Source: Spirochaetaceae bacterium (GTDB lineage Bacteria; Spirochaetota; Spirochaetia; Treponematales; Treponemataceae). From it: a stretch of 37,176 nt of DNA. The stretch spans positions 1 to 37,176 of the forward strand of contig JAGAAX010000042.1 of assembly GCA_017614995.1 (NCBI GenBank), given 5' to 3'. Shown here in pieces: positions 1-37,176 of this stretch. Numbering within the stretch: the first letter of the stretch is position 1; each line of letters opens with the position of its first letter. The translations under genes and the position numbers were made by a program. The notes beneath the pieces are model-generated. The model ran no database searches, was not told the origin of the DNA, and saw only the letters and a program-made list of their open reading frames with translations.

Positions 1-87
1 AAAAATAATCAGATTTATGAACCAAAAAAGTTCATTCCATCAGATGGACGGATTTCAAAAATTGCAGAAGAAGCTTTAGGTGCGTGA
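1..87 (+). CDS. 3' end of an unidentified gene (partial)
   Basis: An open frame enters from the left edge in phase with base 1 and ends at a TGA at 85-87, giving 28 residues that end in SKIAEEALGA. The composition looks protein-like, with a charged C-terminal helix, but the piece is too short to name. It could be a chance open frame. No start is visible and no intrinsic terminator follows directly. Confidence 0.35.
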   Translation, partial: KNNQIYEPKKFIPSDGRISKIAEEALGA

Positions 88-210
88 ATAAGAGGGCTGG
101 AGATAAAATTAATCTAACTTGCTCTTGACAAAAAACATAGGATGACCCCTGATTATCTTCGAATGGGCGAACTTGTACATATACTGTCGGTTTTTGTGAA
201 AGCAAAAAGC

Positions 211-262
211 GACGCTTTTCGCCAAACAAACTTATTCTGTAAATTAAGCTGATGCGAAAAGA
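211..262 (-). repeat. 52-bp dispersed intergenic element, copy 1
   Basis: Read on the minus strand, this stretch has the same ends and length as 18288-18339. Both begin TCTTTTCGCA and end GGCGAAAAGCGTC, and the middle is partly similar (CAGCT-AA...). The ends form an inverted repeat CTTTTCGC/GCGAAAAG, as in small MITE- or REP-like intergenic repeats. It lies just upstream of the icd promoter. Confidence 0.5.
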
Positions 263-269
263 TGAACTG

Positions 270-299
270 TTGAAAATTGACTGGTTTTTGTGCTATTCT
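270..299 (+). promoter_or_regulatory. Candidate sigma-70 promoter of icd-pyrKD
   Basis: TTGAAA at 270-275 and TATTCT at 294-299 are 18 bases apart and would start RNA near 306, upstream of the chosen icd start at 320. That placement argues against the earlier in-frame ATG at 290, which lies inside the promoter. Confidence 0.4.
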
Positions 300-319
300 T
301 TTTTCCATGTGAGGTAGAA

Positions 320-1522
320 ATGAATAAGATTCAAATGAAAACTCCGATTGCCGAGCTTGACGGTGACGAGATGACCCGCGTTTTGTGGGCTGTAATAAAA
401 GAAAAACTTCTTGAACCTTTTGTAGATTTAAAAACAGAATATTTTGACCTCGGCTTAAAAGCCAGAGACGATTCAGATGATAAAATCACATACGAGGCCG
501 CTGCCGCAATAAAAAGACTTGGCGTCGGCGTAAAATGTGCCACAATTACGTCAAATGCCGCCCGCATGGAAGAATACAAGCTCAAGCAGCTTACTCCAAG
601 CCCCAACGGCATTATCAGAGCCGAGCTTGACGGCACAGTTTTCCGAAAACCGATTATCGTAAAGAACGTAAAACCTGCCGTAAAAAGCTGGAAAAAGCCG
701 TTCATTATGGGCAGACACGCTTACGGCGATGTCTACAAAAACTGCGAGATGTACGTTGACCGCCCGGGAAAGGCTGAGCTTGTCTTTACAGACGAAAACG
801 GCAACGAAACACGCAAGATAATCATGCAGATGAAAGGTCCGGGCGTGATTCAGGGAATCCACAACCTCGACAAGTCTATAGAAAGTTTTGCAAGATGCTG
901 TTTCAGATACGCTCTTGATGAAAAGGTTGATGTCTGGTTTGCTACAAAAGACACAATCAGCAAGACTTATGACGGCCGCTTCAAAGAAATTTTCCAGAAG
1001 ATTTTCGATTCTGAATTCAAGGCAGATTTTGAGAAAAACGGTCTCACCTATTTTTATACGCTCATCGACGATGTTGTAGCCCGCGTAATGAAGCACGAAG
1101 GCGGCATTCTCTGGGCATGCAAAAACTACGACGGCGACGTTATGAGCGACATGGTTGCTTCTGCAAGCGGCAGTCTCTCAATGATGACGAGCGTTCTTGT
1201 TTCTCCTGACGGCAAGTTTGAGTATGAAGCTGCTCATGGCACAGTTCAGAGACATTACTACCGCTACCTTAAAGGCGAAAAAACCTCGACAAACCCGATT
1301 GCGCTTATTTTTGCATGGACTGGTGCGCTTGCCAAACGCGGCGAGCTTGACGGTACGCCGGAACTCGTAGACTTTGCGCACAAGCTTGAAAAAGCAACTC
1401 TCGGTCTTATTGAAGACGGCATAATGACAGGCGACTTAAAAGCGCTTGCAGAACCTGCTCCAAAAGAAATCCTCAATTCTTGGGATTTCATCGACAGAAT
1501 TGCAGAAAGACTTTCAAAATAA
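320..1522 (+). CDS. icd: NADP-dependent isocitrate dehydrogenase (eukaryotic-type)
   Basis: Oxidatively decarboxylates isocitrate to 2-oxoglutarate with NADP+ in the cytosol. The 400-aa protein follows the eukaryotic-type dimeric IDH family rather than E. coli Icd. Isocitrate ligands are visible: S94, N96 and R100 in SPNGIIR, R109, and R132 with Y139 in GRHAYGDVY. Then come K210 in [14 protein letters not shown] and metal ligands D250, D273 and D277 (YDGDVMSD). Numbering matches human IDH1 through Y139. NADP contacts lie in the EAAHGTV..H and STNPIA segments. The start at 320 is preceded by GAGGTAG; an in-frame ATG at 290 lacks a ribosome site. pyrKD follows 23 bases downstream, probably in the same transcript. 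The enzyme may mainly supply 2-oxoglutarate and NADPH. Confidence 0.95.
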
Positions 1523-1545
1523 CAAGCTAAGATAGGAGCGGCTCA

Positions 1546-3336
1546 ATGTCAAAGATTTTAGACTGCAACAATGTTGCTTATCCTGAATTTACAAAAGGCA
1601 GAGTAATTTCATGCAAGGCTGAAAAAGGCGCAAGACCAGAGAACAGCGTTTTCGCGCTTGTTCTTGCAGTTAAAGGCGATAAAAAGCCGCTGCCCGGTCA
1701 GTTCTACATGCTTCATGCACTTAAAAGCGATGTTCTGCTCGGCCGCCCTATCAGCGTTTTCCATTCGGAACAGAAAAAAGACTGTGTTGAAATTACGTTC
1801 TTAATCTTGCAGAAAGGCAAAGGAACGCAAGAGCTTTGCCAGCTTGAAAAAGACGATGAAATAAGCATTTTAGGCCCGCTCGGCAATGTTTTTCCAAAAC
1901 CAGAAAGCGGCAAAGCCCTTGTTATTGGCGGCGGAATCGGTGTTGCGCCTGTGGCAGGTTTTGCAGAATCGCTTAAAGACAAGTCTTACGACTTTTACGC
2001 TTGTTTTAAGAGCGGCAAATACGCACTTGAGAACATAAAGCCTGAAAAGCTTGTAATTACCACAGACGACGGCAGTTTCGGCATAAAGGGAATGCTGCCG
2101 TCTGCTCTTACGGCTGAAACCATAAAAGCCGGAAATTATTCCGCTGTTTATGCGTGCGGCCCGACTCCGATGCTTTGCTACGTTAAAAAAGTCGCAGAAG
2201 AAGCCGGAGTTTTGTGCTATTTAAGCATGGAAGCACGCATGGCTTGCGGCATGGGCGTCTGCCTCGGCTGCACAATCGACACAACAGAGGGCAACAAACG
2301 CTGCTGCAAGGACGGGCCTGTTTTTGACAGCCGCATCATCAAATTTCCGCAATTCAAAGATTCATTCTCGTCAAAAGCCCTGCCCTGCAAAGCACCGCTT
2401 AACGAAGAACCCGATATTTCAGTCTCTATCAAAGGCGTACGCCTTAGCAACCCGCTAATCGGCAGTTCGGGCACTTTCGGCTTCGGTACAGAATATACAT
2501 CTGTTTTTGATGTAAACCGACTCGGCGCAATTGCGTCAAAAGGTCTTACGCTTGAACCGCGTGAAGGCAACAGCGGAATAAGACTTTGGGAAACACCGTC
2601 TGGGCTTATGAACTCAATCGGGCTTCAGAATCCGGGCATTCCGCATTTTATTGAGCATGAACTGTCTGAAATGCTCGCGCTCAAACCTGTTACAATCGCG
2701 AATCTTTCAGGCTCTACGCTTGAAAGCTACGTTGAGGGCGCAAAACTTCTCGACAAGACAGAAGTTCCTATAATTGAGCTGAACATTTCATGCCCGAATG
2801 TTGCGGCAGGCGGCGCTTCTTTCGGAATGACTTGCGCGCTTGCAAATCAGGCTGTTTCGGCAGTTAGAGCCGTAACCGCAAAGCCTTTGATTGTCAAGCT
2901 TACACCGCAGTCGCCTGATTTGATAAATGTCGCGCTTGAGTGCATAAAATCTGGCGCGGACGGCATAAGTCTCTGCAATTCTTTTCAAGGCGTTGCAATA
3001 GACATTGAGCGCGGCGTGCCGGTCTTTGACAAGATAAAGGCTGGTTTCGGCGGCCCTGCCGTGCGCCCGATTGCGATGCGCCTTATCTATGAGCTTTGTA
3101 CAGAAATCAAGAAACTTCCGGCTGACCGGCAGGTTCCAGTTATTGCAATTGGCGGAATCGAAAAATGGCAGGACGTTGTGGAATTTATAATGTGCGGTGC
3201 ATCCGCTGTTGAAGTGGGCACAAACACATTCGCCAATCCGTTCACGATGATTGAATGTATCGACGGACTTTCGGCATTTATGAAGCGCAAGGGTTACAAG
3301 AACCTTGAAGAAATGCGCGGCATCGTGCTGAACTAG
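1546..3336 (+). CDS. pyrKD: Dihydroorotate dehydrogenase, PyrK-PyrD fusion
   Basis: Oxidises dihydroorotate to orotate in pyrimidine synthesis and passes electrons to NAD+. Residues 1-280 form the electron-transfer subunit PyrK: an FAD motif RPIS at 67-70, a nucleotide-binding GGGIGVAP at 128-135, and a 2Fe-2S cysteine cluster at C234, C239, C242 and C253/C254. Residues 288-596 form the class 1B catalytic subunit PyrD, with the FMN-barrel signature SSGTFGFG near 307-314 and active-site cysteine C416 in NISCPN. In most bacteria these are two genes (pyrK, pyrD or pyrDB) forming a heterotetramer. Here one uninterrupted frame of 596 aa carries both. The start has an AGGAGCGG ribosome site. It follows icd closely and ends before a bidirectional terminator. 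Confidence 0.95.
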   Translation: MSKILDCNNVAYPEFTKGRVISCKAEKGARPENSVFALVLAVKGDKKPLPGQFYMLHALKSDVLLGRPISVFHSEQKKDCVEITFLILQKGKGTQELCQLEKDDEISILGPLGNVFPKPESGKALVIGGGIGVAPVAGFAESLKDKSYDFYACFKSGKYALENIKPEKLVITTDDGSFGIKGMLPSALTAETIKAGNYSAVYACGPTPMLCYVKKVAEEAGVLCYLSMEARMACGMGVCLGCTIDTTEGNKRCCKDGPVFDSRIIKFPQFKDSFSSKALPCKAPLNEEPDISVSIKGVRLSNPLIGSSGTFGFGTEYTSVFDVNRLGAIASKGLTLEPREGNSGIRLWETPSGLMNSIGLQNPGIPHFIEHELSEMLALKPVTIANLSGSTLESYVEGAKLLDKTEVPIIELNISCPNVAAGGASFGMTCALANQAVSAVRAVTAKPLIVKLTPQSPDLINVALECIKSGADGISLCNSFQGVAIDIERGVPVFDKIKAGFGGPAVRPIAMRLIYELCTEIKKLPADRQVPVIAIGGIEKWQDVVEFIMCGASAVEVGTNTFANPFTMIECIDGLSAFMKRKGYKNLEEMRGIVLN

Positions 3337-3369
3337 ACTGAACTTCGAGTTTTTAAGATTGTGGTGGCT

Positions 3370-3452
3370 GAGCGTAGTCGAAGCCATAATAAGCGGAAGG
3401 TTTTTTAATTGAATATTGAAAATCGATTATTTCGACTTCGCTCAATAACCGA
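3370..3452. repeat. Two copies of a GAGCGnAGTCGAA palindromic motif
   Basis: GAGCGTAGTCGAA at 3370-3382 and its inverted near-copy at 3431-3443 (reverse complement GAGCGAAGTCGAA) lie between pyrKD and degQ. The second is the loop of an imperfect hairpin with arms 3423-3431 and 3444-3452. They resemble small repetitive extragenic palindromes; function unknown. Confidence 0.35.
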
Positions 3453-3503
3453 TTTTCGCTAAAAAAACTACGAATTTAAAACTCGAAATTGAGGATAACT
3501 AAA

Positions 3504-3530
3504 AAAAGGCTGTCTAAAAGGCAGCCTTTT
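3504..3530. terminator. Bidirectional intrinsic terminator between pyrKD and degQ
   Basis: A 9-bp stem AAAAGGCTG/CAGCCTTTT closes a 9-base loop, with a T-run on the right in the plus direction and an A-run on the left that reads as T on the minus strand. It sits between the convergent ends of pyrKD and degQ and can serve both. Confidence 0.75.
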
Positions 3531-3546
3531 CTATACCTACAAAACT

Positions 3547-5040
3547 TTACAGCTTGTATTTAACAGTTGAAATCTTATGACCGTCTCTAAGAACATCAAA
3601 CCAGATTTCTTTGTTTGAGCTGTCAGAAACAGCTTCAAAGAATTCAGTTATGTTCTTTATGTCTTTTCCGTTTACAGCGGTAATTACATCGCCGTTGCGC
3701 AGACTAAGAACAGCAGCCGGAGATTTTGACACGATATTGACTACAAGCACGCCCTTTACCTTGTCTTCAAGCTTAAGCTGCTTGCGTACATCTTCAGTCA
3801 AAGGAACTGCCGTAAATCCAGGCCAAAGCTTTGAATTATTGGTTACAGTCTCTTCTTTGCGCTCTTCAACCTTTGCGCGCAATGTAACTTCTTTGCCGTT
3901 ACGCAAAACAACAAAGGTTGCTGTCTCACCGGCAGGAATATCGCCTACTTCACGTACAAGCTGGTCACTTGATTTAACCTTCTTGCCGTTAAGCGAAATG
4001 ATATAGTCTCCGGCATGAACACCTGCTTTAGAAGCCGGTGAATCAAGGAAAACCTGGGCAACAAGAGAGCCGTCTTTTCCCTTAACCTTAAGCTCTTCTT
4101 TATACGGGTCTTCAATATCAATCAATGTAATGCCCATCCAGCCGTATGTAATTTTTCCGCCTGAAATGAACGAATCAATTGCCTTTTTAATATTGTTGAT
4201 CGGAATGGCAAAACCCAAGCCCTGCGAACCGCCAGACTGCGAAGCAATCCATGTGTTGATTCCGATTATTTCGCCATAAATGTTGACAAGCGGACCGCCT
4301 GAGTTTCCCTGGTTGATAGCTGCATCAGTCTGAATAAAGTCGCTGATGTTGCCGATTCCGTTGCCACTTCTTCCCGTCGCGCTGACAATTCCCTGTGTTA
4401 CAGAAGAATAATAGCCGAGCGGTGTACCCATAGCAAAGCAGATGTCGCCCTGATGAACAGAGTCTGAATTGCCGAGTGAAGCAACTGTAATTGAAGTATC
4501 GTCGCTTTCAAATGAAACAAGCGCAATATCCTTGCGTTCGTCTGCACCGACAAGCTTGCCTTTGAAAGTGCGGCCGTCGCTAAGCTTTACAGAAATCTCT
4601 TTTGCAGAACCTGCAACGTGGTTGTTTGTCAGAACATAGAATGTTTTGCCGCTCTTGCGGACAATTACACCAGAGCCCAAGCCCTGCTGCTCATATTCTT
4701 CAGCCTTATCACCATTCTGGTTAAAAAAGAAGAAAGGAAAATCGTCAAAAGGACTTGCCTGTCTTGTTTTTGTTTCTGTTACATCAAGCTCTACAACAGC
4801 AGGCAGAACAGCGTCAGAAACTGAGCGGAATACAACCTGCATTGATTCAACAACAGAAAGTGCGTCTTTTGGAATTTTTACAGACGTACCTGATTCAGTT
4901 TTTGTATATGGTGCTTTTTTTGTTTCGGCAAAAACTGTATTAGCATCTGTTTTTTTTGCAGAACAAGAAAGTGTAAAAACACCAATACCAGCCAGACATG
5001 CTACAGCACAAAAAAGAAAATTTTTAACAAACTGTTTCAT
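3547..5040 (-). CDS. degQ: DegQ/HtrA-type serine protease, probable lipoprotein
   Basis: A cell-envelope quality-control protease of the trypsin-like HtrA family, 497 aa. The N-terminus is a signal sequence ending in a lipobox, TLSC with C26, so it is probably a membrane-anchored lipoprotein facing the periplasm. The catalytic triad is H141 (TNNHVAG), D171 (ERKDIALV) and S247 (QGNSGGP). Two PDZ domains follow, at about 296-390 and 410-495. The start was set at ATG 5040, preceded by GGGAGG; an upstream in-frame ATG at 5082 has no ribosome site and would bury the signal peptide. It appears to be a single gene. A pair of 11-bp inverted repeats flanks its 5' region. Confidence 0.93.
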   Translation of the reverse strand: MKQFVKNFLFCAVACLAGIGVFTLSCSAKKTDANTVFAETKKAPYTKTESGTSVKIPKDALSVVESMQVVFRSVSDAVLPAVVELDVTETKTRQASPFDDFPFFFFNQNGDKAEEYEQQGLGSGVIVRKSGKTFYVLTNNHVAGSAKEISVKLSDGRTFKGKLVGADERKDIALVSFESDDTSITVASLGNSDSVHQGDICFAMGTPLGYYSSVTQGIVSATGRSGNGIGNISDFIQTDAAINQGNSGGPLVNIYGEIIGINTWIASQSGGSQGLGFAIPINNIKKAIDSFISGGKITYGWMGITLIDIEDPYKEELKVKGKDGSLVAQVFLDSPASKAGVHAGDYIISLNGKKVKSSDQLVREVGDIPAGETATFVVLRNGKEVTLRAKVEERKEETVTNNSKLWPGFTAVPLTEDVRKQLKLEDKVKGVLVVNIVSKSPAAVLSLRNGDVITAVNGKDIKNITEFFEAVSDSSNKEIWFDVLRDGHKISTVKYKL

Positions 5041-5157
5041 TGTCAGATAACCTCCCGGATGATATGAAACATCCGCATTCATATTAAATATACTAATAAA
5101 AACACTGCTCGTGAAAATTGTTTACAAAATTTTTGAAGAATTTTTTGTTATCTGACA
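5041..5157. repeat. 11-bp inverted repeats flanking the degQ 5' region
   Basis: TGTCAGATAAC at 5041-5051, directly upstream of the degQ start codon, is exactly inverted as GTTATCTGACA at 5147-5157, at the upstream edge of the gap. About 95 bases of AT-rich, promoter-containing sequence lie between. It could be a paired operator or a long-range stem. Confidence 0.4.
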
Positions 5158-5180
5158 ATAATACACGCTTTTTTTAGGTA

Positions 5181-5930
5181 TCAGTCCATTTTTGTGAGAA
5201 TTTCAGTATGGTCGCTGAACACTGCCACTGTATGTTCTTCGTGTGCCGAAAGCGAACCGTCAGCGGTAATTACCGTCCAGTCATCGTCTTCCAAAAGCAC
5301 CTCGTCTGTACCGATGTTAATCATCGGCTCAATTGCAAGCACCATACCCGGCTGAATGCGCGGGTTTGCACCGCGGCTCGGCACATTCGGAACGCTCGGG
5401 TCTTCGTGGACGGCAAGACCTACACCATGGCCGCAATACTCGTAGACGACACCGAAACCGGCGTTTGTAGCAACTTCATAGACGGCGTGCGAAATGTCGC
5501 CGATGCGGTTGCCCACTTTGCACGCCGCGATGCCGGCTTCAAGACACTGTTTTGTTACACTTATCAGTTTTTCGGCGGCAGGCGATACCTTTCCGATTTT
5601 GACTGTATGAGCTGAATCGCTTATGTAGCCGTCCAAATCTATGCCGACATCAAGCGAAACAATGTCGCCGTTCTCGATTTTTCTCTTTTTAGACGGAATA
5701 CCATGAATAACTTCATCGTTTACAGAAATACAAGCCGCGCCCGGAAAATCTTCTTTATACCAGGCAGGTTTGCCGCCATGATGGACTATAAACTCTCTGC
5801 AAAGTTCATCAATATCGTGTGTCGTCATTCCTGCCTGTATAAGCGGAATAACATGTTTGTACATGTCGGCAAGAAGCTGGCATGATTTTCTGATGCCGTT
5901 AATTTGTTTCTCATTCTTTAAGCGGATCAT
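5181..5930 (-). CDS. map: Methionine aminopeptidase, type I
   Basis: Removes the initiator methionine from nascent proteins in the cytosol. The 249-aa length is normal for type I MetAP. The pita-bread metal ligands are visible: aspartates in SLDVGID and SDSAHTV, the histidine in CGHGVGLAVHEDP, and glutamates in LAIEPM and AHEEHTVAV. The substrate histidine lies in DEVIHGIPS. The ATG at 5930 is preceded by AGAGGC. It is the last gene of a co-directional run whose upstream neighbour (dnaJ-domain gene) ends 37 bases away, so it may share a transcript with that cluster. Confidence 0.96.
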   Translation of the reverse strand: MIRLKNEKQINGIRKSCQLLADMYKHVIPLIQAGMTTHDIDELCREFIVHHGGKPAWYKEDFPGAACISVNDEVIHGIPSKKRKIENGDIVSLDVGIDLDGYISDSAHTVKIGKVSPAAEKLISVTKQCLEAGIAACKVGNRIGDISHAVYEVATNAGFGVVYEYCGHGVGLAVHEDPSVPNVPSRGANPRIQPGMVLAIEPMINIGTDEVLLEDDDWTVITADGSLSAHEEHTVAVFSDHTEILTKMD

Positions 5931-5967
5931 AAAAGCCTCTTTATAAATATTTTCAGTATAAACAAAA

Positions 5968-6768
5968 TTAAAATTTGTAGCGGTTTTTAAATCTTGCCGG
6001 AACAGAAAGCGTTGAATCCATTTGCACCGCTTTTCTTATGCAAAGTCCGGCTGTTGCCGTATCACCAAGCCTATCGTAGGATTCTGCCATAAGACGGAGG
6101 ATATAAGCCTCATCTTTTTTGCCGAATCCCAAATCAAGCGCATCTTCGAGCGCGTCAAGCACCAGCTCGTCGCTTATGTTGCCCGCAAGTTTTGAGCGCA
6201 CAAGTGTGCGCATCAGATTCATCACTTCCGGAAAAAAATGCCTGAAATACGAATAGCTGTATTCCATGCGGATAATCTTAGCCAGAAGCAGATAAGCATC
6301 GTAGAATTCTTCCCTAAAAAGCAGCTCTTCTGCAAGAATATAGCCATAATCCATGAAATCTTCGCGCGTAAACCATCTTGAAAGCGAAAAATCGGCGCGG
6401 CTCACAGAAAGACGCTTGTATTCTTCTACAGCATCATCTTCTCTGCCATGCATTAAATCAAAGAAAACAAGCTTGCAGCGGCTCTCTTCGTCAGTGCGCT
6501 CAGAAAGCCACTGTCTGTAGTCAAACGATTCTTCTGATTTTGAGCCTCTGGAATATCTGTCCTTAAACAGACTGTCAAACACAGCAGAACCGCGCGAGCT
6601 GATAAGAGTCTGATATGCTTTTAAGATTTTCTGAAATGCTTTTGCATCAGCTTCGCTTTCTTTAGATAAATCAGGATGAAGCTGCTTGGCTTTGCGCCTG
6701 AACGCAGTCTTTATCTCTGCAACAGACGCATCCGGCTGAATCCCCAGGAGTTTATAGTATTCTTCCAC
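5968..6768 (-). CDS. DnaJ-domain protein with helical C-terminal region
   Basis: Residues 1-60 are a J domain with the HPD signature at 32-34 (KQLHPDLSKES), which stimulates the ATPase of DnaK-type chaperones. The remaining 200 residues lack the G/F and zinc-finger regions of true DnaJ and look helical and TPR-like (AYILRLMAESYDRLGDTATA near the end). It is therefore a specialised J-domain co-chaperone, substrate unknown. It starts 7 bases after the flavodoxin-like gene and lies in the tail of the V-ATPase cluster. Confidence 0.8.
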   Translation of the reverse strand: MEEYYKLLGIQPDASVAEIKTAFRRKAKQLHPDLSKESEADAKAFQKILKAYQTLISSRGSAVFDSLFKDRYSRGSKSEESFDYRQWLSERTDEESRCKLVFFDLMHGREDDAVEEYKRLSVSRADFSLSRWFTREDFMDYGYILAEELLFREEFYDAYLLLAKIIRMEYSYSYFRHFFPEVMNLMRTLVRSKLAGNISDELVLDALEDALDLGFGKKDEAYILRLMAESYDRLGDTATAGLCIRKAVQMDSTLSVPARFKNRYKF

Positions 6769-6775
6769 AGAAAAA

Positions 6776-7189
6776 TCAGCCTATTTTTTTTCCGACTGCA
6801 ACTGAATGGTCTATATTTTCAATTACATCAAAATAATCAAGAACCATACCATGCGATTCAAGTTCATTCATCAAAACGTGAACCATCTTGTTTGACGACA
6901 AGCCCGATTTGATTACAACAGCGCAGCCTTTTTTGCCGTCAACAGAACCGGCAGAAGACAAAATCTCGACAAGCTTTTTAGGCACTTTTGCGCCGATAAA
7001 CTGCGGAGAAGTAGCTGCAACAGCAATGTATTCGTAAATAGCAAGATGCAGCGATTCTATGCTGTCATGGGTAGCATCAAAAACAGTGACTTCGTTTCCG
7101 TTTGCTTCTGCGCCCTTAGAAAGATTCTGCAAGATGGCAGTGTGCTTTTTATTTGAACTGTCCAAAAAATGCAATAACAACGTTCTCAT
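6776..7189 (-). CDS. Flavodoxin-like protein
   Basis: A 137-aa protein with alternating strands and helices. It opens with MRTLLLHFLDSSNKK, the position of the flavodoxin phosphate loop, and continues with an AATSPQFIGAKVPKKL segment typical of the flavodoxin/FMN-reductase fold. The FMN phosphate loop is not a clean T/S-x-T-G-x-T, so cofactor binding is uncertain. It sits between the universal stress protein and the DnaJ-domain gene with short gaps, consistent with one transcript. An electron-transfer or redox role is inference. Confidence 0.55.
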   Translation of the reverse strand: MRTLLLHFLDSSNKKHTAILQNLSKGAEANGNEVTVFDATHDSIESLHLAIYEYIAVAATSPQFIGAKVPKKLVEILSSAGSVDGKKGCAVVIKSGLSSNKMVHVLMNELESHGMVLDYFDVIENIDHSVAVGKKIG

Positions 7190-7222
7190 GTTTTTTCCTT
7201 TTTAAAAACTTACACTTATGTT

Positions 7223-7711
7223 TTAAGCCATTTTAAAAAGTTTTTCAATCATAGATTCTTTGACAACAAGAACGCTGCAATGAGCTTTTACAATAATCTG
7301 CCTGTAAGAAGATGAGATAACATCGCGCGGGTCTTCGCCCGGCTTTTCAAAAGCACCGAGCAGAATCATATCGGCCTTCATTTCGTCGGCAACGGCTATA
7401 ACTTCTGCGCAGATTGAGCCTTTGCGCATTTCAGTCTGAACCTTTACGCCCTTTATCGCGCAAATTTCTTCGGTATGCTTAAGAAGCCGTCTGCCGTCTT
7501 CATTAAGCCTTGAAATGTATTCCTCGCTTTCTTCCTGAATAAAGAGCTTGGTCAAAGTAAGCTTTCTTATTGTTGCAGTATCAACAACATAAACGATTTT
7601 TACAGCGCAATGATAAATTTTTGCCAGGAGTGCGGCGTATTTTACAGCCTGAATTGAGGCTTCTGAACTGTTTACAACAACCAGAATGTTTTTAAATAAA
7701 GACTTTATCAT
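7223..7711 (-). CDS. Universal stress protein (UspA family)
   Basis: A single-domain Usp fold of 162 aa: N-terminal strand NILVVVNSSEASIQAVKYA, central ADMILLGA, and C-terminal CSVLVVKE. The usual ATP-binding G-2x-G-9x-G-S/T signature is not clean (GAFEKPGEDPRDVISSSYRQIIV), so nucleotide binding may be altered. Its ATG overlaps the stop of the V-ATPase D gene by 4 bases (ATGA), showing translational coupling to the ATPase operon. It may link membrane energisation to stress signalling; that is inference. Confidence 0.85.
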   Translation of the reverse strand: MIKSLFKNILVVVNSSEASIQAVKYAALLAKIYHCAVKIVYVVDTATIRKLTLTKLFIQEESEEYISRLNEDGRRLLKHTEEICAIKGVKVQTEMRKGSICAEVIAVADEMKADMILLGAFEKPGEDPRDVISSSYRQIIVKAHCSVLVVKESMIEKLFKMA

Positions 7712-8334
7712 TTTTCCCCCGAATGTCTTGCTTTCAAAGCTTTCAAGACAAAAATATTCTCGCGCTCACGCTCCTCAAGCTCACTTTCGATATACTTTTT
7801 AGTTTCGCTCGCCTGCGGAACAACCATCTTGTCAAGTGCATTTACACGTCTCTGGGTTTTCTTAACTTCCTCGGCAAGCCGCCACACAATCGTGCGGATA
7901 GAAGCCATTTCTGTAAGCAGCCGCAAAAGTTCAAAGAATTCCACCATTACTTTATCGGAATCTGCATAAGAATCTAAAAACGAATAGAAAAGCTCGCGCT
8001 TGGGCAAAGTCACGTCAAGGGTCGGAAAATCCATGCCGGCGAGCATTATGTGATTCTCTGTAAACTGAAAATCGTAATTTACGGCACTGCCCACCTGCTC
8101 TACACGCGAAGCACCCATAGCCATAAGCATATTCTTTAAGGCAGGATAAGCGCGTCTTATAACTTTGTCGATGTCGGCTTCAAGCATTTTTACCTGCTCA
8201 ACCATGTGCATCAGTTCCATTACAAGAATTTCGCGCTTCTGCTCAAGAAGCTCGTAGCCGTCCTGTGCAGAACGGAGCTGCTCTTTTATGGCGATGAGGT
8301 TCGATTTTGTAGGTGCAATATTTAAGCGTGCCAT
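7708..8334 (-). CDS. atpD: V-type ATPase subunit D (central stalk)
   Basis: Central rotor shaft of the V1 sector. The 208-aa length and two long terminal helices fit the family: N-terminal LNIAPTKSNLIAIKEQL is the classic start of subunit D, and the C-terminal helix carries TQRRVNALDKMVVPQ. It begins 3 bases after subunit B ends and overlaps the downstream usp gene by 4 bases. It is the last ATPase subunit of the operon. Confidence 0.96.
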   Translation of the reverse strand: MARLNIAPTKSNLIAIKEQLRSAQDGYELLEQKREILVMELMHMVEQVKMLEADIDKVIRRAYPALKNMLMAMGASRVEQVGSAVNYDFQFTENHIMLAGMDFPTLDVTLPKRELFYSFLDSYADSDKVMVEFFELLRLLTEMASIRTIVWRLAEEVKKTQRRVNALDKMVVPQASETKKYIESELEERERENIFVLKALKARHSGEK

Positions 8335-8337
8335 ACT

Positions 8338-9741
8338 TTATTCCGCCGGATTCTCTGTAGCTGTTTCAGCAGGTCCCATGTATTTTTCGATAAATTCTGA
8401 CTTGATTCTGTAAAGCTCATCTCTCGGCAGAAGCGAAAGTGTTTTCCAGCCGATGTCAAGGGTCTGTTCAATGGTTCTGTTCTCAAATTCGTCCTGAGCC
8501 AGAAACTGCGTCTCAAAAGCTTCACCAAAGCGCAGATACATCTTGTCTATATCAGAAAGTTCTTCTTCGCCGATAATAGACGCAAGGTTTCTGATTGTCT
8601 TAACCTTTGAGTAGGCGGCAAAAAGCTGGCTTGAAACATCCTTGTGGTCTTCACGCGTCATTTCAGGGCCGATTCCGTCTTTCATAAGGCGGCTCAAGCT
8701 TGGCAGACCTGCAACAGGCGGATAAGTGCCCTTCTGCGCAAGTTCTCTGTCGAGTACAATCTGACCTTCTGTAATGTAGCCAGTCAAGTCTGGAATCGGG
8801 TGCGAAATGTCGTCGTTAGGCATTGTCAGAATCGGAATCTGTGTAATTGAACCTTTTGAGCCTTTAATTTTTCCAGCACGTTCATAAAGTTCAGCCAAAT
8901 CTGAATACAAATAGCCCGGATAGCCCTTTCTGCCCGGTACTTCGCCGCGCGTTGTAGAAATTTCACGCAAAGCTTCGCAATAGTTTGTCATGTCGGTCAT
9001 AACGACAAGAACGTGCATTCCCTTTTCGTAGGCAAGGTATTCTGCCGCAGTCAATGCACAGCGCGGCGTAATAATACGCTCAATAGAAGGCGCGTCTGCC
9101 AAAGACTGAAACATAACAACTTTAGAAAGTACGCCCGATTTTTCAAAAGTGTTTATGAAAAAGCGTGCTACGTCGTATTTAATGCCCATGCCGGCAAAGA
9201 CCATTACAAAGTCTTCGTCAGAATTGCGTATCTGCGCCTGTCTGATAATCTGCGCGGCGAGCTTGTTGTGCGGCAGACCGTTTCCCGAAAATATCGGCAG
9301 CTTCTGACCGCGGATAAGCGTATTCATTCCGTCTATTGCGCTGATGCCTGTCTGGATAAAGTCGCGCGGATAGACACGCGCATAAGGGTTTATCGGGTAG
9401 CCGTTTACGTTAATCTTTTTAGACGAAATAATTTCAGGATAACCGTCGATTGGCTTGCCGAGACCGTTGAAAATTCTGCCGAGGAGCCCCTCGCTTACGC
9501 GGAGTTCCATCGGAGAATCAAGAAATTCTACTGTCGTATTTTCAAGATCTATACCGCTTGTAGAACCGAATATCTGAACAACAGCGTATTCGTCTGAAAC
9601 ATCTATGACACGTCCTGTGCGTTTTTCGCCTGTACGGTCGCGCACAGCAGCAATTTCACCATAAAAAACATTGTCAGTCCGCTTTACAATTACGATAGGG
9701 CCGTCAACAGACTTAACGCCGCGGTATTCCATTCCTTTCAT
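8338..9741 (-). CDS. atpB: V-type ATPase subunit B
   Basis: Non-catalytic nucleotide-binding-fold subunit alternating with A in the V1 hexamer, 467 aa. Family signatures are [14 protein letters not shown] in place of a P-loop, [14 protein letters not shown], and the [21 protein letters not shown] stretch. The ATG at 9741 overlaps the stop of subunit A by 4 bases and is preceded by AAAGGTGG. Confidence 0.97.
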
Positions 9742-11504
9742 CGTATATCCACCTTTCGATAAAGCTTTTCAAGACCGTCAAACTGTTCGTTAAGACGCTG
9801 CGAAACAGCCGTAATCTTTTCAAGCTGGTCGTTCGGAACAGTTGTCTTTATACGGATAATATCTTCTCTAACCGTAAGAGCTGATATTTTTACAAGCGGC
9901 GCTCCATGTGAGATAACATCAAGTGCTTTTTTATAGAACTGCATTATAAGCGACAGAATCATTATCTGTTTTTCCGGTACGGAATAAACGTCTATTTCGT
10001 CAAAGGCACTCTGCTGCAAAAAGCCGTTCTTTATCATTTCAGCTACAATCAAAACAAGGCGGTCTGCATCAGGCAGAGCGTCAGGACCAATAAGGCGCAC
10101 AATCTGCTGAAGCCGCTGCTCGCGCTTTAAAAGGTCAAGCGCCTGCTGCCTTACTTCTGCCCAGCGCGGGTCAAGCCTGTTCCACCACTCGCGCACCTCG
10201 GCGGCATATTCTGAATAAGACTCAATCCAGCCGATTGCCGGATAATGGCGCGCGTTCGCAAGCTCGCGGTCAAGAGCCCAGAAACAGCGGATAAAGCGCT
10301 TTGTGTGCTGTGTAACCGGCTCGGAGAAATCACCACCCGGCGGCGAAACAGCACCAATAATAGAGACCGAACCTTCTTCGCCGCACAAAGCGTTTACGCG
10401 GCCCGCGCGCTCATAGAATTCGGCAAGTCTTGTCGGCAGATAAGCCGGAAAACCTTCTTCCGCAGGCATTTCTTCCATGCGGCCGGAAAGCTCGCGCAAA
10501 GCCTCTGCCCAACGGCTGGTCGAATCAGCCATAATTGCTACAGCCATGCCCATGTCTCTGTAATATTCAGCCAGTGTAATGCCCGAATAAAGCGAAATTT
10601 CGCGCGCGGCAACCGGCATGTTTGAAGTATTTGCGATAAGAATTGTTCTTTCCATTAAAGAGCGGCCGGTTCTCGGGTCAATCAAAGTCGGAAATTCGGT
10701 AAGAACGTCGGTCATTTCGTTGCCGCGCTCGCCGCAGCCAATGTAGACGATAACATCAGCGTCGCACCACTTTGCAATGGCGTGCTGTGTCATTGTCTTG
10801 CCTGTACCGAAACCGCCCGGAATTGCAGCCGTTCCGCCTTTTGAAAGCGGAAAGAACACGTCGATAACACGCTGACCGGTCATCAAAGGCTCTGAAACAG
10901 CGAGTTTTTCAGTATAAGGGCGCGGCTTCCTTACCGGCCAATATTGCGTAAGCCCAAGTTCCTCGTCAAATTCGGTTTTGCCGATTATGTCATTGATTGT
11001 GTAGTCACCTTCTGGTGAAAGCTCCACAAGTTTTTTTCCGCGTGTCATCGGCGGCACCATAATTTTATGCAGGACAGACTTTGTTTCCTGTACTGTGCCG
11101 AGAACAGCACCGGCGCTTATTTCGTCGCCTGCTTTCAGCAAAGGCACAAAGTGGTACTTTTTCTGCTCGTCCAAAGGCACGCTTCTCTGCCCAGGCAGCA
11201 GAAACGCCCCGGATTCTTCGTACATGCTTTCGAGCGGGCGCTGAATACCGTCGTAAATCTTTCCGATAAGCCCGGGCCCAAGCCGGAGCGCGAGCGGTCT
11301 GTTGGTACTTACAACTTTTTCACCAACAGACATTCCTGTATCATCTTCATAAACCTGAATTGTGGCATTGCCTTCTTTCAGGCGTATAATTTCACCGATA
11401 AGTTTTGAATTTCCTACATCAACTACATCGTAGAGGCCGCAGCCGTCTAGGCCTTCAGCATAAACAATCGGGCCAGAGATTCTGGTAATTTTGCCTTCAA
11501 TCAT
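9738..11504 (-). CDS. atpA: V-type ATPase catalytic subunit A
   Basis: Catalytic subunit of V1; 588 aa, normal length. The P-loop GGFGTGKT is at 230-237, followed by [15 protein letters not shown] with the catalytic glutamate, and SRWAEALRE. The family-specific non-homologous insert follows the N-terminal barrel. It overlaps subunit E upstream and subunit B downstream by 4 bases each, so translation of E, A, B and D is tightly coupled. Confidence 0.97.
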
Positions 11505-12127
11505 TGATTAATTCTCCCGCCAAAAAGTGCTTCGGCAATCTCATAACGGTAAGTATCTACAATTTCTTCGATAAGCTCATCTATGGTAACACGACAGCGG
11601 ACAGATTTGTCTGTACTCTCAATTATCATTCCATACTCATCGTGCAGTTCTTTAGCAGCATCATCATTTAATGAAACAAATGAATCTATATTCAATTTAT
11701 TAAAATGCTTCTGGAACATTTTTTTCAGTTCATCCTGCTCGAAACCATGAAATTTGACTGTCAGTTTTTTGTCAGCAAGTTTTGATTCATAGCGCTTTAA
11801 AAGATTTTCGAGCAGGGCAATTTTCTTTTCGCTGCTCAAGCCGTCTATAAACCGGTAAATGCCCTTAAGAATTGATGAATCTATAAAAGACACAAGAAAA
11901 CGCTCTTTTTCAAGCGGCAGGGCAGCACCCAAGTCTTTTTTTATTGCTTCTGCCCGGGCGGCGTAAAAAGCCTGCTTCTCTTTTGAAACAGCCTCTATAC
12001 GCGCTGCAAGCTCGTCCATTATTTTCTGACAGTCTTCATCCGCCCGCTTCAAAAGTTTCTCAGCTTTACGGCGTGCGTCTTCCTGTATCTCTTTGTCAAG
12101 GATTTCCGTTGAACGAAATTCTTCCAT
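11501..12127 (-). CDS. atpE: V-type ATPase subunit E (peripheral stalk)
   Basis: A 208-aa protein with a long charged N-terminal helix (residues 1-85, lysine/glutamate-rich coiled coil) and a compact C-terminal domain with [11 protein letters not shown], as in prokaryotic V/A-ATPase E subunits. E pairs with the small G/H subunit to form the peripheral stalk. Length, position directly before A and the coiled-coil pattern support the call; sequence identity in this family is low. Confidence 0.88.
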
Positions 12128-12139
12128 AATCTACTCGCT

Positions 12140-12478
12140 TTATACTGAAATTCCGACAGCTTCGCGGATTGTTTCAGTAAGAGATTTTTTACCTTCCAAA
12201 TGTCCGTTAATGCCGGGAATTTCTACAATCAGAGGATATTCGCCGGACAGCTGCCAGTCAGTAATCTCTTCTTCAAGCATAACAGACACTTCTTCTGTAA
12301 TAATCAGAATTCTTGCGCGTTCTTCTGTTACCGGAACGCCGGAAACTACATCGCCTTTGCCGGTAATGCGGTTAAAGGCATCCAGAGCTTCCGCGCGGTT
12401 CAGTGCAACAGCACCTTTTACACCGACTAAAGAAAATGCCAGAACGAGTTCCCGCTCACCGATAACAAAATACTGCAC
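12140..12478 (-). CDS. atpF: V-type ATPase subunit F
   Basis: Small central-stalk subunit, 112 aa, with a CheY-like alpha/beta fold. Family features are MQYFVIGERELVLAFSLVGV at the start and ARILIITEEVSVMLEEEI in the middle. The start codon is GTG at 12478, placed by AGGA seven bases upstream. It lies between the K and E genes. Confidence 0.92.
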   Translation of the reverse strand: MQYFVIGERELVLAFSLVGVKGAVALNRAEALDAFNRITGKGDVVSGVPVTEERARILIITEEVSVMLEEEITDWQLSGEYPLIVEIPGINGHLEGKKSLTETIREAVGISV

Positions 12479-12488
12479 AATTCAATCC

Positions 12489-12779
12489 TTACATAACAAT
12501 AATAAGCAATGCAACAAGGAATCCCCAAAGACAGATACCTTCTGCAAGACCTACGAACGGCAGGGCTTTACCAGAAAGCTCTGCATTTTCGGCCATTGCG
12601 CCCATTGCAGCAGAACCGATTTTGCCTACAGCCATACCGCCACCGATACATGCAAAACCTACAGCTGCGGCAGCTGCAAAATACTTAAGATAAGATGTAT
12701 CTGCAGGAGCCGCTTCGCCTTCTGCAAACAACAAAGCACCGGCAAGAACCATTACCAATACTAAAAATACCTTCTTCAT
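12489..12779 (-). CDS. atpK: V-type ATPase subunit K (c-ring proteolipid)
   Basis: Membrane rotor proteolipid, 96 aa. The N-terminal hydrophobic segment ends in ALLFAEGEAAPA and looks like a cleavable leader. Two transmembrane helices follow, with the ion-carrying glutamate E80 in GLAEGICLWG. A polar Na+-ligand set (glutamine in the first helix, serine or threonine after the glutamate) is not seen, which suits protons better than sodium; that is inference. It is a single-hairpin type, not the four-helix type of Enterococcus NtpK. Confidence 0.93.
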   Translation of the reverse strand: MKKVFLVLVMVLAGALLFAEGEAAPADTSYLKYFAAAAAVGFACIGGGMAVGKIGSAAMGAMAENAELSGKALPFVGLAEGICLWGFLVALLIIVM

Positions 12780-12794
12780 AATATACCCCTTAAT

Positions 12795-14771
12795 CTATTT
12801 GCCTTTATATTTGAACTGGAACGGCTTGAATTCAACTCCGGTTTCATTAAAGAATTTAGAGAAGAATTCATAATACTGCAAACGCAAAACTTGAATTGCA
12901 ACTATCATGCCTTCCAGAACTATTACTACAACATTGCCAATAATTACAACAGCCAGACCTCCTATTCCGCCAAGTAATTTATTCATCTCAAAAATGATAT
13001 AGCCCAAAACAACGTGTGCAAGTGCAAATGCGCCTACACGCAAAAAACTTACGGTATTAGACAGATAAGTTGAAATAACCTCGATTATTTCAACAAGACC
13101 TTCGATTACTGCGCCCAAGAAGCCGTTGTCAAAAATTGGATGCTCGCCTGAAACAAGCCTTTCAAGCGGATGCGCAAAGAACACACCAAGCAAGGTCAGA
13201 CCGATAAAAACCCAGTCAAAGATAGAGATGCGGTGCTTAAATGCTGCCATTCTTATTGCAAGAGCAATAACATACCAGAAAAAGAAAGCTCCGCACATAC
13301 CGGTTTTGCCGAAAAAAGCGTTACCGTATTTTTTCAGCGAAATGTTATTCATAAAGTTTATAATAAGACCAAGCGAGTTGATTATAAAACCGACAGAAAG
13401 CGTAAAACCGAAAAATATGAAAACCAGCGGCATGTTTCCGCTGCCCGGCATCAGATGAAGTATAGGCGCAAAAGCCCTTTCTTTTCCGACAAACAAGCCT
13501 GTAACAAACAGCCCGAAAGGACGCAGAATCTCGTCATTGGCAAAAAACTCGCCTGTCAGCAGCCCCATTATAAAGCTCGAAATTCCTATCGAAATAAACA
13601 CAAGTGAATATTTGTTCCAGCCGCCGACTTTAATAATGTTGAAATACATTAAAAGCCCTGCAAGAATAAACACAAGCCCCTGCCCCGCATCACCGAACAT
13701 AATGCCGAAAAGCAGCGTAAAAAAGGCGGCGACAAACGGCGTCGGGTCTATAGTTCCGTACTTTGGCGCGGCATAACTGAAAATCATGCCCTCAAAGCTT
13801 TTTATAAGCTTGCCATGTCTGAGCTTTACAGGCACCTGCGCGCGTCCGCTTTTTACGGCGGCAACTTCTTCAGGCTTGTACTGGCGCACCGCAATGCGTC
13901 CTTCTGTCAGGTTATCAAGCTCTTTTATAAGCTTGTCAGACTCATATTCAGGTATCCAGCCGGTAACGCGGTAGACCAACTGCGTGGCTTCAAGCTTGTC
14001 GCGGAAAATCTGCACCTGCATACCAACAGAAAATCTCTGCAAGAGCAGAAGCAGCTTTTCTTTGTGTGTTTCAGCATAAGAGGCGCGCTGCTCGCCAATA
14101 TCGGCAAGAGCTTTTTTGGCAGCCTCACACTGCTCTTTAAGACTTTTAAGCATGTCGTCAGGCACACCCGTAAAATCTTTTGGAATTTCAAGCGGAATAA
14201 AACCGAATTTCTTAAGCTCGCTGTCAAGCGCAAATCTTGATTTTCTTGAGCAGGCTGCCATAACCCTTGTCTTGTCGTCGCCAAGCGGAATAATCACAGC
14301 GTGTTCCCCTAAAGCAAACTCAAGGTCGTCTAAAACAGCAGGGTCAATCTTGCCGATTCTCATCGTCAAAAAAGACAGATGCTCAAGCTCGCTGTAAGAC
14401 ACTTTAAGATTTGCAAACGCAGCCGCTTCTTTATAAGCGTCCTCAACTTTTTTAAGCTCTTCTTTTGCCTTTATCTCTTTTTCGCGCAGAGCATCAACAG
14501 CGCTAATAATTTCCGCCGCATCTGAAAAATCTTCAGTTTTCGGGCTTGTAGGCTCAGACTCATAATCTGTCAAATCCGGTATGTCAAGATAAGAGCGTGC
14601 AATCTGAAGGTTCTCAAAAATTTCCTTTGAAGAATTCTGACTGGAAGAAGAATCTGAATTGCGTGTATAAAACTGAAAAACAGCCTTTTTACCCAAGTAT
14701 TCGATTACCGGGTCAACATCTTCTTTCATAATCATCAGTTCAATAAGCCGCATTACAGCAGTTTTAACCAT
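12795..14771 (-). CDS. atpI: V-type ATPase subunit I (a-type membrane subunit)
   Basis: Stator membrane subunit that provides the ion half-channels, 658 aa. The first 320 residues form the cytoplasmic arm, helical and coiled-coil rich. The C-terminal half has about seven transmembrane segments. The essential arginine lies in the conserved SFLRVGAFALAHVVLG near residue 580. FGIMFGDAGQG is the other hallmark of the family. It is flanked by the C and K genes with short gaps. Confidence 0.95.
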   Translation of the reverse strand: MVKTAVMRLIELMIMKEDVDPVIEYLGKKAVFQFYTRNSDSSSSQNSSKEIFENLQIARSYLDIPDLTDYESEPTSPKTEDFSDAAEIISAVDALREKEIKAKEELKKVEDAYKEAAAFANLKVSYSELEHLSFLTMRIGKIDPAVLDDLEFALGEHAVIIPLGDDKTRVMAACSRKSRFALDSELKKFGFIPLEIPKDFTGVPDDMLKSLKEQCEAAKKALADIGEQRASYAETHKEKLLLLLQRFSVGMQVQIFRDKLEATQLVYRVTGWIPEYESDKLIKELDNLTEGRIAVRQYKPEEVAAVKSGRAQVPVKLRHGKLIKSFEGMIFSYAAPKYGTIDPTPFVAAFFTLLFGIMFGDAGQGLVFILAGLLMYFNIIKVGGWNKYSLVFISIGISSFIMGLLTGEFFANDEILRPFGLFVTGLFVGKERAFAPILHLMPGSGNMPLVFIFFGFTLSVGFIINSLGLIINFMNNISLKKYGNAFFGKTGMCGAFFFWYVIALAIRMAAFKHRISIFDWVFIGLTLLGVFFAHPLERLVSGEHPIFDNGFLGAVIEGLVEIIEVISTYLSNTVSFLRVGAFALAHVVLGYIIFEMNKLLGGIGGLAVVIIGNVVVIVLEGMIVAIQVLRLQYYEFFSKFFNETGVEFKPFQFKYKGK

Positions 14772-14820
14772 TTATTCATTCTCCCAAACAAATTTAGTCA
14801 TCTATAAAACATCAGAGCCT

Positions 14821-15831
14821 TTAGACTCCGGCAAATTCTTTAGTTTCTTCCTCACCGACATCAAGGCGCAAACCTTCAGCCGCGGTGCATATATAATCAA
14901 GCTCAAGCTCGCGTATCATAAACCAGGGCACAAGCACAGCGCTGGAGCATGGAAACTTGTGGAACATGCGCAAAGCCATCTTGTGAATCTTGTTGTTTGC
15001 AGCGCGCTGAAGATAACGCGGGTCTACAGTCCAAGCCGTAACATCATCAGCCGGATTAAGCAAATCAGCATAATTCCAAGACGCCCATTCAGAATAAATA
15101 TCAAGCGGCTTGTGCAGAATCTTGAGCACAGGCTCAATAAGCACGTCTTTCTTAAGCGGCTCTGTTCCAGAACCTGCAAGATAAGCCAGCACATCGTCCG
15201 GCTCCATATTATAATACAGTTTAAGCCTTATTGCCCAAACAATATTTTGTAAAATAAGCTGCTCTTTTATAAGCTCCTCAATGGCTTCTTTTGCCTCGCC
15301 CCTTGTTTTCTGTACAGCGCGCCAAAGCTCAACAACATATTGCGCGTCAAGCTTGTGCTCAAAATCTTTGACGTCTTTTGCCTCAACAACGTCAGTTACC
15401 CATGCAAAACAGCCTTCTTCAGTCATTTTTGCAAGGTTTGGCCACGCCTTGTATTTAATCTGCGAAAAACGACCGGTGTCGGTAACGTCGGGCAAGTCTT
15501 TTTTGCCGGTGCGCAACGCAAAATTAAGCTTTTTAATGTTTGAATAATCAAAAGAATGGAGCAGCTGCAACGCCACAGGCTCAGGCCTGTCAAAAGAATC
15601 AACAAGAGAAATGTATTCGCTTAAAAAACGGTTTTCTGCTTCTTTTTCTATGGTCTGGGCAAGCACGTTTTCTGGAACAGCCGGTGCAGGGCTTTCAAAG
15701 ACAGTCTGCCACAAGTCGGCAAGATTTTTTGCCTGAAACAGCTTGTTTGCACGCTGACCGACAAAAGCCTTTGCGAGCATTCCGCTTGTCTTTGCATAGA
15801 TATACTCAACAGCACCAGAAGAATCTAACAT
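14821..15831 (-). CDS. atpC: V-type ATPase subunit C (AC39-like)
   Basis: A 336-aa soluble helical protein matching the C/AC39 socket subunit that joins the central stalk to the K ring. It opens with YIYAKTSGMLAKAF, carries LADLWQTVFE near residue 40, and ends with the WFMIRELELDYICTAAEGLRL segment expected where AC39 proteins have their E-x-x-N-I/L-R motif. Position between the G/H and I genes supports it. The start is preceded by GAGGTAG. Family identity is divergent. Confidence 0.8.
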   Translation of the reverse strand: MLDSSGAVEYIYAKTSGMLAKAFVGQRANKLFQAKNLADLWQTVFESPAPAVPENVLAQTIEKEAENRFLSEYISLVDSFDRPEPVALQLLHSFDYSNIKKLNFALRTGKKDLPDVTDTGRFSQIKYKAWPNLAKMTEEGCFAWVTDVVEAKDVKDFEHKLDAQYVVELWRAVQKTRGEAKEAIEELIKEQLILQNIVWAIRLKLYYNMEPDDVLAYLAGSGTEPLKKDVLIEPVLKILHKPLDIYSEWASWNYADLLNPADDVTAWTVDPRYLQRAANNKIHKMALRMFHKFPCSSAVLVPWFMIRELELDYICTAAEGLRLDVGEEETKEFAGV

Positions 15832-15842
15832 TAAAAACTACC

Positions 15843-16145
15843 TCAAGCTTTAAAAAACAGTTTTTCAAGCAATTCATTAAAGCTCTGCTTATTCTGAGGC
15901 CAGTTTTCTACTTCAGAACAGAATAAATCCAATTCTTTTTTATGTTCTTCTTTGAACATTTCTACAGATTTTTCATACACAGATTCATTTTCATTTATGA
16001 TTTTTTCGTATGCTTCTTTGAATTTTTTGTCAGCATCAGTGCGTGCGGTTTCCAGACGCTTGTCATATTCAGTCTGGGCATTTGATAAAAGCTCCGCAGC
16101 CCCGCGCTCGACATCAAACAGATGCTCAATTACATTTTGATCCAT
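15843..16145 (-). CDS. atpH: V-type ATPase subunit G/H (peripheral stalk)
   Basis: A 100-aa, almost entirely helical and highly charged protein (residues 1-75 heptad-like, rich in E, K and D). Size and operon position match the small G/H peripheral-stalk partner of subunit E. It is the first gene of the V-ATPase cluster; an intrinsic terminator for the upstream ptsN-like gene lies before it. Assigned by context and coiled-coil character more than by specific motifs. Confidence 0.75.
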   Translation of the reverse strand: MDQNVIEHLFDVERGAAELLSNAQTEYDKRLETARTDADKKFKEAYEKIINENESVYEKSVEMFKEEHKKELDLFCSEVENWPQNKQSFNELLEKLFFKA

Positions 16146-16235
16146 TCATATACCCTACAAACATAAATTTAGAACTAAAACACAATAAAAGCAAGCACTT
16201 TATTTGAAAAAAGCATCATCTTTTAAAACAAAAAA

Positions 16236-16271
16236 GGCTTCTGTTAATTCCGTACTGAAACAACAGAAACC
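16236..16271 (-). terminator. Intrinsic terminator of the ptsN-like gene
   Basis: Imperfect 10-bp stem with arms 16236-16245 (GGCTTCTGTT) and 16262-16271 (AACAGAAACC). On the minus strand it is followed by a run of six T. It lies between the EIIA gene and the V-ATPase operon and separates the two units. Confidence 0.65.
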
Positions 16272-16313
16272 CTTTCTAATTCAATTTTTTTAAACTGAAA
16301 CTACCGTTCCAAA

Positions 16314-16784
16314 TTAAAAAGCGACAAGTTCGTCTTCGTAGCGGCACAGCACCTTATACATTCCGTCTGGAGAAGACTGCTGCAAAAGGTCAGCGTAAAA
16401 AGTGCCTTTCTCCAAAAGCTCGGTAAGGCGCTTCAATACGCGCAAATGAAGCTCGCTTTCGTCAAGCGACGAAATAAGCAGAAAAAACAAATATGTAGGC
16501 TCACCGTCTAAAGAGTCAAAATCAATGCCGTTGCGCGCAATGCCTATTACACCATGAATGCCTTCGACACAGGCAGACCTGCCGTGCGGAACAGCGACAT
16601 TCTTCAAAAAGCCTGTAGACATCTTATTTTCGCGGTCTACAACTGTGGCAAGAACCTGCGAACGGTCTATGTCAGGGTTTGCCCTTACGAAAATCTCTAC
16701 AAGTTCGGCAAGAACTTCTTCTTTTTCTTCGCTTTCAAGTTCAACACACATTGTTTTGGGTGAAAAAACTTCGCCTAATATCAT
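16314..16784 (-). CDS. PTS EIIA domain protein, PtsN-like (fructose/nitrogen type)
   Basis: A 156-aa stand-alone EIIA domain of the mannitol/fructose/Ntr class. The phosphorylated histidine is H67 in VAVPHGRS, preceded by STGFLKN as in PtsN. No EIIB or EIIC is nearby, so a regulatory PtsN-type role in a phosphorelay is more likely than sugar transport. The ATG at 16784 has GAGGTT upstream. A secG terminator upstream and its own terminator downstream make it monocistronic. Confidence 0.85.
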   Translation of the reverse strand: MILGEVFSPKTMCVELESEEKEEVLAELVEIFVRANPDIDRSQVLATVVDRENKMSTGFLKNVAVPHGRSACVEGIHGVIGIARNGIDFDSLDGEPTYLFFLLISSLDESELHLRVLKRLTELLEKGTFYADLLQQSSPDGMYKVLCRYEDELVAF

Positions 16785-16814
16785 TTGAACCTCAACAAAT
16801 ACACCGGAAAAAAT

Positions 16815-16847
16815 AAAGCCGTAAAATCATATAGATTCTACGACTTT
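16815..16847 (-). terminator. Intrinsic terminator of secG
   Basis: On the minus strand, AAAGTCGTA pairs with TACGGCTTT (one mismatch) across a 15-base loop, then ATTTTTT. It lies between the secG stop codon and the EIIA start. Confidence 0.6.
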
Positions 16848-16870
16848 AATCATACAGCTATACAAAAAAT

Positions 16871-17224
16871 TTATTCAGATGAAGAAGCTTCTACTTTTTC
16901 TACAGTTGTTTCAGTATTTGCGTTTTCTGTCCACCATTCGCCGTTCTGTTCCTGTGCAGGAGCATTTGGAACTTCGAGGTTTGGAGCTACAGAAGATTTA
17001 TTCAAAAGTGCAAGACCAAAACTTGTAATGAAAAACAAAGCAACAAGCACGTATGTTGTCTTAGTAAGCACGTTTGCTGAACGAGAACCGAAAGCCTGTG
17101 AACCTGCGCCGCCAAAAAGACCGCCCATTCCGTCACTTTCATCATTCTGCAAAAGAACAATACCTACTGTTAAAATACAGATGATTACAAAAACAACAAG
17201 AAGAATTATACTGATAACGCTCAT
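16871..17224 (-). CDS. secG: Preprotein translocase subunit SecG
   Basis: Accessory subunit of the SecYEG channel, 117 aa. Two transmembrane helices (about 3-25 and 55-76) flank the conserved cytoplasmic loop LQNDESDGMGGLFGGAGSQA, which contains the family GGLFGG motif. The C-terminal tail after residue 80 is extended, acidic and low-complexity (VEKVEASSSE). The ATG is preceded by GGAG; a TATTAT-like -10 lies upstream at about 17260-17266. Confidence 0.92.
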   Translation of the reverse strand: MSVISIILLVVFVIICILTVGIVLLQNDESDGMGGLFGGAGSQAFGSRSANVLTKTTYVLVALFFITSFGLALLNKSSVAPNLEVPNAPAQEQNGEWWTENANTETTVEKVEASSSE

Positions 17225-17343
17225 ATCAATTACTCCACTTCAAATATTACAAATCGCTAGTATAATACAAAAAAATGAAATTTTCTGCAATAGTGTTTTG
17301 CATTGGGATTTATCTAAAATAATAGATTAACCCGCAAAACGAC

Positions 17344-17368
17344 CCAGTTTCCACTTCGCGAAAACTGG
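17344..17368. other. Hairpin upstream of the Rpn gene
   Basis: CCAGTTT at 17344-17350 pairs with AAACTGG at 17362-17368 around an 11-base loop. No T-run follows closely, so it is not an obvious terminator. The rest of the 17225-17497 gap is AT-rich and probably holds the divergent promoters of secG and the Rpn gene. Confidence 0.35.
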
Positions 17369-17497
17369 TAACGGGTGCACACACTGATATCTTTAGACTT
17401 TTTTGTAAAATCTTTTGAAATTTTCCCAAAAATCGACAAAAAAAATAATTTCATTTTAGATATTCGTTGTGAAAATTCATTTCAAAGGAGCTTCACA

Positions 17498-18286
17498 ATG
17501 AAAGCAATTGAAGATTTAACTTTCACCGACGACTTTATGTTCGGCGAAATAATGAAGAACGAGGAAATCTGCAAGGGTGTTATAGAACGGCTTCTGCATA
17601 TCAAAGTTGAAAAACTTGAGCTTATAACTTTGCAGGAAACTATCGCGCCGTACTACGAAACGCGCGGAGTTCGCTTTGATGTATATGTCAAAGATTCTGA
17701 TAAAGTCTACGACATTGAGATTCAAAACAAGAAATTTGCAGAAATCGAAAAGCGCACACGCTATTATCAGTCTATGATTGACATGGACTTGCTGGCAAAG
17801 GGCGCGAACTTCAAGGAACTGAAAGAAAGCTATGTGATTTTCATCTGCAAGACTGACCCGTTCGACTTGGGTGAGCCATGCTACATAACAAAGACCGTTT
17901 TCGAGAATCACCCTGAAAAAGAGTTTGATGACAAAACACACAAAGTCTTTTATAATGCAAGTGCGTATAAGAAAGAAACCGACCCGGAAATTTACGCATT
18001 CTTACAGTACATCAGCACAAACATTCCCGAGGACGATTTTACAGCCGGTATCTTTGAGAATGTTGAAAAAGCCAAAGAGAACGAGCAGTTCAGGAGTGAC
18101 TATATGAGATGCAATATCCACGACTTTGACATAATGGAAGAAGCAAAAACCGAAGCCAAGCTTGAAGCAGCTCGGAATTTTCTCATGGAAAATGTGCCTG
18201 AAGATGTGATAGCACGCTGTACCGGTCTCCCGCTTGAAAAAGTGCAGCAGCTTGCGCATTTTGCAGAAGCTCAATCTAAAGATTGA
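17498..18286 (+). CDS. Rpn-family PD-(D/E)XK nuclease (transposase-like)
   Basis: A 262-aa member of the family annotated as PD-(D/E)XK nuclease family transposase or recombination-promoting nuclease. It opens with the typical LTFTDDFMFGEIMKNEEICKG. The nuclease core is RFDVYVKD followed by VYDIEIQNK (D, then E-x-Q), and ERTRYYQSM-like helices follow. The C-terminal region has an E/K-rich helix and a short helical tail. ATG 17498 has AAAGGAG upstream; an in-frame ATG at 17375 does not. These genes are abundant, usually multi-copy, in treponemes and promote DNA rearrangement in E. coli. No inverted repeats or target duplication are seen, so mobility is unproven. Confidence 0.88.
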   Translation: MKAIEDLTFTDDFMFGEIMKNEEICKGVIERLLHIKVEKLELITLQETIAPYYETRGVRFDVYVKDSDKVYDIEIQNKKFAEIEKRTRYYQSMIDMDLLAKGANFKELKESYVIFICKTDPFDLGEPCYITKTVFENHPEKEFDDKTHKVFYNASAYKKETDPEIYAFLQYISTNIPEDDFTAGIFENVEKAKENEQFRSDYMRCNIHDFDIMEEAKTEAKLEAARNFLMENVPEDVIARCTGLPLEKVQQLAHFAEAQSKD

Positions 18287-18287
18287 C

Positions 18288-18339
18288 TCTTTTCGCACCA
18301 GCTCAACCACATATTGAAGTCTATTCGGCGAAAAGCGTC
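18288..18339 (+). repeat. 52-bp dispersed intergenic element, copy 2
   Basis: Same length and ends as the element at 211-262 (opposite strand): TCTTTTCGCA ... GGCGAAAAGCGTC with an inverted-repeat end pair. It begins 2 bases after the Rpn stop codon. Confidence 0.5.
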
Positions 18340-18422
18340 TGTGTATTAGCCCCCAAAAGCAGTCTTTGCTCATCAGCATAAAAGAGCGTTGTTAAATTGG
18401 ACTCCAACCGCCGCTGTTAGTA

Positions 18423-20780
18423 TTACAGCTGTTCAATCCATCTTCCCGCTGTTTCTGGACTAACAACAGCATTCTCATCCCATCTGTATGTGCGCAATAC
18501 GCCATTATCGTTCCATTTGGCTGTGCCTGCTCTGAAAGCAGCAGCGTTGTATGAAATGCTGGAACTGTTTGGATCACAGTTGTATATAAATTCACAATTA
18601 CTGTCCACACCGAAAAATGCCATACTGTCTACACTTCGAAGGCTGCTTCCGAATATAACTTTTGTGACCCTTCCGCAATAATGAAATGCACCGTCGCCAA
18701 TTGTAGTGCACCTTGAAAGATCCAGCGTATTAGAAAGATTGGAACATCTGTAAAATGCCTTTGAGCCAATAGATGTACATTTTGAAAGGTCTACATTATC
18801 AAGAGATGAGCAATTCTGAAATCCTTTTGTACCGACTTTTGTAATATGCGAAGTATCTATAGTCTGAAGAGCTTCACAACCTCTAAATGTATAAGTTCCG
18901 ATTTCTGTTATGCTGCTGTTAAGTATCACAGTTGTAATACCCCTACAGCCATCAAAAGCACTACCTTCAAATCGCGTACATTTTGAAAGATCAATTGTAC
19001 CTGTAATTCCAGGATCATCCTTAAAAGCTGCACTCTCTATTGATATACAATTAGAAACATCAATTTCACCACTAATTCCGCTGCATCCACGAAATGCACC
19101 AAATGCAATTGATGTACACTTTGAAAGATCTGGTTTTGCAAGTGATGTACAATCTAGAAATGCGTTTTTCCCAATTGTCGTGCAGTTTGACAGATTTGCA
19201 CTTGCAAGTGAACTACAGCTTTGAAATGCCTCTTCTCCTATTGTTGTACAATTAGTTGAAAGATTCACATTTACTAATGAAGTACAGTCTTTGAATGCAG
19301 CCTTTCCAACAGATGTGCAGCTTGAAAGATTTATGCTTGCAAGATGGCTAAATTCTTTGAATTCGTTTGCCGAAATTGTTCCTCGGCTTGCAAGGTCTAT
19401 GCTTACAAGGCTGTCCTTGCAGCCTGCAAACGCATTGCTTGCAGCTGAGGTGCATTTTGGCAGGCTTATGCTTGTAAGTCCTGTACAGCCGTTAAAGACA
19501 TTTGCTTCAACAGAAGTACATTCAGGCAGACTTATACTTGCAAGAGATGTACAACCGTCAAAGGCATTCTGCCCAACCGTTCCACAATTTGAAAGACTTA
19601 TATTAGAAAGATTTGTGCAGTTTTGTAATGCACCACTTCCAATTGATGTACAGCCGGAGAGGTTTACACTTGTTAGGCTTGTACAACCCGAAAATGTGCT
19701 GTTACCAAGCGAAGTACAGTTTTCAAGATTTCCGATAGTAGAAAGATTTGAACAACCTGAAAAACTGCTGTTGCCGAGTGTAAAACTGCTTTCAGGGAGA
19801 TTTACAGCCGTAAGACTGTCTCCGTTTGTTATGCTGCTAATCGAAAGATTTGATGTATGGCTCAAGTCAAGCGCGACACTGCCCGACGACGGAAGCGTTA
19901 TCTGGGTTATAGAACCGCTTCTGCCGTTATTGGTTATTGAAACAGTTCCTGTGTCGTTTACGACAAGCTCGTTTCCGCGGAAGCCATAGGAACGGTCAAG
20001 AGTTTGGGTTATGTCGCCGAGTGAAACATCGCCGGAAGCGTTAATCCGTACATTTCCGCCTGTAACTGTATTACCCTGCACATTCCATGCATTAGCGTGA
20101 TAGTCAATGCCGCCATCGGTTGTATAGTCTGAATCTGAAAGCACAGGCAGATTAAGACTTACACCGTCACGCTTGTAATAGAATGTTTCGGTTGGTGTTG
20201 CCGCTGCACCGGTACTGGACGGCATTGTGTATGAAACTTTGTACTGATAATCAATTGTTAAATACTCGCCGGAATTGGCAGCTCCGTTTGCCCTTATGCG
20301 CGCAGTTCTCGGTGCACTTTCGCCATTTACGGTAAAATCAACATAAAAAACATCTTCGGTTGTACCTTTCTCATATATCGCTTTTGTGAGAGATTTTACG
20401 TCAGTATAGGTTGTGCCGTTATAGCTGTAGCCGGTAACATCAAGCGAGGTGTTTCCATTGATGTTTATTTCGTCTATGCCGCCTATACCGCCGAAACTGC
20501 TGTTGCCGCCAAAGCCGCCGCCAACTTGTACGCCGTTGTGAAATCCGCCCACACCACCGCCGTTGTGATACTTGCTTGAGCCAGATGAAGAACCGGTACC
20601 GCCAGAACCAGTTCCACCGTTTCCAGTAATACCAGCTCCTCCCCCGCCGCCACCGCCTCCGCCACCACATGCGGTAAGAGTAACAGCAAAAATAATTGCG
20701 GTAAGAGCTGTAAAAAATTTTGTTAAGCTGTTATACTGCCTGCTGCCTGTTGCCTGTTGCCTGTTGCCTGTTGCCTGTAA
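18423..20780 (-). CDS. BspA/TpLRR-type leucine-rich repeat surface lipoprotein, start out of frame
   Basis: The open frame encodes about 780 aa. From its upstream end it has a lipoprotein signal (LTKFFTALTAIIFAVTLTAC), ten glycines, a Gly/Ser-rich linker, a beta-rich region, then many roughly 23-residue LRR_5 repeats (FxGCTSLxSISLPxCTSV...) from about residue 300 to the end. Such proteins are outer-surface adhesins in treponemes, Bacteroidetes and Tannerella. No ATG, GTG or TTG precedes the signal in this frame; the frame is closed upstream by TAA at 20781-20783. Upstream ATGs (20823, 20800) are in other frames and are separated from the signal by six 7-bp repeats. Losing one unit puts ATG 20823 in frame; gaining one does so for ATG 20800. 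As read, the gene is OFF, starts at a non-standard codon, or uses GTG 20552 without a signal. Confidence 0.8.
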   Translation of the reverse strand, partial: LQATGNRQQATGSRQYNSLTKFFTALTAIIFAVTLTACGGGGGGGGGGAGITGNGGTGSGGTGSSSGSSKYHNGGGVGGFHNGVQVGGGFGGNSSFGGIGGIDEININGNTSLDVTGYSYNGTTYTDVKSLTKAIYEKGTTEDVFYVDFTVNGESAPRTARIRANGAANSGEYLTIDYQYKVSYTMPSSTGAAATPTETFYYKRDGVSLNLPVLSDSDYTTDGGIDYHANAWNVQGNTVTGGNVRINASGDVSLGDITQTLDRSYGFRGNELVVNDTGTVSITNNGRSGSITQITLPSSGSVALDLSHTSNLSISSITNGDSLTAVNLPESSFTLGNSSFSGCSNLSTIGNLENCTSLGNSTFSGCTSLTSVNLSGCTSIGSGALQNCTNLSNISLSNCGTVGQNAFDGCTSLASISLPECTSVEANVFNGCTGLTSISLPKCTSAASNAFAGCKDSLVSIDLASRGTISANEFKEFSHLASINLSSCTSVGKAAFKDCTSLVNVNLSTNCTTIGEEAFQSCSSLASANLSNCTTIGKNAFLDCTSLAKPDLSKCTSIAFGAFRGCSGISGEIDVSNCISIESAAFKDDPGITGTIDLSKCTRFEGSAFDGCRGITTVILNSSITEIGTYTFRGCEALQTIDTSHITKVGTKGFQNCSSLDNVDLSKCTSIGSKAFYRCSNLSNTLDLSRCTTIGDGAFHYCGRVTKVIFGSSLRSVDSMAFFGVDSNCEFIYNCDPNSSSISYNAAAFRAGTAKWNDNGVLRTYRWDENAVVSPETAGRWIEQL
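20737..20778 (-). repeat. Heptanucleotide tandem repeat in the LRR gene 5' end
   Basis: Plus-strand TGCCTGT repeated five times (20744-20778) after one variant unit TGCCTGC (20737-20743). It lies between candidate ATG codons and the lipoprotein signal. Seven is not a multiple of three, so copy-number change by slippage alters the frame. Confidence 0.85.
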
Positions 20781-20807
20781 TTATGAAGCCTGTTTTCCAT
20801 GTGTCAA
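20780..20807 (-). promoter_or_regulatory. Candidate sigma-70 promoter of the LRR gene
   Basis: On the minus strand TTGACA (20807-20802) and CATAAT (20785-20780) are 16 bases apart, a near-consensus pair. Predicted start of RNA falls inside the heptamer repeat, which would make the repeat part of the leader and would leave ATG 20823 and ATG 20800 untranscribed from this promoter. Confidence 0.45.
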
Positions 20808-20858
20808 GTACCTTTGTTTTCATTATGCATAAAATATATCATAAATTATGAAAATATG

Positions 20859-20901
20859 TTTGTGCGTCAACGCACTAAAATTTAGTGAGTTTACGCACAA
20901 A
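20859..20901. promoter_or_regulatory. 43-bp palindrome between LRR gene and argF
   Basis: The sequence is symmetric about base 20880. Outer arms are TTTGTGCGT (20859-20867) and ACGCACAAA (20893-20901); inner arms are CACTAAA (20873-20879) and TTTAGTG (20881-20887); five bases in between do not fully match. Lying between divergent genes, it could be a shared operator or a cruciform/RNA hairpin. Confidence 0.5.
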
Positions 20902-20965
20902 ATGGGGGTTTTGCAAAAAATTTTACAGGAGAGTTACAACTATTTTTGCAGATAAAACAACAGGC

Positions 20966-20994
20966 TCGACAAGTTTGGCGGCATGTGGTAATAT
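20966..20994 (+). promoter_or_regulatory. Candidate promoter of the ornithine carbamoyltransferase gene
   Basis: TCGACA at 20966-20971 and TAATAT at 20989-20994 are separated by 17 bases, about 35 bases before the chosen start. Confidence 0.4.
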
Positions 20995-21028
20995 TGTCTT
21001 TTCTTATTATAAGAGACGAGGTGGCATT

Positions 21029-22039
21029 ATGAAGCTGAACATGAACTTAAAAGACAGAGATTTCTTAACTCTTAAAGATTTTACACCGGAAGAAATAATC
21101 TACCTTTTGGATTTGGCCGCTGATTTTAAAGACAAAAAAAAGAAAGGCATTCCTGTCGATACACTGCATGGCAAGAACATCGCACTGATTTTTGAAAAGA
21201 CAAGCACACGTACAAGATGTTCTTTTGAAGTAGCCGCACATGATTTGGGAATATCAACAACATATCTTGCCGAAGGTTCGCAAATCGGCAAAAAAGAGAG
21301 CATAGCTGATACAGCCCGCGTATTAAGCCGCATGTACGAAGGCATTGAATACCGCGGTTTTGAGCAGACCATCGTTGAAGAGATTGCGAAGCATTCCAAT
21401 GTGCCTGTATGGAACGGTCTTACAAACGAGTACCACCCGACACAAATGCTCGCTGACATGCTTACAATACGCGAGCATTTCGGCAAGCTCAAAGGCTTAA
21501 AGCTGGTCTATTTCGGCGACGCACGCTACAACATCGGCAACTCACTTTCGATTGTCTGCTCTAAACTTGGGCTTAACTTTGTAGCCTGTGCGCCGGAAAA
21601 GTATTTTCCTGCAAAAGAATTGCGCGACGAATGTCAGAAATGGTGCAAAGAAAGCGGCGGTTCTGTAACATGCACAAGCGACATTAAGGCAGCCGCAAAA
21701 GACGCTGACATAATCTACACAGATGTTTGGGTCTCAATGGGCGAACCTGACGAAGTTTGGGCAGAGCGCATTAAGGATTTAAAAGCTTATCAGGTAAATA
21801 AGGCAATTATGCAGCAGGCAAAGCCGACTGCAATCTTTTTGCATGACCTGCCTTCGTTCCACAATCTTGAAACGAAAATCGGCAAAGAAGTCGGCAAAAA
21901 ATTCAATATTACTGAAATGGAAGTCACCGACGAGGTTTTTGAATCGGAGCAGTCACACGTCTTTGACGAAGCCGAAAACCGTATGCACACCATCAAAGCC
22001 GTAATTGCCGCCACACTCGGCTGGCAGCCCGCAAAATAG
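21029..22039 (+). CDS. Ornithine carbamoyltransferase with HDLP in place of HCLP
   Basis: Reacts ornithine with carbamoyl phosphate to citrulline, or the reverse in arginine fermentation. The 336-aa protein has the carbamoyl-phosphate motif STRTR (59-63), HPTQ (136-139), ornithine-loop DVWVSMG (232-238) and the C-terminal EVFESEQSHVFDEAENRMHTIKA. The usual HCLP motif reads HDLP (272-275), so the ornithine-binding catalytic cysteine is D273; the codon is GAC. ATG 21029 has GAGGTGG upstream; the open frame extends further but without a ribosome site. No arcA or arcC is adjacent, so anabolic or catabolic use cannot be told. A changed substrate or reduced activity is possible. Confidence 0.88.
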   Translation: MKLNMNLKDRDFLTLKDFTPEEIIYLLDLAADFKDKKKKGIPVDTLHGKNIALIFEKTSTRTRCSFEVAAHDLGISTTYLAEGSQIGKKESIADTARVLSRMYEGIEYRGFEQTIVEEIAKHSNVPVWNGLTNEYHPTQMLADMLTIREHFGKLKGLKLVYFGDARYNIGNSLSIVCSKLGLNFVACAPEKYFPAKELRDECQKWCKESGGSVTCTSDIKAAAKDADIIYTDVWVSMGEPDEVWAERIKDLKAYQVNKAIMQQAKPTAIFLHDLPSFHNLETKIGKEVGKKFNITEMEVTDEVFESEQSHVFDEAENRMHTIKAVIAATLGWQPAK

Positions 22040-22056
22040 CTATTATGCTTTGGGAT

Positions 22057-22120
22057 TGTCATTATCTGGCTTGACCCGATAATCTCTTGCAAGATTGCCG
22101 TATCAAGTACGGCAATGACA
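22057..22120. repeat. REP-like double-hairpin intergenic element
   Basis: TGTCA and TGACA border two hairpins: ATTATCTGG-CTTGA-CCCGATAAT (22061-22083) and ATTGCCGTA-TCAAG-TACGGCAAT (22094-22116). The loops are reverse complements. This two-hairpin layout is that of repetitive extragenic palindrome dimers. It sits between convergent genes and could also end transcription. Confidence 0.6.
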
Positions 22121-22131
22121 TGATTCAAGCC

Positions 22132-23400
22132 CTATTTGCCGACGGTTCTGCCGCCCCAGACTTTTGAATTTGCTTTTTCGTGGGCAATGACCGCATCAAA
22201 GTCAGCTTCTGGCGAGCAGTTTTTCTCAATATGAAGAGCCGCCGCATGAAGCCGCTTCAAGCACTGTGATTTGTCATCGTAGCCGAGCTTAGACTTTTCA
22301 ATTGAATCGCCGAGTACGCGGATTGTTTCGTCGTACACTTTTAGAGGAACTGGAAACGGGTGACCGTCTTTGCCGCCATGTGCAAAGCTGAACCTTGCAG
22401 GGTCGCTGAAGCGGCTCGGCGTGCCGTAGATTACTTCACTTACAAGCGTAAGCGACTGCACTGTGCGCGGGCCTAAACCGGGCGTAAGAAGCAAAGTTTC
22501 AAAGTCTTTGGGTTCAGACTCATAAGCCTGCGAGAGAACCGCACCGAGCCGCTTTAAGTCAACGTCTTCAGCTTTTAGATTGTGCCTTTCAGGCATTACA
22601 AGCGTCTTATAGTCTTGCGCCGTTTCTACAGCAGGTGTGCTTTCAGCTTCAAACAAGTCAAGCTGACCGTTCAGAGCCGCAGCCTGAACATGAGAATCTG
22701 CAAACACTTTTGCTGATTCCACGATAATTTTTTGAGGTTCCTCTTTTGTAAGACTTAAAATGCCGGAACGCGTGGGCGAAGCATTTTGCGCGGTCAGATT
22801 CAAGATTGAGCCGCGGTTTTCGCCTACAACACCAGTGTGCGGTGTCTCAACAAACGAATTCAAGTCAAGCGAACACCAGTGATAGCGCCGCGCAGTTTTT
22901 GCCTGTGCATTCATGCCCTGCTGAACAACAGCCCAGTTTCCGCTGTTTGTTACGATAAAGTTGTGCTGATAAAGCTGAAAACCGTCGAGGACAGCGGTAT
23001 TGTCTACTTTTGCGCAGAGCTTGCTTGAGCGCACAAGCTCATCGCCGTCTAAGCCGGTTGCATTGCTTAAAAAGAGCAGTTCTTCGGGCGTTTTTCTAGA
23101 ATACACGCCGCGCCCGCCGCAAACGCAGATGCCAAGCTCGTGCGCCCTCGGGTTCAAGCCGCGTTTAAGTGCATACATCACGCTTGTGGTTATACCAGAA
23201 GAATGCCAGTCCATGCCAAGCACAGCCCCAAAAGACTGAAACCACAGCGGGTCGCTCAACCGGCGCAAAACCTCGTCTTTGCCAAAATTCAGTATAAGAG
23301 ATTCTATGATTAATGTGCCCAAATCCCGCATACGGTCAGCCAGCCATCTTGGCACAGTGCCCGTATGCAGTGGCAAATCAGCATGGCCAGTTCTGCGCAT
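22132..23400 (-). CDS. DUF763 family protein
   Basis: A 422-aa protein matching the DUF763 family of archaea and some bacteria: MRRTGHADLPLHTGTVPRWL at the start, MDWHSSGITTSV, CVCGGRG with two cysteines, and LTPGLGPRTVQSLTLVSEVI, a helix-hairpin-helix-like segment that hints at nucleic-acid binding. The biochemical role is not established. The start codon shares one base with the stop of the upstream SGNH hydrolase, so the two are co-translated. Confidence 0.85.
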   Translation of the reverse strand: MRRTGHADLPLHTGTVPRWLADRMRDLGTLIIESLILNFGKDEVLRRLSDPLWFQSFGAVLGMDWHSSGITTSVMYALKRGLNPRAHELGICVCGGRGVYSRKTPEELLFLSNATGLDGDELVRSSKLCAKVDNTAVLDGFQLYQHNFIVTNSGNWAVVQQGMNAQAKTARRYHWCSLDLNSFVETPHTGVVGENRGSILNLTAQNASPTRSGILSLTKEEPQKIIVESAKVFADSHVQAAALNGQLDLFEAESTPAVETAQDYKTLVMPERHNLKAEDVDLKRLGAVLSQAYESEPKDFETLLLTPGLGPRTVQSLTLVSEVIYGTPSRFSDPARFSFAHGGKDGHPFPVPLKVYDETIRVLGDSIEKSKLGYDDKSQCLKRLHAAALHIEKNCSPEADFDAVIAHEKANSKVWGGRTVGK

Positions 23401-24671
23401 TATTTTGAATACCCCAAAGCCACAATTGTAAAAGCCTTATTCTTCTGCGGAACAACCTTGACTTCATGCAGACCGGCTGTTTCTTCGTCTATAATCAGCG
23501 CAATCTTCGAATTATTCCAGCCGTTTGCGGCAGCTTCGTTAAAGACAGCAACCTTTTTGCCGTCAACGTACACTTCGGCAGAACCGAACGGCACATCGTT
23601 CCATTTTGCATTTTCCTTATAGACAAAAAGCAGATTTTTGCAGTTTATCTTCATTATAAAAGGTTCAGTCTTAGACGATGGTAGATGATACCAATTGTTC
23701 GGAAAATTTCCTTTTGAAGAGTGTTTTGTGCTCTGCGTCTGCGAATCTGAATACTTAAAGCTTCCGACATCGATTTTGACATTTTCATCGTCATGCAATA
23801 TCTGCTTAAAGCCGCTGAATGACGGCGACTTAAGATATTTTTCTGGAACATCACAGCACTTGTCCTCTGCCCTGCTTTCGGTTTCAATAAGAAAACTCAT
23901 TATGCAGTCTGAAGCAAATGCGTGCCCTTCTTTTGTAGGGTGAACCACATCGGTATAAAACTGCTTTGCAGAAAAAAGATTGTTCCGCGCGTTAAAAGCA
24001 TTTTGAATACTTATTTCGGGCACATTATAATATTCTGAAACAACGTGCATTGAAGCCTGTGCATTTCTGTACTGCGCGGCTGAATAAAGCGCGATAACGG
24101 CTGTGTCTTTATCAGCTTGAAGCGCACCGCGCAAAATCTGCTCAAAAGCACCAGTGCCGTAATATTCGCCGCCGTCATTTACGGCAAATTCTACAATAAG
24201 CAGGTCGGGCTTATGCCCCAAAGCCTTGACAACATCCTGCTCGTAGCGGACAAGCCCCAACGGCGAAGGTGTGCCGCTCAAGCCTGCATTCACAAAATGT
24301 ATGTTTGCTCCGTCTTTTGCAGGCGGGTTTGCGCCAAACCGCTTTTTAAGGCTGTCGCAAAACTTATAGGCGTATCCGTCTTTGTAGTTTGCAGGACCGG
24401 CGCCTTCTGTTACAGAGCCGCCGAGACAGGCTATATAGACATCTTCGCCGTTTCTAAGCTTATTCAGAAAATACTTCAGGCGGCAGTTGTTTCCGTAGCT
24501 CATAACAGAAGCTTTAAGCAGCTTTTCATAAACCGAATTTTCAATCTTAAAAGGATTTTCAATTCCAGTCTTTGAGGCGGCGCTGTCTGCGTTATTCAAA
24601 CCGAAACAACTGAAACATACAGTCACAAAAAAAAGCAGCGCGCTTTTTGCAAGTTTATGTTGTGTGTTCAT
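23400..24671 (-). CDS. Exported SGNH/GDSL hydrolase
   Basis: A probable secreted ester hydrolase of 423 aa. A hydrophobic N-terminal signal (residues 8-25, ALLFFVTVCFSCFG, possible lipobox cysteine) precedes the SGNH domain. Block I is CLGGSVTEGAG with the nucleophilic serine, block III contains FAVNDGG, and the catalytic Asp/His pair is DVVHPTKEGH. The C-terminal 140 residues look like a beta-rich accessory domain, perhaps carbohydrate-binding. ATG 24671 overlaps the stop of the upstream esterase by 4 bases and has AGGAAG. The substrate is probably an acetylated or acylated glycan; that is inference. Confidence 0.85.
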   Translation of the reverse strand: MNTQHKLAKSALLFFVTVCFSCFGLNNADSAASKTGIENPFKIENSVYEKLLKASVMSYGNNCRLKYFLNKLRNGEDVYIACLGGSVTEGAGPANYKDGYAYKFCDSLKKRFGANPPAKDGANIHFVNAGLSGTPSPLGLVRYEQDVVKALGHKPDLLIVEFAVNDGGEYYGTGAFEQILRGALQADKDTAVIALYSAAQYRNAQASMHVVSEYYNVPEISIQNAFNARNNLFSAKQFYTDVVHPTKEGHAFASDCIMSFLIETESRAEDKCCDVPEKYLKSPSFSGFKQILHDDENVKIDVGSFKYSDSQTQSTKHSSKGNFPNNWYHLPSSKTEPFIMKINCKNLLFVYKENAKWNDVPFGSAEVYVDGKKVAVFNEAAANGWNNSKIALIIDEETAGLHEVKVVPQKNKAFTIVALGYSK

Positions 24672-25822
24672 AAAAACTTCCTGCAATATTCTATAAGCTT
24701 TTCTGAAGCATTTTTGTGCGACAACGGACCGGGATGGTCTCTTGAGCCTTTATCTTCGTCCTCTTTTTCAAGACTTTTTGACGGTAGCTGGAGAATATCA
24801 GTCTTTTTATCGCCGGTTTCTTCTATATACATAGCAACGCCCTTCTCAAGATAAGGCGAAAGTTCAGGCATATCCAGCGTGCCCCAAAGCCAGCAGAGCC
24901 TTGAATCCGGGTTGTTTTTGCGGACAACCTTTAGAAAATCCTTAACGGCATAAGCGACCTTCATCGCGTCTTCTTCAACAAAACTTCCGTCAGGGTTTTG
25001 GCGCAGTTTATATTCTTTTCCGTTTTGAACCCACGCAGGATTGAAAAAAGCACCGTAATCATTTGCGCCAAGATATATAAAGACAAAATCGTTTTTTACT
25101 GCCGAAAAATCAAAAGGCTCTGTGCTTCCAAGCTTTTTCTGTTTTTCGCCTTTGCACAAGCCGCAAATCTGCTCATAATAAGGCGGAATAATGGTCTGAA
25201 TATTGTTGTTCCAGCCGCTCACTATTCCCCAGCCGCATTGAGAAACCACCGAAAAATCGGCGTTCAAAGCGTCTGCCGTTCTAACCGCATAAGTCTTTGA
25301 GCCGGAAATCCATGTGCTTATCCATTGCTGCTCGGAAATATTTCCGTAAAGTCCCTCGCCGGAAGTAAGGCTGTCGCCGACAAACTCAATCTTGAGTTTT
25401 TTCTTTTCAACAGACTGAAAGGCTCCGCCATCATCAATTGCAAGCGAATGAACAAGGCATATCTGGTCAGGGTCTTCGCTCATTGCCTGTGTGTCTCTCA
25501 TAAGTCGCACTGTATTCACTGTTTCAGCAGAAAACCCGCGGCAAAGGCAAATCCAGTTTTTGCCCTTTTCTGCCATAAAGCGCGAAACAATTCTGCCGTT
25601 TATCCAGACAGTCAGCCAGACTTCGTATACCGAATAATCTGTTTCAACCAGCGCCCAGACTTCGCTAGATTTTGCCTTTACCTCAAGGCACGAAGCACTC
25701 CAAAAAAGAGGTACAGGTTTTCCGCTTTGCAAAATGCCTTTAATATTCCGCCCCATCAGTCTTATATATGGAATTTCCGATATTTTGTATTCTTTAAGAT
25801 TTCCGTTCAAAGTCTTACTCAT
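24668..25822 (-). CDS. SGNH hydrolase, CE2-like carbohydrate esterase
   Basis: A 384-aa protein with an N-terminal beta-sandwich (residues 1-140) and a C-terminal SGNH domain, the layout of CE2 acetylxylan-esterase-like enzymes. Motifs are EFVGDSLTSGEGL (serine nucleophile), QCGWGI, LGANDYGAF (asparagine) and DHPGPLSHKNA (Asp-x-x-His type end). No signal peptide is seen, so it may act inside the cell, unlike its overlapping downstream partner. ATG 25822 was preferred to the in-frame TTG at 25837; neither has a clear ribosome site. First gene of a three-gene unit. Confidence 0.8.
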   Translation of the reverse strand: MSKTLNGNLKEYKISEIPYIRLMGRNIKGILQSGKPVPLFWSASCLEVKAKSSEVWALVETDYSVYEVWLTVWINGRIVSRFMAEKGKNWICLCRGFSAETVNTVRLMRDTQAMSEDPDQICLVHSLAIDDGGAFQSVEKKKLKIEFVGDSLTSGEGLYGNISEQQWISTWISGSKTYAVRTADALNADFSVVSQCGWGIVSGWNNNIQTIIPPYYEQICGLCKGEKQKKLGSTEPFDFSAVKNDFVFIYLGANDYGAFFNPAWVQNGKEYKLRQNPDGSFVEEDAMKVAYAVKDFLKVVRKNNPDSRLCWLWGTLDMPELSPYLEKGVAMYIEETGDKKTDILQLPSKSLEKEDEDKGSRDHPGPLSHKNASEKLIEYCRKFL

Positions 25823-25837
25823 AGAGAAATTGTACAA

Positions 25838-26125
25838 TCAGAACCCGCTTCTGAACAAGGGGCTTTTAGCAAAAGAAGAAGCGCCAGAAAATGCGGTTCA
25901 TAGTAAAATTGCAGATTCAATGGTATAATTAGATATATTCAGTAAAAGCTTTACAAAAATAACAAGAGTTTTAGATCAGATTAAAAATAGAACGATTTCT
26001 GAAAGATTCTATGATTCCAACAGAATAATCAGAAAAAGAAAAACGGTCACAAATTGTGACCAGTTCAAAACTCTGAAACATTCATCTGTTCTAATGATTA
26101 TGCAGAATGTTTAAAGGAAATTTAA
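25838..26125 (+). pseudogene. Decayed coding remnants near the array boundary
   Basis: The 288-base gap has no intact gene but is not neutral-looking. One plus frame reads NKGLLAKEEAPENAVHSKI, a stop near 25927, then LDIFSKSFTKITRVLDQIKN and onward to a stop near 26114. An overlapping frame contains KRSQIVTSS, like the SQI(V/A)TS motif of ORF6N phage antirepressors, encoded by a palindrome GGTCACAAATTGTGACC at 26045-26061. Both readings are broken by stops. A degraded phage-type gene is the best guess; confidence is low. Confidence 0.3.
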
Positions 26126-26608
26126 ATGGAAGAAACAAAAAAACACGGATATGCAAATTATAAACGACAAGAACTTTTGAACAAGCTTAAGCCAGTGCTT
26201 GGAAAACTTGTAAATATCAGCACAGGTATAGAAGCAAATCTTTCAAAGAAGTCTCTGGATAAAATGACCAGTGCAAAAGCTCTTGAAAAATCAAAAACAA
26301 ACGGTTTTACATTGGATGAACATTTTGAACTTGCTGCAAAAATAAAACCACTTTATGAAAGTGCAATTTTAATTACTGCACACGGAAATTTAAAAAATCC
26401 TGATGACCCGAATGTTGTTTCAATAAAACGATTTGTTTCTGCTGCAATATTAAAAAGCGGAAAAAAGGCAGATGTTCTGATAACTGTAAAAGAAAGTATT
26501 GCTAACGGACACAGAATATACTCAATAGAACTAGATGAAATAAATAAAGCCTCTGAAAGATTCAGAGGCTTGAGTGACGCGGCTGAAAACAGCGGACAGG
26601 GCAACTAA
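26126..26608 (+). CDS. Phage-type polyvalent-protein-associated domain protein (LPD3-like)
   Basis: A 160-aa protein with lysine-rich N-terminus, then KSLDKMTSAKALEKSKTNGF, KIKPLYESAIL, and a C-terminal strand-rich part ADVLITVKESIANGHRIYSIEL. This resembles the small domain found in phage and conjugative polyvalent proteins of treponemes and Bacteroidetes, annotated as LPD3 or Barnase-EndoU-ColicinE5/D-RelE-like nuclease. The match is from memory of the pattern, not a search. RBS AAAGGAAA. No phage genes are intact next to it, so it is probably a stranded remnant that is still open. Confidence 0.5.
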   Translation: MEETKKHGYANYKRQELLNKLKPVLGKLVNISTGIEANLSKKSLDKMTSAKALEKSKTNGFTLDEHFELAAKIKPLYESAILITAHGNLKNPDDPNVVSIKRFVSAAILKSGKKADVLITVKESIANGHRIYSIELDEINKASERFRGLSDAAENSGQGN

Positions 26609-26676
26609 GACACCTCACGTCGATGATTGATTATTGCATGGAATGAGTTGAAAGTCAACACTGAAAGGAAATGTAA

Positions 26677-26796
26677 ATGGAAGAGTGGAAAGAATATAAG
26701 TTAGAAGATGTTTGTCCATGTATAGTAGATTGTCCTCATTCCACTGATTATGATGCTTTGCAAGTTCATTTAATGGAGCAACCCTTACTCATTTAA
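26677..26796 (+). pseudogene. 5' fragment of a type I restriction hsdS gene
   Basis: A 39-codon frame begins MEEWKEYKLEDVC and continues IVDCPHST, which is how HsdS specificity subunits commonly begin (W-x-x-x-x-L-x-D ... PHST). It then runs into a stop and no target-recognition domain follows. Its upstream GAAAGGAAATGTAAATGGAAGA closely resembles that of the gene at 26126. Probably truncated when the region was rearranged. Confidence 0.45.
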
Positions 26797-26949
26797 ATAT
26801 GTCTTTTCATATAAATAAAATTTGTCATTTAGAATTTATTTTAGAACCTTTATTAAATAGGTATCTCATCTGCTATTGTTTCACAAACCAATTGATAACC
26901 AATTGCAGGTTGTCCTTTCTTGATTTTCAAATTCCATTTGTAATCCATT
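26797..26949. other. Gene-poor gap downstream of mrr
   Basis: No attC-like site is seen here, although a cassette gene ending at 26950 would be expected to have one. A 31-codon minus-strand frame (26948-26853) beginning MDYKWNLKIKKG is open but has no ribosome site and no recognised relative. Confidence 0.4.
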
Positions 26950-27864
26950 TTATTCTTCTGCAAAAAAGTCTGTGTCTATTTTGCAAATCTTTATTATATC
27001 TTTTACAGTTACTCCAGCTTCATATTCTATCATTAAATCAGTTAGTTTTTGACCATCGATTAATATTACAGTGGCATTACTTGTATTATTTGCATAATTT
27101 ATTGCTTCTTGTGAAAACGAAGCAGTTGTAATAAAAATGCCTTTTTTTGCTCTTTGACCGTCTAATGCTCCAACAAATTTCTGTATTTCTGGACGACCAA
27201 TTTTTGTTTCTTTTTTCCATCGTTTAGCTTGAACATAAATTTTATCCAAACCAAGCTTATCTTCTTTTATAATTCCATCGATTCCTTCGTCTCCAGATTT
27301 TGAAGTTACTTCACCATTATTGAAATCTGAATCTCCATAGCCCATTTTTATTAATAGCTCAACAACGATTTCTTCAAATTTGTAAGGAGAAGCATTTTCA
27401 ATATTTTGAAGAAGAATTTTTGATAATTCTTGATTAATACGTTTATGACCTTCTTCAATTAATTCATCAGGAGTTTTTTCTTCATCATATTCAATTTGTT
27501 CGTCTTCAGTTTTTTCTTTTTTATCTCTTTCAAATAAATTTTTATCAGGATTTAATTCTTTTAAAAATCGAATTGTAATTTTATCAGGAGGATTATTTAA
27601 TACATTCTTTCCTAATTCAGAAATTTGATATTTTCCACGTTCAGGACTTCCTATTAAACCACCAGTTCTTAAATAAGAAATAGACCAAGCAATTCTATTG
27701 TAATATAGAAGTTGTTTTCCATTTGGAGTTTTTACCTGTTTTTCTTCTTCTGTAATTTTGAAATGTTCAACTACAATATTTCTTATCATCGTGGAATCAT
27801 AAATTTTTTCATCTTTCATATTTGAAAGGATTGGAAGCATCGCAGATTGAAAATCAGGTATCAT
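26950..27864 (-). CDS. mrr: Mrr-type type IV restriction endonuclease
   Basis: Cuts DNA carrying foreign methylation, as E. coli Mrr does. The 304-aa length equals that of E. coli Mrr. Residues 1-95 form the Mrr_N winged-helix domain (LLYYNRIAWSISYLRTGGLI). After an acidic linker (110-145) comes the catalytic domain from residue 160: FEEIVVELLIKMGY, GDEGIDGI (D192, D196) and VQAKRW (Q212-x-K214), the PD-(D/E)XK variant of the family. Located beyond the last attC, with the standard cassette leader hairpin upstream (27898-27913), it appears to be the distal member of the array but lacks an attC of its own. It could restrict incoming DNA with alien methylation; compatibility with the methylases upstream is implied. 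Confidence 0.92.
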   Translation of the reverse strand: MIPDFQSAMLPILSNMKDEKIYDSTMIRNIVVEHFKITEEEKQVKTPNGKQLLYYNRIAWSISYLRTGGLIGSPERGKYQISELGKNVLNNPPDKITIRFLKELNPDKNLFERDKKEKTEDEQIEYDEEKTPDELIEEGHKRINQELSKILLQNIENASPYKFEEIVVELLIKMGYGDSDFNNGEVTSKSGDEGIDGIIKEDKLGLDKIYVQAKRWKKETKIGRPEIQKFVGALDGQRAKKGIFITTASFSQEAINYANNTSNATVILIDGQKLTDLMIEYEAGVTVKDIIKICKIDTDFFAEE

Positions 27865-27916
27865 CTTATCTCATTTCTCCATTTTCTATTTTTAAAGCGC
27901 CCCAGTGCGGGCGTCC

Positions 27917-27979
27917 GTATAACAACTGGTTGTACCGCAGGCGGCTTGACCGCCTGTCGGCTACGAACCTATGTTATAC
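27917..27979 (-). other. attC site 1 with leader hairpin
   Basis: Core ends GTATAAC (27917-27923) and GTTATAC (27973-27979). L-box arms GGTTGTACCG and CGGCTACGAACC, the latter with two extra bases; central stem GCAGGCGG/CCGCCTGT around CTTGA. It closes the cassette of the gene at 28263-29015. The hairpin of the next cassette start (mrr side) is at 27898-27913, CGCCC/GGGCG with loop GCACTG on the minus strand. Confidence 0.85.
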
Positions 27980-27980
27980 G

Positions 27981-28262
27981 AAAATATTTCTTACCGAAAT
28001 ATTATTTACTTATTTTCTCTTTATAAAAAAGAGAATTAATTTTTTCCAAAAGCAGCACTTCTATTTTTTTATGAACAATCCTAAGCGACGAAAGTCGCGT
28101 ACTACCGCTATCTTGTGTCGCCCTAAAATAAAATAAATAATAGAAAGCAAGCTCGACTTGCTTTCTATTATTTTCCAATTTATTCAACCGCTTCTTCGCC
28201 CGAGCCCTAAAGTTCAATTCATTTTATAATCGAGCTTGACTCGATTATAAAATATTCTTTAT
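27981..28262 (-). ncRNA. Structured 3' module of cassette, copy A
   Basis: Between the stop codon of the exported-protein gene and attC 1 lie several hairpins and no gene. GCGAC/GTCGC is at 28085-28098. A perfect 16-bp stem (28136-28151/28157-28172) has loop CTCGA; a perfect 14-bp stem (28221-28234/28240-28253) has loop CTTGA. Short constant blocks CCCTAAAGTTCAATT and CGCTTCTTCGC are shared with copy B at 36034-36171. The stem-loop section is doubled relative to copy B. Whether it is transcribed is unknown; terminator, RNA-stability element and recombination structure are all possible. Confidence 0.5.
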
Positions 28263-29015
28263 CTATTCTCCATGAATTATTGATTCTATTTTTGAAGTAT
28301 CTGCATTTATTAGAATTTCAAAAACTCCTCCTAAAGCTTCATCTGGTAGAGTACCTTTAACGAACCATTTATTCTTATACTTATAAATATAATAAGGCAT
28401 TTCATCTCTTATTGTTTTAATTCCATATAAATCGAATAAAATATTTTCTGATACTTTTATTACTTCCTCGATTTTTAATAGTTTTTTTTCCTCAGGTTGA
28501 ATTCCGGTATATTCAGGTTGTATTTTTGATAATTCTTCATCTAAATCAATTTCATATAAATCTTTAACTATCGAATCAGTTCCAGAAGGATCACATATCA
28601 AATTAAAAGAATTAATGTCAAAATCAAAAACTCTTGATCTTTTAGTAATACATTTTACTTCGTAAGTATTTATGTTGAATTCAAAGATATCATTTGCTCG
28701 ATTAATAATTGTAATCGTTTTACTGTTTTTGAATTCTATATTTTTGATAAATACCCATTGAACATCTCCTTCAAGATATTCGTTTATTCGTATCACATAT
28801 ATAGGAACGGTAAAATAGTATTTTGGTTCTGTATTTGATTCGATTTTAATTATTCCAAAAAAATAATTTCCTAAATCTGTTGTTTTGTATGAAACATTGT
28901 ATGTAAATTTTTCGTTGGAGATAGAATCAGGACTCGGAGGGATATTTATATAAGCCGAAAGATTATATAGACAACCGAAAAATACAATTAATAAAATTAA
29001 AAACTTCTTTTTCAT
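28263..29015 (-). CDS. Exported protein of unknown function, cassette family member 1
   Basis: 250 aa with a signal peptide (KKKFLILLIVFFGCLYNLSA). The mature part looks beta-rich, with VQWVFIKNIEFKNSKTITI, and ends GGVFEILINADTSKIESIIHGE minus the first residues of that run. The same blocks, including WVFI-DIEFK and the IHGE end, recur in 36172-36927, so the two are paralogues carried in separate cassettes. I do not recognise the family. GGAG precedes the ATG. Periplasmic or surface location is inferred from the signal peptide. Confidence 0.75.
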   Translation of the reverse strand: MKKKFLILLIVFFGCLYNLSAYINIPPSPDSISNEKFTYNVSYKTTDLGNYFFGIIKIESNTEPKYYFTVPIYVIRINEYLEGDVQWVFIKNIEFKNSKTITIINRANDIFEFNINTYEVKCITKRSRVFDFDINSFNLICDPSGTDSIVKDLYEIDLDEELSKIQPEYTGIQPEEKKLLKIEEVIKVSENILFDLYGIKTIRDEMPYYIYKYKNKWFVKGTLPDEALGGVFEILINADTSKIESIIHGE

Positions 29016-29044
29016 TTTTCTCCAAGCACCTCAGTGAGGTGTCC

Positions 29045-29109
29045 GTATAACTACGCGCTTAAACGGTGGCGGGCTTGACCCGACATCCGATTTGAAGTGC
29101 ATGTTATGC
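29045..29109 (-). other. attC site 2 with leader hairpin
   Basis: Core ends GTATAAC (29045-29051) and GTTATGC (29103-29109); L boxes GCGCTTAAACGG and CCGATTTGAAGTGC; central GGCGGG-CTTGA-CCCGAC. It lies 5 bases after the methylase stop and closes the DpnII-like cassette. The next cassette starts with hairpin CACCTC-AGT-GAGGTG (29027-29041), directly before the SD of the exported-protein gene. Confidence 0.85.
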
Positions 29110-29114
29110 CTTAT

Positions 29115-29999
29115 TTATTCTATCGGTAAATCTATGCCATAATATGGAGTTTCTTCATGAACTTCCATTATTTCTTTCAAAGGTTTATCCGAATATTTCA
29201 TTATTTTATCACGATATTCCATTTTTTTCATAACGTTGTTAATTTCTATTCTGCGATTTTTTGAAAGTTGTAAAAATTCTTCTTCCTTATCTAAACCTAA
29301 AAATCTACGATTTAATAAATTTGCTGCAATTCCTGTTGTGCTGGAGCCCGTAAAGGGATCCAGTACCCAATCATTTTCTTTTGTTGAAGCAAGGATTATT
29401 CGAGCAAGTAAAGGTAAAGGTTTCTGTGTAGGATGTTTACCGCAAGACTTTTCCCATTTTGCAATAGCAGGCAAGCTCCATAAATCGCGCATTTGCGTTC
29501 CGCCGTTAATTTCCTTCATTAATTCATAATTGTAATAGTGTGTTATTTTTTTATTTTTACGAGCCCAAAGAATAAACTCTGTAGAATGAGTAAAAAATTT
29601 ACAGGACAAATTTGGAGGAGGATTTGTTTTTGCCCATGTGATGCAATTCAAGATTCTAAAGTTTAATTCAGTAAGCATTTGGGCAACAGAGAAAATGTTA
29701 TGATATGTACCAGAAATCCAAATAGTTCCATTTTCTTTTAGTTTATCACGACAAAGACTAAGCCATTGTCGATTAAATTCATTATCTTTTGCAAACCCCT
29801 GAGATTTATCCCATGTTCCTTTATTTACAGAAACTTGTCTTCCACTTTGAACGGAAATACCTCCATTAGACAAAAAGTATGGAGGATCAGCAAAAATCAT
29901 ATCAAATTGAAAATTTATATTAGGAAGTAAGTCTAAGCAATTACCTTTTGCAAGAGTGAAGTCTTTATTTTCTGAACGATACCACGCTTTGATAGAAAT
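29115..29999 (-). CDS. DpnA-type adenine methyltransferase, ATT start
   Basis: Beta-class N6-adenine methyltransferase of the DpnII system; DpnA methylates GATC also on single strands, which helps protect incoming DNA. Motif IV DPPYF comes first, SAM motif FTGSSTTG near the end, with NLSCKFFTHSTEFILWARKN and GKHPTQKP between, as in DpnA. The first ATG (29900) would delete the N-terminal FTLAKGNCLDLLPN segment expected before DPPY. The frame extends to an ATT at 29999 behind AGGAG, giving 294 aa. This stop-SD-start junction matches the one at 33828-33845 at 17 of 18 bases, the exception being ATG there and ATT here. Translation may thus be weak. Confidence 0.85.
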   Translation of the reverse strand: MSIKAWYRSENKDFTLAKGNCLDLLPNINFQFDMIFADPPYFLSNGGISVQSGRQVSVNKGTWDKSQGFAKDNEFNRQWLSLCRDKLKENGTIWISGTYHNIFSVAQMLTELNFRILNCITWAKTNPPPNLSCKFFTHSTEFILWARKNKKITHYYNYELMKEINGGTQMRDLWSLPAIAKWEKSCGKHPTQKPLPLLARIILASTKENDWVLDPFTGSSTTGIAANLLNRRFLGLDKEEEFLQLSKNRRIEINNVMKKMEYRDKIMKYSDKPLKEIMEVHEETPYYGIDLPIE

Positions 30000-30008
30000 A
30001 ATAAACTC

Positions 30009-30872
30009 CTATTTAAATATAGTTTTCATTATTCCATTCTGCATATCATTTATACTATATAAATCTTCTAATACATCAAATGTTTCTTCAAGATTTCTTG
30101 CAGCAGATTTCCATCCGGCACCATCAGTAAACCACACAAACTTTGCGCCTTTTACATTTTTCATTTCTGTTGCAATTGTTTTGTAGCTTCTTGCAGTTTC
30201 ATTTAATTTTGAACCACCACTACCATAAAAGTTTGTTTCAATTAAATAAATGCAATTATCAGTTCTTACAACAAAGTCCCAGCGTTTTTCCATTTTACCC
30301 TGATTTGAAACCGCTGATAAATCGATGTTCCATTTTTTAGAAACTTCAGAAATATACATTTCTTTAAAATAATTTACATCACGTTTGAACCCGGCTTTTT
30401 TTATATAGTTTTCTACAAGGTCTTCCATCTGATGACCGCCACGATTTTTTCTACCATTTGAATCAAGGCCTGTTTCTACACCAGTTACGTAGTCATATAA
30501 ATTATTTATAATGTGATTTGATAGAAGATCAAAAAGACCTGTTTTTTTCATGAACAATTTATATTCTGAAATAGTATTAATCTGTTTATCAAAAGTGAAA
30601 AGTTTCACATCTCCATTTTCGCCTGCAAATATTTCATACTCTCTGACAGCAAGCAAAATAGGAATGCATTTTAGTATCTCTGGATATTTCGAAACTAATT
30701 TTTCAAAATCGGCTTCAATATTTTTTGAACCAATTAATGAATTCAAAATGTTTAATTCTACTTTTATAGAATCAGTATTTTTGTAAACTTTATTAAAATC
30801 AATATAATAACCAAAGTCTGCAATACTATATCGAAATTTTGAAAGCCACATTTGAAAATTTCGTTTTTCCAT
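30009..30872 (-). CDS. DpnII-like type II restriction endonuclease (GATC)
   Basis: 287 aa, close to DpnII in length and motifs: TGVETGLDSNGRKNRGGHQM, then KRWDFVV and IYLIETNFYGSGGSKLNETA, the PD-(D/E)XK-like core of this family. It should cut unmethylated GATC. GAGG lies five bases before the ATG. It follows the Dam-type methylase by 8 bases and overlaps the leader of the second methylase, so order is methylase, endonuclease, methylase. In the pneumococcal system both methylases precede the nuclease. Confidence 0.92.
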   Translation of the reverse strand: MEKRNFQMWLSKFRYSIADFGYYIDFNKVYKNTDSIKVELNILNSLIGSKNIEADFEKLVSKYPEILKCIPILLAVREYEIFAGENGDVKLFTFDKQINTISEYKLFMKKTGLFDLLSNHIINNLYDYVTGVETGLDSNGRKNRGGHQMEDLVENYIKKAGFKRDVNYFKEMYISEVSKKWNIDLSAVSNQGKMEKRWDFVVRTDNCIYLIETNFYGSGGSKLNETARSYKTIATEMKNVKGAKFVWFTDGAGWKSAARNLEETFDVLEDLYSINDMQNGIMKTIFK

Positions 30873-30880
30873 AAAGACCT

Positions 30881-31771
30881 CTAAAATACACTTGCAGTGT
30901 TTGAAATCAGCAATTCGTTTATTGCACCACGTTTGTTTGCATTTGAATTAATCATTCGAGAAGCTGAAACTCTTTCTATTTGAAAATGAGAGTACAATTC
31001 ATCAAAGAAGTTATCATTAGTATTTGTATTCTTCGGATCAGAATTGCTTGCCAAAACAAGAGCACCTTTGTTTGAAATTTCTGTAATGAAATTTCCAAGT
31101 TCAATCTGTTCTTTATCTGTGAAGCCATTTTCTGAATATGAAGTAAAGGCCGCTGTTTGTGCAAGAGGTCGGTAGGGTGGGTCAATATAGACAAAAGTTT
31201 TATCATCGATAAAACTTTTGCATTCCTTATAATCACCAACTTTCATTTCAACATTTTTAAGTAGTTCTGAACAGGCTTTTAAATTTTCTTCATCACATAA
31301 AAGAGGATTTTTAGCATTATTGAACGGAACATTAAATAAGCCTTTAGAATTAACACGATACAAACCATTAAAACAGGTTTTATTTAAGAAAATGAATAAT
31401 ACTGCTTTTTCAAGATTTTCTTGTTCATTCCCGTTTACTTTTAATTCATTATATCGGTTTCGTTTTTCGTAAAAAAATTCTTTATTTTGTTCAAGTGAAT
31501 GTGATTTATATATTTCCTGTATTTCTGAAAGTTGTGAAATCATTGCTTCACAATTGTTTTTTATTTGGGAGTATGTATTTATAAGTTCTTTATTTATATC
31601 GTTGATTAAAACTTCTTTTGGTTGAAATTTACTTAATACATCAAAAAGTACAGCTCCGCCGCCAACAAAAGGCTCGCAATACTTTTCAATTTTTGAGGGG
31701 TACTTTTCTCTAATTTCATCAAGTAATTGGCTTTTCCCACCAACCCATTTTATAAACGGCTTCGCCAACAT
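30881..31771 (-). CDS. Dam/DpnM-type adenine methylase (GATC)
   Basis: D12-class (alpha) N6-adenine methyltransferase, 296 aa. Motifs: KWVGGKSQL at 8-16, SAM motif EPFVGGGAV at 33-41, and catalytic DPPY at 197-200 followed by RPLAQTAAFTSY. It should methylate GATC and protect the host from the adjacent nuclease. First gene of its cassette. A -10 box TATAAT ends only 9 bases before the ATG and no ribosome site is visible, so the message may be leaderless. Confidence 0.93.
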   Translation of the reverse strand: MLAKPFIKWVGGKSQLLDEIREKYPSKIEKYCEPFVGGGAVLFDVLSKFQPKEVLINDINKELINTYSQIKNNCEAMISQLSEIQEIYKSHSLEQNKEFFYEKRNRYNELKVNGNEQENLEKAVLFIFLNKTCFNGLYRVNSKGLFNVPFNNAKNPLLCDEENLKACSELLKNVEMKVGDYKECKSFIDDKTFVYIDPPYRPLAQTAAFTSYSENGFTDKEQIELGNFITEISNKGALVLASNSDPKNTNTNDNFFDELYSHFQIERVSASRMINSNANKRGAINELLISNTASVF

Positions 31772-31780
31772 AACAAATTA

Positions 31781-31786
31781 ATTATA
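31781..31786 (-). promoter_or_regulatory. -10 box of the DpnII-like cassette
   Basis: TATAAT on the minus strand, 9 bases before the methylase ATG; a matching -35 is weak. It suggests the cassette carries its own promoter and does not depend on Pc of the integron. Confidence 0.45.
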
Positions 31787-31844
31787 CTACTTTTTAACGA
31801 ATTTTTCTATATTATTTTTTAATGAGCAGCCCAGTGGGCTGTCG

Positions 31845-31911
31845 GCATAACTACGCAGTTAAACCGCAAACCGGCTTGACCGGTTTGTCGGATTTGAACT
31901 GCATGTTATGC
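31845..31911 (-). other. attC site 3 with leader hairpin
   Basis: Core ends GCATAAC (31845-31851) and GTTATGC (31905-31911). L boxes GCAGTTAAACCG and CGGATTTGAACTGC; extra A and G in the right arm. Central GCAAACCGG-CTTGA-CCGGTTTGT. It closes the EcoRI-like cassette. The next cassette starts with hairpin CAGCCC-AGT-GGGCTG at 31827-31841. Confidence 0.88.
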
Positions 31912-31916
31912 CTTTG

Positions 31917-32132
31917 TTAGAGAATTGTATTAATACAATGATTATATGAAGGAGGTAAAAAGTTTATATCATCAAATTTACTGAGAGTTATAGGTCCTCT
32001 TGGTTTAGTATAACCCTGTTCAATTAATTTTTTATACTCTTCTTGAGTTACAAGATAATCTTTATAAAACGTCAAATTCTGGTTTTCATTGTTAGTTACA
32101 ATTTTTACAACCTGATCTACTAATGTTTTCAT
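31917..32132 (-). CDS. 71-aa protein of unknown function
   Basis: Overlaps the stop of the protease-like gene by 4 bases (ATGA), so the two are translationally coupled, and ends 5 bases before attC 3. The sequence (VTQEEYKKLIEQGYTKPRGP) has no signal peptide or recognised motif. It may be a partner, adaptor or substrate of the protease; that is context only. Confidence 0.6.
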   Translation of the reverse strand: MKTLVDQVVKIVTNNENQNLTFYKDYLVTQEEYKKLIEQGYTKPRGPITLSKFDDINFLPPSYNHCINTIL

Positions 32133-32995
32133 ATAAAATCCCTTGTTTGTATAAAAATATTTATCCTATTATGATTGATAAAATCAGTAGCTAAAGAATG
32201 ATATTTACGAATTAAAGCTGTTAGTTTTTTATCGTCTCCAAAGTTCTGAATTTTCAATTGTAACTCGTTTTCTAGTGTTTCAATATTTATTGGTCTACCA
32301 TGTGATTTCCAAATATTATTGTTACTTAACTTATCGGCAATATCTTTTGCTCTTTTAATTTTTTCTTGTTCAGTTACTTTCCTAGAAGGATCATGTGAAT
32401 GTGTTGTCCAATCTCTGAATTTATATTTTACTAGCCATTTTTGAAGCAAATCAATAGTCAACTCTTTTGCTTGCTCAAAACCTCGCAATTCGGCCAAATC
32501 CATTTCTTTTAAGATAATAAACTCTGCCTGAGTTAATTCATTATTTTGGGCTTTTTGGATTAACTCATTAACCTTATCTAAATAACCTAAAGCAGGAACA
32601 AATCTTCCTTCTTTGTTTTGTACTTGAGGATCAATAGGACCTAATACACTATAATAATCCATAAGAATATTATTTCCACTCATACAGAAAATAGTACCTG
32701 CACTATATGCTCTGTCAGGAACAATAAAATTTACTTCTGAATAATGTTTTCTTATTATGTTGACATGTCTTTCAACTGAAATAGCACTACCACCATTTGT
32801 GGTTAATATTATATACAGGGAGTCTTTTTTTTGAGAATCGTTTACTAATTGCTCTATTATTTGTAAAAATTGGTTTTCAGTACCATCCATTATTGGCCCA
32901 TAAAAAGCCAGGACATCTGAGTTTAAATAACTCTCTAATTCTACTAATCTTTGTTTTAATAATATTTTTATATTATCATTTATTGGAAATTCCAT
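32129..32995 (-). CDS. ClpP-fold serine protease, SDH/SppA-like
   Basis: 288 aa of the SDH (serine dehydrogenase proteinase-like) ClpP/crotonase superfamily. TTNGGSA (65-71) forms the oxyanion region, YSAGTIF (97-103) carries the nucleophile S98, and MDYYSVLGPIDPQV (112-125) is the family signature; the C-terminal half is helical. No signal or membrane helix is seen, so it is likely cytosolic. Similar proteases occur beside restriction and other defence genes. Here it sits directly downstream of an EcoRI-like R-M pair in the same cassette, coupled to a 71-aa gene. An AGGG lies 7 bases before the ATG. Confidence 0.8.
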   Translation of the reverse strand: MEFPINDNIKILLKQRLVELESYLNSDVLAFYGPIMDGTENQFLQIIEQLVNDSQKKDSLYIILTTNGGSAISVERHVNIIRKHYSEVNFIVPDRAYSAGTIFCMSGNNILMDYYSVLGPIDPQVQNKEGRFVPALGYLDKVNELIQKAQNNELTQAEFIILKEMDLAELRGFEQAKELTIDLLQKWLVKYKFRDWTTHSHDPSRKVTEQEKIKRAKDIADKLSNNNIWKSHGRPINIETLENELQLKIQNFGDDKKLTALIRKYHSLATDFINHNRINIFIQTRDFI

Positions 32996-33104
32996 CCTAA
33001 AACCCTAGATATAATTGTATTATTAAATATTAAAAAAATCAATTTCTTTTTTAAAAGAACACTATTTATCTGTTTAGCTAATAGAAATTTTTAGAATTTC
33101 AAAG
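32996..33104. other. Short gap inside the EcoRI-like cassette
   Basis: AT-rich with no attC, so the restriction pair and the protease pair belong to one cassette. It may hold a promoter for the protease gene; no convincing -35/-10 pair was found. Confidence 0.4.
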
Positions 33105-33830
33105 CTAATACAGATAGTATCTTATAGATGCTTCTGCGATTTCTTTCATTTTCTCAAACATTTCAGGAATTGTCCACCGTTCTTCTCTAAAGAACATTGA
33201 TACTGGAGAAAAGTAATTTACATCAGAATTTCCATCTCTTTTAAAAACGTAAATTTGATTTAAATTATAAAACTCATTCATGACAATTATTTTTGAACGA
33301 ACTGTCAAAGTTTCTGGGGTATCTACAGCAAAATCACAGCCCCAGCCAAAGCAGATGAATGGAGTAATTTTTTCATAGTTCATCATTGCTTTTATTCCTG
33401 TAAGATTTTTTCCAAGTCTTTCAATAGCGTTTCCTGTTGCTTGTTTTGCTTTACCTTCTTGTAGACGTTCTTTATTTGTTCCTTGACGTTTTATTTCTGC
33501 AATGACTAATGGAGATTTTTCATTTTTCTTTTTATTTACAAGATATAATACTCCGCCATCTGGAATGATTTTTCTATCTATACAGTCATAGCAAAATTCT
33601 GAGCGGATTCTTTTTCGTTTAATAAAATCAATCATGTATTTGATTTCAATTTCTGCGGAGAATTCCAAGTCCCAATCATTTTCAAAATATGATTGGAAAT
33701 CTTTTTTACTTTTCAAATACTGTTTTACAAGTTCCATTGCCTGATAAACTTCTTTATCATCAATTTTTGATTTTGAGTTTTTAGGCTTATGCTGTTCTGT
33801 TCTTTCTCGTAAACTGTCGTGCTGGCTCAT
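33105..33830 (-). CDS. EcoRI-like type II restriction endonuclease
   Basis: 241 aa, a little shorter than EcoRI (277). The catalytic set aligns: PDGG with D91, then IAEIKRQG with E112 and K114 (EcoRI has D91, E111, K113 in PDGG and AEAKHQG). Next comes the recognition-helix block ATGNAIERLGKN, matching AAGNAIERSHKN of EcoRI, and FICFGWGCDF. The N-terminus LRERTEQHKP also resembles EcoRI. It probably recognises GAATTC or a close relative. ATG is preceded by AGGAG overlapping the methylase stop. Confidence 0.88.
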   Translation of the reverse strand: MSQHDSLRERTEQHKPKNSKSKIDDKEVYQAMELVKQYLKSKKDFQSYFENDWDLEFSAEIEIKYMIDFIKRKRIRSEFCYDCIDRKIIPDGGVLYLVNKKKNEKSPLVIAEIKRQGTNKERLQEGKAKQATGNAIERLGKNLTGIKAMMNYEKITPFICFGWGCDFAVDTPETLTVRSKIIVMNEFYNLNQIYVFKRDGNSDVNYFSPVSMFFREERWTIPEMFEKMKEIAEASIRYYLY

Positions 33831-33839
33831 AATAAACTC

Positions 33840-34946
33840 CTATTTTTCTAAGACGAAAAGATACTCTGAAACATGAATATCTCTACTTCTTAAATTTCTG
33901 CTTCCACGGAAAGTATTGTATGTAATTTCTACAGTTTTTACTTTTCCGTATTTTTTTAGCATTTCTGACATTTCATCAAATGTAATGAAACCTTCCGAGT
34001 TATATGAAATAATTGCGAACTTGCTCGACAAGTTTGCAATTATTTCTTCCATTGATTTCAATGCAGAATAAGGTTTGTTAAAAGCTGAACGATTCCAATC
34101 TTGTGTTATTCCGCTGACTTTACTTACTTCAACATCCAATTTATTTTTTATGATTAAATTGAGCATAAAATAATTGGAACCATAAGGATGCTGATTATAT
34201 GGAGGATCAAGATAAGCAATATCTAAATTCTTAAGTTCTTTAGAAAGTTCAACAGTGTCTTTTTGATAGATTTCTAATTTTGAATTAAAATTACTGAAAA
34301 TAGGTTCTTTTAATTCTATTTTTCCAAAGATTCTTGTAAGGGCATTTTTACCAGCAGCACCAAAGCAACCGATACCAGTGTTTTTATCTTTATAAAAACC
34401 TTTAAATACTCCACTTGTATTTACATGGATTGATGCTTCTGTAACCAATGGAGCCAGAAAGAACTTTTTTAATTCTTCTTCCTTTACCACATCATCAATT
34501 AATTTTCTATATGTATCGATTAGTACGGCATTTTCGTGCGTGTAGAAAACTCTTTCGCCTCTTAAAATATTATTGTCGTCTTGAGGTGCATAATTTTCTG
34601 AAATTATTCCAGGATATTTTTGCTTGGCGCAACGCTTTTCAATTTCGTTGCGTAATTCTGCACAAACTTCTGCCGGATAATCTTTTTTATTTATTAAATA
34701 GCAGATGTTGATTAATGATGAATAATTTTCAAGATCATTAACAATTAATTTTGAAGAATGCTTTTTTAGCATTCGTGCAACAATTCCAGAACCAGAAAAA
34801 ACATCTGCACATACAAGTTTTTTCTTTCCAAGTTTATTTTCTATTTCTTCAACTTCTTTTTCTATATTTCCTATTAGACTTCGTTTATTTCCAAGGTAGG
34901 TAATTATTTGAGTTGTAAGAAAATCCTTATTTTCTTCTTTTTCCAT
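33840..34946 (-). CDS. D12-class adenine methyltransferase of the EcoRI-like system
   Basis: 368 aa. Opens with YLGNKRSLI, SAM motif ADVFSGSGIVARML (47-60), catalytic DPPYNQHPYGSNYFML (247 on), and a C-terminal RSRDIHVSEYLFVLEK. This is a D12-type methylase, whereas M.EcoRI belongs to a different subtype, so the pair is a mixed combination. It should protect the endonuclease site. ATG 34946 was chosen; an in-frame TTG at 34955 is also possible. No controller-protein gene is seen. Confidence 0.85.
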   Translation of the reverse strand: MEKEENKDFLTTQIITYLGNKRSLIGNIEKEVEEIENKLGKKKLVCADVFSGSGIVARMLKKHSSKLIVNDLENYSSLINICYLINKKDYPAEVCAELRNEIEKRCAKQKYPGIISENYAPQDDNNILRGERVFYTHENAVLIDTYRKLIDDVVKEEELKKFFLAPLVTEASIHVNTSGVFKGFYKDKNTGIGCFGAAGKNALTRIFGKIELKEPIFSNFNSKLEIYQKDTVELSKELKNLDIAYLDPPYNQHPYGSNYFMLNLIIKNKLDVEVSKVSGITQDWNRSAFNKPYSALKSMEEIIANLSSKFAIISYNSEGFITFDEMSEMLKKYGKVKTVEITYNTFRGSRNLRSRDIHVSEYLFVLEK

Positions 34947-35042
34947 TTCGTCCAATATCCATTTTTTATTTTTTGATACGGAGAAATGCTATGCTTTTAA
35001 ATTTTTAAATACTTAAATTTTTCCGCCCCAGTGGGGCGTGGG

Positions 35043-35103
35043 CATAACAACTGGTTGTACCGCACGCGGCTTGACCGCGTGTCGGCTACGAACCTTTGTT
35101 ATG
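35043..35103 (-). other. attC site 4 with leader hairpin
   Basis: Core ends CATAAC (35043-35048) and GTTATG (35098-35103); L boxes as in site 1; central GCACGCGG-CTTGA-CCGCGTGT. It lies 3 bases after the stop of the gene at 35107. The next cassette starts with hairpin CGCCCC-AGT-GGGGCG at 35024-35038. Confidence 0.87.
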
Positions 35104-35106
35104 TGT

Positions 35107-35826
35107 TTAATTATTTTCATCATAAATTATAGAAAATATAAAGATATTACAATCTTCAAACAGTTTGTTTTCATTATTTTTTTTACTACATGCAAAACAA
35201 ATTATCTTATTTTTTTCCATATTAATACATGGTCTTCCAAGCATTTTATAATCTTGTAAAAAATTAAAGATATCTATATTTTGTTTATTATTTACAATTT
35301 GAAAAATTTTTTGATATTCTCCAAATTTTATAAATTTGTTATAGAATTGTAATTCTGAACCATCTGTTAAAGTAATTGGAAATTCTTGCCATAATGATAT
35401 TAAACTATCTTTTTTCATTTCAAATTCATGGCGCGTTAATTGTTTTTTTACCAATTGTTCATCATTTATAAAAAAATTAAAACAATAATATAATGAATTA
35501 TCAATGTTGCTTGTAATTTCCATGTATAAATATTTATTATCAGTATCTATATAATTTCTAACACTTACTCCATATTTTGCATAAGTATCTAGTATTTCTC
35601 TATCTTCTGTTTTGTCAAATAAAAATTTCCATTGATTATTAATTAAAATTTCTGATTTTTGGGAATTAACAACTAAAGGATGATTATCTAGAAAAAATAC
35701 AAATACATCTGAATTTCCATCTGTACGTGTATTAATTGTTTTTGACATATCATTTAAAATTACATCTAGAGAATATAATTTACTAATAAAAATTAAAAAA
35801 CATAAAATAAAAAAGTTTCTTTTCAT
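35107..35826 (-). CDS. Exported protein of unknown function
   Basis: 239 aa with a clear signal peptide (KRNFFILCFLIFISKLYSLD). The mature part is rich in N, D, F and Y, beta-like, with two cysteines in KIICFACSK near the C-terminus. I recognise no family. Sole gene of its cassette; GAGGCC precedes the ATG and attC 4 follows at once. Confidence 0.7.
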   Translation of the reverse strand: MKRNFFILCFLIFISKLYSLDVILNDMSKTINTRTDGNSDVFVFFLDNHPLVVNSQKSEILINNQWKFLFDKTEDREILDTYAKYGVSVRNYIDTDNKYLYMEITSNIDNSLYYCFNFFINDEQLVKKQLTRHEFEMKKDSLISLWQEFPITLTDGSELQFYNKFIKFGEYQKIFQIVNNKQNIDIFNFLQDYKMLGRPCINMEKNKIICFACSKKNNENKLFEDCNIFIFSIIYDENN

Positions 35827-35903
35827 ATTAGGCCTCTAAATGTTATCTCATCTTTCGTTTTCTGCTGTTGATACAAAGGCTTGCGCCCCAGTGCGGGCGT
35901 CCA

Positions 35904-35966
35904 CATAACAATTGCTTAAACCGCAAACCGGCTTGACCGGTTTGTCGGCTTTGAAGCTTTGTTATG
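35904..35966 (-). other. attC site 5 with leader hairpin
   Basis: Core ends CATAAC (35904-35909) and GTTATG (35961-35966); L boxes TTGCTTAAACCG and CGGCTTTGAAGC; central stem as in site 3. The hairpin of the next cassette start is at 35884-35899 (CGCCC/GGGCG type). Confidence 0.85.
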
Positions 35967-36171
35967 GCAAAAATATTTCTTATACAGAATTGGATTTCAA
36001 AAATACTTTTTTCGTTATAAAAATTCTGTATAACCATTTGAAGCGTATGCTTCTATTATTATACTTTTCCTAAGCGGCGTAAAGCCGCGTTTTACCGCTT
36101 CTTCGCGTAAACCCTAAAGTTCAATTTCATTTCATAAAGCAAGCTTGACTTGCTTTATGAAATATTCTTTT
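35967..36171 (-). ncRNA. Structured 3' module of cassette, copy B
   Basis: Four hairpins fill the gap between stop codon and attC 5: 12-bp TTATACAGAATT/AATTCTGTATAA (35980-36033), GAAGCGTATGCTTC (36040-36053), GCGGC/GCCGC (36074-36088), and a perfect 14-bp stem with loop CTTGA (36130-36143/36149-36162). The last directly follows the stop codon in gene direction. No coding frame fits. Confidence 0.5.
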
Positions 36172-36927
36172 TTATTCTCCATGAATCACTGATTCTATTT
36201 GTGAATTATCTGCATTTATAACAATTTCAAAAACGCCGCCTATGCATTCTTTAGTCAGAGAACCAGTCACAATCCATTTATTTTTATATTTTGATATATG
36301 ATACGGCTGTTCGTTTTTTATATTCTCTTCACCATAAATTTGGAATAATATACTTTCTGCAACAAAAACCACATCTTCAATTTTTTTTAATTTCTTCTTT
36401 TCAGGCTGTATTCCAGTATATTTATATTTTTTATTTTTTTGAATAATTGAGAAATTATCTTTCTCAAAAAGCAGATAAATCTGGTCTTTTATTTTTTCTA
36501 ATACCGGCCTTGTTTTAAAGTTTTTAATATCGAATGCAAATAATTGAGTTTCAACATTTACTGGTGTAACTTCATAAGTATCAATATTCATTTCAAAAAC
36601 ATTGTTATCTTCATTTGTAATTATAATTGTATTTTCATCTTTAAATTCAATGTCATTTATAAAAACCCATTGAACATCAGTTTCCAAGTCTTCATCAAGA
36701 CTTATTGAATATATAGGAACTTTATAGAAATATTTTGGTGAATTTATAGATTCAACTGTGATTACTCCTATCCAATTATTATAATCATTTGAATATACTG
36801 CCCCTGCACTATATTTAAAATTTTTATTTGATATAGGTTCCACCACTTTTGGATCTTCTCTTTCTGCAAAGACATTATTAATTAATACAACAAAAATTAA
36901 AAAGAAAATATAAATTTTTTTCTTCAT
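36172..36927 (-). CDS. Exported protein of unknown function, cassette family member 2
   Basis: 251 aa with signal peptide (KKKIYIFFLIFVVLINNVFA). It shares with 28263-29015 the VQWVFINDIEFKDENTIII block, TGIQPEKKKLKKIEDV, the SKYKNKWIVTGSL stretch and the C-terminal IHGE end, so the two are diverged paralogues of similar length. Function unknown. AGGATG lies before the ATG, immediately after the leader hairpin. Confidence 0.75.
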   Translation of the reverse strand: MKKKIYIFFLIFVVLINNVFAEREDPKVVEPISNKNFKYSAGAVYSNDYNNWIGVITVESINSPKYFYKVPIYSISLDEDLETDVQWVFINDIEFKDENTIIITNEDNNVFEMNIDTYEVTPVNVETQLFAFDIKNFKTRPVLEKIKDQIYLLFEKDNFSIIQKNKKYKYTGIQPEKKKLKKIEDVVFVAESILFQIYGEENIKNEQPYHISKYKNKWIVTGSLTKECIGGVFEIVINADNSQIESVIHGE

Positions 36928-36960
36928 TTTTCATCCTAAAAAGCAGGCCAGTGGCCTGTC

Positions 36961-37025
36961 GTCATAACAATTGGTTGTACCGCAGGCAGCTTGACTGCCT
37001 GTCGGCTACGAACCTTTGTTATGAC
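36961..37025 (-). other. attC site 6 with leader hairpin
   Basis: Core ends GTCATAAC (36961-36968) and GTTATGAC (37018-37025); L boxes as in sites 1 and 4; central GCAGGCAG-CTTGA-CTGCCTGT. The hairpin of the next cassette start is CAGGCC-AGT-GGCCTG at 36944-36958. Confidence 0.87.
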
Positions 37026-37176
37026 AAGTTATATTTCTTATACAGAATTAGATTTCATAATTACTTTTTTCTTTATGAAAATTCTGTGCAATCGATTGAA
37101 GCGTATGCTTCTATTATTATACTTTTCCTAAGCGGCGTAAAGCCGCGTATTAACGCTCCTTCGTCCTCGCCTTAAA
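37026..37176 (-). ncRNA. Structured 3' module of cassette, copy C (cut by window edge)
   Basis: Closely resembles copy B over 150 bases: TTATACAGAATT/AATTCTGTGCAA (37038-37091), GAAGCGTATGCTTC (37098-37111) and GCGGC/GCCGC (37132-37146). The CTTGA stem expected further right is outside the window, as is the gene it would follow. Confidence 0.5.

Follow-up and report, generated by a model that had tools for sequence, protein, structure and literature searches.

The DNA analysed here probably contains a mobile integron cassette that carries a whole DpnII-type operon (Dam-endonuclease-DpnA), with an AUU-started dpnA, weak starts on the methylases and an exchangeable slot for the nuclease. This DNA, hereafter the window, is a stretch of 37,176 nt from a spirochaete of the gut, Spirochaetaceae bacterium (GCA_017614995.1, contig JAGAAX010000042.1, positions 1-37,176).

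The DpnII-type cassette and its integron setting

As Rfam gave no match in the window at the gathering threshold, attC sites were modelled from the window itself. All six sites lie on the minus strand and score 69-91 bits, values that follow by construction since the model was trained on these same six sites. Independent support for the calls comes from compensatory changes in 13 of the 26 predicted attC pairs, and the model detected nine further sites on four other contigs of the same genome as well as two in Treponema sp. MB2.76. Chance was rejected as the source of the attC and gene-family matches, given that the attC sites covary and the family scores are far above chance. Both the core sites with R''/R' and the folded attC strand were found at the DpnII cassette. 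The genome also encodes an integron integrase (intI, 421 aa) on contig C28 (G000:C28), a different contig from that of the window; an attI-like site lies behind the gene, and a C-terminal insert marks the protein as integron-type. The attC sites and the features of the cassette are as follows, all on the minus strand.

27917-27980, minus: attC (window-built attC model)
29045-29110, minus: attC 2, the own attC of the DpnII cassette (69.4 bits, E 7.3e-17; dpnA stop 4 nt earlier, a coordinate difference of 5)
31845-31912, minus: attC 3, belonging to the preceding cassette, with an R' that delimits the DpnII cassette on the 5' side (73.9 bits, E 3.9e-18; covarying fold)
35042-35105, minus: attC 4 (window-built attC model)
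35903-35968, minus: attC (window-built attC model)
36962-37025, minus: attC (window-built attC model)
29051-31850, minus: DpnII-type gene cassette, 2,800 bp from core cut to core cut (GTATAAC at 29045-29051 and GCATAAC at 31845-31851; attC model; 5' and 3' ends conserved in relatives)
31781-31809, minus: promoter-like TAGAAA-17-TATAAT (scan; 9 nt from the end of TATAAT to the Dam ATG, i.e. near-leaderless)
30881-31771, minus: Dam-type N6-adenine methyltransferase, 296 aa (PF02086 3.7e-65; TIGR00571 dam 299.6 bits against a cut-off of 114.85; DpnM structure 2dpm 2.4e-60)
30009-30872, minus: DpnII-family restriction endonuclease, 287 aa (PF04556 6.2e-105 over 277/278 positions; AUG with a GAGGT Shine-Dalgarno)
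30006-30010, minus: putative dpnA Shine-Dalgarno AGGAG, overlapping the endonuclease stop codon (sequence)
29997-29999, minus: ATT, putative dpnA start codon (no ATG/GTG/TTG alternative; aligns with the ATG of relatives)
29115-29999, minus: DpnA-type beta-class methyltransferase, 294 aa (PF01555 1.1e-58; 58% identity to the pSRQ700 second methylase)

With the core cut at G^TT, the cassette circle is 29051-31850. The preliminary description had placed the cassette at 29045-31844, which is the same unit with an offset within the core only, and its claim of a complete DpnII-like system (Dam-type, DpnII-family nuclease, DpnA-type) in one three-gene cassette is borne out by the profile matches together with the attC boundaries. 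All three genes lie on the minus strand in the order Dam - endonuclease - DpnA with intact frames, and the gaps between them measure 8 and 9 nt, so that an attC of 64 nt between the genes is impossible by size. A cryptic or degenerate internal attC, for which a check had been suggested, was ruled out, as the best match inside the cassette reached 9.4 bits (E 7.9) with filters off. Of 16 distinct Dam starts, 12 keep the promoter-like position before dam; the promoter scan alone proves nothing, because over 2,951 bases it returned 10 promoter-like sites where 13.0 were expected in shuffles, hence no excess. From their families, Dam and DpnA would methylate GATC and the endonuclease would cut unmethylated GATC, while the target of DpnA is not proven by homology alone, since its best structure match is CcrM.

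Mobility of the cassette and exchange of the nuclease

The DpnII cassette is flanked by an EcoRI-like cassette with the following content.

31851-35047, minus: EcoRI-like cassette between attC 3 and attC 4 (PF02086, PF02963, PF01972)
33840-34955, minus: D12 methylase of this cassette (PF02086/PF02963/PF01972 profile search of the cassette)
33105-33830, minus: EcoRI-like endonuclease (same cassette)
32129-32995, minus: SDH-type protease-like ORF (same cassette)
31917-32132, minus: small ORF (same cassette)

The initial view that multi-gene content is atypical for a cassette did not hold, as this neighbour itself combines genes for an EcoRI-like methylase and an EcoRI-like endonuclease with two additional ORFs; a two-gene version of it occurs in L195/L196. 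Besides, restriction-modification systems in integron cassettes have already been reported, as passages of PMC9892861 state with reference to Buongermino Pereira 2020 and Ghaly 2021.

The arrangement Dam-nuclease-DpnA-attC, or DpnA-attC where contigs are cut, was found in nine other loci (L032, L193-L200) with differing flanks, and the attC starts 5-6 nt (coordinate difference) past the dpnA stop in the window and in seven of these nine (L032, L195-L200). The cassette opens with the 5' core GTTATG(C/A), then a similar leader and promoter, preceded by an attC in the window, L195, L197 and L032; in L194 the same 5' core, leader and promoter are preceded by an attI-like sequence (a relic) rather than by an attC. 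Moreover, the EcoRI-like cassette stands upstream of the DpnII cassette in the window and downstream of it in L195/L196, and this opposite order in two relatives indicates that the array around the DpnII cassette rearranges. Because the unit recurs with varying neighbour cassettes across other Treponema genomes, and because the EcoRI-like order is swapped, we conclude that the DpnII system behaves as one mobile unit, as the preliminary description had proposed. We regard it as a clear case of a multi-gene restriction-modification operon travelling as one integron cassette.

The notion that integrons seldom contain DpnII cassettes (1/80 loci, L032) proved wrong, as a DpnA-based search found more; the figure misleads because the 80 loci were picked by likeness to the window nuclease, with which the nuclease of most integron copies shares just about 36% identity. 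In most relatives the ORF before dpnA differs from the window nuclease gene and often lies in another frame. The gap between the two conserved methylases is, to judge from these sequences, a slot where different nucleases have been exchanged, its content varying from cassette to cassette.

Among phages, one record in the phage collection carried a DpnA relative (41% covered), no full-length DpnA relative was found in that collection, and one viral contig (L159) occurs among the DpnA relatives. For the DpnII nuclease, 14 plasmid records were obtained, the best being a 2.1 Mb Fusobacterium record labelled plasmid. A literature search for DpnII together with integron gave no study of such a cassette, judged by titles.

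The probable AUU start of dpnA

The window dpnA seems to start at AUU, a codon very rarely used for initiation, behind AGGAG. From the in-frame stop four codons upstream to codon 33 it has no ATG, GTG or TTG; the listed ORF 29115-29900 begins at an internal ATG, and the conserved protein begins 33 codons earlier, at an ATT (29999-29997) that aligns with the ATG of close relatives. A gene caller limited to ATG/GTG/TTG therefore loses the first 33 DpnA residues, as in the ORF list. An ATT start of dpnA is also present in the strain genomes of T. ruminis RU1 and T. zioleckii kT3 (L006, L007). The features of an infC-type start, namely a conserved start other than ATG/GTG/TTG with a Shine-Dalgarno, were found, the window included; the infC gene of this genome itself seems to use TTG rather than AUU as its start codon. 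Judged by the listing of matches, a literature search for AUU or noncanonical start codons together with restriction-modification gave nothing beyond bacteriocin genes.

Across 46 distinct dpnA starts, with a Shine-Dalgarno scored as a match of at least 4 nt, 24 were non-AUG (ATT 21, ATC 2, ATA 1), all 24 with a Shine-Dalgarno, and 20 were AUG, of which 2 had one and 18 did not; the remaining two (L151, L156) fit neither class. Start class and Shine-Dalgarno are associated with a Fisher p of 1.8e-10, a value that ignores relatedness. A tree-aware test counted 11 changes; on well-supported branches, all six of the six independent pairs are in agreement under nearly every pairing (p 0.03). Start codon and Shine-Dalgarno thus change together on the tree. 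The pN/pS ratio is 0.20 in codons 1-32 of dpnA, compared with 0.89 in the 10 upstream codons, and ATT makes up 21/24 of the non-AUG starts compared with 57% among other Ile codons. As a control, the nuclease gene has ATG in 35/36 and a Shine-Dalgarno of at least 4 nt in 30/36. Standard start codons do occur nearby in places: one precedes the ATA start of L016 by 16 codons, and GTG/TTG/ATG stands at codons 11-24 of some non-AUG rows.

In 23 of the 24 non-AUG dpnA genes, the stop of the upstream ORF lies at most 15 nt before the start. Among the 20 AUG genes, 16 have the end of an upstream ORF of 100 codons or more no farther than 11 nt from the start, on either side; in three this end lies farther away, and in one no such ORF was found. 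A leaderless start for AUG-type Treponema dpnA was weak as a candidate (TATAAT-like hexamer in 7/19, mostly 9-11 nt away), and coupling to the upstream ORF would fit these genes better. In the Gastranaerophilales-type dpnA, TATAAT stands exactly 6 nt before the ATG in 8/9.

Proposed mechanism

We propose that a promoter of its own, immediately ahead of dam, would drive transcription of the unit, which would thus work wherever it is inserted. The nuclease would initiate from AUG with a Shine-Dalgarno and both methylases from weak, non-standard starts, dam being near-leaderless and dpnA using AUU with a Shine-Dalgarno placed directly at the end of the nuclease gene, behind its stop codon. The AUU start is likely to give a low DpnA level, which may be tied to nuclease translation. 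The protector-to-cutter ratio is decisive for restriction-modification systems, and the conserved AUU start on one of the two protector methylases points to a translational setting of this ratio that is invisible to standard gene callers. The idea that DpnA is kept low to keep restriction sharp is weakened, because DpnA is argued, in passages of PMC3573125, to be unable to shield double-stranded phage DNA.

IF3 control of DpnA initiation would be a further, hypothetical step. According to PMC2268962, three classes of initiation are repressed in E. coli when IF3 is in excess: non-AUG starts, leaderless mRNAs and re-initiation without a Shine-Dalgarno. By analogy, the methylases of these systems might be built to be IF3-gated, the IF3-to-ribosome ratio setting the methylase/nuclease balance whatever nuclease occupies the slot, a speculation that we consider rather unlikely. 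The Treponema dpnA would then belong to the non-AUG class (AUU with a Shine-Dalgarno) or, in most AUG cases, to the re-initiation class (AUG without a Shine-Dalgarno, located at the stop codon of the upstream ORF or close to it), and the Gastranaerophilales-type dpnA would belong to the leaderless class, Treponema dam also looking leaderless. If true, such a unit would be a portable, self-balancing nuclease frame movable by integrons.

Alternative explanations

That the ATT is no start at all, dpnA being expressed by read-through of the nuclease stop as a nuclease-DpnA fusion or being a decaying gene, appears improbable to us. The nuclease stop TAG is indeed in frame with dpnA, with no other stop between, in the window and in L018, but the different ORFs before dpnA in most relatives, often in another frame, speak against read-through, and both versions have to face the purifying selection on the 32 codons after the ATT and none on those before it, the frame kept open across 24 distinct non-AUG starts, and the alignment of the ATT to ATG in close relatives. 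Still less credible is a static, immobile chromosomal operon that merely sits between two attC sites: in the close sister operon L018 these three genes occur and no attC was found, whereas the nine loci with differing flanks, seven of them with the attC 5-6 nt behind the stop, argue for a cassette.

Type II systems can kill cells upon loss, and the preliminary description had suggested that residual nuclease would kill cells losing the cassette, so that the system stabilises the array as an addiction module. We hold this to be possible though doubtful. There are three PF02086 matches in the genome, and since the two apart from Dam reach only about 1e-20 there is no obvious second Dam; in Vibrio, toxin-antitoxin cassettes reportedly limit array deletions (Szekeres 2007, as cited in PMC3856429). 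Against this, the array around the DpnII cassette has rearranged between genomes, and three further PF01555 matches occur in the genome. A mobile cassette with an AUU-started dpnA is our preferred reading.

Comparison with known systems

The window system resembles DpnII of Streptococcus pneumoniae and the LlaDCHI-type system of the Lactococcus plasmid pSRQ700 in combining a Dam-type methylase with a DpnII-family nuclease and a second, beta-class methylase. Protein identities to pSRQ700 are 37% (Dam-type), 34% (nuclease) and 58% (second methylase), and the window DpnA is 55% identical to the second methylase of another plasmid system. The gene order is M-R-A in the window, whereas pSRQ700 has M-A-R, as does a Staphylococcus plasmid; M-A-R is the usual order though not an essential one, and for its deviating order we file the system as a DpnII-type variant. 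It also differs from DpnII and pSRQ700 in the AUU start of dpnA and in its carriage as an integron cassette. In S. pneumoniae, dpnM is reportedly leaderless and dpnA is said to have an atypical ribosome site. Pneumococcal DpnA is weakly made, constitutively, according to passages of PMC3573125.

The conserved AUU (or AUC/AUA) with a Shine-Dalgarno resembles the IF3-repressed non-AUG starts of the infC type (also sigR, GTC); unlike those, the putative AUU start here lies in a DNA methylase of a restriction-modification system. As PMC5472188 notes, experimental characterisation exists for very few noncanonical starts. The integrase and cassettes on C28 share orientation, as stated for Treponema chromosomal integrons in PMC3607928, a paper whose main text never uses the word 'restriction'. 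Finally, the window cassette shares restriction-modification genes between attC sites with the known integron cassettes covered in PMC9892861, and it is unlike them in having three genes, a second methylase, its own promoter-like site and a varying nuclease slot.

Limits and gene content of the DpnII cassette

Six attC sites are found on the minus strand of the window; their alignment spans 68 columns, 31 of them invariant, and all six share one hairpin fold with unpaired bases, with compensatory changes in 13 of 26 pairs. A covariance model built from these sites, which re-finds them by construction, detected nine further sites elsewhere in this genome, spread over contigs C10, C28, C52 and C54. 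In gene orientation an attC comes after the gene it belongs to, so attC 2 is that of the DpnII cassette, which begins at the core of attC 3.

29051-31850, minus strand, DpnII cassette, 2,800 bp, from the attC 3 core to attC 2

The preliminary description had proposed a complete DpnII-like system in a single three-gene cassette, and this reading holds. The Dam-type methylase matches PF02086, exceeds the cut-off of TIGR00571 (dam) and has DpnM (2dpm) as its nearest structure; the endonuclease gives a full-length PF04556 match, and the DpnA-type methylase matches PF01555. The genes are separated by 8 and 9 nt, and a degenerate attC between them, sought with the covariance model, was not found (best match inside the cassette 9.4 bits, E 7.9). 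In the cassettes examined, the attC core at the 5' end is followed by a short hairpin resembling CAGCCCACTGGGCTG (e.g. at 31824-31844), which could belong to the Treponema site or be active in the transcript.

The window, contig C19 (37,176 bases), belongs to a genome of 3.05 Mb in 64 contigs (95% complete), which encodes on contig C28 an integron integrase of 421 aa with a C-terminal insert of the kind seen in integron integrases. By its genes, the window's relatives are Treponema from rumen and gut. Behind the integrase lie an attI-like site and then cassettes in the same orientation, in agreement with what PMC3607928 describes for Treponema integrons. A similar integrase is present in four of ten genomes tested (G000, the genome of the window, and G440, G558 and G565), with an internal stop codon in both G558 and G565, and was not found in the other six (completeness 76-94%).

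Mobility of the unit

Of 274 genomes from the family, 60 contain DpnA matches at E 1e-60 or better. Several loci being truncated, it is for at least 9 of 46 distinct dpnA starts (window, L032 from Treponema sp. MB2.76, L130, L131, L134, L138, L139, L140 and L142) that an attC lies within 350 nt downstream. The distance from dpnA stop to attC, as coordinate difference, is 5-6 nt in the window, L032 and L195-L200, and 331-342 nt in L193 and L194, which are the same loci as L130 and L131. The 5' ends of the cassettes are alike from the core GTTATG onwards: hairpin, TAGAAA-TTTCGTTAAA, TATAAT, dam. Upstream of this core stands an attC in the window, L195, L197 and L032, an attI-like sequence nearly identical to the attI of G000 (GGCGGATAC to GTTATG) in L194, and a weaker attI-like sequence in L193; the upstream DNA of L198 contains neither attC nor attI-like sequence, and no core was seen upstream in L199. 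A cassette with EcoRI-like methylase and endonuclease lies upstream of the DpnII cassette in the window and downstream of it in L195 and L196 (93.5% and 75% identical to that of the window, respectively). The DpnII cassette is real and, judging from these sequence comparisons, is mobile as one unit.

In L194 (G471:C47, about 3140-3250), the cassette at the attI-like sequence is near an ORF named ilvB-like by resemblance; no integrase resembling that of G000 was found in G471 (89% complete). The attC of the EcoRI-like cassette in L195 (6336-8382) is located 59 nt beyond the endonuclease. Other features in the window are:

26950-27864, Mrr-type (type IV) restriction gene past the last attC, which makes three consecutive restriction units at the end of the array
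28263-29015 and 36172-36927, two similar cassette proteins in one array, one matched to Imm-NTF2-2
31851-35047, EcoRI-like cassette in which the endonuclease is followed by an SDH-type protease-like ORF and a small ORF with no attC between, likely a cassette fusion through attC loss
35973-36105 and 37031-37163, a 133-nt repeat, 90% identical, near attC 5 and attC 6

Similar toxin-antitoxin cassettes, presumably HigBA-like as named by resemblance, were observed at L188:8094-8681 (contig C54 of this genome) and at L032:73-570, the latter directly preceding the DpnII cassette of Treponema sp. MB2.76.

Nuclease slot between the methylases

Loci were compared in which Dam and DpnA are each at least 85% identical to those of the window, with some Dam identities taken from partial sequences.

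Table. Content of the slot between the two methylase genes
Window and L018 (sister operon): one DpnII-family nuclease
L005: DpnII-family nuclease as in the window, weak Mrr-like ORF
L006: nuclease as in the window, second DpnII-family nuclease (PF04556, 1e-68)
L009: nuclease as in the window, PDDEXK_11 ORF
L020: nuclease 69% identical, ORF without family assignment
L104: nuclease 28% identical
L130, L131, L140: nuclease about 36% identical
L134: about-36% nuclease, 80-aa ORF
L197: about-36% nuclease, AIPR protein
L142: 187-aa ORF alone, similar to the PDDEXK_11 ORF of L165

It looks as if nucleases were exchanged between two conserved methylases. The two different endonucleases of Treponema ruminis RU1 stand in tandem between both methylases (L006:6864-7826).

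Start codon of dpnA

The first ATG of the dpnA ORF is codon 33, within the DMIFADPPY motif. Upstream of it lies the conserved stretch YRSENKDFTLAKGNCLDLLPNINFQFD, which in the window contains no ATG, GTG or TTG and is preceded by TAGGAGTTTATT-ATT. Codons 1-32 are under purifying selection (pN/pS 0.20), compared with none on the 10 preceding codons (0.89). Once duplicates are merged, the 78 places compared give 50 coding sequences and 46 starts: ATT in 21, ATC in 2, ATA in 1, ATG in 20 and unclear in 2 (L151 and L156). ATT accounts for 21 of the 24 non-ATG starts versus 57% of other Ile codons in these genes (p 0.0015, relatedness ignored). ATT at this position also occurs in T. ruminis RU1 and T. 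zioleckii kT3, which are titled in their records as named strains and not as MAGs, and is therefore not a metagenome-assembly artefact.

Measured as the longest match to the consensus, a Shine-Dalgarno site of at least 4 nt precedes every one of the 24 non-ATG starts and two of the 20 with ATG (Fisher p 1.8e-10, not corrected for relatedness). When the 44 sequences with a clear start are placed on a tree built with the start codon excluded, 11 start-type changes are required, six or more of them on branches with good support. Independent pairs taken on such branches show the Shine-Dalgarno match changing in the same direction as the start type in 6/6 in most pairings and never in the opposite one (p 0.03). 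Nuclease genes of related loci served as control, with 35 ATG and one GTG among 36 distinct starts, 30 of which carry a Shine-Dalgarno match of at least 4 nt.

In 23 of the 24 non-AUG cases an upstream ORF stops 1-15 nt before the dpnA start. Where the start is ATG (20 cases), such an ORF ends within 11 nt on either side in 16 and farther away in three; in one it was not found. Among Dam starts, counting ATG only, 12 of 16 distinct ones have a hexamer resembling TATAAT (5 or 6 of 6 bases) 6-9 nt upstream of the ATG, compared with 33% in shuffled sequence. In dpnA of the Gastranaerophilales-type relatives, 8 of 9 distinct starts have an exact TATAAT precisely 6 nt upstream of the ATG, so that the transcript would begin at the A of ATG.

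According to PMC2268962, raised IF3 in E. coli inhibits initiation in three cases: at non-canonical start codons, on leaderless mRNAs and in re-initiation that lacks a Shine-Dalgarno site. By their pattern, the dam and dpnA starts seen here would fall into these classes. We infer that IF3 may control their initiation. Known non-canonical starts include ATT in infC and GTC in sigR, as described in PMC5472188; infC of this genome (L185, G000:C22) has an apparent TTG start after AGGAGG, not AUU.

Comparison with known systems

Relative to the DpnII-type system of the Lactococcus plasmid pSRQ700, identities are 37% for the Dam-type methylase, 34% for the endonuclease and 58% for the DpnA-type methylase. 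The gene order is M-R-A in the window, whereas it is M-A-R in pSRQ700 and in a Staphylococcus lugdunensis plasmid. R-M cassettes in integrons are already known, as stated in PMC9892861; what sets this one apart is the start-codon pattern of dpnA together with the nuclease slot. The preliminary description had further suggested that the cassette holds the array in place. In Vibrio, toxin-antitoxin cassettes hold arrays, as reported in PMC3856429, and by analogy it is plausible that the DpnII cassette might do the same.

Follow-up and report, generated by a model that had tools for sequence, protein, structure and literature searches.

A conserved series of hairpins and short constant blocks was found between the stop codon and the attC site in roughly 27% of integron cassettes, about 73% being without it. 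A cassette is usually described as a gene plus an attC site. A third part, conserved and structured and present in about one in four cassettes of a bacterial family, would add a new layer to this anatomy. The existence of the element is well supported. As to its function, we tentatively read the module, at a little under an even chance, as a treponeme-specific, REP/BIME-like structured 3'-UTR element of integron cassette mRNAs; it most likely acts on the cassette mRNA and not on cassette recombination. Such a module would affect expression of the array, and it would help to follow, as a marker, how genes come to be linked to recombination sites.

Copies of the module in the window

The window, i.e. 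the whole 37,176-nucleotide stretch that was analysed, spans contig C19 from end to end; the treponeme genome to which it belongs measures 3.05 Mb. An integron cassette array, its genes on the minus strand, occupies the right third, and intI of the same genome is on contig C28. The first-pass annotation had described three copies of a multi-hairpin module, and all three were present: A (27973-28262), B (35967-36171) and C (37026-37176), on the minus strand like the genes. Copy C is truncated by the end of the contig, and a fourth copy of the same genome lies at the end of contig C10, so both C19 and C10 break within the module. The features of the three copies are the following.

36172-36927, minus strand: host gene of copy B, Imm-NTF2-2 domain protein; its stop codon abuts the module
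36090-36181, minus strand: copy B 5' unit (U5), GAATATTT + hairpin 1 + TTGAACTTTAGGG..GAAGAAGCGG (model R2, 96.1 bits)
36129-36163, minus strand: copy B hairpin 1, 15 bp, coding-strand loop TCAAG (opposite strand CTTGA)
35960-36128, minus strand: copy B core and 3' part (U3), reaching the attC R'' box (model R1, E 1.9e-19)
36074-36088, minus strand: copy B GCGGC/GCCGC stem
36040-36053, minus strand: copy B GAAGC/GCTTC hairpin, after TATAATAATA
35980-36033, minus strand: copy B terminal long hairpin, ACAGAATT..AATTCTGT
35903-35966, minus strand: attC after copy B (attC profile)
28263-29015, minus strand: host gene of copy A, Imm-NTF2-2 domain protein
28183-28272, minus strand: copy A first U5 unit, hairpin at 28221-28253 (14 bp, loop CTTGA)
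28100-28182, minus strand: copy A second U5 unit, hairpin at 28135-28173 (17 bp, loop CTCGA)
27972-28137, minus strand: copy A core and U3 (subtype II), GCGAC at 28085-28089 and GTCGC at 28094-28098
27917-27977, minus strand: attC after copy A (attC profile)
37017-37176, minus strand: copy C core and U3, 5' side cut by the contig end
36963-37023, minus strand: attC after copy C (attC profile)

The doubling of the stem block noted earlier for copy A was confirmed by its two unit matches. The hairpins of these two units and hairpin 1 of copy B are the only perfect hairpins of at least 14 pairs in the window. They had been given as 14-16 bp around a common loop; perfect pairing and loops (CTTGA or CTCGA) were as described, and the lengths found were 14, 17 and 15 bp. 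Folding was much more stable than that of shuffled sequences (z -6.1 for copy B and -5.6 for copy A). For copy B a global closing stem of GAATATTT with AAATATTT is predicted, in segments with hardly any variation.

Anatomy of the module

On the coding strand the stop codon is followed by about 9 nt and then by GAATATTT, which runs into hairpin 1, mostly of 14-17 bp with a TCRAG loop (G-TCRRG-C in the overall anatomy). Next come ATGAAATTGAACTTTAGGG..GAAGAAGCGGTAGTA, the GCGGC/GCCGC stem, AGGAAAAGTATAATAATA, the GAAGC/GCTTC hairpin, a long hairpin (ACAGAAT..ATTCTGT), TAAGAAATAT and the R'' box of attC. The family is modular: one or two 5' units (U5, the first ~85 nt, consisting of a near-perfect palindrome and a constant block) are followed by a 3' unit (~130 nt, with two subtypes) that ends at attC. 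U5 is sometimes doubled, as in copy A, and it also occurs alone between the genes of multi-gene cassettes, up to one gene away from any attC. In several cases the lone U5 stands just before a toxin-antitoxin pair (named by eye) with its own promoter. At L024, L061:18749-18838, L067:4145-4348 and L159, U5 is fused directly to toxin-antitoxin-like genes that have their own promoters and lie inside cassettes. Some modules are chimeric: near-identical cassettes match as far as GAACTTTAGGG and diverge after it, the remainder coming from a different parent. This indicates recombination between modules.

The conserved TTTAGGG..GAAGAAGCGG block contains in-frame stops in several copies, so a peptide-coding reading was rejected, in agreement with the original view that the module lacks coding potential. 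A promoter role of the conserved TATAAT was also discarded, since promoter-like matches in the region were no more frequent than expected by chance (47 vs 49.8).

Covariation of the stems

Covariation had been proposed from the three copies, and it held in larger alignments. In 38 non-redundant copies, 97.4% of the hairpin 1 cells were paired and both sides had changed at 12 of the 14 pairs; the covariation value was 0.688 as compared with 0.171 for shuffled alignments, none of 500 shuffles reached it, and slid versions did not exceed 0.209. Four further helices, namely the GCGGC stem, the GAAGC hairpin and two segments of the terminal hairpin, were evaluated in 118 distinct copies, in an alignment fitted to a model that holds only the GCGGC stem. 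Here 83% of the cells were paired, and covariation was 0.167 vs 0.119 (0/500 shuffles). These helices surpassed all shuffles, in paired cells and in covariation, and all slid versions, by a more modest margin than hairpin 1. The reported difference between GCGGC/GCCGC (copies B and C) and GCGAC/GTCGC (copy A) is real, and the change is compensatory, with GC in 89 and AU in 19 of the 118 copies. In a G-test over all pairs, the hairpin 1 pairs and the GGC/GCC pair ranked high, with long-range signals of the two subtypes mixed in.

The hairpin stems fall into a few block variants. Exchange of parts among modules by recombination explains the replacement of whole stems, and part of the covariation thus represents block replacement, not stepwise change. 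Hairpin 1 showed few wobble intermediates and no strand bias (~25 G.T vs 23 A.C, kinship not corrected). As expected, such a lack of preference would fit a DNA palindrome as much as an RNA. Wobble in the terminal hairpin leaned to G.T of the coding strand (~59 vs 25, kinship not corrected). The first-pass annotation had suggested an undescribed cassette-borne structured RNA. Structure and covariation support this, none of 4227 Rfam models matched, and no earlier description was found in the open-licence literature; expression and a role as RNA, as opposed to DNA, are presumed. Reverse transcriptase (PF00078), searched for as a sign of a group II intron or retron, was found in none of six genomes.

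Distribution and position

A covariance model was built from eight copies, and ten candidates per genome were scored, which makes the counts lower bounds. The full-length module was detected in at least 74 of 274 Treponemataceae genomes, representing at least 4 of 20 genera. In a sample of 393 genomes from the phylum, matches occurred in Treponemataceae only (24 genomes). Exact-pattern scans found it in Treponema bryantii, T. zioleckii, Treponema or Spirochaetales MAGs and one 4.6 kb contig labelled Clostridiales; among viral contigs the exact pattern had no match. Using the attC profile, the module was present at 48 of 182 attC sites (26%) in 22 array loci, and in a wider set in 77 of 279 cassettes (28%). 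Part of the copies derive from MAGs, but near-complete and isolate genomes (G077, T. bryantii B25) are represented among the key pairs.

A same-strand ORF ended within 220 nt upstream in 108 of 124 copies. The median distance between stop codon and stem was 9 nt, and it was 15 nt or less in 51 of the 76 copies where it could be measured. In cassettes devoid of the module the stop codon usually lies a few bases before R''.

Comparison with REP elements and proposed role

The module resembles the REP/BIME elements of enterobacteria in having palindromic hairpins in 3' untranslated DNA near the stop codon, in its composite blocks and in its association with unrelated genes. It differs from them in being confined to treponeme integron cassettes, in its TCRAG loop, in its long constant unpaired blocks and in that no RAYT was found: Y1_Tnp (PF01797) was detected in none of eight genomes, the E. 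coli control being positive. Dispersal over the chromosome outside mobile loci was not observed, as strong R2 matches outside the main arrays were all near attC, with a few weak exceptions; in the genome of the window, R2 matches were limited to contigs C19, C10 and C28, the last carrying intI. Position and form of the module are thus REP-like, but as no Y1 transposase was found it is not placed in the REP/RAYT family. A trivial explanation named at the outset was that the blocks are no more than decayed attC or copies of REP. The former does not apply; the latter is partly correct, the first hairpin being REP-like.

The same genome contains chromosomal palindromes (GAGATTATCGGGTCAAGCCCGATAATGAC) that share with hairpin 1 the TCAAG loop, the location at gene 3' ends and, for some hairpin 1 variants, a similar arm (ATCGGG/CCCGAT). 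Unlike the module, they have short 9-bp arms and neither the TTTAGGG..GCGG block nor the 3' unit. Such REP-like palindromes were seen at 22064-22119 of the window, at L008:3000-3060 and scattered in G000, at gene 3' ends and with the loop common to attC and hairpin 1.

Enterobacterial REP hairpins at such positions influence how stable the mRNA is and how downstream genes are expressed. Together with PNPase, RNase R targets mRNAs that contain REP (PMC12320835). In the cassette mRNA, the stop-proximal hairpin 1 may, by analogy with enterobacterial REP, cap the translated region at the 3' end, shield it from 3'-5' exonucleases and partly uncouple it from the next cassette, while the 3' unit would supply further hairpins ahead of the attC hairpin. 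The chromosomal palindromes, with the same loop and likewise at gene 3' ends, speak for this 3'-UTR role, whereas the absence of the module from most cassettes, the failure to find the REP-specific RAYT and the occurrence of stems as few block variants speak against it.

The module could instead be a palindromic repeat of the MITE/BIME kind, selfish or passive, which recombination spreads from cassette to cassette and which has no role for the host gene. We consider this unlikely, though deserving of some weight. The many truncated and fused forms, the chimeric modules, the tandem duplication of units and the chromosomal relatives in loop sequence are what such a repeat might leave behind, but the stems have stayed 97% paired despite change, the position right behind the stop codon is fixed, presence is stable with the gene, and no Y1-type transposase was found in the eight genomes.

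Transcription termination

Like Rho-independent terminators, the hairpins lie behind genes; unlike them, 99 of 100 hairpins lack a U-tract on the gene's strand. At least six T in the eight positions after the hairpin were found in 1 of 100 cases on the gene's strand and in 15 of 100 on the other strand, so the module is not an intrinsic terminator on the strand of the gene. It might still be an insulator that stops opposite-strand transcription, or works with Rho, and so lets each cassette be expressed on its own. Terminator-like scores were obtained in antisense orientation for one hairpin 1 each of copies A and B and for the GAAGC hairpin of copies B and C, and on the gene's strand for the second hairpin 1 of copy A; in several cassettes 5' units separate the gene from the next toxin-antitoxin promoter. 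Given the scarcity of T-rich sequence after the hairpins on either strand, this function appears improbable.

Linkage to the gene and to attC

Linkage was analysed in 279 cassettes, with pair counts not corrected for kinship. Module status differed in none of 56 pairs with genes at least 85% alike and in 6 of 52 pairs with genes 65-85% alike. Among 38 pairs at least 90% alike with a conserved left flank, the attC bodies differed (at more than 2 positions) in 22, five of them being of a different attC class; the left flank was constant as far as the R'' box. The module is therefore inherited together with the gene rather than with attC, which speaks for its being part of the gene's transcript.

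Cassettes that are otherwise nearly identical were seen to have swapped the attC body, the left breakpoint lying at the R'' box, whether or not a module was present (L070:11609 vs L061:8468, L101 vs L095, L051 vs L046, L070:8513 vs L062:16208). A crossover at the R'' box would be expected from top-strand attC recombination; gene conversion would be an alternative. Strand choice in attC recombination has been studied (PMC2727003). Possibly the making of cassettes leaves the module behind as a tag or makes use of it: unrelated genes would be joined, about 9 nt past the stop codon, to a dedicated 3' block, and a later exchange at the R'' box would replace attC. If this explanation, to which we give little credence, were true, the module would mark a cassette-forming route in treponemes.

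The first-pass annotation had also considered an extended folding unit, i.e. an additional fold of the single strand that would assist recombination by the integrase at attC. Similarities to the attC sites of chromosomal integrons (Spirochaetes type, PMC8352920) are evident: the module lies directly against the R'' box, has the same pentanucleotide loop (TCAAG), and keeps its form while the stems vary. In the predicted fold of the bottom strand it forms hairpins of its own next to an attC hairpin that stays intact. Unlike attC, it lacks R''/L''/L'/R' boxes: inspection by eye revealed no inverted boxes ending in GTTRRRY around hairpin 1, TTTAGGG merely resembling the R' core. As it follows the gene, is missing at ~134 of the 182 attC sites and can stand as a lone 5' unit between genes, away from any attC, a recombination aid is very improbable.

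Plain paralogy, the module being the 3' end of one duplicated cassette, was refuted: copies A and B do follow homologous Imm-NTF2-2 genes, but the fourth copy of the genome lies behind an unrelated gene, and the hosts comprise 69 distinct proteins in 55 unrelated blastp clusters, with Pfam matches from GNAT acetyltransferases to EcoRII, Mrr and GmrSD.

Other hairpins in the window

Short hairpins at 27897-27915, 29025-29040, 31828-31842, 35028-35042, 35883-35901 and 36944-36958 mark the cassette start, just past the R' crossover and upstream of the start codon; their stems vary around CACT (e.g. CAGGCC-ACT-GGCCTG and CACCTC-ACT-GAGGTG). An 18-bp hairpin very similar to hairpin 1 (34006-34046, loop CTCGA) lies within a D12 methyltransferase gene, and a homologous gene at L074:9809-9893 also has such a hairpin. 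In one cassette (33105-34955) an EcoRI-like restriction gene adjoins a D12 adenine methyltransferase gene, and the neighbouring cassettes carry DpnII-type and Mrr genes.
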